From Haematococcus lacustris (lineage: Eukaryota > Chlorophyta > Chlorophyceae > Chlamydomonadales > Haematococcaceae), in NCBI GenBank assembly GCA_030144725.1, contig JASKMD010000002.1:1633611-1697610 (forward strand): 64,000 nucleotides of DNA, given 5' to 3'. Each line of letters opens with the position of its first letter. Position 1 is the stretch's first letter. Shown one piece after another: positions 1-64,000 of this stretch. Below the pieces are notes generated by a model that was not told where the DNA came from, ran no database searches, and worked only from the letters and a program-made list of their open reading frames with translations. Both the position numbers and the translations under genes were made by a program.

Positions 1-1462
1 CCTTGCACTGCTGCTCATACACTACAGCCTGCTGCTGCTGCTGCTCATGCTCTGTAACACATGCACTGCAGCCTGCTGCTGCTGCTCATGCACTGCAGCA
101 AACCTGCAGCCTGCTTCTACCTGCAGCCTGCACTGCCACACACTCACAGGCAGGGCAGGGCAGGGCAAGGCAGGGCAAGGCAGGGCAAGGCAGGGCAAGG
201 CAGGGAGGGGCAACGCAAGGCTGGGAGGGGGTGGGGCAGTGCTGGGAGGGGGTGGGGCAGGGCTGGACAGGGAGGGGAGGGGCAACGCAAGGCTGGGAGG
301 GGGTGGGGCAGTGCTGGGAGGGGGTGGGGCAGGGCTGGGCAGGGAGGGGAGGGGCAACGCAAGGCTGGGATGGGGTGGGGCAGGGCTGGGATGGGGTGGG
401 GCAGTGCTGGGAGGGGGTGGGGCAGGGTTAAGCAAGGAGGGAAGGGGCGACGCAAGGCTGGGAGGGGGTCGGGCAGGGCTGGGCTGCGGCGGCAAGGGGC
501 AATGTAAGGCTGGGCTGGGGTGGGGCAGGGCTGAAAAGGGGCGGGGCAGGGCTGGGCAGGGAGGAAAGGGGCAACGCAAGGCTGGGAGGGGGTGGGGCAG
601 GGCTGGGATGGGGTGGGGCAGGGCTGGGAGGGGGTGTGGCAGGGTTAAGCCGGGAGGGAAGGGGCGACGCAAGGCTGGGAGGGGGTCGGGCAGGGCTGGG
701 CTGCGGCGGCAAGGGGCAATGTAAGGCTGGGCTGGGGTGGGGCAGGGCTGGGCTGGGGTGGGGCAGGGCTGGGCTGGGGTGGGGCAGGGCTGGGCTGGGG
801 TGGGGCAGGGCTGGGCAGGGAGGGAAGGGGCAGGGCTGGGAGGGGGTGGGGCAGGGCTGGGAGGGGGTGGGGCAGGGCTGGGCTGCGGCAGCGAGGGGTG
901 GGGCTGGGCGGCGGGTGGCCAGTCTTGCCGTTCTCAGTCGTTAGGGTCCCCTTGAGCTGTTATTGTGGATGGCCTGCATGTATAGGCACACAACAACAGA
1001 GTCATGGCAAGGGTAATGCAAGGGGCGAATTGTTAGTGCTGCCCCTAATGTGCTGGTGGCTAGATATTACCCTAACCATCTCACCTGTAGCTCGCCTGGC
1101 CCGCGCCTAGCTCAGCTCCTCTCGTGTTTTCATGCTGTCCTTCAGCTGTGCGTTGTCCTCGCTTGCCTCGCGGGGTCATAACTCCTGCGTGTACGGGAGT
1201 GGGTCGGCTGGTGTTAAGGGACGGCTTGTGGTCGGCATCGCTGCGGCCGTACATCAACGATTGCAGTAACCGCCCCCAGGAACCACCTCTGGGCAGTCAA
1301 GGTTGCGCGTCAAAGCATGCGGAGAAGCCCAGCAAGCTGTAGTGTGGGTTGCTAGTCGCTCGTGCTTGTCGAGTAGCGCGGTTGGTCAGTTTAAAACTTC
1401 CCCCATCTACAGCCAACAAACTTCCCCCGTACAGGGGGAACTTTTACCGGGAGACTTGATTG
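1..1462 (-). mobile_element. KDZ-like DNA transposon, one terminus only (rest lies left of the window)
   Basis: The last ~215 bases (about 1245-1462) are a near copy of the terminus of the element at 2798-8727. They include the palindromic stretch CTTCCCCCGTACAGGGGGAA and the end CCGGGAGACTTGATTG. The piece is in the same orientation as the right end at 8727, so the body extends leftwards out of the window. It abuts the secreted-protein pseudogene at 1463. Its interior carries the same G-rich minisatellite as the complete element. No transposase is seen in this part. Confidence 0.6.
140..900. repeat. G-rich minisatellite
   Basis: Imperfect tandem units built from GGGCTGGGAGGGGGTGGGGCA and GGGCAACGCAAGGCT. 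They are preceded (1-140) by CTG/CTGCAGCCTG-rich low-complexity sequence. Long ORFs cross it on both strands but are compositional artefacts. The G runs on the plus strand could form quadruplexes. A related array sits at 6740-7080. Confidence 0.9.
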
Positions 1463-2496
1463 GGGGGCCATCGCTGCGCTGGTACTGCTAGCAGTGACGT
1501 GGCCCATCGCGCAAGGTACGCGGAACGTGCTGGCGCTGAATGCGACGGTCAGCTGTTGGTTCCGGGAGGCCCGTGAGTGCGCTTTGTGTTGCGCGGCCCG
1601 GCGACACAAGGCAGGGCGCATGATCTGCAGGTCGCCTGCAAGACCTTGAGGAGTTTGAATCGCCAGCAGCTGCTGATGCTCATCCCCAGTCCATCGCAAA
1701 CAAGGTGAGTCGTTCTTGTTCCAGACCATTGTCAGGGATGGTGCAGCATCCACGACCATGACTGACATCCATGTCTGCCTGCAGGGCCATCTTGCCTCTC
1801 GCCAGGCTGCTACAAAAGGGTCAACACACGCTGTCCCATCTAGCATCGACGACAGTGAGGGAGTGGCAGTCGAACAAGCTGGAGGCAAGAGCAAGGACGG
1901 GCGCACACTGCTGGGTGACTCCTACGCGCCTGCCCATGCGCCTGCCCACCCCAGCAAGGTAATGGGTGTGCACGCCTACCCTAAACGATCTGCTGGGGTG
2001 GAAGAAGGAAAGCCATGGGAGCAGCCCAGTATGCCTAGCCATGCGTGCTGTCCATGTCTGCTTGCAGGGCTCCAACCAGGCTTCTGCTAGTGCGTCTGCG
2101 CAAGCTTCCTCTTCCGGTGATGGCAAGAGCAAGGCCTCGGCTAAGGCAAAGGCTGATAGCAAGAGCAAGGGCGGGCGCCTGCTGCTGACTGACCTGTCTG
2201 GCTCAACAGCACCTGCCTACACGCCTGCCCACCCCAGCAAGGTAGTGGGTGTGCCCGCTTGCCCTACACATTCTGCTGGGCTGGAAAGCCATGGGAGTAG
2301 TCCAGTATGCCTGGCCATGCGTGCTGTCCATGTCTGCTTGCAGGGGTCCAATCAGGCTTCAGCTAGTGCGTCTGCGCATGCTTCCTCTTCCGGTGATGGC
2401 AAGAGCAAGGCCTCGGCTAAGGCAAAGGCTGATAGCAAGAGCAAGGGCGGGCGCCTCCTGCTGGCTGACAAGCCCGACTCACCAGCATCTGCCTAA
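1463..2496 (+). pseudogene. Small secreted Ala/Ser/Lys-rich protein, copy 1, start exon lost
   Basis: Copy of the five-exon gene at 34217-35273. Exons: remnant of exon 1 1463-1515, then 1631-1704, 1785-1958, 2068-2241 and 2344-2496. Exons 2-5 have exactly the same lengths as in copy 2, keep an open frame, and keep GT-AG sites. Exon 1 retains the hydrophobic signal-peptide core (AIAALVLLAVTWPIAQ), but the sequence carrying the ATG has been replaced by the transposon end at 1462, and no in-frame ATG follows nearby. It is therefore probably not translated as a secreted protein. The function of the family is unknown. Confidence 0.65.
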
Positions 2497-2959
2497 GCGC
2501 CCTTAGTTTCATAGCTCTATTGGCTATGTAGAGAACTGTAAGCTCAGCTGTATACACTGTTTTGCTGCATGCCAAAGCACAGCCTGGCCTGTGGAGCAGT
2601 GTGGAGCTCTGCTGTGTATATCTAGCTCTGTTCAGAATGCAGAAGCGCTGTAGGTCACCCCGGCCATTGGCCATGCCAATCCGCGACAGGCCTGCCGCTC
2701 GCACCACGCCCTAGTGGAGGGTAGCGAAGGCTATCGCGGTAACTCACGCGTGCTAAAACTCGCGTTTTGCACTGAAGCCTTGTCGCAGTACACCGCCCAA
2801 TCAAGTCTCCCGGTAAAAGTTCCCCCTGTACGGGGGAAGTTTGTTGGCTGTAGATGGGGGAAGTTTTAAATTGCCCAACCGCGCTACTCGACAAGCACGA
2901 GCGACTAGCCACCCACACAACGGCTTACTGGGCTCCTCCGCATGCTTTGACTCGCAACC

Positions 2960-5257
2960 TTGACTGCCCAGAGGTGGTTAGGGGTGGGCGGTTACTGCCC
3001 AGCAAACGCTGCCAGCCTGGACCGTTCTTATTTCGATAAGCTCAAGCGCGCAGCCCATAAGGGACTTGCCAGGGGAGCCGCACTAGCGAGCCGCAGCTTT
3101 AGCGGCGAGCCAACAGGACAGGCCACCCCCCCCCCAACGCCCAAAACTAGCGACGGACACAATGCAGTGCCAGACGAGCTACAGGAGGAACCGCAGCGGG
3201 AGCAGCACCTGCGTTCTGCAGCTTTTCTGCCTTGGCAGGAGCGCAGGGAGCGATCAGATGCCGCTGCCCGTTCCAAATCGGAGAAGCGCAAGCGGGAATA
3301 TGTGGAGCTCAAATGACAGCCCTGCGGTCAGGTATTCAAACAGCTGTCAGCGAGGATTGGCTGCACCATGCTTGTGCCTCTGGGGCAACTAGACTAGAAG
3401 ATCCCCCCTTGAAGCCACTTCAGGTGATGCAGGTGGAGTACATCAGCATGCAGGACCGCTTTAAGCTGATGCTCCTTTGCGCTTCACGCAATCAGTCGAT
3501 CAGTCCCAACCCTCTCTCATTCTTCTGCTGGCCTAGCAGCCAGACCCACGCTGAAACGTGCTATGATGTGATAGTTTTGCGCTCCTATGCCCAGATGCAA
3601 GGGTGTGGTGTCTCCATGGGAGGCCAGCCATCGCTAGTCACCGGCGCTGTAGACTGTGCCATGCACCACCCATGCGAATCATCAAGTGTGTTTGTGTGTG
3701 CTGTCATGTAGCCTTCCTGGAGGCCCTCAACGCCGCTCACCATCCTTTGGCCTTGTACCCACCTCAGCAGATCAGAACAGACAGCTTCAGCCAGGCATTC
3801 TTTGACTACCTGCGGGCCATTGACCGGCTCCTCTCCATGCCCAGCTTGTTGCAACAGCGCTCAGACCTACAGGCCCAACTCCCCAGAGGAGCATTCAGTA
3901 ACTGTCCCATCTGTGCGCTCGTCCCAGGTAATTGGTCGCATGCATCTGCTGCCATGCAGGAAAGCTGTGTGTGTCATCATTATTATCATCATCATCATCA
4001 TCATCATCATACGACAATGGGTGTGTATGTGTGTGCGTGTGTGTGTGTGCATGCTGCAGGTGTGCCACAAGATGGCTACGAGCATTGTGTTGCTGGCGAT
4101 GCTTGCAACAAGCCCAGCAGATATGCCGGTGTGGCCAAGGCCACCCGTGACCTAGAGCAGCACACAGATACATACCTGGATCGTACAGGGTTGGAGGGCG
4201 CAGTGCAACAGCTGCATGACAGTGGGCAACTCAGTCTGTCTGGAGCATTTGCAGCGGCCAGAGCTACAACAGAGGCAACAGGAGCTGGAGCAGACGCAGC
4301 GGTAGTATCAGCAAGATTGGCAGGCGTGGACAGTGAGACACATGACTGCTCAACCTTGCTGCCCTATTTTAGGCCTGAGACCAGCAACATAACAGCCAGC
4401 CAGCCTTGTGCAGTGCGTGGTGTGGTTGGTGTGCTGCCATGACGTGCCGCTACTAGCGTGGTACTGCAACATGCGCACAGCGGAGCAGTTTGTGTACTAC
4501 CTCCTGGCATGGCATGCTGCATGCGACATGTTGCATCTCTACATTGACTTAGCCTGCCAATTCCAGGTTGGTTGTTCGCCATGGAGAAGCACCATGGCAG
4601 TGCTGAGGGTGAGAGCCCTCTCTTGCACGAGGCCTGGTGCTCCTGGTCGAAGGTCAAGTCTCAAGGTGTGTGTGGCATGGCAAGGGTGCAGAGTGTTCAG
4701 GGTGAGGTGTGGCACAGTTGGTTGAGCGCGGTGTGTTGTAGGTACTGTACCCAGGTGGAGCAGCTCACCACAGTGTGCATGAGCTGGGGTTGCAACGCGA
4801 CTGTATAGGCCAGAGCGGCAAGGACACGCGCGCAGCAAGCAACGCCATCAAGGCAAAGCTTAGGACAGCTCGTCAGCTTCTCAAAGAGGCAGCACTCTAC
4901 CAAGCGCTAGGCACTCTACCAGCAGCTGTCAGCATGGTGAGGGGTGAGCCAGCTCCATGGGCTGAGGCCTCCACACCAACCCCCTACGGCAAGCTGCTGC
5001 ACTATGGGCGGCAGCTGCACCATTTGCGAAGCGATAGGGATAGATGCGTTGAGCAGCAAGCTATGCTGCGTATCGAGCATAGCCGGGTGCTGGTCTGGCT
5101 GCAACACATGATTGTTGTGTGCAAGGGGGCATGCAGTGAGCCTGAGGCGCATGGCGAGGCTGAGTCAGGGCAGCTGCAGCAGTCATGGCACATAGGGCGG
5201 TTGTTCTATATCAAACAACACATGCAGCAGTACCAAGACATGCTAATCAAAGGCTGA
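2960..5257 (+). pseudogene. KDZ-like (Kyakuja/Dileera/Zisupton-type) transposase, degenerate
   Basis: Exon-like segments in several frames match the general plan of KDZ transposases. There is an N-terminal charged region (3050-3310). A conserved core around 3440-3600 contains YISMQDRFKL and FFCWPSSQTH. A Cys-pair segment SNCPICALVPG ends at a GT donor (3927). CSTLLPYFRPETSN follows near 4350, and an AEQFVYYLLAWHAACD...IDLACQFQ segment lies at about 4480-4565. The C-terminal helical exon (4775-5257) ends in TGA. Breaks: a 31-base deletion near 3310 shifts the frame relative to the copy at 7776-8387; a 9-base deletion near 3470 removes the CYEC cysteines; stops lie between segments. Family assignment rests on motif layout and the 7- to 8-bp target duplication and is tentative. 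Confidence 0.5.
3976..4060. repeat. (ATC)n and (TG)n microsatellites in a transposase intron
   Basis: A run of CATCATTATTATCATCATC type triplets is followed by TGTGTGCGTGTG dinucleotides. It lies between the GT donor at 3927 and the AG before 4060, so it is intronic. Poly-His or poly-Asp ORFs across it are not real. Confidence 0.85.
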
Positions 5258-6360
5258 GGGCATGCACATGAGCTAGGAGGGCAGGGGCACTTGCAACACC
5301 CCTGTTATTCTCTTGTACCACTTGTAACACCCTTGTACCACTTGTAACACCCTTGTAATCCCTTGTAACATGGCGGTCTTGTAATGCTATCCAACCAACC
5401 GCTTATGTGATCCCTAACCGTTGAGAGCTGACCTAACTAGACTTCATTCCAGAGTCACCCGGTCCCAACCTCTACATACCATGCTCCTAATTGCACTAGA
5501 AGCTCTTTTTAATTACAATAGACAAGGATAGACAAGGCTATCCAAGCCAAATGAGAATGGCCGCGCTCAAGTTTAAAACCTGTAGCCTAAACACTGTTAG
5601 CACCGCCTTGCCTCCTAGGCTGGATCCCTAGCTAGCCCAGCCCATCCTAACCTATCACTGCCAGGCTAGCCCATCCCTAGCCAGCCAGCCAGCCCATCCC
5701 ATCCCTAGCCAGCCCATCCCATCCCATACCTAGCCAGCCTATCCCAGCCCATCCCAACCCAGCCTATCCCTAGCTAGCCCATCCCATCCCATCCTAACCT
5801 ATCACTTCCAGGCCTGCACTTGCTAAGCATGACCGTGATGCATACATGCATAGGGGGTATGTAGCAGGTGGCTACCACGTTTGCAGCATTAGCGCATCAC
5901 CGCGTGGTGGTGTTGTCCAGACAAGGGGCATGTGGCGCACCATACCCTAGCATGTGGCTGGATCTGGTGAGCCTCCACTGTAGGTACCATCCGTAGTCAG
6001 GCTAGCTGTGACACATTGGGTGTGGATCACTGCCAGGCCTGCACTTGCTAAGCATGACCGCGATGCATACATGCAAGGGGGGGTATGTAGCAGGTGGCTA
6101 CCACGTTTGCAGCATTGGCGCATCACCGCGTGGTGGTGTTGCCCATACAACGGGTGTAGGTATCATTTGAGAAGAGGATACACGGCTAATGACCTCCACC
6201 GTTTTCTTCCTTACATCTTACAATTTACATCTTACAAATCACGTTGTTTGGCATGGAACTGAACGGAAGCTCAGGACAGCCTTTTGAAAGCTTTTGTACC
6301 ATGCAACATTCTTCTCAGATGGGCTCAAAGTTGCTGCTGATTTCTAATACACGACTGCAC
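5258..6360. repeat. Gene-free spacer of the nested transposon with direct repeats
   Basis: 5290-5390 holds short repeats of CTTGTAACACCC. 5630-5810 holds tandem CCCATCCCTAGCCAG units. 5805-5912 is repeated almost perfectly at 6030-6141 (about 110 bp, same orientation). Each copy ends in a small palindrome, CATCACCGCGTGGTGGTG. No coding region is recognised. Confidence 0.7.
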
Positions 6361-7090
6361 TGCCACACACCTACAGCCTGATGCTGCTGTCCATGCACTG
6401 CTCATGCACTACAGCCTGCTGCTCTTACTGCTGCTCATGCACTGAAACACACCTACAACCTGTTGTTGCTGCTGCTGCTCATGCACTGCTGCTCACGCAC
6501 TACAGCCTGCTGCTGCTGCGCATGCACTGCAGCAAATGCACTGCAGCCTGCTGCTGCTGCTCATGCACTGAAGCACACCCGCAGCCTGCTGCTACCTGCA
6601 CTGCCACACACCTAAAGCTTGCTGCTGCTGCTGCCCATGCACTGCTGCTCATGCACTAAAACACATGCACTACAGCCTGCTGTTGCTGCTCATGCACTGC
6701 AGCACACCTGCAGCCTGCTGCTACCTGCAGCATGCACTGTCACACACCTACAGGCAGGGCAGGTCAGGTCAGGGCAGGGCAAGTCAGGTCAGGTCAGGGG
6801 CAACGCAAGGCTGGGAGGGGGTGGGGCAGGGCTGGGAGGGGGTGGGGCAGGGTTGGGCAGGGAGGGGAGGGGCAATGCAAGGCAGGGATGGGGTGGGGCG
6901 GGGCTGGGAGGTGGTGGGGCAGGGATGGGCAGGGAGGGGAGGGGCAACGCAAGGCAAGAAGGGGGTGGGACAGGGTTGGGCAGGGAGGGGAGGGGCAATG
7001 CAAGGCAGGGATGGCGTGGGGCAGGGCTGGAAGGGGTGGGGGCAGGGCTGGGAGGGGGTGGGGCAGGGCTGGGATGGGGTGGCATGACAA
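6360..7090. repeat. CTG-rich and G-rich minisatellite inside the nested transposon
   Basis: 6360-6740 is CTGCTGCTG/CATGCACTGCAGC-rich. 6740-7085 is a GGGCTGGGAGGGGGTGGGGCA array like that at 140-900, in the same order. The shared arrangement shows the two KDZ-like elements are relatives. 7090-7775 follows with GGCATGACAACAACACCAAA repeats and ~90-bp degenerate repeats but no gene. Confidence 0.85.
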
Positions 7091-7775
7091 CAACACCAAA
7101 GGCATGACAACAACACCAAAATGCAGATGGGTGGGTGGGCGGGTGACTGGGTGCACCTTGCTGTGTAGCGGCACTACAGCTGCCTCCCCAGCCAGCTGCG
7201 GCACAGAGCTTGGCCCCCCCGGCGCTGATCGCACTAGGGGTGGCCCCCTCGCCAGCGGCAAGCCTGCGGCTGCCCTCCCCACCAGCTGCGACACAGAGGT
7301 TTAATCCGTGTCCAGCAGTTGCATTGGGGTGGGCCCCCCGTTAGCGGTTGGTCTGTAGCTGCCCACCCCACCACCTGCAGCACAGGGGTCGCCAGCAGCG
7401 TGTGTGCGACTGTCCTCAGCGCCAAGAGCTGCAGCAACGGTAGCAAAACCATTGCTACATTACTGCCTGCTTGCTTGCATGCTACTCTGGCTAGGCCTGA
7501 GCGGACTTCCAAGCTGCACACTGACTTGCTCTAGCATCTGAGATAGCTCACCAATCCTTTTGGCAGATGATTGCTGAGCTGGGCTGGGGCGTGGGCTGCG
7601 CAGAGAGGTGCACAGGCGGGAGGTAACTGTATGCACACAAGCATCAAATCACATCACAAATCAGATTCAAGATCATGCAATCCAGCAGTCATGCAAGCCA
7701 AGAATTAGACACAGCGGTTGCGACAAGTAATCCTGTATCATCAACGACAACAACATTAGCGCAACAACACTAGCA

Positions 7776-8387
7776 CTATTGCATAGCATACCTTGGCAAG
7801 GGGATGGGATGCCCCCCAGCTCCACTCCCTTGCATCCGGGCATAGGAGCGCAAAACTCTCACGTCAAACCTCGTTTGAGCGTGGGTCTGGCTGCTAGGCC
7901 AGCAGAAGAATGAGAGGGGGTTGGGACTAATCGACTGATTGCATGAAGCGCACTCATAGCATGGGAGCGTCAGCTTAAAGCGGTCCTGCATGCTGATGTA
8001 CTCCACCTGCATCACCTGAAGTGGCTTCAGGGGGGAATCCTCTAGTCTAGTTGCCCCAGAGACACAAGCATGGTGCTGCCAATCCTCGCTGATAGCTGTT
8101 TGAAAAACTGACTGCAGGGCTGTCATCTGAGCTGCCAAGCGCTCCTGATGCTGTGGCGCAGACTCCACATACTCCCGCTTGCGCTGCTCCGAATTGGAAC
8201 GGGCAGCGGCATCTGATCGCTCCCTGCGCTCCTGCCAAGGCAGAAAAGCTGCAGAACACAGGTGCTGCTCCAGCTGCGGTTCCTCCTGCAGCTCGTCTGG
8301 CACTGCATTGTGTCCGTCGCTAGTTTTGGGCGTTGGGGGGGGGGTGGCCTGTCCTCTTGGCTCGCCGCTTATGCTGCGGCTCGCCAT
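7776..8387 (-). pseudogene. KDZ-like transposase, N-terminal fragment (inverted terminal copy)
   Basis: Open for about 200 codons and collinear with the 5' part of the transposase at 2960-3610 on the other strand. It is better preserved: it keeps the segment with ESAPQHQERLAAQ and the cysteine group LPCYECASCNQS, both deleted in the other copy. Homology stops near codon 190, and the frame ends just beyond a possible GT donor. The rest of the transposase is absent on this side. It therefore looks like a 5' part duplicated as part of the long inverted terminus, not a full gene. Confidence 0.55.
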
Positions 8388-9063
8388 TGCGGCTTGCCTT
8401 GTCTACATCCCCTGTGACCGCTCCCCTGGCAAGTCCCTTTTAGGCTGCGCGGTTGAGCTTATCGAAATAAGAACGGTCCATCAAGCGGGTGTTGGGCTGC
8501 GTTTGCTGGGCCGTTCACCAACGATTACAGTAACCGCCCGCCCATAACCACCTCTGGGCCGTCCAGGTTGCGCGTCACAGCTTGCAATGGAGCCCAGCAA
8601 GCCGTAGTATGGGTTGCTAGTCGCTCGTGCTTGTCGAGTAGCGCGGTTGGGCAATTTAAAACTTCCCCCATCTACAGCCAACAAACTTCCCCCGTACAGG
8701 GGGAACTTTTACCGGGAGACTTGATTGCACCGCCCGCCACCAGGTCGAAACTTGAGATAGCGCAAACAAGCAGCGACCCACCTACAAGAGCAGGGTGGCG
8801 AGGCGCTCCGTGGCGTCCGTAGCAAAGTTCGCACCATGGAGGGAGCCTCGCAGTACTGCGGAGTAGGCCATCGCAGTGCGCCATGCTACCGAGCCATGTC
8901 ATTACACCACGAGACTGAGTCACGCCACGCTTAGCTGAAGTTGTGCAACTTGGGTGCATGGCTCTGTTAATATTTTTGCTATTGGCTCAATCGGCTTTAT
9001 CGGCTCAGTTCGTGCTATTCTGGCTCAGTTGGTGCTGCTGGTTTCAATTGAAAGTGCTTGGCC

Positions 9064-10194
9064 TTACATTTCATCTGCCTCGTCAACCCCCACTTCAGCC
9101 AACTGATCCTCCTCCATCTCTTGCTCCCACCTCAGATGTTCTAGGATGTCAGCCCTAAGCAATGGCTTCTTCTGCGTCAACCTCTTGCCCTTCCAGCCCA
9201 AGCACTCCCGTGCATACTCCTTCAACAGATGCACATTCAAGGTCATGTGGGCGCTTGCAATGTGTGGTGCCCGTGCATGCAGAAGCCTCAAGCACTCAGC
9301 ATCTTCCTTCTTGTCACTTGCCAGTGTCACACGTCCAAACATGGGGATGCTGCTCAGGGTAGATGCTCCTGCCGTTCTGCATTTGCTCAAGGGCATGAGC
9401 CAGCTGGTGCTGGGTGCCCTGCAGTTGCTTAAGGTCCACAGCCAGCTGGTGCTGGGCACCCTGCAGCTGCTGCTGGTCCAGAGCCACCTGGCGTTGGGCA
9501 TCCTGCAGCAGCTGCTGGTCAACAGCCAGCTGGTGCTGGGCAACCTGCAGCTCCTGCTGGTCCAGAGCCACCTGGCGTTGGGCATCCTGCAGCTGCTGCT
9601 GGTCAACAGCAAGCTGGTGCTGGGCAACCTGCAGCTCCTGCTGGTCCAGAGCCACCTGGCGTTGGGCATCCTGCAGCTGCTGCTGGTCCTGAGCCAGCTG
9701 GTGCTGGGCACCCTGCAGCTGCTGCTGGTCCATGCTCAGCTGCTGCTGGGCGCCCCGGCCAAGGCAGGTGCGTGGGCGCTTATGGCCCCATGTGATGGCA
9801 CCCCTGCTTGACTGTTGTGGTGTTGCAAGGGCTGTGTCAAGGGCTGGCAGCTCGGTAGGGCTCTGCAGGGTGAAGGGTGGAGGAGGAGGATGTTAAGGTA
9901 TGGGTTCCCGCCACAATGGTGGATACCGCCACAATGGAGGTGTCCGCCTCTGCCATTGCCACTACTTACCAGCTTGGCACGTATCGCTTTATGGCGTTCC
10001 AGGAGGGCGCGGCGTCGGGGTCCAGGATGGCCCATCGCAATTTTCTGCTTAAAATTCGCGCACAGTGCGAAAACCCCAGCGATGAGGGCGCCCAACAGTA
10101 GCACAGGGTCCACCCCGTCGGGGATGAACCCAGAACGCCGCCAATCGGCCCCTGTGATGAGATCGCTCCATGCCACATTCACCCTCGGCCACAT
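9064..10194 (-). pseudogene. Gln-rich coiled-coil protein gene of the outer transposon, frameshifted
   Basis: Two exons: 10194-9970 (ATG at 10194; the upstream in-frame TTG is not used here) and 9862-9064, joined by a GTAAGT...CTGCAG intron in phase 0. Exon 1 encodes a hydrophobic stretch VLLLGALIAGVFALC, a possible membrane segment, then a basic helix. Exon 2 encodes tandem 28-residue heptad-like repeats of the type QQLQDAQRQVALDQQ, a predicted coiled coil. It then changes frame between about 9400 and 9314 before a conserved-looking acidic/basic tail ending DEADEM and TAA. No GT donor lies in the overlap, so a one-base frameshift is more likely than an intron. No transposase motif is recognised. 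It is the only gene in the 2-kb outer element. Confidence 0.45.
9400..9735 (-). repeat. 84-bp tandem repeat encoding the coiled coil
   Basis: Units of about 84 bp (28 codons), each with CAGCTGCTGCTGGTC-type segments on the plus strand, repeated about three to four times with little divergence. This implies recent expansion. Confidence 0.75.
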
Positions 10195-10750
10195 GTTGTC
10201 ATAGATTGTACCACACAAGGTGATAGAGCTTGCCTGGGCTACATCCCGGAATATAGACTCGCTTAGCTATCAGACAATGGTTGAAGCACGCGGATAGGAC
10301 CACTGACCGAAAAGTTTAAGGACTTGAACGAAGCCCCAAAACTATGGGGTCTAGGCTTCAGCAGAGCGCACGGTAGTGAAACAAAGTCCACGCACGGTGC
10401 TGCTGACACCTCATTGAGATGCTCTGCTTGCTCGGAGGCAGGGTTAGCCAGGTCTTGGGCCAGGTGTCAGGAAGGGCCCGGGCCATGAGGGGTCCCGACC
10501 CAACCCAGGGAATCTTGCGCTTCGACCTGCGACCCACGTACGGTGGCACCCCGTTGAGCCCCAGGCTGCAGCGAGCGACCATGTTCACAGTCCGCGGGAA
10601 TGGCGGGCGGTGTACTGGGACAAGGCTTCAGTGCAAAACGCGAGATTTGGCGCGCGTGAGTTACCGCGATAGCCTTCGCTACCCTCCACTAGGGCGTGGT
10701 GCGAGCGGCAGGCCTGTCGCGGATTGGCATGGCCAATGGCCGGGGTGACC

Positions 10751-11307
10751 TGTATGTTTTGGTTCGGATTGTACAGGGCTTGGTATGTATTTGTTTCCTT
10801 GCAGTTGTCTGTTGGTTTTGCTGTATTATTGATCGTGTTGTAAGCCTTTGCCGCTGAGGTTGCAGACAAAACAAGGTTGCTGACGCGGACACAGGATGAT
10901 GCCAGCCATGCAGACTCCATGCACCTTGCTTTCCAGTATCCTTTGCCAGCCTCAGCTAAGTATAGAGCTGGGCTTCATCTAGTTCGCCAAACAAGACGAC
11001 CAGCTGCTTCCTAGACACCTCAGCCATCTCCTTTTCACATAGGTGGTCACATAGGGTGGCCGACATGGTGGCACAGTCAATTACCCTTCCACTGTCTGCC
11101 ATCACACCATCTTCCAATACACAGACCACCCACCCTTACCTTCTTGAAGAGCTGCTGTAGCTCCGTACAGCCTCAGCCGCTGGGTCTGCTAGGTACAGTA
11201 CAAGTCTCCATATCTGTACCTACCACTTATTGTACACATCAATACTAGAGGCTGCAGCATGTGTATATGCAGACATTGCCAGAGCCAGTTCAAAGACACC
11301 ATGGGTT
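10751..11307. other. Non-coding block shared by the three H2B modules
   Basis: No gene seen. The stretch is related to 33548-34100 (inverted) and 42360-42834 (same orientation). In all three places it lies between the histone palindrome of H2B and the secreted-protein gene. Shared landmarks are a GTGTTGTAAGC stretch and the GACATTGCCAGAGCCAGTTC block before the palindrome. Confidence 0.6.
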
Positions 11308-11331
11308 GGTGGTGTTGAGAAACACCGGTTG
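11308..11331 (-). terminator. Histone 3' stem-loop of H2B copy 1
   Basis: Read on the minus strand it is CAACCGGTGTTTCTCAACACCACC: a six-pair stem GGTGTT/AACACC with a four-base loop. It sits 35 bases after the H2B stop. This is the replication-dependent histone mRNA 3' end signal of volvocine algae. Confidence 0.9.
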
Positions 11332-11365
11332 GGGGGTCAGGCAGAGAATAGGGTGGACGAGTGAC

Positions 11366-11758
11366 TCAGACGGAGGTGAACTTGGTGACGGCCTTGGTGC
11401 CCTCGGACACGGCGTGCTTGGCCAGCTCGCCGGGCAGCACCAGGCGCACGGCGGTCTGGATCTCGCGGGAGGTCACGGTGGGCTTCTTGTTGTACCGGGC
11501 CAGTCGCGAGGCCTCACTGGCAATCTTGTCGAAGATGTCGTTGACGAAGGAGTTCAGGATGGAGATGGCCTTGGAGCTGATGCCGGTGTCGGGGTGCACC
11601 TGCTTCAGCACCTTGTAGATGTACAGCTTGTAGCTCTCCACCTTGGCCACCTTCTTGTTGTTCTTCTTGTCGCCTGCGACGCCCAGCTTGTTCTTGTCGC
11701 CGGTCTTGGCGGGGGCGGCCTTCTTGGCGGGAGCCTTCTCAGCTGCCTTGGGGGCCAT
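11366..11758 (-). CDS. H2B: Histone H2B, copy 1
   Basis: 130 residues, intronless. Basic Lys/Ala-rich N-terminal tail of about 38 residues, then the histone fold ([55 protein letters not shown]) and the C-terminal [11 protein letters not shown] with the ubiquitin-acceptor Lys. It pairs with H2A in the nucleosome core. Transcribed divergently from H2A copy 1 across a 254-bp shared promoter and followed by the histone stem-loop, so expression should be S-phase linked. The protein is identical to copies 2 and 3. Confidence 0.97.
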
Positions 11759-12012
11759 GTCTGCGGTTTAGAGCTGGGAGGTATTGGTTAGCTGTGATGA
11801 AGGGAGGGAGATGACGATGTGCAGACAGCGCGGTGTTCAAGTACCCAGGCTGCTTGACCCGCGATGACTGGATCACCAGGACCTCATGGCCCGCCGATCC
11901 TACCTTCTCGCGCACGCCGCACTTAAAGCCGTTCCGTTGACACGTCGCAGCAAGTAATCATCGCGCACCTGCAACACCCAGTCAGTCAAGAAGCAGTCTG
12001 TACAAATTCAAC
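11759..12012. promoter_or_regulatory. Divergent H2B/H2A promoter, module 1
   Basis: Contains GGATCACCAGGACC at 11870-11883, the 14-bp motif shared with all histone promoters in the window, and ACTTAAAGCC at 11921, a likely TATA-like element for H2A. The motif is about 112 bp from the H2B ATG and 130 bp from the H2A ATG. The region is nearly identical in modules 2 and 3. Confidence 0.7.
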
Positions 12013-12649
12013 ATGGCCCCCAAGACCGAGTCCGCTAAGGCAGCCCCCGCCAGTGGCCGCAAGGGCAGCAGTGGCAAGAAGGCAGTGAGCCGCTCCAGCA
12101 AGGCTGGCCTGGCCTTCCCCGTGGGCCGCATCGCCCGCTACCTGAAGAAGGGCAAGTTGTTAGAAGTAGAGGTGTGCCAGTCAGGCCAACCTCGGTAGTG
12201 TGACCTTTCGTTGCTTTTAGTTCGCCTGTGAGCCTTGCTCGGGACCTTAGTCTGGTCCCGTTCTGCGCTGTCCGCTTACAGGTGTGTGAGCCACTGTTGT
12301 GTTTCCGTGGCTGTGTTTGTAACCTTAGTCTGGTCCCGTTCTGCGCTGTCCGCTTACAGGTTTCTAACACAAGTACGCGGAGCGCGTGGGTGCCGGTGCC
12401 CCCGTGTACCTGGCCGCCGTGCTGGAGTACCTGGTGGCCGAGGTGCTGGAGCTGGCCGGCAACGCAGCCCGCGATAACAAGAAGACCCGCATCGTGCCCC
12501 GCCACATCCAGCTGGCCGTGCGCAACGACGAGGAGCTGAGCAAGCTGCTGGGCCAGGTCACCATCGCATCTGGCGGTGTGCTTCCCAACATCCAGGCCGT
12601 GCTCATGCCCAAGAAGACGAGCAAGAAGGGCGAGTCAGAGGAGGTGTAA
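12013..12649 (+). pseudogene. H2A: Histone H2A, copy 1, interrupted by a 212-bp insertion
   Basis: The two parts, 12013-12157 and 12375-12649, together give the same H2A as copies 2 and 3 (139 residues; [18 protein letters not shown] | [20 protein letters not shown]; tail [12 protein letters not shown]). A small inverted-repeat element sits inside the codon stretch for GKYAER. Unspliced, translation stops at 12198 before the histone fold is complete. Splicing to the AG at 12373 from GT donors at 12167 or 12173 would restore the frame with three to five extra residues (LLE or LLEVE), but the only CTAAC branch-like sequence is 6-9 bases from that AG, which is too close. It is probably non-functional, although promoter and stem-loop are intact. 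Confidence 0.8.
12158..12369. mobile_element. 212-bp MITE-like insertion in H2A
   Basis: Ends are TGTTAGAA and TTCTAACA (inverse of each other). It is flanked by CAAGT at 12153-12157 and 12370-12374, a 5-bp target duplication absent from the two intact H2A genes. It contains two direct copies of CCTTAGTCTGGTCCCGTTCT...GCTTACAGGT (about 12249-12294 and 12315-12361), each ending like a splice acceptor. It has no coding capacity. Confidence 0.85.
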
Positions 12650-12695
12650 GGCGGCACCCACCCACCCTACTCACTTCACTGCCAACCTGTCTCAA

Positions 12696-12719
12696 CAACC
12701 GGTGTTTCTCAACACCACC
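12696..12719 (+). terminator. Histone 3' stem-loop of H2A copy 1
   Basis: CAACCGGTGTTTCTCAACACCACC, perfect to consensus, 47 bases after the H2A stop. Confidence 0.9.
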
Positions 12720-13339
12720 TTGCTGGCAGAGTACCACCCGTCACTGTACTGTCTTTCCTATCACGACAGCACAGTACATTTCAACACCCAATGCGCACTG
12801 TGCAAACTGAACTAGTCCAAGCTGACAGTGATTCATAGCCAGATCCCGAAGTTTGGCCAGAACAAGCCTGCCAGCCCATGCAGTGCCATCAAAGTGACCA
12901 CGCCACCCTTTGCTGCTCGTATTGCCGACTGTTGGCCGTCTACATTTAGCTGCAATGTCGCCTTGCATGCAAAGGGAAGCCTTGTCACAATGACCCCAGC
13001 AAACATGACCTGCTGGCCTAGCTACCTGGACACCTCCTGACGGGACCCAATGTGCTTGTCTCCATGGCCAAACTTGACTCCCTCTTGCACATGCCCTCTT
13101 TCAGCAGCAGATGCCCCTGTGGTGGGACTCCTCACACCTGCAAGGTCCTAGCTGAGAGATGTGAGTATGTGTTTGATACAGCCATGCAGATTGGGGATCT
13201 ACCCTGGCGTCATCCTGTCAGTCCAGCCGCAGGGGTGTAGGACAGACAGCTGGTAGCAGACAAGCTGGCCCGGTGGAAGCTGCCCAAGGGCCAGGTGTGG
13301 CAGGCCAGTGGCCTCGAAACCCCCGACGCTACACCGAGC
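12720..13339. other. No recognised gene
   Basis: Short ORFs only. The right end grades into the Fanzor-like relic. A stretch near 13240-13340 reads open with Lys/Arg-rich codons but matches nothing recognised. Confidence 0.4.
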
Positions 13340-14061
13340 GGTAGCTAGCACCGATCCAGCCCCACCTCCAGCACCTGGCAGTGTTGCAGTTCTGCTGCAA
13401 GGTAGTACAAGCCACCAAGGTACAAGCCACCAGGGTCGCTGACCAGCGGCGGGGCAGCGTGGTGCTAGTGAATGAGTTCCACACTCGCCAGGTCAGCTCA
13501 GCTGTGAATAGCCAGCAGCAGTGCGAGACACGCTAAATAAAATGCAGGGCCACCAGGCCTGCAGGTTAGATGCCCCCAGCAGGGCAGGTGGACCACCGCC
13601 TGCTGCGTCCAGCCTGGAGCCAGCAGCGTGACCAGCCAGTGCTGAGCCCGATGAGGTGCCGGTAGTGGCCCCACGCATCCTGCCACATCCCTCAGGCAGA
13701 GCCAGGCATCCACACAGCCGGCAGGCTCAGAGCCTGGGCCCAGCACTCCCCACCAGCCAAGCATAACAATGCTGAACAGGTAGCTGAGCTCACCCAGGCC
13801 ACCAAGGGCAAGGCTGCCAGAGCCAAACCAAGGGCAAACCAAGGGCCAGGCTGCCAGAGCCAAACCGGGCTTGCCAGAGCCAAACCAAGGGCAAGGCTGC
13901 CAGAGCCAAAGCCTGGCTGGTGGGTAGACCAGGACTGCAATGCAGCATTGAACATGCAGCGCATTGGGGGAAGCAGGTGGCGCCCGCTGGAGCTGTGCTG
14001 GTGGCTGGACCTGCCTGAGCTACCAAAGGAGAACCCAGGCCTGGGCTACAAGCGTCTGTGA
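13340..14061 (+). pseudogene. Fanzor/TnpB-like RuvC nuclease, C-terminal relic
   Basis: VVLVNEFHTRQ at about 13470-13500 corresponds to the RuvC-II block (V-D-E-F-R-T-S in intact relatives). A Pro/Ala-rich linker with repeats of AGAGCCAAACCAAGGGCAAG follows at 13800-13910. The exon from 13927 encodes DQDCNAALNMQRIGGSRWRP, LELCWW and PGLGYKRL before TGA at 14059; the D-x-D-x-N-A-A block is the RuvC-III end typical of TnpB/Fanzor proteins. The frame is not continuous, the RuvC-II Asp is Asn and Thr-Ser is Thr-Arg, so it is a dead fragment. Such genes are widespread transposon-carried proteins in this algal group. Confidence 0.6.
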
Positions 14062-14249
14062 GACTGGCCTTAGGCACAGTAGTGTGCCTTCCATTGAGCT
14101 GTCATCAGCTGAAATCAGTGCATGTGTGTCATTCCAACACTAGGCTACAGCCCTGTCGCAGGGATCAGGCAAAAGTGTAGGTGGATGGTGCACATGCAAT
14201 GCCACGCAAGCAAGCAAGACACCACCCCCAGTGAGGGGACCTAATCCTG

Positions 14250-14654
14250 CTATTGCGCTTGCCCAGAGCTGGGTGTAGCAGCTGATGGTGCACCTATTCT
14301 CTTGGGGGCACCCATCTTTCTCGCCAGAATCCCTCTGGCTGCTGCACCTCCCTTTTTACACTGCTCATGGGTAAGACCCTTGGGCCTCTCCATCACTTTG
14401 CGGCTGGCATGCAGACCTTTGCCCCACCCACCCCACCCTGACCTTGAACCCCACCCCACCACACACGCATGCCAAAGCCAGCATTGCCAAAGACGAGGAA
14501 GCATTGTCCCATGATCACGACATGCAACTGCCATTGATGTCTGTGACAAACGCGTGCATGCTGGGCTCTTCTGCATTGTATGAAATAGTGATGTATAGAT
14601 CACGATGGGAAGGTTACCCAACGCCTGCTTCCACCAGCCTGGAGCCTGCTGCAT
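14250..14654 (-). pseudogene. Fanzor/TnpB-like middle fragment
   Basis: An open stretch contains GKGLHASRKVMERPKGLTHE, QCKKGGAAARGILARKMGAP. The neighbouring frame reads a degenerate LVFGNAGFG type RuvC-I block. It is collinear with 41256-41560 on the other strand. It is not joined to the C-terminal relic at 13340-14061, which is in the opposite orientation. Fragment only. Confidence 0.4.
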
Positions 14655-14659
14655 GCTGA

Positions 14660-15858
14660 CCTGGTGCGGGCCTGATGTGTTGACCAGGAAGGCCAGCTTG
14701 TACGTCCCTTTTCCCGTCCCTGCACTTGCCTAGGGTCGGTGGCTGGAACCGGACACCTGCTCGTGTATGGACTCATTGCGCTCAGGGGGCATTGTGACGT
14801 GCTATCAAGAGATGTGCAGCTGTTGCATGTTCGTTATACAAACGCCATGGTGTCACATTGCTGCTCAATGGAGGATCACGTACAACTGGAGTGGTGGATA
14901 GCTCTTGCGTGTGGAGGTGAATCTGTTTGCATACTACAGCAGCATATTGTGTAATAGATTGCCCTATTCACTTGGGTCCATGTGCATGTTACAGTGATGG
15001 ATGTGTGCTCTTGTCTTTAAGGCCAAGGGTTGAAAGCCTTAGTAGACTGCAGCTGAGCATGCTTTCGACCCCTTTCCTATCGTCTCGTCAAACGAAAGTT
15101 TGAATGTCAGGCTGCAAGGCTGATTGCCGCGCAAGGTACACGAATACATCTCAAACATGCGCACACCCCGTACATGCGACGTGACGCTTGCTCCAGCCTG
15201 CGGGTCAAAGCTAGCTGGCACAGACGCTGGGCGACAGGATGCTCTTTACCATCCTGGCCTGGCCTGTTCAGGTCCGTCGTGTCAGAGAAGAATAAAGCAA
15301 CACGCTTCACATCATGGTGCCTAATGTTGTGCTGTCATCATTACTTGGCATCTGCCAACCAGCGCTTCTGCAGCTAGTTTTGCAGCGGTATGTGCGCTGA
15401 GGTACCTGCTGTTGAGCTGCTTGTCATAGGGTGTGCTGCTCCAACCCATACCACTCGTGGCACTGATTGCATCACCCATGCTTGCACTATGATGAACTGA
15501 TACTGACAGTTGGCTGTATTGTGCTTGGTGCAAGCAGGCAGCCAAATACTGTGACAGGCTGCAACAGCCAGTTCATGGCCACTACTTGCGGCTGAGCAGC
15601 ATTAGCAGTCACAGCACCAACAGCTGTGCAAGGCAACACTGACATTAACAGCAGGAGGTGAGAGCAGGGAGCCGTCCTGGCTATGGCCACACATATCGGT
15701 CTGCACAGCTCAGGTTCTAGCCAGCTGGCATGTCAGCTGCCAGGCTCAGATTGCACCCCTGCTGCCCAGGTTGCCCTGGTGAGCCAGAGCAGCAGAGGGT
15801 GCCGGGCTGGGCTGCCAGGGTTCCTGATGGGCTGGGCGCTGTGCAGTGGCCCTGTGTG
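14660..15858. other. No recognised gene; possible short exon conserved in the duplicate
   Basis: At 15060-15135 a plus-strand stretch reads FRPLSYRLVKRKFECQAARL and ends AQ before a GTACAC donor. The inverted copy at 40795-40880 keeps this with a few substitutions. The rest shows no gene. A weak minus-strand ORF at 15487-15690 starting MAIARTAPCSHLLLLMSVLP is kept at 40231. Confidence 0.3.
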
Positions 15859-16314
15859 TTATTTGTTTCCAGGCCAGTTGCTGTGTGGCTTACCTGGTTG
15901 GTTCTGGGGGTGATGTGTTGTGCGCTGCTTTACCTTCGCTGTGGTCAGCTGCTTGTGCTGCCACTGGAGCAAGAGCAAGTGCTGGCTGCTACCTGCCCCT
16001 CCTGCCTGCACACCTTCAGGGTCTAGCCAGACCAGTGTCTCTGCTGTAGTGCGCAGTGCCAGCCTGGGCTCCGGGTCAAGAGGCACAGGCTGGCTGGCTG
16101 TGGTGCCACCTGCTGAGTGTGGTGCCGCCTGCTTGCCGCTGGCTCTGCTGCAGGCGCTGGAGCTGTGGAGCCTGCATGCAGTACCTGGCTTTTTTGGCCT
16201 GGTGGGCAAGGGCTGGTTGCGGAGGCAGAGGGTGAGTTCTGCCGGACTGCCCTTGGCTGCTCTGGCAGGAGGATGGATCAGCTGCGGCAGGGGAGGGCGG
16301 TGTTCGGAGCGCAA
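15859..16314 (-). CDS. Hypothetical exon(s), pair with 39559-40062
   Basis: The ORF is kept in both halves of the inverted duplication. The C-terminal part (PLDPEPRLALRTTAETLVWL, DPE, VQAGGAGSSQHLLLLQWQHK) is nearly identical and followed by AAG-GTAAAG, a possible donor. The N-terminal part differs by indels. Composition is ordinary for this DNA and no family is recognised. It may be an exon of an unrecognised gene or chance openness. Confidence 0.25.
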   Translation of the reverse strand: MRSEHRPPLPQLIHPPARAAKGSPAELTLCLRNQPLPTRPKKPGTACRLHSSSACSRASGKQAAPHSAGGTTASQPVPLDPEPRLALRTTAETLVWLDPEGVQAGGAGSSQHLLLLQWQHKQLTTAKVKQRTTHHPQNQPGKPHSNWPGNK

Positions 16315-16799
16315 GGTGGTGTCGTGGGGTGGTGCGCAGCATGATATCTCACCCTCACTCTATTCTACTGGCTGCCATGTGGGGAGGCTGCCTTGCCCAG
16401 AGTCACTGTCATCACAGCAGGGAGTCCAAAGCTATGCGTCACGATAGCTGTTAGTGCAGCATCACCCAGGTGGACGCCAGAATGTAGGCAGCTGCTGTTG
16501 GGGCATGTCATGCCTTGCGGTCATCGCCACCCCATCACCAGCAGTGCCTCCCGCCTGCTCTGCTGCTGGAGCCAAACGCCATCACAAGCGCTGCAATGCC
16601 CTGTGCAGACCACATGCAGGCTTGCACAGCACACAGTGCCTGACTGCCTGGCCGCTGCAAATGCTGACTCTGCCGCTCTCTGCCACCCAGGCCACAGTCA
16701 GGGCAAGTGTGTGGAAATGCCCACTGGCGCTGGACTCAGCCAATCATCGCTGCTGCATCCATGACAAACGTCACAACTCAGCCGCTGCGTATTATAGGG

Positions 16800-16885
16800 T
16801 GGGCAGCTACAGTGCGCTGCATACCAGCAGCTGTGCGCTGCATACCAGCAGCTGTGCGCTGCATACCAGCGGCATACCAGCAGGG
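16800..16885. repeat. 21-bp tandem repeat
   Basis: CTGCATACCAGCAGCTGTGCG repeated about three times. Only about two units are present in the inverted duplicate near 39070-39110. Confidence 0.8.
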
Positions 16886-16904
16886 TAGGGAGGCGGATGT
16901 GAGC

Positions 16905-17492
16905 TCAGTACAGCTGGCTGGTCTGACACGCATCGTGGCCAGGGCCATGCAGCTGTCCGTCCACCTCACCGCCACGCTGGGAAACTGCACTGTTGGAGAC
17001 GGCAATGTCATGCAGTGTTGAGTCTCCATTTTCCCCGAGCTGCTTTCCGCACTCCAGTTGCCCAGCCTTCCCTTGTTGTGAGTGCTGCTGCTGCTTTCTG
17101 GTCAGTGTGATCACATCCATAGCTTTGTTAGCTGGCATGTCACACCATGCAGCAACGCAACCCCCGATGTGTCTGCTTAGGTGCCAGCCAAGAGCACGAT
17201 TGCTGTGTTTCCTGACTGTGTGCGTGGCTCTGCCTGCATTGCAGTGGCCTGCCTGGCCTGCCATGCGCTGCCAGTGATGGACAAGGTGCAGGGGACATGT
17301 TGAAGTGACCAGGAGGGCTGTGCATGTTGCATGGCTCAACTGACCCACATGACCAGGTGAGGCAGGCTGGATGTGGGATGGGGGTCCTACTGTTCCGCTA
17401 GCCAATGCTACTATGCAATAGTTGCACATCAACTCTACACAGCATGCGGAATAGGAAGTAACCTGGAGGTGGTGGGCAGATGTGTAGTGCAT
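16905..17492 (-). CDS. Hypothetical 195-residue ORF, pair with 38454-39044
   Basis: The same ORF (196 residues) is open in the inverted duplicate with dispersed substitutions and one net in-frame codon change. Cys/His-rich; no signal peptide or known domain. It lies upstream of H1, transcribed away from it, ending QTSQLY. The ATG context is unremarkable. Coding status is unproven. Confidence 0.3.
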   Translation of the reverse strand: MHYTSAHHLQVTSYSACCVELMCNYCIVALASGTVGPPSHIQPASPGHVGQLSHATCTALLVTSTCPLHLVHHWQRMAGQAGHCNAGRATHTVRKHSNRALGWHLSRHIGGCVAAWCDMPANKAMDVITLTRKQQQHSQQGKAGQLECGKQLGENGDSTLHDIAVSNSAVSQRGGEVDGQLHGPGHDACQTSQLY

Positions 17493-17699
17493 TCAGGCCG
17501 ACAGCCTGATGTAGGTCCAAGCACAGCCCTTCAGTGCCCATGAGGGCATGCAGGTACTCTCATCTGGGTCAGGTCCAAGGCTAGTGTCAGCAACACAGCA
17601 GCAGGCTGGCAGTGAACACAGCATGTGCAGTAAGGAGGCCGCACAGCAGCTGGGGCGACCCGGCTAGGAGCCCAGGACCAACGGTATATGCCAGGTGGC

Positions 17700-17713
17700 G
17701 GATCAGCAGGACC
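17700..17713 (+). promoter_or_regulatory. Shared 14-bp histone promoter motif upstream of H1 copy 1
   Basis: GGATCAGCAGGACC, 111 bp before the H1 ATG, just downstream of a GTATATG stretch. Same motif as in the H4/H3 and H2B/H2A promoters. Confidence 0.65.
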
Positions 17714-17823
17714 CAGTCAGCAGGGCTCGCCCAGTGCTACATTACGCACTGCTCGCGCACTCAGCTGCAACCCGCTGTCCACGCATTCCGCACCCGCAGT
17801 TCGCAGCCCGCAAGAAAGCAACA

Positions 17824-18723
17824 ATGTCTGAAACCGCTCCCGCCCCTGCCCCAGCTCCCAAGGCGAAGGCCAGCAAGCTCAAGTCGCCCGCGACGCACCC
17901 GGGCTTCACCGTCATGATTGTGGAATGCATCACCGCCCTGAAGGAGCGCACTGGCAGCAGCCTGCCTGCCATCAAGAAGTGGATCCAGGCTAAGGTCAGT
18001 GGCCCTGCCTTCACCCAGACCACTCAGCCCTGGTGTCTTGACTGCTGTTCCTTCCAACCAGCTGCCCTGCTGCTGTCAAGGGTAAGAGTGACTCTTCATG
18101 TGTGTGCTGTGCTGCTGCAGTATGCCAAGGACCTGCCCTCCACATGGGAGAAGATCCTGTCCGTCCAGCTGAAGCGCATGGCTGACACCGGTGCCTTGGT
18201 CAGGGTCAAGGCCAGCTACAAGCTGGGTGAGGCTACCAAGAAGGCTGCAGCCAAGAAGCCCACCACACCCAAGAAGCCTGCTGCAGCCAAGGCTGCCAAG
18301 CCTGCCAGTGCCATGAAGACCGATGCTTCTGGTGCAAAGAAGTCTCCTGCTGCCAGGAAGGCAGTCACCAAGGCAGCCAAGCCCACTGACTCCGGCAAGA
18401 AGTCCCCTGCTGCAGCTAAGCCCAAGGCAGCTGCAGTCAAGAAGGCCCCCGCTGCAACCAAGACAGCCAAGCCTGCTGCAACCAAGCCCAAGGCAGCCAA
18501 GCCTGCTGCAACCAAGCCCACGGCAGCCAAGCCTGCCGCAGCCAAGCCCGCTGCAGCCAAGCCCAAGGCCAGCAAGGCACCTCAGCCTGCAAAGTCTACA
18601 GGTGTCAAGAAGGTCAAGGCTGCAGCACCCAAGGCCAGCAAGGCAGCCACCCCCAGCAAGACCAAGAAGGCAGAGGCCCCCAAGGCCAAGAAGGCAGCAG
18701 CTCCTAAGACCACCAAGGCCTAG
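17824..18723 (+). CDS. H1: Linker histone H1, copy 1
   Basis: Two exons, 17824-17994 and 18121-18723, with a 126-bp GT-AG intron in phase 0 inside the globular domain; 257 residues. The intron happens to be open, so an unspliced reading looks like a longer protein. The start is the ATG at 17824 (ACAATGTCTGAAACC), since an upstream in-frame ATG at 17695 lies in the promoter. Short Pro/Ala tail, winged-helix domain (HPGFTVMIVECITALKERTG, SSLPAIKKWIQAK, YAKDLPSTWEKILSVQLKRM, GALVRVKASYKLG), then about 160 residues of Lys/Ala/Pro repeats (KPAATKPKAAKPAA) that bind linker DNA. A histone stem-loop follows. The second copy at 37179-38093 has 262 residues. Confidence 0.95.
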   Translation: MSETAPAPAPAPKAKASKLKSPATHPGFTVMIVECITALKERTGSSLPAIKKWIQAKVSGPAFTQTTQPWCLDCCSFQPAALLLSRVRVTLHVCAVLLQYAKDLPSTWEKILSVQLKRMADTGALVRVKASYKLGEATKKAAAKKPTTPKKPAAAKAAKPASAMKTDASGAKKSPAARKAVTKAAKPTDSGKKSPAAAKPKAAAVKKAPAATKTAKPAATKPKAAKPAATKPTAAKPAAAKPAAAKPKASKAPQPAKSTGVKKVKAAAPKASKAATPSKTKKAEAPKAKKAAAPKTTKA

Positions 18724-18774
18724 GCACCTGGCCCCACCCCTCGACTGTTGCTGCCACCAAGCAATCCTGCCTGT

Positions 18775-18798
18775 CAACCGGTGTTTTTCAACACCACC
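18775..18798 (+). terminator. Histone 3' stem-loop of H1 copy 1
   Basis: CAACCGGTGTTTTTCAACACCACC, 52 bases after the H1 stop. Confidence 0.9.
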
Positions 18799-18850
18799 CA
18801 ACTTTGTGCCTTTCCCATGAAACCTCACTTGCCATGCCCTGTACGCGCCA

Positions 18851-21800
18851 CTCCCACTAACCACCAGCAGTACCCCAACACATATACATGCTCTGTGCTG
18901 TTTACCAATAGCAAACAGCTATGCTCAGGAGGCGGTGATGTCCCACCATCACAACCCACACCTGCTGCTATCCTTGACCTGTCAGCTGTTTTTCAGTGCT
19001 CAGTTGCTGCTAGTTGGCTGCAAAGTTCCATGTCTGACATGCCCGTGGGGCAAGAAGCGCACGAACATACGTATCGACACTGAGCTTAATTCATTGTGCT
19101 AGGTGTAGGTTTCGTGAATGCATGCCCGTGAGCATGTACTCTCACCTGCTGTGGGGCTAGTTAACTAGAGGAAACAAGAGACCCTGGCTCCTTTCACAGC
19201 ATCTCTTTCATTGCACATGATGGTGTTCATGAATCGCCATGTCAAGGTTGATATGCTAAGCAACTTAAATTCCCTACAGCCCTCGTGCTACTCCGAGATG
19301 ATGCAAGAGTACATATTGAACACAGGCTGCGAGCTCATCGTTGTAAAGGCTACTGCTTCTGTGCCCCAATGCCCACTTCAGCTCAGCCCATCTGGTGGGC
19401 GTGACTCTAGCTCAAGCTCTTATAGGTCATGCTCACACACATCCCCTTTGTTAGGGTTCAGTATTTTGTTATGTTAGGATTGTCTTGCTACACTGATACC
19501 TGCAAGGATAAAGCCCCAGCTGCCCGAATGCAACACGACTGCTCATCAACAGCTGCCCAGGGTCTGACAATGTGTTCCTGCTCTACCCTGGCCGCGGCAA
19601 CCGTCCTTCTCACCTCCCACAATTAATAACCATAATTAAATAACCATAATTAGTTTAACCATAACTAAATGAATACGACTGACTCTTGAATACGACGGAC
19701 TCTTGTGTACTCTTGTTGTTGCTGTTTGACCTCTTGCTGTTTGGCCTCTTGCTGTTTGTGACTGTTAGCGTACAGCCGTGCAACCTGAGCCGTCACATGC
19801 ACAACACGGCCTTGTCGGGCATGTCCTCCCACTCGTGGCATGGCTGGCATGGCAGCGGCGGTGAAGGTGCCCTTCAAACGCAAGTATAGCCGCAAACCCT
19901 AGCCGTCTTACTCCGCAACGATTTCAAAGGACTGGTCGACACACTGGCTTGCCGTGCACGCGTCGTACGTCATGTGCTGCCGAGGAGGCGCCCTAGTCAT
20001 CGCCTTGTTCTTCCTGCCAGGTGACTCAAGGGGGAGGGGTCTTCATCCCTCGGTCAGCTTTCATTGTGCGCGGCACTACTGGTCACTAGCCAGCGCAGCG
20101 CGATTCATCGCCAGGGTCGAACTCTCTCAACACCAGCTGCGCCCCACCTTGGATAGGGAGGGATACAATCAGCCATCTTCACGATGCTTGTCTGACAATC
20201 CTGGATGTCACCCCCCTCCGTACATGCCGCTCATCTGACGTTGAAAGCAAAGCATTCCCGCTACTTCTGCGACCTGCTGTAGGTTGGGCAGCAGCCGAGG
20301 GATGGGACGATACCTGCGTGACTGCCGTGGGTACGATGGAGGATGCATGTGCAGCGGAGATTAAGGCCTACTACCAAGCGTACGCCCTCCCGAACCCCAG
20401 TGGCTGGGTAGGTTGCAAGGCTCGGGCACAATGGCTCAGTGGTGGCAGCTCGCATGGTCCTCATTGAAGAGAGGCTGTCGGCATGCCCTGCGGCATGGTA
20501 CGGTTCCTGCCACCAGGCTGACACAGCTGCTGCTGCTGTAGCTGCGTTGGACTTCTACTGCTGCTGTGACGCCACTCTTGCTGCAATGTGTGCTGCTGCT
20601 TGTCCCTGTGTTGGCTCTGCTCGTCTAGAATGCGGCCATTTGGCAGACTGATGCAAACGCGGCCATCTTGCGCTACAGCAGAGTCTTCCGGGAGAAAGAT
20701 GTGGCAGGCAGCACCTTCAAATTCACACCACCATGCTGCCAGGCACTGTGCCAGTTTGTGGCAAAGGTGCGGAAAGCTAGAGCTGATAGAGCTTCATTGC
20801 TGTGTCTTGCATCATGTCTTGACGCACTCTATTCAGATCAATTGCTGGCATTAACTCTTACCACACACAGCATCAAGAGTGGCACCATGGCAACTGCAGA
20901 GCATTGTACATGAGCACCCTGCACCTTGTATGGACACCAAGGATTGGTGCCAAACTGCTTCATCATGCTATGTTGCTGCACATGCCGCAGACATGTGCAT
21001 GTGTGACTTCCTTCATTGACATGCGGAGTGCGGCCCTCTCACTCATCTATGGCCGAAGTCAGTGGGAGCTGCAGTAGGTCACATGACACCTGTTTTCTTG
21101 CCGCGTCAGTCAAAGCACAAATGGCACAGCTGCGGCTCCTGTGTTTGCTGCAGCCGTGGTGCCGGTGGCTATCCCTTTCCATGGGTGGTTGTAATGGGGT
21201 TATGATCACGCTAGGGATGTTGCTGCACACAGCTGACCAAGCCTGCTAATTTGCCTCGCGGGCAAGGCCATGCATCAATGGATGATGACGATGATAAGTT
21301 CCGTCGTGCTGGTGATGCCTGGCAGCCTTTGCTGCTGCCGCCTTTGCTGCTGCTTTGGTCCCAGCTATCGTAGGGCAGTGTGATGTCGCCACTTTCACGA
21401 CCACCCACTGCAACACAACGTGTGCCTGCTGCTGCTGCTGCCGCTGCTGATGGCTTAACACAGCGATGGCGGTCGCTGTGTGCACCATGCAGTGACATTT
21501 GACGCGGCCACACCATGCGCTTATCGCAATGTTGGCACTTGGGGAGGTAAGTGGTGCATAGGGTAAAGTAGCTCTGCAGGCACAGCACAACGGTCACTTT
21601 GTGTGCGATGCAATGCATTGTGTGGTTGCCTCAAGTGCCAGGCTCACAATGGCTCAGCTCTGCTTTGGATACATCCACCCTCATCACTAGCAGCCTGGCA
21701 GGCGATGCCCCACTCAGTACAGACATGCAGTTCAGTCGCTAGAACACTGACTGCCTCTGCATAGGCACTAACTTTGCCTGCCTCATCTGCCTGCCTCAAC

Positions 21801-22832
21801 CTTGCTAATGTGTGTGTGTGTGTGTGTGTGTGTGTGCTTGTGCGTTTTGCTGCCAGCCAACTGCCCTGCAGCCCTATTCGCTCCACTTACAACCTGCCCA
21901 TATTAAGGTGAGGTACACATCACCTCACCCTTGTCAAATGACTCACATAACATTTTTTGCAGTTTGCTTTGGAACTTGAATGCCCGATGTGGTCCCATGT
22001 AGAGACAGTAGGACTAGCGACAGGGAAGGGCTTGAAGATATGAGCTATGCTAAGCCCCAAGCAGCACAGGCGGTACCAGCTGGAGCGGATGTCAGCTGGT
22101 GGTGTACCATGCCAAGCTGCAGCTCAAGATAAGCGAATGTGAAGCACTAGCAGTTCTCACAGCTATTGAAGCAGCAGAACACCCTCCACCTCGACCCCTC
22201 TGTTGGAGCTTTGTTCATTAGTGCTTGATCACATTTGAGTAGTTGAGTAGGGACTGTGTGCAAGTGTGCCTTGTTGTGGTGGAGAGTAGAGGCAAGGCAT
22301 GTTGCAAGTACAAGCATCTGACAAAGGCAGGAGCCCATGTCACATGGAACATCATGTGGTGGCCTCCACACAGCATCCTCACAACGCGCAAGGTGCCCAT
22401 GTTCAGTGGCGTGCAAGGTACAGCGTAGTGATGTCATTAGCCAGTTTACCCCTTGAATTGAATAACAGCATCAATGAATAGCATCAGTGTTTGACAATTG
22501 CTGATGAATGCATGCACAGTGACACATACTGTTTTCTTTCTAAGTGGGTGCTCGTCCCCAGCTTGATTGAGAAGTCTTGACTTAATGATAAGAGCAGGTT
22601 GGTGCGTCTGTTTTTCTTACAATGCTGGATCGGTAACATGCTGAAAAAAGGACAGGAGTAGGCATGCAACTGCTTGGCATTTTGGAAGCAGACAGGGAAC
22701 AGGTGCATGACCACATGTGACGAATGCAAGATGTTGCTATTAGTAAGTTAGGGTGCAAAGTGGACAAATAGCAAATAGCACAAGGGACCATTAGCAACAG
22801 TGGCAAGATGTTGAGGGTCGCTATCCGGGGAA
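18851..22832. other. 4-kb stretch without a recognised gene
   Basis: Contains AT-rich TAACCATAATTAAATAACC repeats (19625-19675) and a (TG)n tract at 21809-21835. Short open stretches include a minus-strand one at 21211-21618 with CQHCDKRMVWPRQMSLHG followed by poly-Ala, which looks faintly like a zinc-binding fragment but has no recognised family. Likely decayed transposon sequence. Confidence 0.4.
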
Positions 22833-22856
22833 GGTGGTGTTGATAAACACCGGTTG
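22833..22856 (-). terminator. Histone 3' stem-loop of H4
   Basis: On the minus strand CAACCGGTGTTTATCAACACCACC, loop TTAT instead of TTTC or TCTC, 38 bases after the H4 stop. Confidence 0.9.
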
Positions 22857-22894
22857 TGTGCAGGAAAGTGCAGATGGAACGAAGGACTAGCTGC

Positions 22895-23858
<964 letters not shown>

Positions 23859-23917
23859 GCAGCAACATCCGTCATGTGTCTGGGTATGCACTCAGTCTGA
23901 CCTGCATTCTTCATTAC

Positions 23918-23941
23918 CAACCGGTGTTTTTCAACACCACC
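23918..23941 (+). terminator. Histone 3' stem-loop of H3
   Basis: CAACCGGTGTTTTTCAACACCACC, 59 bases after the H3 stop. Confidence 0.9.
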
Positions 23942-24327
23942 CATCCCAGAGACAGCTGCTGGCAGAACTGGCCTGATGATATACATCAGTCTAGACGGCC
24001 CTGCATGATTGGCATACGCAACTGCAACCTATTGACTTTCTGCGCAAGTTGTAGCCAGCGTTGCACTGAGCCTCTTCGTGGTTGTAATTAGCCAAAGCAA
24101 TGTTTGTGGTGTATCTTTCGTGACACACCCGGATTTATCAGCATGGTACCCTCATGTGTCTACTGACTGCTCCATTCAAGTGAGTGCCACACTGTCTTGC
24201 CTGGGCTGCCATCGTTAGACTCCTCCCGACAGCTGGGCCAGCGCATCCAAAGGGAGCGCGTTTAAGCATTTGCTCCGACGAACATTCTATTTCAACCTTC
24301 TTTATTCAGCATTTGACTTGCCCACGA

Positions 24328-24351
24328 CAACCGGTGTATTTCAACACCATC
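24328..24351 (+). terminator. Orphan histone-type stem-loop
   Basis: CAACCGGTGTATTTCAACACCATC differs from consensus at two positions and keeps a five-pair stem. No histone ORF or fragment lies between it and the H3 stem-loop 387 bases upstream. It is probably what remains of a deleted histone gene, or a spare 3' end for H3. Confidence 0.6.
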
Positions 24352-24480
24352 ATTTTACCATGGTTACCTTGCTCTTCATGGCTGCCATTGCTCTTCTCTA
24401 GATTGGGTAGGATAATGGACAACTGCCATGGCAAGTCGTGTAGAATTAAACCAGCCAGCACAACCCGGTCATAATCGGCC

Positions 24481-24485
24481 TTACA
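24481..24485 (-). terminator. Polyadenylation signal TGTAA of the reductoisomerase gene
   Basis: TGTAA on the minus strand 113 bases after the stop codon; this is the usual poly(A) signal of chlamydomonadalean nuclear genes. Confidence 0.5.
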
Positions 24486-24597
24486 CAGGCTGTCTAATAC
24501 TTCTCCCGAAACCGTTCCCAAAGTCATGATAATCACACTTTCGCCCAGGCTGTGACACCTGGCACTCGTGCTGCCATGATGGTGTTGCTTGTCATGG

Positions 24598-30959
<6,362 letters not shown>

Positions 30960-31300
30960 GAGTGTTAGGCCCAGGCTCTGAGCCTGCCGGCTGTGTGGCT
31001 GCCTGGCTGCATGAGGGCTGTGACAGGATGCCCGGAGCCACTACCGGGCACCACATCGGGCCCCGCACTGGCTGGCTCCAGGCTGGACGCAGCAGGCGGT
31101 AGTTCACCTGCCCTGCTAGGGCCTTCCAGCCTGCAGGCCTGGTGGCCCTGCATTTCTTTAGCCTGTCTCTCAGGGCTGCTGGTTACTCACGGCTGAGCTG
31201 ATCCGGCTAGTGCGGAACTCATCCACAGCACCCTGCCCCGCCGCTGGTCAGCGACCCTGGTGACACTACCTTGCAGCAGAATCGCAACACTGCCAGGTGC
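30960..31300 (-). pseudogene. Fanzor/TnpB-like fragment with intact RuvC-II block
   Basis: On the minus strand QGAVDEFRTSRISSAVSNQQ is read at about 31180-31240; V-D-E-F-R-T-S is the canonical RuvC-II block with the catalytic Glu. It is followed downstream by GQVNYRLLRPAWSQPVRGPM, WCPVVAP and QAATQPAGSEPGP, the linker seen in relatives. The C-terminal D-x-D block is missing. It is the inverted counterpart of 13340-13760, so the fragment belongs to the duplicated H2A/H2B module. Confidence 0.6.
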
Positions 31301-32342
31301 TGGAGGTGGGTCTGGATCTGCTACCAGCTAGCCTGTCCCACACCCCTGAGGCAGCACTTACTGCCTGGATGTCCACCTCAATCTGCATGGCTGTATCTTT
31401 TTGGTTACTTGTATTGTACGGTGGTCCACTGAAGGTGTCCCAGGCTTTCTTCCGCAGGGGCTGCGCCACAGCCGCCTGACCACAGCCTGGTGCTTAGCCA
31501 GGACCTTACCAATGTGGGGGAGTCCCAGCACAAAAGCCTCTGCTGCTGCACCTGCGGCTCCCGCCAAGAGGCAGTTGCTGTTGATGGTGGGGCAGGAGGG
31601 TTGGGGTAGGGTTGAGCGTGGTGCACAAAGACACTGACATGGTCTGTCCCACCGTCCCGTCAAATCTAAATCCCATGGTCAGCTTGCTTGTGCTCAACCA
31701 GTTCTCCTAGTGGGCCTCGCGGGCTGGCTCCGTAGTGAAGGCTGCATGTGTCCCTTTGGTCAGTCCGAGCTGCGAGCACACCCCGTGGAACACTTTGCTG
31801 TCTTGCTTGATGGAGTGGATTGTCACCCTTGCCACGGGGGTGAGGGTGAAAAGGGGTGGGCCGGTGAAAGTGCGGGGGTCAGCCCGACTCCTGCCACTGT
31901 TTTTGCCCTGGCGCAGGTGGGACGGGAGGCTGCTGCCACTGCTCCAGGCACCTGCACCACATGACGCATGCGACAGGGCAAGCGCAAAGGATCCTGCAAG
32001 GAAGCCTGCTTCTTATGCCCAAAAGGCGGCGGTGAGATACTAGGGTACAGCCCCATACCTGGCGCTGATCTGATTTCCATGACTACCTTTACTCTTTTCT
32101 TTGCTTGGCTTGTGGCGATTGAGGACCTGCGACGGCATCAACAGCGACTACACCAACCCACCCAAGTGGGCACTTCATTTGCAGGTGAGTGGTGTGTCTA
32201 ATTTGACATGCTGCAGGTGGTGTGCATAACAGGGTCTTGGCTCTGCTTTGTTGTATACATCACATGCCTGGAACTCTGAATATTTGAATATACCTAGCAA
32301 TAGAACCGATAGTACGGTGGCGACAGGCTTGCATGGGTAGGT
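31301..32342. other. No recognised gene
   Basis: Upstream continuation of the Fanzor-like fragment on the minus strand may extend to about 31660 (AAAEAFVLGLPHIGKVLAKH), but motifs are too weak to call. The remainder shows nothing. Confidence 0.35.
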
Positions 32343-32366
32343 GGTGGTGTTGAAAAACACCGGTTG
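32343..32366 (-). terminator. Histone 3' stem-loop of H2A copy 2
   Basis: CAACCGGTGTTTTTCAACACCACC on the minus strand, 53 bases after the H2A stop. Confidence 0.9.
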
Positions 32367-32418
32367 TTGAAATACAGCTTGGCAGTGGATTGGCTAGGGT
32401 GGGTGGGCGGGTGCCGCC

Positions 32419-32838
32419 TTACACCTCCTCTGACTCGCCCTTCTTGCTCGTCTTCTTGGGCATGAGCACGGCTTGGATGTTGGGAAGCACACCGCCACAT
32501 GCGATGGTGACCTGGCCCAGCAGCTTGCTCAGCTCCTCGTCGTTGCGCACGGCCAGCTGGATGTGGCGGGGCACGATGCGGGTCTTCTTGTTATCGCGGG
32601 CTGCGTTGCCGGCCAGCTCCAGCACCTCGGCCACCAGGTACTCCAGCACGGCGGCCAGGTACACGGGGGCACCGGCACCCACGCGCTCCGCGTACTTGCC
32701 CTTCTTCAGGTAGCGGGCGATGCGGCCCACGGGGAAGGCCAGGCCAGCCTTGCTGGAGCGGCTCACTGCCTTCTTGCCACTGGTGCCCTTGCGGCCACTG
32801 GCGGGGGCTGCCTTGGCGGACTCGGTCTTGGGGGCCAT
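32419..32838 (-). CDS. H2A: Histone H2A, copy 2
   Basis: 139 residues, intronless and intact: tail [20 protein letters not shown], fold [20 protein letters not shown] and [20 protein letters not shown], docking region [20 protein letters not shown], tail [12 protein letters not shown] without an SQ motif, so canonical H2A and not H2A.X. It differs from copy 3 by Thr for Ser in the tail, Cys for Ser in VTIA(C/S)GG and a terminal Val for Ala. Divergent partner of H2B copy 2. Module 2 is inverted relative to modules 1 and 3. Confidence 0.97.
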
Positions 32839-33091
32839 GTTGAATTTGTACAGACTGCTTCTTGACTGACTGGGTGTTCAGGTGCGCGATGATTACTTGC
32901 TGCGACGTGTCAACGGAACGGCTTTAAGTGCGGCGTGCGCGAGAAGGTAGGATCGGCGGGCCATGAGGTCCTGGTGATCCAGTCATCGCGGTTCAAGCAG
33001 CCTGGGTACTTGAACACCGCGCTGTCTGCACATCGTCATCTCCCTCCCTTCATCACAGTTAACCAATACCTCCCAGCTCTAAACCGCAGAC
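32839..33091. promoter_or_regulatory. Divergent H2A/H2B promoter, module 2
   Basis: Motif at 32967-32980 (GGATCACCAGGACC on the minus strand); nearly identical to module 1 in reverse orientation. Confidence 0.7.
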
Positions 33092-33484
33092 ATGGCCCCC
33101 AAGGCAGCTGAGAAGGCTCCCGCCAAGAAGGCCGCCCCCGCCAAGACCGGCGACAAGAACAAGCTGGGCGTCGCAGGCGACAAGAAGAACAACAAGAAGG
33201 TGGCCAAGGTGGAGAGCTACAAGCTGTACATCTACAAGGTGCTGAAGCAGGTGCACCCCGACACCGGCATCAGCTCCAAGGCCATCTCCATCCTGAACTC
33301 CTTCGTCAACGACATCTTCGACAAGATTGCCAGTGAGGCCTCGCGCCTGGCCCGGTACAACAAGAAGCCCACCGTGACCTCCCGCGAGATCCAGACCGCC
33401 GTGCGCCTGGTGCTGCCCGGCGAGCTGGCCAAGCACGCCGTATCCGAGGGCACCAAGGCTGTCACCAAGTTCACCTCCGTCTGA
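33092..33484 (+). CDS. H2B: Histone H2B, copy 2
   Basis: 130 residues, same protein as copies 1 and 3 despite synonymous changes. Intronless; starts 15 bases after the conserved CAGCTCTAAACC stretch and is followed by the palindrome at 33524. Core histone partner of H2A. Confidence 0.97.
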
Positions 33485-33523
33485 GTCACGCTGCCTATCC
33501 ACCCTATTCTCCGCCTATCCCCC

Positions 33524-33547
33524 CAACCGGTGTTTCTCAACACCACC
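33524..33547 (+). terminator. Histone 3' stem-loop of H2B copy 2
   Basis: CAACCGGTGTTTCTCAACACCACC, 39 bases after the H2B stop. Confidence 0.9.
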
Positions 33548-34216
33548 AACCCATGGTGTCTTTGCAACCCTCTCTGGCCCTGGCGGTTTCAGCGTGTACT
33601 CAGCTGCTAAAGCCTCTTATAATGATGAGTACTATGAGTGGTGGGTGCAGATATGGAGACTAATACTGTACCTAGCAGACTGAGCGGCTGAGGCTGTACG
33701 GAGCTAGAGCAGCTCTTGGAGGCCGAAGGAAGCCGAGGTGTCTGGGGAGCAGCTTGTCGTCTTGCTTGGCGAACAATATGAAGCTCAATTCTATACCTAG
33801 CTAAGGCTGGCAAATGATCCTGGAAAGCAAGGTGCTGGGGTGTTTGTAATGAGTATGCATGTGGAGGAACTTTGCCTTGACAGCATGACACTCCCGCCAT
33901 TTACTCTACATAGCTGGCATCATCCTTTGTACGCGTCAGCAACCTTGTCTTGTCAGCAATTCCAGCGGCAAAGGCTTACAGCACAATAAAAAAAACGGCA
34001 AAGCCAATAGACAACTGCAAGGAAACAATACCTATTAAGCCCTGTGACTTGCACCAAGAGAATACTGCAGCTGCATTCTGAACAGAGCTAGATGTACACA
34101 GCAGAGCTCCACACTGATCCACAGGCCAGGCTGTGCTTTGGCATGCAGCAAAACAGTGTATACAGCTGAGCTTACAGTTCTCTACATAGCCAATAGAGCT
34201 ATGAAACTGAGGGCGC
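33548..34216. other. Non-coding block of module 2
   Basis: Shared 3' regions of H2B (plus strand) and the secreted-protein gene (minus strand). It is the intact version of the site that the outer transposon split in module 1. No gene. Confidence 0.6.
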
Positions 34217-35273
34217 TTAGGCAGATGCTGGTGAGTCGGGCTTGTCAGCCAGCAGGAGGCGCCCGCCCTTGCTCTTGCTATCAGCCTTTGCCTTAGCCGA
34301 GGCCTTGCTCTTGCCATCACCGGAAGAGGAAGCATGTGCAGCTGCGTTGGCAGAAGCCTGATTGGACCCCTGCAAGCAGACATGGACAGCACGCATGGCC
34401 AGGCATACAGGACTACTCCCATGGCTTTCCAGCCCAGCAGATCGTGTAGGACAAGCAGGCAAACCCACTACCTTGCTGGGGTGGGCAGGCGTGTAGGCAG
34501 GTGCTGTTGAGCCAGACAGGTCAGTCAGCAGCAGGCGCCCGCCCTTGCTCTTGCTATCAGCCTTTGCCTTAGCCGAGGCCTTGCTCTTGCCATCACCGGA
34601 AGAGGAAGCGTGTGCAGCTGCGTTGGCAGAAGCCTGGTTGGAGCCCTGCAAGAAGACATGGACAGCACGCATGGCCATGCATGCTGGACTGCTCCCATGG
34701 CTTTCCTTCTTCCACCCCAGCAGATCGTACAGGGTAGGCGTGCACACCCATTACCTTGCTGGGGTGGGCAGGCGCATGGGCAGGCGCGTAGGAGTCACCC
34801 AGCAGTGTGCGCCCTTCCTTGCTCTTGGCTCCAGCTTGTTTGACTGTCACTGCCTCTCTGTCGTCAATGCTTGATGGGACAGCATGTGTTGACCCTTTTG
34901 TTGCAGCCTGGCGAGAGGCAAGATGGTCCTGCAGGCAGACTTGGATGTCCGTCATGGTCGTGGATGCTACACCATTTCTGACGATGGTCTGGAACAAGAA
35001 CAACTCACCTTGCTTGCGATGGACTGGGGATGAGCATCAGCAGCTGCTGGCGAGTCAAACTCCCCAAGGTCTTGCAGGCGACCTGCAGATCATGCGCCCT
35101 GCCTTGTGTCGCCGGGCCGCGCAACACAAAGCGCACTAACGGGCCTCCCGGAACCAACAGCTGACCGTCGCATTCAGCGCCAGCACGTTCCGCGTACCTT
35201 GCGCGATGGGCCACGTCACTGCTAGCACTACCAGCGCAGCGATGGCCCCCATCCGCACGGATCGCGGGGACAT
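34217..35273 (-). CDS. Small secreted Ala/Ser/Lys-rich protein with repeated exons, copy 2
   Basis: Five exons: 35273-35198, 35082-35009, 34928-34755, 34645-34472, 34369-34217; 216 residues. All introns are GT-AG and all junction frames fit. The N-terminus MSPRSVRMGAIAALVVLAVT with WPIAQG is a good signal peptide. The mature part is polar and low-complexity. Exons 3 and 4 are both 174 bases and end APAHPSK; exons 4 and 5 start GSNQASANAAAHASSSGDGK and carry KSKGGRLLL(T/A)D. The pattern is exon duplication with a short conserved G-R-L-L-L-x-D motif among Lys/Ser/Ala filler. No known domain; function unknown. Copies sit beside each H2A/H2B module (1463-2496 and 41831-42188), but this is the only one with a start. 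Confidence 0.6.
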
Positions 35274-37102
35274 CTGAAGAAGACTTGATGAGGTTGCGGA
35301 CGATGGCACAGTACCTCAGCGAGGTTGTGTTCAATAGCTGCTGGCAGCGCGTGGTCTACTCGCTCCTCACCCTCAAAAGGTGATCAACAGTTGGTCGCCT
35401 CGAAATGTACGCCCTCCGGTGCAATTGCGTCGGGCACCGGGAAAGTAACTGCCGGCGGCCAGGCCGCGGAATGTACGAGTGTGCGGTTGATCGTGCTTAT
35501 CAAATCCTGGTAACTCGTAGCTGGCCGAGAACCTTTCCATCAAAGACCTGGCCTAGTAATCATGAAGCTGGCCACAACCCTTTCTCCATCAAGGACCTGT
35601 AGGTGTTGCCGGACGCCGCGGCAATGATTGACAGCTGTTCAACAACGTCTCGAGCACGAGCGCGCGCCAGTAGGGTTGCCGCCTTCCAGCTCAGGAGCTA
35701 AGGTACGAGCCGGGGTGGGAGGCCGGTGACAGTTGGCCTAGTCTGCACTACTGCTGCTTTACCCTGCTATCCAAGCACATTAAACATTTTGTTGCTGACC
35801 CATTGCCGCCAGCCCCACCTCAAGCACCCTGCCCAGGCCACTGCTACTATCCTCGCTTTACGTCCTACCCTCCCCCTCCCCTCCCCGGGTTGCCCCCTTC
35901 CCAGCCCACCCCCTCCCAGCCTTCGGCTCGCTGCCTGCTCCCCTCCTTCCTCCCTCCCAGCCCTAACTACAACCACCCCCGGCTCCCTCTTCCCTTCCCC
36001 CTCCCCGCCCATCCCAGGCAAACGCTGCCCGCTCTCCCCGCTCCCATTCCGAGTCTGCCCACCAAATCCCATCCCTTCCCAACACTCCTAAACCCAGCAC
36101 TTCATTGTGTTGTACCCAATGCAACTGCACAGCTTGCAATATCTGCAAGCGCCACCTAGGGCAGTCTGGCTTGGTCTGAGTCTGAGTTAAAGATGCCACA
36201 GACAGCTGCCATGCGCATGCGATCAAAAGTCCATCAGCGCCAACCTATTCTCTTCCCCCACCACCACCAACCGCACCTGCCACCAGGCTCCCATACCGCC
36301 CAATTGAATAACCATGAGACTTATTCAGTGCCCAGGTTACACATGAGCAATGCCAAGCAGCCGCACATATTGACACGCATGGTACAATTGACCTGTGGCT
36401 GGGTGAGATATTACACAGACAACCCCATGTTCCTTGTTGAATACTGCTATATGTTGTCTGCAAAGTCGCAGTTGCGCTGCTGTCCAGTGGCCGGCTTCAG
36501 GGTTCTTTAGAACAGCTTCATTATATACACTATGCAATCATGACATGCGGGCTGGCTAGTACAGGAACATGGTTTTACATACATCCTGGCTTAGCATTGT
36601 GTACTGGACTGATGTTGGTAGAGTGAAGGGTGTGATAGCAACTAACAGGATTGATGCCATCCAGCTCCAGATGCGCTAGACACAGAAGCTTGATTGAAGC
36701 AATATGAGCATGCATTCATCAAGCTCTGCGATGCCTATCATGTACCCACAGATCAGACAATGAGGGACTGACTTGAGGTTGGGCAGCTACAACACATCAG
36801 CTTCGATTGTGCAGTGCAGATGTAAATGAGTGTGCTTATCAAGAAGAAGAAGAAGACTATGCCAAAGTTTTACCGATGTGCAAAAGGAAGGAGCTACCAC
36901 AGCGTCCAGCCGCAGTGTGGGTACCCAGACTAGCTCAGTGGGTGCTGAGTTGGCTGTGTCTGGGTGTTGCTGGTGGCGCATGTCGGCCTCCTGAGCACAG
37001 CATGGTGCTTCTGGGAGACAGCGCAGCAGCAGGCAGCTATGGTCCTTGCAGGGCGTGATGAGTCACAGCTCAGGTAGTAGTGGTGTACAGGACACATAGT
37101 TG
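35274..37102. other. No recognised gene; pyrimidine-rich tract
   Basis: 35860-36070 is strongly C/T-rich on the plus strand (CCTCCCCCTCCCC runs). Short ORFs around 36190-36540 on both strands have no recognised domain. AAGAAGAAGAAG at 36840. Confidence 0.4.
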
Positions 37103-37126
37103 GGTGGTGTTGAAAAACACCGGTTG
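37103..37126 (-). terminator. Histone 3' stem-loop of H1 copy 2
   Basis: CAACCGGTGTTTTTCAACACCACC on the minus strand, 53 bases after the H1 stop. Confidence 0.9.
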
Positions 37127-37178
37127 AGCAGGCAGGATTGTTTGGTGGCAGCAGCAGTAGAGGGGTGGGGCCAGGCGC

Positions 37179-38093
37179 CTAGGCCTTGGTGGTCTTAGGG
37201 GCTGCTGTCTTCTTGGCCTTGGGGGCCTCTGCCTTCTTGGTCTTGCTGGGGGTGGCTGCCTTGCTGGCCTTGGGTGCTGCAGGCTTGGCCTTCTTGACAC
37301 CTGTAGGCTTTGCAGGCTGAGGTGTCTTGCTGGCCTTGGGCTTGGCTGCCTTGGGCTTGGCTGCCTTGGGCTTGGCTGCAGCAGGCTTGGCTGCCTTGGG
37401 CTTGGTTGCAGCAGGCTTGGCTGCATTGGGCTTGGTTGCAGCAGGCTTGGCTGTCTTGGTTGCAGCGGGGGCATTCTTGACTGCAGCTGCCTTGGGCTTG
37501 GCTGCAGCAGGGGACTTCTTGCCAGAGTCAGCGGGCTTGGCTGCCTTGGTGACTGCCTTCTTGGCAGCAGGGGACTTCTTTGCACCAGAAGCATCAGCCT
37601 TGATGGCACTGGCAGGCTTGGCAGGCTTGGCAGCAGCAGGCTTCTTGGGTGTGGTGGGCTTCTTGGCTGCAGCCTTCTTGGCAGCCTCACCCAGCTTGTA
37701 GCTGGCCTTGACCCTGACCAAGGCACCAGTGTCAGCCATGCGCTTCAGCTGGACGGACAGGATCTTCTCCCATGTGGAGGGCAGGTCCTTGGCATACTGC
37801 AGCAGCACAGCACACACATGAAGAGTCACTCTTACCCTTGACAGCAGCAGGGCAGCTGGTTGGAAGGAACAGCAGTCAAGACACCAGGGCTGACTGGTCT
37901 GGGTGAAGGCAGGGCCACTGACCTTAGCCTGGATCCACTTCTTGATGGCAGGCAGGCTGCTGCCAGTGCGCTCCTTCAGGGCAGTGATGCATTCCACAAT
38001 CATGACGGTGAAGCCCGGGTGCGTCGCGGGCGACTTGGGCTTGCTGGCCTTCGCCTTGGGAGCTGGGGCAGGGGCGGGAGCGGTTTCAGACAT
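37179..38093 (-). CDS. H1: Linker histone H1, copy 2
   Basis: Exons 38093-37923 and 37796-37179, with a 126-bp GT-AG intron at the same place as in copy 1; 262 residues. The globular domain is essentially identical to copy 1. The Lys/Ala/Pro tail is five residues longer through changes in the AAKPKAAKPK repeat number. Same promoter motif (38204-38217) and stem-loop. The intron is again open in frame, which makes a longer apparent ORF. Confidence 0.95.
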   Translation of the reverse strand: MSETAPAPAPAPKAKASKPKSPATHPGFTVMIVECITALKERTGSSLPAIKKWIQAKVSGPAFTQTSQPWCLDCCSFQPAALLLSRVRVTLHVCAVLLQYAKDLPSTWEKILSVQLKRMADTGALVRVKASYKLGEAAKKAAAKKPTTPKKPAAAKPAKPASAIKADASGAKKSPAAKKAVTKAAKPADSGKKSPAAAKPKAAAVKNAPAATKTAKPAATKPNAAKPAATKPKAAKPAAAKPKAAKPKAAKPKASKTPQPAKPTGVKKAKPAAPKASKAATPSKTKKAEAPKAKKTAAPKTTKA

Positions 38094-38203
38094 TGTTGCT
38101 TTCTTGCGGCCTGCGAGTTGCGAGTGCGGCTTGCGGGGTCAGCGGGTTGCAGCTGAGTGCGCGAGCAGTGCGTAATGTAGCACTGAGCGAGCCCTGCTGA
38201 CTG

Positions 38204-38217
38204 GGTCCTGCTGATCC
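38204..38217 (-). promoter_or_regulatory. Shared 14-bp histone promoter motif upstream of H1 copy 2
   Basis: GGATCAGCAGGACC on the minus strand, 111 bp before the ATG, the same spacing as in copy 1. Confidence 0.65.
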
Positions 38218-38453
38218 GCCACCTGGCATTAACGGTTGGTGCTGGGGTCCTGGTCGGGTCACCCCAGCTGCTGTGAGGCCTCCTTACTGCACCTGCTGTG
38301 TTCACTGCCAGCCTGCTGCTGTGTTCACTGCTAGCCTGCTGCTGTGTTGCTGGCACTAGCCTTGGACCTGACCCATTTGAGAGTACCTGCATGCCCTCAG
38401 GGGCACTGATAGGCTGTGCCTTGGCTTGCTCCTACAGCAGGCTGCTGGCCTGA

Positions 38454-39044
38454 ATGCACTCCTCCTCTGCCTGCCACCTCCAGGTTACTTCCTATCTCGC
38501 ATGCTGTGTAGAGTTGATGTGCAACTATTGCATGGTAGCGAGGGCTAGCGCTGCAGTACGACCTCCCCCATCCCACATCCAGCCTGCCTCACCTGGTCAT
38601 GTGGGTCAGTTGAGCCATGCAACATGCACAGCCCTCCTGGTCACTTCAACATGTCCCCTGCACCTTGTCCATCACTGGCAGCGCATGGCAGGCCAGGCAG
38701 GCCACTGCAATGCAGGCAGAGCCACGCACACAGTCAGGAAACACAGCAGTCGTGCTCTTGGCTGGCACCTAAGCAGACACATCGGGGGTTGCGTTGCTGC
38801 ATGGTGGGACATGCCAGCTAACAAAGCTATGGATGTGATCACACTGACCAGAAAGCAGCAGCAGCACTCACAACAAGGGAAGGCTGGGCAACTGGAGTGC
38901 GGAAAGCAGCTCGGGGAAAATGGAAACTCAACACTGCATGGCATTGCCGTCTCCAACAGTGCAGTCGCCCAGCGTGGCGGTGAGGTGGAGGGACAGCTGC
39001 ATGGCCCTGGCCACGATGCGTGTCAGACCAGCCAGCTGTACTGA
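38454..39044 (+). CDS. Hypothetical 196-residue ORF, pair with 16905-17492
   Basis: Counterpart of the 195-residue ORF of the other duplicate, with one net codon added near RPPPSHIQ. The rest includes CPLHLVHHWQRMAGQAGHCN and ITLTRKQQQHSQQGKAGQLE. No family recognised; preserved openness is the only argument for coding. Confidence 0.3.
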   Translation: MHSSSACHLQVTSYLACCVELMCNYCMVARASAAVRPPPSHIQPASPGHVGQLSHATCTALLVTSTCPLHLVHHWQRMAGQAGHCNAGRATHTVRKHSSRALGWHLSRHIGGCVAAWWDMPANKAMDVITLTRKQQQHSQQGKAGQLECGKQLGENGNSTLHGIAVSNSAVAQRGGEVEGQLHGPGHDACQTSQLY

Positions 39045-39558
39045 GCTCACATCCGCCTCCCTACCCTGCTGGTATGCAGCGCACAGCTGCTGGTATGCAG
39101 CGCACTGTAGCTGCCCACCCTATAATACGCAGCGGCTGAGTTGTGACGTTTGTCATGGACACAGCAGCTATGATTGGCTGAGTTCAGCTCCAGTGGGCTG
39201 TTTCGCACACTTGCCCTGACTGTGGCCTGGGTGGCAGAGAGCGGCAGAGTCAGCATTTCCAGCAGCCAGGCAGTCAGGCACTGTGTGCTGTGCAAGCCTG
39301 CATGTGGTCTGCACAGGGCATTGCAGCGCTTGTGATGGCGTTTGGCTCCAGCAGCAGAGCAGGCGGGAGGCACTGCTGGTGATGGGGTGGCGATGACCGC
39401 AAGGCATGACATGCCCCAACAGCAGCTGCCTACATTCTGGCGTCCACCTGGGTGATGCTGCACTAACAGCTATCGTGACGCATAGCTTTGGACTCCCTGC
39501 TGTGATGACAGTGACTCTGGGCAAGGCAGCCTCCCCACATGGCAGCCAGTAGAATAGA

Positions 39559-40062
39559 GTGAGGGTGAGATATCATGCTGCGCACCACCCCACGACACCC
39601 CTTGCGCTCCGCACACCGCCCTCCCCTGCCGCAGCTGATCCATCCTCCTGCCAGAGCAGCCAAGGGCAGTCCGGCAGAACTCACCCTCTGCCTCCGCAAC
39701 CAGCCCTTGCCCACCAGGCCACCAGAGCCAGGTACTGCATGCAGGCTCCACAGCTCCAGCGCCTGCAGCAGAGCCAGCGGCAAGCAGGCGGCACCACACT
39801 CAGCAGACGGCACCACACCACAGCCAGCCAGCCTGTGCCTCTTGACCCGGAGCCCAGGCTGGCACTGCGCACAACAGCAGAGACACTGGTCTGGCTAGAC
39901 CCTGAAGATGTGCAGGCAGGAGGGGCAGGTAGCAGCCAGCACTTGCTCTTGCTCCAGTGGCAGCACAAGCAGCTGACCACAGCGAAGGTAAAGCAGCACA
40001 CAACACATCACCCCCAGAACCAACCAGGTAAGCCACACAGCTACTGGCCTGGCAACAAATAA
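39559..40062 (+). CDS. Hypothetical exon(s), pair with 15859-16314
   Basis: The C-terminal half matches the other copy (LDPEDVQAGGAGSSQHLLLL) up to the possible GTAAAG donor. Frame changes in the N-terminal half between copies argue that only the C-terminal half could be an exon. Confidence 0.25.
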   Translation: MRVRYHAAHHPTTPLALRTPPSPAAADPSSCQSSQGQSGRTHPLPPQPALAHQATRARYCMQAPQLQRLQQSQRQAGGTTLSRRHHTTASQPVPLDPEPRLALRTTAETLVWLDPEDVQAGGAGSSQHLLLLQWQHKQLTTAKVKQHTTHHPQNQPGKPHSYWPGNK

Positions 40063-41255
40063 CACACAGGGCCACTGCACAGCGCCCAGCCCACCAGGAA
40101 CCCTGGCAGCCCAGCCCGGCACCCTCTGCTGCTCTGGCTCACCAGGGCAACCTGGGCAGCAGGGGTGCAATCTGAGCCTGGCAGCTGACATGCCAGCTGG
40201 CTAGAACCTGAGCTGTGCGGACCGATATGTGTGGCCATAGCCAGGACGGCTCCCTGCTCTCACCTCCTGCTGTTAATGTCAGTGTTGCCTTGCACAGCTG
40301 TTGGTGCTGTGACTGCTGATGCTGCTCAGCCGCAAGTAGTGGCCATGAACTGGCTGTTGCAGCCTGTCACAGTACTTGGCTGCCTGCTTGCACCAAGCAC
40401 AATACAGCCAACTGTCAGTATCAGTTCATCATGGTGCAAGCATGGGTTATGCAATCAGTGCCATGAGTGGTATGGGTTGGAGCAGCACACCTAGTGACAA
40501 GCAGCTCAACAGCAAGTACCTTAGCGCACATACCGCAGCAAACCTAGCTGCAGAAGCGCTGGTTGGCAGATGCCAAGTAATGATGACAGAACAGCATTAG
40601 GCACCATGATGTGAAGCGTGTTGCTTTATTCTTCTCTGACATGACGGACCTGAACAGGCCAGGCCAGGATGGTAAAGAGCATCCTGTCGCCCAGTGTCTG
40701 TGCCAGCTAGCTTTGACCCGCCGGCTGGAGCAAGCGTCACGTCGCATGTACGGGGTGTGCGCATGGTTGAGATGTCTTCGTGTACATTGCGCGACAATCA
40801 GCCTGGCAGCCTGACATTCAAACTTTTGTTTGACGAGACGATAGGAAAGGGGTCGAAAGCACAGCATGCTCGGCTGCATGTCTACTAAGGCTTTCAACCC
40901 TTGGCCTTTAAGTCAAGAGCACACATCCATCACTGTAACATGCACATGGACCCAAGTGAGTTGTTCGTGAGCTAAATAGGACGAACATGCAACAGCTGCA
41001 CATCTCTTGATAGCACGTCACAATGTCCCCTGAGCGCAATGAGTCCATACACGAGCAGGTGTCCTGTTCCAGCCACCGACCCTAGGCAAGTGCAGGGACG
41101 GGAAAAGGGACGTACAAGCTGGCCTTCCTGGTCAACACATCAGGCCCGCACCAGGTCAGCATGCAGCAGGCTCCAGGCTGGTGGAAGCAGGCGTTGGGTA
41201 ACCTCCCCATCGTGATCTATACATCACTCCTACATACAATGCAGAAGAAACCAGC
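40063..41255. other. No recognised gene
   Basis: Inverted counterpart of 14660-15858. Holds the short exon-like stretch SYRLVKQKFECQAARLIVAQ at about 40795-40880 on the minus strand, and the weak plus-strand ORF from 40231. Confidence 0.3.
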
Positions 41256-41560
41256 ATGAATGGATTTGACATAGACATCAAGGGCAGTGTGATGTTGCAT
41301 GTTATGATCATGGGACAACGCTTCCTCGTCTTTGGCAATGCTGGCCTTGGCATGCGGGTTGGGGGGGGCCAAGGTCAGGGTGATTGGGGTGGGTGGGGCA
41401 AAAGTCTGCAGGCCAGCCGCAAAGTGATGGAGGGGCCCAAGGATCATTCCCAGCTGATGGACAAGGTGGTGCTAGTGGATGAGTTTGCACAGCCAGGTCT
41501 GTGGATAGCAGAAAAATGGAGGTACTTCCATGGTATGTCACGGAGGTACGTCATGACCAG
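41256..41560 (+). pseudogene. Fanzor/TnpB-like fragment
   Basis: Reads IMGQRFLVFGNAGLGMRVGG (a RuvC-I-like block with Asn where Asp is expected), GKSLQASRKVMEGPKDHS, then KVVLVDEFAQPG, a RuvC-II block that has lost Arg-Thr-Ser. Counterpart of 14250-14654. Both ends are truncated. Confidence 0.5.
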
Positions 41561-41830
41561 TCCCGGCCAGAGAATAGGTGCACCATCAGCTGGGTGCCCC
41601 CCAGAGAATAGGTGCACCATCAGCTGCTACACCCCGCTTTGGGCAAGCGCTGAGGTAGAACCAGGTCCCCTCACTGGGGGTGGTGTCTTGCTTGTATGAA
41701 GCTATACTCACATTCACATGGCATGTGCGCTTTCCACCTACACAATTGCCTGAACCCTGTGACAGGGCTGTAGCGTAGAGTTGGAATGACAAACATGCAC
41801 TGATTAAAGCTCATTGGGAGGCACACAACT

Positions 41831-42188
41831 GTGCCTGAGGCTGTTGCTGTTGGGCCTTGGGTGGCCGCTCGCGCTGGAGGCAAGAGCAAGTGCGGGCGCC
41901 TTCTGCTGGCTGACGAGCCTGGCTCATCGGCATCTGCGCCTGTGTCTACCCGTCCCAAGAGCAAGGCAGTAAGTGAACCTGCTTACCCTACACCAGGTGC
42001 CTGGGTGGAAGAAGGAAAGTCATGGGAGCAGTCCAGCATTCAAGACCATGCGTGCTGTCCATGTCTGCTTGCAGGGCTCTGACCAGCCTGCTGCCAATGC
42101 GCCAGCGCAAGCTGCCCCATCTGGTGGTGGCAGTAGCAAGCCCGCTGTTGATGCACCTGCTGCCGGCAAGAGCAGTGGTCGTCCATAA
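41831..42188 (+). pseudogene. Small secreted-protein gene, copy 3, 5'-truncated and diverged
   Basis: Two exons remain: about 41831-41971 (GGKSKCGRLLLADEPGSS, ending KSKA before GTAAGT) and 42077-42188 (GSDQPAANAPAQAAPSGGGS to GKSSGRP and TAA). The G-R-L-L-L-A-D motif and the exon start GS(D/N)Q match copy 2. The signal-peptide exon and two repeat exons are missing. More diverged than copies 1 and 2, so this module separated earlier. Confidence 0.5.
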
Positions 42189-42834
42189 ATCTCAGTACTT
42201 ATTGGTCGTGTAGAGAACTGTCCACTTTATACATTTGTTTTGTAAATCGCACTTTTGCTGCATCCCAATGCACAGCCTGGCCCAAAGAGCATTGTGGAGG
42301 TTTGCTGTGAGTTAAACAAATCTATCTGTTCATGATGCAGTTGCACTGCTTTACTCAGTTTTGTATCTCTTTATCCTAGCAGTCTTAACTTGCATCATCA
42401 TTGACCGTGTTGTAAGCTGTCGCAGTGATCAATTACAGGAGTTGCATTTGAGGGCTGCTATTGTCATGCCCATGTATATGAAGAGGTTTGTTTGGTGTGC
42501 TCTCAGCTCTACATGCACCGTTGCCATACCCTTTGCCAGGTACAGCACTAGCACCAATACTTCATCTCACGAAGTTTATGAAAAGCTACGGCAAGTTCAA
42601 GCGCTCGCAGCAGCAGTCACGGGCACGATGGGTTCAATGACACTATCCTCCACTAGCGTACACATTATTGACTATTAATGCACCTTGCTCACCATCATCC
42701 TTTCCTACGTACATTACTATTCTTGGCCTGCCTCTGCTAGGTACAGTACTAGTATAGGTTTTGTACACATCAATATAGGGGGCAGCTGAACATACGCAGA
42801 CATTGCCAGAGCCAGTTCAAAGACACCATGGGTT
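42189..42834. other. Non-coding block of module 3
   Basis: Related to 10751-11307 and 33548-34216. No gene. Confidence 0.5.
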
Positions 42835-42858
42835 GGTGGTGTTGAGAAACACCGGTTG
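42835..42858 (-). terminator. Histone 3' stem-loop of H2B copy 3
   Basis: CAACCGGTGTTTCTCAACACCACC on the minus strand, 35 bases after the H2B stop. Confidence 0.9.
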
Positions 42859-42892
42859 GGGGGATAGGCAGAGAATAGGGTGGACGAGTGAC

Positions 42893-43285
42893 TCAGACGG
42901 AGGTGAACTTGGTGACGGCCTTGGTGCCCTCGGACACGGCGTGCTTGGCCAGCTCGCCGGGCAGCACCAGGCGCACGGCGGTCTGGATCTCGCGGGAGGT
43001 CACGGTGGGCTTCTTGTTGTACCGGGCCAGTCGCGAGGCCTCACTGGCGATCTTGTCGAAGATATCGTTGACGAAAGAGTTCAGGATGGAGATGGCCTTG
43101 GAGCTGATGCCGGTGTCGGGGTGCACCTGCTTCAGCACCTTGTAGATGTACAGCTTGTAGCTCTCCACCTTGGCCACCTTCTTGTTGTTCTTCTTGTCGC
43201 CTGCGACGCCCAGCTTGTTCTTGTCGCCGGTCTTGGCGGGGGCGGCCTTCTTGGCGGGAGCCTTCTCAGCTGCCTTGGGGGCCAT
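42893..43285 (-). CDS. H2B: Histone H2B, copy 3
   Basis: 130 residues, protein identical to copies 1 and 2, intronless. Divergent from H2A copy 3. Confidence 0.97.
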
Positions 43286-43540
43286 GTCTGCGGTTTGGAG
43301 CTGAGGGGTATTGATTCACTGTGATGGAGGGTAGCGAGATGACGATGTGCAGACAGCGCGGTGTTCAAGTACCCAGGCTGCCTGAACCGCGATGACTGGA
43401 TCACCAGGACCTCATAGCCCGCCGATCCTACCTTCTCGCGCACCCTGCACTTAAAGCCGCTCCGTTGACACGTCCCAGAAAGTACCCATCGCGCACCTGC
43501 AACACCCAGTCAGTCAAGAAGCAGTCTGTACAAATTCAAC
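43286..43540. promoter_or_regulatory. Divergent H2B/H2A promoter, module 3
   Basis: Motif GGATCACCAGGACC at 43398-43411 and ACTTAAAGCC at about 43450, as in module 1. Confidence 0.7.
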
Positions 43541-43960
43541 ATGGCCCCCAAGACCGAGTCCGCTAAGGCCGCCCCAGCCAGTGGTCGCAAGGGCAGCAGC
43601 GGCAAGAAGGCAGTGAGCCGCTCCAGCAAGGCTGGCCTGGCCTTCCCCGTGGGCCGCATCGCCCGCTACCTGAAGAAGGGCAAGTACGCGGAGCGCGTGG
43701 GTGCCGGTGCCCCCGTGTACCTGGCCGCCGTGCTGGAGTACCTGGTGGCCGAGGTGCTGGAGCTGGCCGGCAACGCAGCCCGCGATAACAAGAAGACCCG
43801 CATCGTGCCCCGCCACATCCAGCTGGCCGTGCGCAACGACGAGGAGCTGAGCAAGCTGCTGGGCCAGGTCACCATTGCATCTGGCGGTGTGCTTCCCAAC
43901 ATCCAGGCCGTGCTCATGCCCAAGAAGACGAGCAAGAAGGGCGAGTCAGAGGAGGCTTAA
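43541..43960 (+). CDS. H2A: Histone H2A, copy 3
   Basis: 139 residues, intact, intronless; reads across GKYAER without the insertion found in copy 1, and so defines the empty site. Ends KKGESEEA. Canonical H2A paired with H2B copy 3. Confidence 0.97.
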
Positions 43961-44015
43961 ACATCTTAGTGACCCATCCTTCCCCTCTATGGCCCCCTGG
44001 CCTGTTTGCCTGCCA

Positions 44016-44039
44016 CAACCGGTGTTTTTCAACACCACC
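44016..44039 (+). terminator. Histone 3' stem-loop of H2A copy 3
   Basis: CAACCGGTGTTTTTCAACACCACC, 55 bases after the H2A stop. Confidence 0.9.
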
Positions 44040-44951
44040 TACAAGGAAGTGACAGTGGCTTGTTTTTTGCCAGCTTAAACTAGCAACCCAGCTTGCTTTC
44101 CACAATGCATGATTGTTGCTACATTGTAGTCCCTGTCACCTGCCTGGCTGTCGCGTAGAGGGGTGGGGATTGGCAGCCATTGCCATGAACCAGGCATGTG
44201 ATTTCGGTGGATTTGAGGCTTGCAGAGGGTCATGGGCATCTGCTGCCCTTGATGTTTGTCTGAAAGAAGGCAATGTGGTGTTGTTGAAAAGGCTCAGTGT
44301 CTGCTGCCAGTAGCATATTCAGCAGCCACACATGTAGGGTTTAGCTTGGCCCATAACAAGGGCACAAAGGGATGTAGGAACTGCTGCCCCACACATCTTC
44401 ACCAGCCTGCACTGCATTACCCCCTGCTAGGCTGATCCCCATTGACACCATCAACACTGTTTGCAATGTGTGGACGAGCCAATGGCAGGCCTACATGCAG
44501 GACCCTAGCGCCGCTGACACTGCAACATGGACAGGTGCGCCTGCACTACTTTATCCATGCAAGGCCAGGGGTTGCTGATGCATGCGATGCTTGATTACTT
44601 ACGTGATGTGCACAGTGAGGACCAGCATGGCTATGATCAGACTGGGTAAGCGTGGTTGTAGTGTTGAGCATGGGTGATGGCGCAGGTGGAGTGTGGGTTG
44701 CGGAAGTGCAAGAGGTGCACCACTTGCACAAAGGCAGATTGATGTGGATGCTGTGCTCATCTCATCTTTTCATTGCAAGTGCAATGCATACCTCAGGTTA
44801 GAGTCTGGGGATAAAGGTCTTGAATGCAGGGACATGAGGCGGTTCATGGTTGACTTGTGTGCACCCATCTATGTGCATGCCGTCAGGGAGCGGTTTGCCG
44901 TGACCTTAACGACGTTGAGCCATCGATCACCTAAACCACTTCAATACAAGA
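44040..44951. other. Left flank of the retrotransposon; no recognised gene
   Basis: A plus-strand open stretch from 44693 runs into the element and would continue on the far side at 57702-57790. It includes RLESGDKGLECRDMRRFMVD. It has no recognised domain, but may be an exon disrupted by the insertion. Confidence 0.3.
44936..44951 (+). repeat. Target-site duplication, left copy
   Basis: CCACTTCAATACAAGA, identical to 57686-57701. Confidence 0.9.
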
Positions 44952-45127
44952 AAGAAAGAAAGACTACGCCCTCGCCGTCGGGCGTGCATTAAGGGGGGAG
45001 AGTAGCCTCGGGGCGTGCCCTTGCTACCCTCCCACCGGAGACAGGTGGGGGGGGGTGGGGAGGGAGGGTTGCCAGGCTACCGGGCGCACCCAGGGGCCAT
45101 GTCAAAATCCTCCCTCCCCCGCATGGC

Positions 45128-48100
45128 TCATCCAGCCGGTGCCCTTGCCGTTCGTGTCCATTGTTTGGTTTGCTGTTTCGGCGGTTCAGCTTGCCGTCTC
45201 GCTACAACGAGTGCATGTGCAGTTTGTATCGCATGTCGGTGTAGCCACTTCAGCAGGTTGTCGTTTGTGTCCTGGACTCCTAGCTCTAGAAGTCGCTTAT
45301 GGGTGTGGTCCTTGTATATTGTGCCACCCACTCCTAGCATGATGTTGATTTGTTTCGCGGAGGCGCAGTTGATGCCTGGTTGGAGTGCTTGAAGCAAGTT
45401 GGCGTGCTGCGCAGTCGCTTTGTGTAGTTGTTCCGTTGGGTCGGTGTCCATGCAATATTTTATTTCTATCAGGGTCACATGTCTATGCATCAGCGGGATC
45501 TTCGTCGCCGGTCCTTCGTAGGGCCCGTTTGGGGAGATAATCACGGCGTCCGGGTAGGTGATTCGTCCTGTAGTGGTGGGGTCTATGTCGAGCGCGCGTC
45601 TCAGGTTTTTGCGTTTGAGCTTGCTTTTGATCGGAGAAGCTGTGTCGCTGTCCTCGTACAGGTCGCCGACATCGGTGAAGACCAGGCCGGCGCCGAGGGC
45701 TCCATCCTGCACGGCTCGGAGGATGGCGCGGCCGGCCGCATTGTGGCGGTGCGTGACTAGCTTGTTCGTAGCAGTGCAACCTGACAGGATGTGTAGAGCG
45801 CTGTCCGGCTGGCCGCATAGTGGGCAGTTTGTGCTGTCGCTGAGACCAAAACGGACTGCGTGCTTCTGATTGTAAAGAGTGCCAGTTCTATAGCGCATTA
45901 TGCACCGTTGTTGTGGCGTGGTGATGGCCCCATCGCGCCAAAGGAAGTTGCTCATCTTGTGTGCTATGAGGGTGATGGACTGCCATGCCTCGTAGTAGAT
46001 GGAGTCTTGGTTGGCCAGTCCAAGTCTATGTCTGGTGTGCATATGTGCTTTCAGGCTGCCCGTCAGGTCTCCTAGTGGCCGGGGGGGGTGGTCCTCCTTC
46101 CCAGGAGTTTGCAGCCAATGGATGTCGTGGTAGGGATCCTTGCAACCTGGGATGGTGATGTCATGGTTATCATGTTGTGCTGCCAGTTTGGCTGTGTGGT
46201 CGGCGTATTCGTTGCCGATGATGCCATTGTGTGCTCTCACCTTGAAGAGGTGTATCGTGGTAGGGCTAGCTTTGATTGTTTGTACTATGGTGGTAAGGAT
46301 ATCCTTGTGCTTGTGCAGGTGGAGACGCATGGGTTGGAGGACAGCCATCCTGATTTGAAACATGGCGGTGAGGCTGTCGGTGGCGATGTGTGTGTGCCCT
46401 TGGTCTAGTGCTGCCTTGATGGCTGCGAGCTCGGCTCTTGTGATTGTGTTGGTAGCCCCCTCTCCACTGGGGTTGATGGTTTGGTGTTGTTGTGTGCCCT
46501 GGGGGTGGTAGATGCCTGCTCCAATGCGTTGGAGTGCTCCTGGTGCTGTGGTGCAGCTGCCATCGGTGTATGTCCATGATTTCCAGTCCCCAACCTTTGA
46601 TTGGAGGTGGGTGCCGCTCCAGTGGGTATCGGGGGTGTGAGAGGTGGGGGGGAGGGCTATGGGGGGTGTTGGTGCATCTTGGGGTAGTTTCCTGTAGGTG
46701 CCAGCCCCTGTCAGGCTTGTGTGGGCCGGCGGTGGGGGGGGTTGGCGTGTGTTTAAGGGGGGTAGGAACTTCCTACCAGCGAGCTGACTCAAGGCGCTGC
46801 GCAAGCTGTCGAGCCATAGTGGGTTCCGTGCTTGCAGATGATGTATTGCGCTCGTGTTGTGAATAAGTACGAGCAATGAGTGGTGTTTGTTGCTGCAGGT
46901 GTACGGTATGCTCCCAGCCCACGCTTGCGGCGGGTCTGGCTGCAGCGCATGGGGTGCGAAGGTGCCAATTTTGGTGCACAGGTGGGGGTGCTCAGAAATC
47001 CACCGCATGTATGTTGCAGAGTTTGTGCGTCCTTTGTTGGGCAGGAGCATGGCAGTGAGGGTTGGTGTGTGTGTTGGGGCTTGTGCTGCGTGTAGGGCGT
47101 GGCGCACAGCCATAGTGATGTCTGCCTTGGTGGGTTGGGCCCATGACATGCCTTGGTGCTGGCAGAGTAGGGGGGGGCCCAGTGAGCCAAACAGTTTGTC
47201 GTTTTCGCATGGGCTGTAGTACTCTTCAAAGAGTGCGCTGCAGTGGAGAGGGGTGGTGTAGCGTTCCTTGGTGATCTCCAGGTGTTGTCTCAGGATGTGG
47301 ACGATTGGTGTGGGGGTTGTGTGTGTGGCATCAGCGGTTGCTTGGCCATGCCTTGCCAAGAGGCTGGCAAGCTCTGCGGCAAAGCTGGTGTTTAGGGGTG
47401 TCGGGGCGTTCTTCTGTGTTGCGTTGTATCTAGATAGCAGGTTTGCTGCTCGGGCGGGTGCAATGACTCCCACGCATTTACCATCTGTGTTGTAGACGGC
47501 TACGACCTGCTGTGTGATTGGTTGGGGTAGGGCTTGTGTGGGGGCTGGGGTTGGTTGGCAGGGGTAGAAGTCTGCATGTCGAAGCCACACTTCGCACCTT
47601 CCAGTTGGGCATATGTCAAGCTGCGGGTTAGTGGGGAGGATATCAAATCTAATTTTTGAGCGTAGCGGGTCGCCGTGCGTGGACTGCCATTGTCCACGTG
47701 CAGTGTCGCTCATGCTTTGTCGCATCAGATCGTCGTTAATGTCGCCGTCCTTGCGAGTGCTTGTGAGTGCGTATTGCCTAGCCTCCTTCTCTGTTCTGTA
47801 CTCCTCCATGTGCTCGCAGAAGTCTGTATGGTGATTTAGCATGGTAAATGCCTCCGCGCTGGGTTCCCAGTGGACCTCTACTATCTCCTCGTCAGCAGCG
47901 GCTCTGCGTGCCTCCTTATCGTGTGGAGCTAGCGGTGCGCAAGAGGGGCATTCCCATTCTGCGTTGTCATCAGAGCCAGGTCTTTCACTTGGCTTGGCGC
48001 ATTTGCAGTCAAGAAGGCACTGCCAGTGGTACGTGCGTTGGCATGTGTCACAGACATACATGTCTACAGCATCTGCATCATTCTCCCTGCTGTTGGGTGA

Positions 48101-51100
48101 CCAGCATAGCTCACAGTCGCAGTCGTCGTCCCTGAGTTGGCTGCGTGGGTAGGGCTTTACGCTCTGCGGGTGGTAGCCGTTCTTGGCGTAGAGGGGTAGG
48201 GCCCATTTCTCAACTCTTGACGGGTGCCATGTTACCCAGTATTGCTGTTGCATGGTGCCACCAACCTCCTCTTTAGATTGTTGCTTTTGGTGTGTCCTTC
48301 TTGCTGCTTTGGGGCGTAGGTCTAGGCCAAATGTGGTGTTAGTAATCTGCCAGCCAAAGACCTTCTTGATCTTCTCCCTGTGCCTGAACATCTGATTCAA
48401 CATCATTTGGCTGTGGCTAACTGTGCCACTTGTGGCTTGGTCCTCCTTCCAGGTGTATAGCTGGGTCGGGTTCAGGTGTGGCAATGGGAGGTCAGTGGCA
48501 TCAGGTAGGGCTACTCTGCCCATGCTCTTGTTGCCGGTGGGTGGTTTCGGCGCAGGCCTCTTGTTGTTGATATTCTGTGGGTCGGTTGTGGTTGCAGGGT
48601 TATGGTTTGTTGTGTGTTGTGTGTTTGTGTGGGGTGGTGGGGCAGCAGTGGGTTGCGTGGGTGGCTTATTGAAGAGGTCGGTGATGCGAATGACTTGGTT
48701 GGAGGCGATTGAGACCTGCCAGTTCCACCCCGGTAGTGCGTATGTGCTTTTGTCAGTCCACTGGCAGGCTGTGAGGCCTCCCATGCTGTGGTGCGTCTGC
48801 CTGTGTTTGAGGTCCAGGTCAAGGTTGATGTCCCGGTGGTTCATGATGGCTTGCAGTTGGTCTGGGGTGGGTTCCTCCCCTAGCTGAAGCAGCAGGCGCA
48901 GGCGGTTTAGGGCTCCAATGTGTTTGTGTGTTGCCCTCCTGCCCCTTTGTTTGGCGAGGGCCCGCAACTCTCTGCCTGATATGATGTTGGTGCCTTTCAT
49001 TTCTAAGAGCTGGTGGGGACCGGAGAAGCCAAGTGCAATGAGGGGGCCCACTATGGCACGCATCACTCTAGTGTGGTGTTTGTCTAGGGGTTGGGCCACC
49101 GATGCTGTGTGTATAGCATGTAGCTGTGCCAACAGGGGGGGGTCAATGGTGGTGCCTTGGAGTGCCACTTGCAGGGAGCTGTTGTGGGCGCAGAGCAGCT
49201 GGCGAGTGCGAGAGCATTTCTGCAGCTCCTTCTGAGTCTGATGTCTGGATGGCTTTTGGGCTAGCAGCTGCGAGAGGTACGTGATCTGCATGGCAAGCAT
49301 GGACCTGGTGACCTTGCCGTAGCGGCCCTCCGCTTGAAGTCCTTCCAAAAGTGTCTTCACGCAGCGGCTGTTGTATTCCACTGCCAGTGAGGTGCATCCT
49401 AGGCCAAAGGTGTCTGTATCTTCACGGATCATGGCGCTAGGTGCGCTGACCCACAGGCCAAACCTGCGTTTCATCATTGTGGTTATCATGCTGTCCCATG
49501 CTTCTAAGTCAGTAGCTGAGCAGGGTGTCACTGGAAAGGCATAGGCCAAGCAGGTGGCCACTGCCGTCTTCACGATGTGGAGGGTCTGACGAGGTGAGGC
49601 GTATGATGTGCGGAGGCATTCAAGCCTGGAGCGGAGGGTGTCAGTCATGCGTCTATGCTGGTGCTTCCAGTCGAGGGTCATGGTGATGTTGACACCTAGG
49701 TACAGGAAGGGCTGGGTGGGGGGGAGGTACTGAGTGGCCTGCCCTTGCACCTCAATCTGGCCATGGAGCTGGGCTGCCACCTGGGCTGTAGGGTCATTTG
49801 TGCCATAGACTTTTGTCTTGGCCTTTTGGTGTAATATGCCTGTTACTTTGGTTTTGCTGCCTGACACTTGCAGGCTGCCCCAAGTGGAGAACTCTGTGAG
49901 CTTATGCGCCTGGATCTTAAGGTCGGAGAGACACGAGGTGAGAATGATGAGGTCGTCTGCAAAGGCTAGGCTGCTCAATTTGTTTTGGTGTCGTAGAGTG
50001 TTGTCCTGGTGCTGGGTTGCATCGAGGCAGCTGTGCTCATACCCTCTGCCTCCAACGTGCAGCCATCGCAAGAGCGGCTCCATGTAGATTAGGAATAGTA
50101 GAGGGGAAAGAGAGTCTCCTTGGATAGTGCCTCGTGTGATAGGAACAGGTTGGCCTTTCAGTTGTGGTGTGAGCTGTACTGTGCTGCTCGCTCCGGTGTA
50201 GAGATCTTTTACTGCCTCAATGGCGTCTGTGGGAAAGCCCAGGTCATACATGATCCAGAGTGTCTTATCCTGATCGGTGGTGTTAAAAGCAGAGGTAAAG
50301 TCTACGATGAGTGCGTAGATGTCTTGTTGGCCTATCTTGGCGTCTTCGAGGGCCATGACTAGGCTTTGCAGTTGGGTCATAGTGTCTTGGTGCCGGCGGA
50401 AGCCTGCCTGGCAGCTACTAAGGACGTTGTGTTGTTCAGCATACTCGTATAGTGCCACTGTGATCATACGCGTCCATAGTTTGTAGAGGGTGTTGGCAAG
50501 GCCGATGGGTCTGTAGTTGGCTAGGTCAGTCTCGGACCCCTTGTTTTTGTAGATGAGCACAGTGTTGCTAGTCTTCCATCCGGTGGGGGTGAGGCCTGTC
50601 GCCCATAGGACTGTGAACATGTCGTGTATGGCGGTCGTGATTTCGTCCGGTAGCATTTTCAGTAGTTCGTTAGGTATGTCATCTGGTCCTGGTGCTTTGC
50701 CGCTGCTCAGCTGTTTTAGGCATGTGTGGAAGGTTGCGGTGTCCTGGATCGTGGAGTTAAGCCACGCCCTCTTTGCTCTGTTGCCTTCCAGGTCTGGCTC
50801 TTCTCGCTGGGTGGCGCCCGTCTTGAGTGTGAAGCGGTCAATGGCATTGGGCTGCTCCCAAGGTGCCTTTCTAGGGCAGTGTTCTGGTAGGTATGTCCCT
50901 GATTTGCTACCTGTGGCGGCCCACGTTCGCGTAAAGTAGCGGTCAGCTACCTGGACAAGTTGTGTGGGGTCTGTTGCCAGCGCACCAGTTCTGTCATCGT
51001 GTAGGGCTGTGATGGTGTGGCGTTTGCTCGATGGTTGAAAGATGGCCTTGTTTGCTACCCTTGGTTTGGTGTGAATGAGCTTCTGGGCAGCTGCTCTGTG

Positions 51101-54100
51101 TCTGTCAGCATGGATAGCTGCCTGCTCTTTGTCATAGGAATGTAGGGCTGTTTTTGTGTGTTTGTAGGCTAGTTTTAGGGCAGTGTGGAAAGGGGTACCG
51201 TCTTTGTGGTACATCCGTATGATGTCTAGTGCTGTCTGCTTGGCCGCTGTAGGTACTTTGCAGGAGGGGAGGGGAGGCACATGTGTTAGTGCGTCGGTGA
51301 TGGTGCTTCCCCTGTAGTCACTCAGGTGGTGCTGTGCATGCTTGATCCATAGGTGGGTGTGCCGCTTGTGGCTTCTGAGTTTGTTGCAGCCTCGCAGCCG
51401 GTAGTGTTGACCTGTGGCATTATGGGTTTTGGTTTGGCAGTTTTCTATTGCCACCTTGAGGCATTTGTCCAGGAGATTGTGCATATGGGTGGCCAGCTCA
51501 TTCACAACTATTGGTGCACTGGTTCCATCGATGTGGGTTAGTTGCTGGATAGATTTGGCGCAACTGTTGGTGATGGCTGCATAGTGTGCTTGTGCCGCTG
51601 TTTTAGCAGGTCTCAGGGTCAATTGCAGGCGTGCTAGGAGTTGTGGAATGTTGTTGTTCGTGTCTTGGCAGGCTTGCTTGAACTTCTCCTGGTCTTCTTT
51701 GCTGACTGGAGTTGTGAGCGCTTTTTTGCAGGTCTGTCTTAAGGTCGGCAATGTGGGTATGGCAGGTATGTTGAGGCCAGTGGACGTGATATCTAGGGCC
51801 ATAGTGAGGGGTAGGTGGTCGCTGAGCCCGCCTCCCCATTTGCTTGCGCAGGCTAGCAGCCGTATTTTTGCGGGGCTGTTGCGTGTGAGGATGTCATCAA
51901 TGCGGCTGTCAGTACTTTGTGGCTGGCCTGTTTCGTCTGCCTCCTTCCATTGCCTGTGTGTGGCTTTTCTATCTTCTTGTTGCACTGGCTGCAGGTTCTG
52001 GGAGTGCAAGAAAGCCCTGTACTCCATGTCCTGCGGGTAGGTGGTGTTGCTGCTCCTGTCATTGGGCCGCCAGGTGGCATTCATGTCTCCTATCATTAGG
52101 GGGAGGTGTGATCTGTGTGCATTTAGGAGTGTTGTTATGGTGTCTTGCATGGCGCGGCGGGCTGAGGACGCTGCTGCGCTGTGTCCTGATGGCCAGTAGG
52201 TACCTATCAGGATGACTGGCGTGGAGTTTGTGGGCTGCAGGGTGGCTGTGACCAGTCTCCCAGCAGTGTCAGCGGTGTTTGCTTTGGCTGTAGATGCCAC
52301 CGCTATAGAGCGCTTGACAGCTAGGATGGTACCTGCGGTGTGGTGGTGGCTGTGCCACCAGGTGTAGTCACGTAACATTGTTTGCAGCCATCTTGGGGCC
52401 ATCTTGCTCTTCCTGCCTATCTTGGTCTCTGTGAGTACTAAGATGTCTGGGTTGTCGTCCAGGATCAGCTCTATGACGTCTTGTCTCTTTGTGTAGAGGC
52501 CTTGTGTGTTGAGTGTGCTGATTGTGAGGTTGCTGATCATGGGAATGGGTTTGGGGTCAAGTGTGGTTGTTGGTTCCATTGTGATGGCAGGCTGGCCTGT
52601 ACAGGCGTTGTTGTGGGGGTTGGTGCTGGGCGTGGGACCTGGCTCGGAGGGAGTCTTCGGGGAGAGGAAGTTGGTAATGCGAATTTGGCGCTTGGTGCTG
52701 TGGTCGTGGGTGGTAACTCTGGTTGGGCGGCGCTTCTTTGTCATGGGGGGCACTTGTTGCATGGGCCTGCTGGGGGGGGGTGGCTCTGCTGCCAGGGGTG
52801 GGGATGGGTTGAGGCGAAGGGTTGGGGTTGGGGTTGGGGTTGGGGTTGGGGTTGGGGTTGGGGTTGGGGTTGGGGTTGGGGCTGGGGCTGGAGCTGGGGG
52901 TGGTGGTGCCTGTCTGCGTTTGGTATGTTTGGTTGTAGGGTTCGCGGGGATGGTTCTCTTGGATCTATGGTTCAGGGCGGTATTAGGAGCAGGCATTGCT
53001 CTGGTCTCATGTGCTTCTGTGAGGTCTATAGGGGTCGTGTGATTGGCAAGGTGTGCGGCTAGGTCTTGAGGTGTGTAGCCTGCCTGGGGGTCTGCTAGCC
53101 ATATCTCTCTACGGACAAATGTTGTGTGCTCTACGTTGCCTGTAGTGATGGTCAGCAGGCTGCCCTGTAGGCGATGCCAGTCAAGGGGCGTGTTGAGCGG
53201 TTGTGGTGCGTGGCGTAGCGAGTCCAGCCAGAGCCATCCTTGTGAGGTGTGCCTTATAGCAGTCGCATGGCCGATGTCTTTGCCATCGCTACAAGAGAGG
53301 AGGATGATTGCGCTTGTGCATGTTGCACCTGTGTCTGTTATTGCACCAAGGATTTTACCGGGTGTGATGCTGCCTCTGGTGAGGGGTTGGGTGGCGGGGT
53401 GTAGATAGGTATTATGATGTGTGCGGTGGAGGTAGTGGTTCAGTGTGTCTAATGAGAACTTGCCTTCTTTGTCGTAGATATGGCTTGTGTGCAATGCTCT
53501 CACTGCAAGCCCCATGCCTCGGGCTTGTTGTGCTAGTTGTTGCATGTGGTCCGCCAGGTTCTTACAATGTCTAATGACTGCTTGATGGTCTATCAGCTTG
53601 ACTCCCATGGCCATGTTGCAGGCATGTACAAGGCAGCAGTTATCATGTTGACACTCCATGTATGGGGGCTGGGGTCGGTTTGGCAATGTGTACCTGGGTA
53701 TGTTCTCTTCCTTATGACTTATGATGTGGCATACACCTTCTCGTCTTAGGGCTATGGTTTGTGTCGGTGTGGCTGCTGGGTCTGGTGCAATGACGAATAT
53801 CTCGTGGAAGGTTGTTCTGTAGAGAGGCGACAACTCGTGAATTGGTATAGCTGCTTTACTGGGGCTGTTGGAGTCTAGGAGCTTCCAATGGCCGCCAAGT
53901 TTTCTAATTGCCATGCTGTGACCGTTCGTTTTACATAAGAAGTTAAGGGTGGCGTACATTATCGCCAATGCGTCAAACTTGTCGTCGCTCCAGTCCTCTG
54001 CGGTGTGCAGTTGGGCGACGCTTGTAAGAGTGAGGCCGAAGTGTGTCTGAAGATAGAGGTGGATGACCTCGTCGCTAAGTGCACCTCCGTCGCCACGTGC

Positions 54101-57100
54101 AATCAACCACGCCTTCCTGTCTCCTGCGTCGTGAAGTGTATATTGCCAGGCTTTCCAAAAAGTGTGAAGGTCATTAGGTTTCACCCAATGCTTGCCAGCT
54201 GCATTGTTAAGGGAGTGGGCTTGACAGTTGCGATCTATTTGTACTTCGAAATAAAGGGGGTTAGGGTTGGCTCCTGAGTGATGCTCCTCACAGTGGGCTG
54301 GGCCGGGGTTAGCTTCAACATCCCCAGCGGCTAGCAGTAGCCAGGCCAAGTAGACAGCCCGGGCGGCAGAGAAGGGGTCCATGGTGCATGGGGTATTGTC
54401 TCTTCCATTTCTGTTGGCTGCTATCTGGTAGGTGCAGTAGACATGCAGTGTGCTGTTAAATTGGCTAACTGTGTAAGGATGGCTGCTGTTGGCTCCATGC
54501 GTAGAGAGGTGAAACCTGTCGGCCAGCTTACAGAGGGCACAAGAGGATGCTTGGGTGCCGTCTATCCCTGCCATGAGATTATAACAAGTGGTCCTAACCG
54601 TCGCTCTGATACGGGCAATTAGTTTCTTGTGTTTCCTAAAGCAACGTTTGGAATCCTTGATTGTGGGCTGCAAGGGGTGGCTTATGCGTTGGTAGAGTGT
54701 GTTCAGCAGGTGGGTGCATATAACATAGAGCATGAGCATGTTCATTAGCCTGTTATGTTGTTTAATGGTTGTCCCAATGTGTGTGGGTTGTGGTTGCTGG
54801 TGAACAGAGGGTTGTGGTTCTTGGTGGTGTGGGTTGTGGTTGTGGTGATGTGTGTCGTGGTTGTTGGTGATGTGGGTTGTGGTTGTTGGTGAACAGAGGG
54901 TATTGGGTATGACAGTCAGAGCTGGCAGGTGGTGGTAAGGCTTTGCAGGTGGTGGTGGTAAGGCTTTGCAAGTGGTGGTGGTAAGGCTTTGCAGGTGGTG
55001 GTAAGGCTTTTGCGCATCAGCATGTGTAGCTAGCATGGCTGTGTCATAAGGCTGTTCATGCCTGTCTGCCGTAGCTGAGGCTGGCAGGTGCCGGTGCAGC
55101 TGAGTAGCATGTCTCTGTTCGGCCTGCACATCAGCATCCGCAATTTGCATAGTTGTGTCAGATGTCTGGTTATGCCGGTGTGCAACATTCATAGCCGGCA
55201 GGTGGTGGCAGTGCTGAGGTGTATGTCGATTGGCTGCCTGCACATCAGCATGTGTAGCTAGCTTGGCTGTGTCATTAGGCTGCATGTCAGCATGGTTAGT
55301 CAGCATCTCTGTGACAGCCAGCTGGTCCTGCAAGGCTGAAGTGGTCGGGGCTGGCAGGTGGTAGTGAGGCTGGGCGCCATGTCTATTGTCAGCCTGCATG
55401 TCAGCATGGTTAGTTAGCATCCCTGTGACAGCCAGCTGGTCCTGCAAGGCTGAAGTGGTCGGGGCTGGCAGGTGGTAGTGAGGCTGGGCGCCATGTCTAT
55501 TGTCAGCCTGCATGTCAGCATGGTTAGTTAGCATCTCTGTGACAGCCAGCTGGTCCTGCAAGGCTGAAGTGCTCGGGGCTGGCAGGTGGTAGTGAGGCTG
55601 GGCGCCATGTCTATTGTCAGCCTGCATGTCAGCATGGTTAGTTAGCATCTCTGTGACAGCCAGCTGGTCCTGCAAGGCTGAAGTGGTCGGGGCTGGCAGG
55701 TGGTAGTGAGGCTGGGCGCCATGTCTATTGTCAGCCTGCATGTCAGCATGGTTAGTTAGCACCTCTGTGACAGCCAGCTGGTCCTGCAAGGCAGAAGTGG
55801 TCGGGGCTGGCACGTGGTAGTGAGGCTGGGCGCCATGTCTATTGTCAGCCTCTGTGACAGCCAGCTGGTCCTGCAAGGCAGAAGTGGTCGGGGCTGGCAC
55901 GTGGTAGTGAGGCTGGGCGCCATGTCTATTGTCAGCCTGCATGTCAGCATGGTTAGTCAGCATCTCTGTGACAGCCAGCTGGTCCTGCAAGGCTGGAGTG
56001 GTCGGGGCTGGCAGGTGGTAGTGAGGCTGGGCGCCATGTCTATTGGCAGCCTGCACGTCAGCATGGTTGGTTGGCATCTCTGTGACAGCCAGTTGGTCCT
56101 GCAAGGCTGAAGTGGTCGGGGCTGGCAGGTGGTAGTGAGGCTGGGCGCCATGTCTATTGGCAGCCTGCATGTCAGCATGGTTAGTCAGCATCTCTGTGAC
56201 AGCCAGTTGGTCATGCAAGGCTGAAGTGGTCGGGGCTGGCAGGTGGTAGTGAGGCTGGGCGCCATGTCTATTGGCAGCCTGCATGTCAGCATGGTTGGTT
56301 GGCATCTCTGTGACAGCCAGTTGGTCATGCAAGGCTGTGTCGGTTGGGGCTAGCAGGTGGTGGGGGGGCTGGGCGCCATGTCTATTGTCACCCTGCATGT
56401 CAGCTAGCATTGTTGTGTCAAGTGGTTGGTCATGCCGGGCTGTAGCAGCTGAGGCTGGCAGGTGGTGGTAATGCTGAGCATCATGTTTAACGTCAGCCTG
56501 CGCATCAGCATGTATAGCTTGCATAACTGTGTCACAGGATTGGTCATGCAAGGCTACATGAGAGAAGACTGGCAGGTGGTGGTGCAGTTGCGGTGCATGT
56601 CTCTTGTCAGCCTGCGCATCGGCGTGTGAAACCTGTGTCATTGTGTCAGGCGGCTGGTCATGCCCGGCTGGTGCCGTGAGCTTGTAGCGTTCAGATGTAC
56701 CTACGGACGCCAGGTCTGGCGAGGTGTAAGAGCCAAAGCAGGGGGTGTCAGGGGGCTTAGCACAGCTGGTAGAGGCATGGCTGGTCATGTGCTTAGTACA
56801 GTATGCCATCACGTGTGTTGATTGTGTCTGCAGGGGGGTGCCAGGTGGCTCAGCATCACAGCCAATAACATGCCTGGCTGTGTGTCTACTGTGGCACACC
56901 ATAGCGTGTGTAGCAGCCTTCCATGTATGGGTCCTTGGCTGAGCCTGCAGGGGGGTGTCAGGTGGTTCTCCACTGTGGGCTTTAGCCTGCCTAGCAGAGT
57001 GCCTGCTGCAGCGCATCATCATGTCAGCAACGGCATCACAGGTTTGGATTCCTGGTAAAGCTTGCCAGGGGGTGTCAGATGGCTCACCACTACTGGCTAT

Positions 57101-57532
57101 AGCTTGGCTGGTCCTTCTGTTGCTCCATGATTGGTCTGTGACAAGCTGGGCTGTCCACGGCTGTCTTTTGCTACTTGAGCTGTCGATTGCGACCAAACTG
57201 GCTGTCTGGATGTCGGCACCACTCCACCTGTTCATCTCTTCTGTCGTTGGCGTCTGGGAGAGTTTAAGCACCGCCTGTTCCACGTCGTTGCACCTGTTGC
57301 AGACATCGCATCTGGGCAGCATTTGGAACCCATCTCTTTCCCGTTTTGTGGCCAGTGGGTCAAAGGTGAACATGCTCCAGGACCCACTGGTTGGACCCGC
57401 CGCGTTTGTATACTCAGACGATTGCAGCCGAAGGCCCGCAATCCCGTTAGCATAGCCGCATTGGACCAGTGGGGGAGCAGAGGTCCCCATCAGAATATAG
57501 CACAGGCACAGGCAGGCAAACAGGCGCGCCAT
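45128..57532 (-). CDS. Retrotransposon polyprotein: 2A-split, protease, APE, RT, PHD, RNase H and restriction-like endonuclease
   Basis: The first ATG is 57532 (an upstream in-frame GTG at 57568 is not a credible start); 4134 residues. Approximate order: signal peptide MARLFACLCLCYILMGTSAP; His/Ala-rich 38-residue repeats (378-750); 2A motif AAGDVEANPGP ending at 1078; Josephin-like protease (about 1280-1450: MECQHDNCCLVHACN, GHATAIRH, WLWLDS, a Cys-His-Asp order); Thr-Pro repeat (about 1555); APE endonuclease (about 1665-1915: STLNTQGL, LTETKI, GDMNATW, SRIDDI, SDHLPL); reverse transcriptase (about 2260-2585: KAPGPDDIP, YRPIGL, QAGFRR, DFTSAFN, GTIQGDSLSPLLF, FADDLIIL); PHD finger (about 3130-3200: CELC, CDTC, YHWQC, WECPSC); RNase H (about 3645-3785: TDGS, AELAAI, TDSL, RAHNGIIGNEYAD); zinc knuckle plus restriction-like endonuclease (about 3900-4030: CPLCG, ITYPDA, LIEIKY). 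All catalytic residues look intact. The region just before RNase H is unassigned. Confidence 0.9.
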   Translation of the reverse strand: MARLFACLCLCYILMGTSAPPLVQCGYANGIAGLRLQSSEYTNAAGPTSGSWSMFTFDPLATKRERDGFQMLPRCDVCNRCNDVEQAVLKLSQTPTTEEMNRWSGADIQTASLVAIDSSSSKRQPWTAQLVTDQSWSNRRTSQAIASSGEPSDTPWQALPGIQTCDAVADMMMRCSRHSARQAKAHSGEPPDTPLQAQPRTHTWKAATHAMVCHSRHTARHVIGCDAEPPGTPLQTQSTHVMAYCTKHMTSHASTSCAKPPDTPCFGSYTSPDLASVGTSERYKLTAPAGHDQPPDTMTQVSHADAQADKRHAPQLHHHLPVFSHVALHDQSCDTVMQAIHADAQADVKHDAQHYHHLPASAATARHDQPLDTTMLADMQGDNRHGAQPPHHLLAPTDTALHDQLAVTEMPTNHADMQAANRHGAQPHYHLPAPTTSALHDQLAVTEMLTNHADMQAANRHGAQPHYHLPAPTTSALQDQLAVTEMPTNHADVQAANRHGAQPHYHLPAPTTPALQDQLAVTEMLTNHADMQADNRHGAQPHYHVPAPTTSALQDQLAVTEADNRHGAQPHYHVPAPTTSALQDQLAVTEVLTNHADMQADNRHGAQPHYHLPAPTTSALQDQLAVTEMLTNHADMQADNRHGAQPHYHLPAPSTSALQDQLAVTEMLTNHADMQADNRHGAQPHYHLPAPTTSALQDQLAVTGMLTNHADMQADNRHGAQPHYHLPAPTTSALQDQLAVTEMLTNHADMQPNDTAKLATHADVQAANRHTPQHCHHLPAMNVAHRHNQTSDTTMQIADADVQAEQRHATQLHRHLPASATADRHEQPYDTAMLATHADAQKPYHHLQSLTTTTCKALPPPPAKPYHHLPALTVIPNTLCSPTTTTHITNNHDTHHHNHNPHHQEPQPSVHQQPQPTHIGTTIKQHNRLMNMLMLYVICTHLLNTLYQRISHPLQPTIKDSKRCFRKHKKLIARIRATVRTTCYNLMAGIDGTQASSCALCKLADRFHLSTHGANSSHPYTVSQFNSTLHVYCTYQIAANRNGRDNTPCTMDPFSAARAVYLAWLLLAAGDVEANPGPAHCEEHHSGANPNPLYFEVQIDRNCQAHSLNNAAGKHWVKPNDLHTFWKAWQYTLHDAGDRKAWLIARGDGGALSDEVIHLYLQTHFGLTLTSVAQLHTAEDWSDDKFDALAIMYATLNFLCKTNGHSMAIRKLGGHWKLLDSNSPSKAAIPIHELSPLYRTTFHEIFVIAPDPAATPTQTIALRREGVCHIISHKEENIPRYTLPNRPQPPYMECQHDNCCLVHACNMAMGVKLIDHQAVIRHCKNLADHMQQLAQQARGMGLAVRALHTSHIYDKEGKFSLDTLNHYLHRTHHNTYLHPATQPLTRGSITPGKILGAITDTGATCTSAIILLSCSDGKDIGHATAIRHTSQGWLWLDSLRHAPQPLNTPLDWHRLQGSLLTITTGNVEHTTFVRREIWLADPQAGYTPQDLAAHLANHTTPIDLTEAHETRAMPAPNTALNHRSKRTIPANPTTKHTKRRQAPPPPAPAPAPTPTPTPTPTPTPTPTPTPTLRLNPSPPLAAEPPPPSRPMQQVPPMTKKRRPTRVTTHDHSTKRQIRITNFLSPKTPSEPGPTPSTNPHNNACTGQPAITMEPTTTLDPKPIPMISNLTISTLNTQGLYTKRQDVIELILDDNPDILVLTETKIGRKSKMAPRWLQTMLRDYTWWHSHHHTAGTILAVKRSIAVASTAKANTADTAGRLVTATLQPTNSTPVILIGTYWPSGHSAAASSARRAMQDTITTLLNAHRSHLPLMIGDMNATWRPNDRSSNTTYPQDMEYRAFLHSQNLQPVQQEDRKATHRQWKEADETGQPQSTDSRIDDILTRNSPAKIRLLACASKWGGGLSDHLPLTMALDITSTGLNIPAIPTLPTLRQTCKKALTTPVSKEDQEKFKQACQDTNNNIPQLLARLQLTLRPAKTAAQAHYAAITNSCAKSIQQLTHIDGTSAPIVVNELATHMHNLLDKCLKVAIENCQTKTHNATGQHYRLRGCNKLRSHKRHTHLWIKHAQHHLSDYRGSTITDALTHVPPLPSCKVPTAAKQTALDIIRMYHKDGTPFHTALKLAYKHTKTALHSYDKEQAAIHADRHRAAAQKLIHTKPRVANKAIFQPSSKRHTITALHDDRTGALATDPTQLVQVADRYFTRTWAATGSKSGTYLPEHCPRKAPWEQPNAIDRFTLKTGATQREEPDLEGNRAKRAWLNSTIQDTATFHTCLKQLSSGKAPGPDDIPNELLKMLPDEITTAIHDMFTVLWATGLTPTGWKTSNTVLIYKNKGSETDLANYRPIGLANTLYKLWTRMITVALYEYAEQHNVLSSCQAGFRRHQDTMTQLQSLVMALEDAKIGQQDIYALIVDFTSAFNTTDQDKTLWIMYDLGFPTDAIEAVKDLYTGASSTVQLTPQLKGQPVPITRGTIQGDSLSPLLFLIYMEPLLRWLHVGGRGYEHSCLDATQHQDNTLRHQNKLSSLAFADDLIILTSCLSDLKIQAHKLTEFSTWGSLQVSGSKTKVTGILHQKAKTKVYGTNDPTAQVAAQLHGQIEVQGQATQYLPPTQPFLYLGVNITMTLDWKHQHRRMTDTLRSRLECLRTSYASPRQTLHIVKTAVATCLAYAFPVTPCSATDLEAWDSMITTMMKRRFGLWVSAPSAMIREDTDTFGLGCTSLAVEYNSRCVKTLLEGLQAEGRYGKVTRSMLAMQITYLSQLLAQKPSRHQTQKELQKCSRTRQLLCAHNSSLQVALQGTTIDPPLLAQLHAIHTASVAQPLDKHHTRVMRAIVGPLIALGFSGPHQLLEMKGTNIISGRELRALAKQRGRRATHKHIGALNRLRLLLQLGEEPTPDQLQAIMNHRDINLDLDLKHRQTHHSMGGLTACQWTDKSTYALPGWNWQVSIASNQVIRITDLFNKPPTQPTAAPPPHTNTQHTTNHNPATTTDPQNINNKRPAPKPPTGNKSMGRVALPDATDLPLPHLNPTQLYTWKEDQATSGTVSHSQMMLNQMFRHREKIKKVFGWQITNTTFGLDLRPKAARRTHQKQQSKEEVGGTMQQQYWVTWHPSRVEKWALPLYAKNGYHPQSVKPYPRSQLRDDDCDCELCWSPNSRENDADAVDMYVCDTCQRTYHWQCLLDCKCAKPSERPGSDDNAEWECPSCAPLAPHDKEARRAAADEEIVEVHWEPSAEAFTMLNHHTDFCEHMEEYRTEKEARQYALTSTRKDGDINDDLMRQSMSDTARGQWQSTHGDPLRSKIRFDILPTNPQLDICPTGRCEVWLRHADFYPCQPTPAPTQALPQPITQQVVAVYNTDGKCVGVIAPARAANLLSRYNATQKNAPTPLNTSFAAELASLLARHGQATADATHTTPTPIVHILRQHLEITKERYTTPLHCSALFEEYYSPCENDKLFGSLGPPLLCQHQGMSWAQPTKADITMAVRHALHAAQAPTHTPTLTAMLLPNKGRTNSATYMRWISEHPHLCTKIGTFAPHALQPDPPQAWAGSIPYTCSNKHHSLLVLIHNTSAIHHLQARNPLWLDSLRSALSQLAGRKFLPPLNTRQPPPPPAHTSLTGAGTYRKLPQDAPTPPIALPPTSHTPDTHWSGTHLQSKVGDWKSWTYTDGSCTTAPGALQRIGAGIYHPQGTQQHQTINPSGEGATNTITRAELAAIKAALDQGHTHIATDSLTAMFQIRMAVLQPMRLHLHKHKDILTTIVQTIKASPTTIHLFKVRAHNGIIGNEYADHTAKLAAQHDNHDITIPGCKDPYHDIHWLQTPGKEDHPPRPLGDLTGSLKAHMHTRHRLGLANQDSIYYEAWQSITLIAHKMSNFLWRDGAITTPQQRCIMRYRTGTLYNQKHAVRFGLSDSTNCPLCGQPDSALHILSGCTATNKLVTHRHNAAGRAILRAVQDGALGAGLVFTDVGDLYEDSDTASPIKSKLKRKNLRRALDIDPTTTGRITYPDAVIISPNGPYEGPATKIPLMHRHVTLIEIKYCMDTDPTEQLHKATAQHANLLQALQPGINCASAKQINIMLGVGGTIYKDHTHKRLLELGVQDTNDNLLKWLHRHAIQTAHALVVARRQAEPPKQQTKQWTRTARAPAG
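52812..52882 (+). repeat. (GGGGTT)n hexanucleotide tract inside the retrotransposon ORF
   Basis: About ten GGGGTT units on the plus strand, encoding a (Thr-Pro)n linker on the minus strand between protease and APE domains. It could form a G-quadruplex in the antisense strand. Confidence 0.85.
54299..54382 (-). other. 2A ribosome-skipping sequence
   Basis: Encodes MDPFSAARAVYLAWLLLAAG followed by DVEANPGP; the Gly-Pro junction lies at 54302/54301. The D-V-E-x-N-P-G-P core is complete, and the preceding Leu-rich stretch is like that of active 2A sequences. It would separate a 1077-residue upstream product from a 3057-residue enzyme product. Confidence 0.85.
55285..56400 (-). repeat. 114-bp tandem repeat coding 38-residue units
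   Basis: About ten units, ADNRHGAQPHYHLPAPTTSA then LQDQLAVTEMLTNHADMQ. Neighbours are nearly identical and one unit lacks nine residues. Degenerate units lie on both sides, which shows growth from the middle. Confidence 0.9.
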
Positions 57533-57685
57533 TGTCTTCGGCGTCCAGGTCCAAGGTCCAGGGTCCACGATGCGGTACTCGTTCGGCTCGTCTCGGCGTG
57601 CAACTTCACACGCCGTGCTCGAACGACCTCGTTGATGCGTCTGCGGTCAGAGAAAACAGAGCGAAGTTTTAGTCGAAAATTATAT

Positions 57686-57701
57686 CCACTTCAATACAAG
57701 A
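57686..57701 (+). repeat. Target-site duplication, right copy
   Basis: CCACTTCAATACAAGA, identical to 44936-44951. Confidence 0.9.
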
Positions 57702-57741
57702 CTGTCAACTCCCAGTATTGGATGGCCAACATACCTTCCAT

Positions 57742-57767
57742 CAGCCGGTGTTTCTTAACACACCACC
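57742..57767 (+). terminator. Degenerate histone-type stem-loop
   Basis: CAGCCGGTGTTTCTTAACAC followed by ACCACC: the histone 3' palindrome with a two-base insertion and two changes. No histone ORF upstream, even after removing the retrotransposon. Likely a relic. Confidence 0.45.
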
Positions 57768-58550
57768 TACATGTGAAGCTAGTAATATAATCATACCCTA
57801 GCCTCTAGCAGTAGCATCAGCAATGAGACCTTAGCTGACTTTTCATGGATATTACTAAACCTCAAAATGTGTGTGAATCGTATGACAGCCACAGGGTGCT
57901 CTTGCTTGCATGTGTAATGCTATCGTAACAACTCGTCCCACGCAACGCCATGGTTAATGGCTAGCCTTGTCCATAGCTCTGATTGCTGGCTTCAGCCACC
58001 TGCAGTGTAACTTTGCAATTAGCATTGGTGCAGCTTTTAGAGCTAGGACAGGTGCTCTTTCCATCATTGAAGCAAGCGGGTCATCTTTCTGTGCCATTGC
58101 AAAACTGAAAGTGGTAGGGAGACAGATCATTCACGGTTGGCCACCACTGCTTTACTCATGTACATTAGGTTTATGGGCCAAGCAAGCACAGCTACCAAAA
58201 TGCCAGCTCTATCTTAAGCGGCACTTTATCAATAGCCAATCAGAATCAGCAGCTCAAAGTGCTAACAGGTGCAAAAGGGGACATGGGTGAGGTAGATGCA
58301 CTATGGGAAGGAGGGCGAGCAAGAGATGAATAGACGTAGATCAGGTTGTTCGTCTGTCAGAAGAGAGAAGAGAGACATTTACACAGACAAATGCAAAGAG
58401 TGTTGCCAGGTCTTGCGACCCGGTAATTGCAAACACGCCGGGTTGAGATTCGACGTTGCGAGTTAACGCTGTGGTATCTGGTACTGTCGTCCGCGCTGGA
58501 CAAACGCAACGAGGAAGAAGGGAGAGGCAGGCGCCGCCGACGGATTGCAG
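57768..58550. other. No recognised gene; presumed promoter and 5' UTR of the next gene
   Basis: Ordinary composition, no convincing ORF. The CG-richer part at 58430-58550 just precedes the ATG of the queuosine-salvage gene. Confidence 0.4.
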
Positions 58551-61500
58551 ATGTCGCAGCGGCTCGTGCTCCAAACCTGTGAGGCGGTTGTCCGGCAAGC
58601 AACCCATGTGTCAATCAACTCGTCAGGTCGGTACTGGCATTGCCGTTGCCTGTAAATGGACGTTGGAACTAGGGGCCTGCACCAGCGGCCGCTATAGCGT
58701 GCTGCGCTGGCGGCAGTTGTAGCTGAGTAGTGCCTTGTAATGGATGCTGCTTGTTGCAGGTCTGACCAAAGCAGCAGCCACTGTAACTGAGACCGACCTG
58801 CGCCGTCTTAGCTCATTGACCAGCTTCGATGATGAAATGCACTTTGTGGATCGCAGCAGTCCTGAAGGCCAAGCCCTGACTGCCACAGCCCTGTTGGTAG
58901 TCGACGCACTCAACTTCTGCTTCTGGCCAGGTGGGTGTGATACGTCAGGCAGGAGGCCAAGACCCGTGGCAGGTTGCTGCACCTGAGGAAAGACATCTGT
59001 TGGTTGAGGGTCAGGCAGCTATGTTTACTATAAATTGGCACAGAGGTGGCTTGTTCAAGGACAAAGATGTATGAATCATATCGCATGTATGCCTAAATCA
59101 AGCAGTATGAAGCAGCTAGTGCTTGCCATGGGACTGGGCTGGCAGGGCAGGATTACAACGGGTGGTTTTGCGCTAAATGGGGGTAGGTACCTGACCACAA
59201 CATGTGTTGCACAGGCATTGGTGCAGGCTAATGCAGCAGGCTGAGTGAGCCCTATACATAGCACACTGATTCTTTATGCATGTGGGTTGCAGTAATGCTC
59301 ATAGGCAAGCATGGTGGTAACTGGCAGGCAGTTGCTACATCAGTATGAGACAGGGAGATGCAGGTGCAGATGCAGAGGAGACATGGCAGCAATAGGCTAG
59401 CCAGGTCAGGCCAGACCATCATGCTAGGAGTGCCACATGCAGCATCACGCCACAAGTCACACCGTGGTGTGTGTGGGCTTTGTGGCAGGGCTGTCTTCAC
59501 TGCCCCACAGCTCCAAGGCCATAAGTAAGACAGTCAGCATGCACTAGTACCTGCCCGCACCACCACCATGCACGGACACTTTTGATCTGCATGCTGTCCT
59601 TCATGTACTTTTCTGAAGCCGTAGCGTGTATGCTTGCATGTCGTGTGTTCCATGGGGCTGCCACCTATCCGCTTGCATGCAGCATGTGCTCGCAGAGCCT
59701 GGACTAGAGTACGAGCACCTGGCCAAGGGCGTCAAGGTGAGGTTTAGGCCACAGGAGGCCTGACCCTGCTGCCAGCTATGCAAGAAAGGCTGGAAGCCAG
59801 GACCTCCCAACCCTCACCCAGGTTCTGCATGATGCCGTGCCCATGGCCCTGACAAGGGTCCTATCCCAGGTCCACCATGCAGCACCATGTGCAGCCCTGT
59901 TTATTTTGATCAGCAGGGACATACAGTGGTCCAAACAGCGGCAACGACTTGTGCCAATCGTAGAGCCAGTTGCCTAGAGCTAGCTGACTAGCTGACTGGC
60001 TGACTGATGGCCTTAGCCACCTGCTGCGTATGCAGGCAGCAGTGCTGGCGGACCATACCTGCTTGGCTGCTGAACGGCTGGTGCAGTGCCAAGGCGAGGA
60101 TGTGCAAGCGCTGCTGGGCTGGCCTCGGCCCGTGCCACTGCAGGAAGAGAGGGCTCGGCTGCTGAGAGAGGTGGGCTGGCATGCACTGCACAATGCCGCA
60201 AGGCATGCAAGTTCTGTACCTATCATGTAATGGGTGTTCTTGTGCGTAATAGATGTTATGGGGACATGGATCGCATGCCTGCAGCTACGGATGCCTGTTT
60301 GGCAGACGTCCAGGGTTTGCAGGAAGGACCTAGCATAGTCGTTTTTGCTGGTTTACACTGCTCAGCCGCCAGCCTAGTAAGCTTGCTACTAGCAGCTGCT
60401 GCTTTAGCGCAATAACTGCAATCACTCTAGCCAGTGCAATACTTGAGTCGAGGCATGTGCGAACTCAAGCCAGTGCAAGATTTCAGTCGAGAACTTATAG
60501 GCCAGGGCAAACGTGAATGCCTTGACTACAGTCCTACTCACAGCCCTGGCATGCTCCCTGGCACCTCAACATGAGGGCCCAATGCTGCCAGGGCAGCCCA
60601 GGGCCCAGCGCTCCCTGGCACCTCAACAACACTGTCGATGCAAAGCTTCCCTTGCTCCTCTTCACCCAATATGGCGACGTTGCCACTGTTTGTGATGGTT
60701 GGGGTGAAGGTTGGCTGAGCTGCGTGGCGTGACCCTGCAGGTGGGTGCTGGGCTGCTGCAGCATTGCGGAGGCTCAGTGACGACCCTGCTGGAGAGTGCA
60801 CAGGGCTCCGCAGTCGCCCTGGTGGACCGCGTCACCGCACTGTTCCCTGGTTTCAGAGACCATGCAGTATACCGCGGTGCTCAGGTGGCTGGCTTGCACA
60901 AAAGTACCATGGCATAGGTTCCTACCCTTAACATCATAGGTATTTTATAGCGCAGTGTGTGGTAGTGCAGCTCGCAAAGCGAACATTTCATAGCGCAAAA
61001 CGACCCCCTGAAATAAGGCACTTCATAGCGAACGCTATGTATAGCGCAAAAGTAACACTGTTGCACAGTGGAGGGTGGGCGGGGCAGGTGGGCAGCTGGC
61101 TTGTGCAGGGGAGGGTGGGCGGGGCAGGTGGGCAACTGGCTTGTGCAGGGGAGGGTGGGTGGGGCAGGTGGGCAGCTGGGGAGGCTTGTGCGGTGGTCAA
61201 CTGGTGAAGGTTGGCAATCCCATCGGCACCGTGTCTTGCATCACAAGTGCGTTGCTTTGCACCTGATGAACTCTGTGCACCTGGTGCTGTGGCTGCCACC
61301 CAGGCCCTTGCAATGATGCTGAGGAGTATGCTCACTCAGTCCCATGCCACCACTCTTCCTTTAACAACTGGGCCACTCTGGCTGCGGTTTGCAGCTCAGC
61401 CCACTGGTGTGCATGTTCTGTTGCGTGTGGGTGCTGGAACATGTGTGCATCCTGGCCCTGCAGCTGCTGCTTGCACTGTTCCTGCGCTCCAGGTCTTCTT

Positions 61501-64000
61501 CTACAAGCGGGCGCAGATCTGGGTAGGGGATGTGTACGGGGCGCTGCAAGGGCGCGGGCTGGCTGCATTCCATGACATCGCCGCCCTGACCATGTTTGCA
61601 GACTATCGGGTGTGTGTGGCAGGCTGTGTGTGCCACCTCTGTTCCCTCTGTAGCCTGGAGCTGATGTCTACCCTGGTGGCCTGATGCCACTGCTGCCCTA
61701 CTGCCAGCACTACCACCAGCACTTCCACCAGCTCTCCCACCACCAGCAACAGCAGCAGCAGCAGCAGCAGCGCTACCACCGCTGCAGCAGGGATGTCTAA
61801 GTTCATGGCCTGCTGCGCGCTGGTCGCATGGCCCTGGTTTAGCACTGCCAGTGTCAGGCATGGCGCCCTTCATAGCTTGTTTGCCACTGGGCTGCCTGCC
61901 TGTGCTGATCACGAGCACCCTCAGCAGGAGGCTGGGACCTATCGTGGGGTGACTTCATCCTTGCGCACCTAGCCTTGCTGGTGGCCAGTGTTGCTGTTAC
62001 TGCCACCGCTGCCACTATTGCTCCCTGCTGCCTTGTAGCACAGACCATGCTTCCATGCATGTCCCTGGTCTCTGTTAAGGGCACCCTGACCACCCCTGGT
62101 GCTAGCAAAGCCATACTGCATGCTGCATGAAAGAAAATAGGCTTGCATACTCCTTCCCAGCCATGCAACAGTTTTTCTGACAGCCCATATCTCCAGCCAC
62201 GCCCCTAGCCATGCCTGTGTGTGACTGGTGTAATTATGGTTTTCCTTCATTGTATTGTAAACCTATTGATATGACTATGTATGTATACCTATATATATGA
62301 CTATCCCTTTACATTACGGGGAAAGTAAGAATTTTTATTTTCCCGTAAAAAACAGCTCCGAGACATCTTTGACCTCGCGCTCCGAATGGGTTGCGCTGCT
62401 CGCCACATCGGTGAGCAGGCTGTGGGCGTGGCTGTAGGATGCCGGAGACAGCGTGGCTTCCGCGGAGTTTTACTGTAACCGCTGCGTAACCGCTGTTTTT
62501 ACTGGAAAAGTGCAAGACATTTACTGTAACCTCTGCGTAACCGCTGTTTTTACTGAAAAAGTGCAGAATCTTTACTGTAACCGCTGCCTAACCGCTGTTT
62601 TTACTGAAAAGTGCTGAAGTTTTACTGTAACCGCTGCGTAACCGCTGTTTTTACTGAAAAAGTGCAGGGGCCGTCGACAAAGCTGGGCGTCGCAGACGCT
62701 TTGATGCTGCGCGCTTATCTTGTAGACGGAACCAGCCCGGAACCAACCCGTAATGTAAAGGGATACTGTATAATGTCTCGGCCCGCGCTGTTCACGTTCA
62801 AATAACAACCTCGGCCTCGTCTCAAGCTGCGTAAACGACTCGGCTACGCCTCGTCGTTTACTGCAACTTTCGACGAGGTCTCGGTCGTTATTTTCCCGTA
62901 ACAGCTTGGCCTCCGACATTATACTATACATATATGTAAACCTGTTAATATGACATGAGTCATGGGAAATGAAGGAGTGAGTTCTGGCCCCAGCTTTCAG
63001 CACCCAGGTCCTCAGCTGCTGACCTGTTGCGCTGCCTTGTTGCTGGTGTGCCACCCAGGTGCCTGTCGTGCTGCGCGTGTTGGGGGTTCTAGACTACTCT
63101 CCTGAACTGGAGGCCCTGGTGCAAGCCAGGCAGCAGCTCATGCCTGGTGAGTCTGTGACCTAGGTGTGAGGTTTAAGTATGCCAGAGTAGCATATGCAGC
63201 AGGCCTTATGGCCTGCAGGGAAGCAGCCTAGTTACGATGACCGCCCAGAGCTAGTGACCTAATAGCCACCTGCCCAACAGTGAAGGAACAGCAGCAGCAG
63301 CAGGGGTGCAAAGTGGCTCACCACCATGGAAAGTGGCCACACACGTTCATCCTAAACTCTGGATGGGCCTGCTGACACATCTCTATAATGTGTGGCAGAT
63401 TTAGCCTAGCACACCCTCAGGTAGCAGGCTTGAGAGTGCTATGGGCAGCCTTTTCTCTTCCTCGCTCCTGCACTGGTGATGAGGGCTGCAAGCTCTGCTG
63501 CATGCATGGAGCCCCCTGGGTAGTCTCTCTCCCTGGTCACACTCTTGTCCTGCTCTTGGCCCTGCTTTTGCAGGCAGTGAGCAAGAAGTTGAGATACGAG
63601 CGGCCACGGTGGTGGCAGTAGAGCAGATGCGCCGTCTCCTCGCTGCACGAATCTCAGCTTCCACCTCCACCCCAGGCCTGGCCCCAAACCCATCCCCAAC
63701 TCAAGCCACAGCCCCTGCTGCAGCCTCAGTCTCAAGTCCAGTCTCTTCGTCCCCTGACCCCAGCACATTGCAGCCACCTGCTGCATGGGCGGACTCTGAC
63801 ACAGTGGGCCATGCCTCTGCCGCCCCTCGCACCCTGGGGGGTCCCCCACCCAGCAACCTGCAAGGCACCTATGGCCTGCCGCATGGTGCTTGCACACCCG
63901 ACCCTAGTGGAGGCTCCACCGTGCCAGGAGGCACTCCACCCAGCAACGGTTCATGCACAGAGGTTAAGGAAAGGGCTGGGGCTGAGGGCAACGTGCCAGA
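58551..64000 (+). CDS. QNG1: Queuosine salvage protein (DUF2419/QNG1 family), 3' end beyond window
   Basis: Family members hydrolyse queuosine 5'-phosphate to release queuine base for tRNA modification. Exons: 58551-58626, 58760-58930, 59696-59736, 60036-60170, 60741-60884, 61493-61609, 63059-63146 and 63574 onwards, all GT-AG with matching phases. Protein order: MSQRLVLQTCEAVVRQATHV; FDDEMHFVDRSSPEGQALTA; the signature VVDALNFCFWPG with the catalytic-type Asp; LEYEHLAKGVK; LLGWPRPVPLQEERARLLRE; ALFPGFRDHAVYRGAQVFFY; KRAQIWVGDVYGALQGRG; AFHDIAALTMFADYR; VPVVLRVLGVLDYSPELEAL; EIRAATVVAVEQMRRLLAAR. Beyond the conserved end, the last exon runs into a Pro/Ser/Thr-rich tail with no stop before the window ends. 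Intron 7 (1449 bp) carries foreign-looking repeats. Confidence 0.85.
61710..61775. repeat. CAG-rich microsatellite in intron 7 of the queuosine-salvage gene
   Basis: CACCAGCAACAGCAGCAGC run inside the intron; not coding in the spliced product. Confidence 0.7.
62260..62960. repeat. Intronic repeat block, possible small transposon
   Basis: About four tandem units of ~52 bp (62470-62670) built on TTTACTGTAACCGCTGCGTA and ACCGCTGTTTTTACTG. They lie between two direct copies of TTATTTTCCCGTAA (about 62334 and 62889). Outside these, GTAAACCTATTGATATGAC near 62258 recurs imperfectly near 62936. AT-richer than the surroundings and non-coding. Confidence 0.6.

Follow-up and report, generated by a model that had tools for sequence, protein, structure and literature searches.

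A conserved and very probably working 2A sequence in a Dualen/RandI-type LINE of Haematococcus lacustris

Does a non-LTR retrotransposon of a green alga use a 2A (StopGo) sequence to obtain two proteins from a single open reading frame? The question is raised by the window (the whole 64,000-nucleotide stretch of Haematococcus lacustris DNA analysed here), one long ORF of which contains a complete 2A motif. We consider it highly likely, judging from sequence comparisons, that this ORF belongs to an intact Dualen/RandI-type LINE, is read from its first AUG and yields two proteins by 2A skipping. The 2A itself is very probably a conserved and working one, in a Dualen-type LINE of the kind found in green algae.

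In the proposed mechanism, one mRNA frame would be read from the first AUG (57532) until the ribosome reaches ...VYLAWLLLAAGDVEANPG, where the nascent 2A chain would block formation of the Gly-Pro bond. The 1077-aa upstream protein would be let go at the 2A, and the same ribosome would continue at Pro, producing a separate 3057-aa protein (Josephin-Josephin-APE-RT-RNase H-RLE). We infer that translation starts at the first AUG and that skipping takes place in the alga. The two products might be made at the “fixed ratio” proposed in the sequence-only reading of this DNA; 2A efficiencies are described as variable (excerpts of PMC12846837).

The element, its reading frame and its enzymes

The anatomy of the element, its ends and its frame are directly visible in the window (Table 1). 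The element is bounded by an exact 16-bp target-site duplication, CCACTTCAATACAAGA. On the minus strand a short (CTTT)n run is directly followed by the 3' copy of the duplication, and because the target repeat overlaps the tail, the ends may move by one or two bases. In excerpts of PMC3747384, a (CTTT)n tail is given for SINEX-2_CR, a SINE with a RandI-2-like tail, and (ATT)n or (CTATTT)n tails for eight RandI LINE families; the tail of the window element is near, but not identical, to those published for Dualen/RandI LINEs. The insertion site is a histone gene cluster, with an H2A gene approximately 1 kb away. The eight histone ORFs comprise two linker histones, two with the H2A C-terminal domain and four other core-histone-like ORFs, one of which is best named H4, by length. 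The ORF 28932-29687 (minus strand) matched the ketol-acid reductoisomerase N-terminal domain. Scans of viral contigs and genome contigs yielded no relatives of the element.

Table 1. Coordinates of the features in the window
Feature	Position	Strand	Remarks
Complete Dualen/RandI-type non-LTR element, 12,734 bp	44952..57685	-	16-bp direct repeats, (CTTT)n tail
Target-site duplication, 5' side	57686..57701	.	16-mer identical to 44936-44951
Target-site duplication, 3' side	44936..44951	.	16-mer identical to 57686-57701
5' UTR, 153 nt	57533..57685	-	sequence inspection
Single ORF, 4134 codons from first ATG, plus stop	45128..57532	-	
Predicted upstream product, 1077 aa, ends ...NPG	54302..57532	-	signal-peptide-like MARLFACLCLCYILMGTSAPPLVQC, 38-aa repeats, conserved C-terminal part
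In-frame 114-bp (38-aa) tandem repeats, upstream product	55280..56404	-	
2A upstream context MDPFSAARAVYLAWLLLAA	54326..54382	-	
2A core GDVEANPG^P	54299..54325	-	predicted skip Gly1089/Pro1090, GTG ORF
Predicted downstream product, 3057 aa, begins with Pro	45131..54301	-	
Josephin-like domain 1	53708..54229	-	presumed triad C1115/H1217/D1232 (GTG-ORF numbering)
Josephin-like domain 2	53087..53665	-	presumed triad C1312/H1434/D1449 (GTG-ORF numbering)
APE-type endonuclease	51806..52522	-	Pfam
Reverse transcriptase	49592..50761	-	Pfam, sequence matches to R2 and LINE-1 structures
RNase H	46178..46573	-	Pfam
CCHC zinc knuckle + PD...ExK, restriction-like endonuclease	45458..45826	-	motif, alignment, model
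Histone ORFs	17695-18723; 23448-23858; 33092-33484; 43541-43960	+	
Histone ORFs	22895-23206; 32419-32838; 37179-38093; 42893-43285	-	

The 2A motif lies on the minus strand, a point absent from the sequence-only reading. The interval 54299-54382 encodes MDPFSAARAVYLAWLLLAAGDVEANPGP on that strand, its first codon being the ATG of MDPFS (54382-54380) and its last the final Pro codon, which ends at 54299. Three ORFs of the window exceed 300 aa, and the only one in this part (45128-57568) has 4146 codons counted from a GTG, or 4134 from the first ATG. It contains 0 stops before the terminal one, compared with 167 and 194 in the other sense frames and 115 to 216 in the antisense frames over the same stretch. 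The GDVEANPGP core with its Leu-rich lead-in was therefore correctly described as lying inside an unbroken ORF of 4134 codons. NPGP occupies residues 1087-1090 of the GTG ORF, and the position given earlier for the final Pro (1078, ATG ORF) agrees with residue 1090 in this numbering.

The domains that follow the 2A are, in order, Josephin, Josephin, APE, RT, RNase H and an R2-like endonuclease. Pfam recognised Josephin, APE (Exo_endo_phos, E 5.8e-10), RT and RNase H above the cut-off, and a custom profile resolved two Josephin-like domains. The Cys, His and Asp of both presumed triads were invariant in an 11-row alignment. A model of the Josephin pair (mean pLDDT 78, pTM 0.49) gave 12 PDB matches under E 0.001, all of them Josephin proteins (the best being ataxin-3, 1.1e-5); by sequence alone, the pair gave one weak match, to Josephin-2 (E 1.1). 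The Dualen/RandI elements of Chlamydomonas also encode a cysteine protease, which we take to be of the same Josephin kind as in the window element.

The C-terminal model had a mean pLDDT of 65, with the first 118 residues low and residues 121-370 mostly at 70-92. Its PDB matches below E 0.05 were R2 retrotransposon structures only, and the six best were all R2 (E 3.7e-5 to 1.2e-2, with three below 0.001). The CCHC, PD and ExK residues were invariant in a 9-row alignment; a loose pattern found CCHC + PD-ExK in 55 of the 82 proteins with an RNase H motif, and CCHC alone in 74. As described in excerpts of two papers, Dualen/RandI elements, including those of Chlamydomonas, combine an APE with a PD-(D/E)XK nuclease (PMC3636483) and possess RNase H (PMC4640811); these excerpts do not mention a 2A. 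The combination of the two nucleases in the window element fits this description, and the label Dualen/RandI-type is given on domain make-up; the RT tree comprised relatives from the first two protein searches and the window.

A PCIF1-like domain was also noticed in Dualen-type proteins (P0001, residues 3393-3472; P0062, residues 2874-3014, 51.8 bits), and was below the cut-off in the window element. The PCIF1 family includes the cap adenosine methyltransferase. An active methyltransferase was rejected, as the pattern [NDS]PP[FYW] was absent from the region in the 10 proteins checked, the single match among them (P0054) being outside it.

Conservation of the 2A sequence

The core satisfies, in frame, the StopGo rule (D/G/C/N)(V/I)ExNPGP, and the six residues before the D, LLLAAG, place the lead-in in the L-rich class of upstream contexts, which ends (A/S/C)G before p12 = D (both as given in excerpts of PMC12846837). 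According to the same excerpts, StopGo reached approximately 93 to 100% in rabbit lysate with four context classes, among them an L-rich one.

The composition of the ORF predicts 5e-6 chance occurrences of D[VI]ExNPGP, and conservation in relatives is, on the proteins compared, stronger evidence for the motif than this figure. Three protein searches provided 114 relatives (61 labelled H. lacustris, one Bosea and 52 others), the third, with a 561-aa piece, adding only P0113-P0115. ExNPGP was present in 37 of 115 proteins (the window's included), with 38 occurrences. Proteins were counted as covering the junction when they contained the first Josephin Cys motif and at least 20 residues before it, so that the count was not selected for the 2A motif. 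Thus defined, the junction was covered in 34 of the 62 Haematococcus/Bosea proteins (33 H. lacustris, one Bosea), the remaining 28 being without the Josephin Cys motif region and outside the 2A count. In 33 of these 34 relatives a 2A was observed directly, at most 45 residues before the first Josephin Cys motif. The sole exception, P0009 (H. lacustris), has unrelated sequence there and may be a spliced gene model. The sequence-only reading had proposed a search for the motif at this position in other copies of the element, and this is where it was found. A chance match or an assembly artefact, for which nothing speaks beyond the window copy taken alone, is already refuted by this conservation and disfavoured by the expectation given above, and we assign it practically no probability.

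Among the 52 other relatives, a 2A was detected in three distant ones: P0062 (twice), P0087 and P0103. In P0028, P0063 and P0089 a long upstream part but no 2A precedes the two Josephin domains, which indicates that some elements of this kind can do without the 2A split. As far as these proteins represent the elements, one large algal group has strongly retained the 2A, and outside this group it is sparse. In a quick RT tree the window element was placed outside a cluster of 49 Haematococcus rows (cluster SH-aLRT 100) and joined P0064 and P0089 (SH-aLRT 90); many rows without a 2A are gene models without the junction, and the tree was not used for 2A gain or loss.

Two further observations concern individual relatives. 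Residues 607-760 of P0062 contain two tandem 2As with a Josephin start after each of them, as if a 2A-Josephin unit had been duplicated. The second 2A, whose final Pro lies 29 residues from the Josephin profile match, interrupts the first Josephin copy and so shortens it. P0113, labelled Bosea sp. and located on a 6.8-kb contig, is a Haematococcus-type fragment with a 2A, and is probably algal contamination.

As the copies were gathered by ExNPGP, their E and NPGP are fixed by selection, and the informative positions are the D, the preceding G and the V/I. Within the octapeptide the 38 copies varied only at p13 (V/I) and p15 (A/P/E/V/K), in keeping with the D(V/I)ExNPGP rule, and the D and the preceding G were invariant. 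When 22 relatives were aligned with the window element (23 sequences), WLLLA-x-GD(V/I)E-x-NPGP stood out as an island of conservation. Sequence and length varied strongly on both sides of it, at positions of about -24 to -15 relative to the Asn and in the linker that follows the Pro. Of the lead-ins in relatives, LLLACG fits the L-rich class and LLLAGG is close to it. The core was kept without a Leu-rich lead-in in P0016 (LVDAAG) and P0077 (VVRIAG), neither of which fits this class. In the copies with both features, 12 to 35 residues separate the final Pro from the first Josephin profile match.

Alternatively, the conserved segment might be a hydrophobic anchor or a protease site rather than a working skip site, with either cleavage by the Josephin or a host protease, or the fusion as the product. 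Two Josephin-like domains with intact presumed triads follow directly, and several relatives without a 2A have hydrophobic segments within approximately 160 residues before the Josephin. However, the invariant D, the V/I at p13 and the free p15 are what StopGo needs and are unnecessary for an anchor, the 2A is present in all but one of the junction-covering relatives, and solved Josephin proteins are described (in the titles of the PDB matches) as ubiquitin proteases. We regard this alternative as improbable and favour ribosome skipping; a protease of the Josephin type could also be able to cut the polyprotein.

The upstream region and a possible purpose of the proposed split

The sequence-only reading had also taken MDPFSAARAVYLAWLLLAA for a possible signal sequence. 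In this case translation would start at MDPFS and the 2A would double as a signal, in the style of sea-urchin NLRs, whose signal-2A lead-in is likewise hydrophobic and Leu-rich. The Met does lie 27 residues before the final Pro and is followed by a hydrophobic stretch, and the annotated start of P0003 is a Met near the equivalent place. However, the target-site duplications place the 5' end of the element at approximately 57685, and the first ATG after it (57532-57530; no other was seen in a by-eye reading of the 153-nt 5' UTR) is 3,150 nt upstream of MDPFS, whose Met is therefore internal. Moreover, the sequence before this Met is in frame and conserved (residues 962-1086, the 125 residues up to NPGP, are 83% identical to P0008), whereas the Met itself is replaced by Val, Leu or Phe in frame-keeping relatives. 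In sea-urchin NLRs, as far as excerpts of the report go, the signal-2A is N-terminal (Roulston et al. 2016, PMC4981915); in the window element the 2A is internal, and a separate signal-like N-terminus precedes it by about 1050 aa. This part of the earlier proposal was not upheld, and we consider a dual-function N-terminal signal-2A very unlikely.

The N-terminus encoded by the element, MARLFACLCLCYILMGTSAPPLVQC, resembles a signal peptide. No sign of purifying selection was seen in the window's 38-aa repeats (8 synonymous and 23 non-synonymous codon differences), and a Pfam scan upstream of the 2A recognised no capsid.

Membrane-like segments were defined as 19 residues with a Kyte-Doolittle mean over 1.6, a crude scale with thresholds set after a first look. 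The scan covered 38 elements, i.e. the window and 37 of the 52 other relatives, with at least 150 aa before the first recognised domain (the very distant P0112 was removed by hand); the upstream parts of relatives are gene models, not transcripts. It revealed 70 segments in 29,235 aa of upstream sequence, for which shuffling gave an expectation of 19.0, and 5 in 90,851 aa from the APE to the end, at least one upstream segment being present in 30 of the 38 elements. Only two of the 70 were 2A lead-ins. Signal-like N-termini were found in 6 of the 38 elements, the window's included, gene-call N-termini being uncertain; internal Met positions reached a signal-like score in 26 of 615 cases upstream and 0 of 2341 downstream. 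Most of the upstream segments belonged to elements that have no 2A; among the four 2A-bearing elements, the window had an N-terminal segment, P0062 and P0103 the lead-in only, and P0087 none. In P0063, P0066, P0080, P0086, P0094 and P0110, five to nine membrane-like segments each precede the first enzyme domain; Pfam gave only weak matches in the upstream parts of P0063 and P0094 (pilin-like, E 0.82; DUF7462, E 0.046).

In H. lacustris, 29 proteins have a 2A preceded by at least 150 aa, and these contained 20 such segments in 26,950 aa. Nine of these were the lead-in, the 11 others were distributed over nine proteins, and 12 proteins were without any segment; two (P0032, P0054) had a signal-like N-terminus. 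For the 2A-bearing group a membrane reading is thus weak.

The purpose of the split is most likely to send the upstream protein and the enzymes to different destinations. More specifically, the protein that Dualen-type LINEs encode 5' of the enzymes might be targeted to the ER, lie in a membrane or be secreted (envelope-like or vesicle-related), and in some lineages a 2A might have arisen at the seam, letting that protein enter the secretory pathway while the RT and endonucleases remain in the cytosol or nucleus. We hold this proposal to be doubtful; the small number of such segments in the 29 H. lacustris proteins reduced an already low probability a little further. During ER translocation some upstream contexts inhibit the 2A (excerpts of PMC2978324), which would be a complication if the ER targeting were real.

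Recombination, known systems and implications

The 2A also coincides with a change of affinity in the window element. Its identity to P0006 falls from 80-87% over residues 941-1100 to 43% in the following hundred, whereas that to P0002 rises from 28-42% to 72%. The informative residues were divided 69:5 to the left of the Pro and 7:61 to its right (Fisher 6.6e-26), with the best breakpoint at -6 to +16 around the Pro; one same-group control gave p = 1. The affinity returns to P0006 at 1299-1301 (5:67, then 43:7), and the 2A-bounded Josephin-1 cassette therefore has a different history. P0014 and P0005 look recombinant too, with breaks 10 to 67 residues before the final Pro (-36 to -10 and -67 to -33, respectively); among the recombinants examined, only the window element had its breakpoint on the 2A core. 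This suggests that skip sites may be tolerated joints for module exchange.

The placement of a 2A in a dual-endonuclease LINE, at a site that would split the ORF before the enzymes, agrees with the sequence-only reading, and the nearest relatives that bear an organism name come from green algae. Rao reportedly surveyed the 2As of eukaryotes and viruses systematically in 2025. In the LINE ORFs of animals (APE-type elements; Odon et al. 2013) and trypanosomes (L1Tc; Heras et al. 2006), both cited in excerpts of PMC11512398, PMC4981915 and PMC12846837, the 2A is likewise in frame; the window element differs in being of the dual-endonuclease Dualen type, with its 2A before a twin Josephin-type protease. 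The picornavirus 2A of the NPGP type also parts an upstream region from downstream replication enzymes within one ORF (excerpts of PMC4981915), whereas the window element is a retrotransposon in which Pfam recognised no upstream capsid. In the open-licence PMC literature we found no paper combining “2A-like” and “Haematococcus”, and none on a 2A in Dualen or algal LINEs among the matches listed (titles and abstract openings); we claim no priority.

To conclude, few cellular genes are described as using StopGo, and no plant virus (excerpts of PMC12846837). A natural 2A that is conserved in green-algal LINEs would add the green lineage to its range. It would also provide algal-native 2A sequences for multigene expression in microalgae, and offer a way into the uncharacterised N-terminal half of Dualen elements. 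The membrane-like region upstream in many relatives, if real, raises the question of what use a secretory protein would be to a LINE. If the membrane reading were true, this would be a LINE with a virus-like split between a surface or membrane part and a replication part, and a natural user of StopGo in the green lineage.
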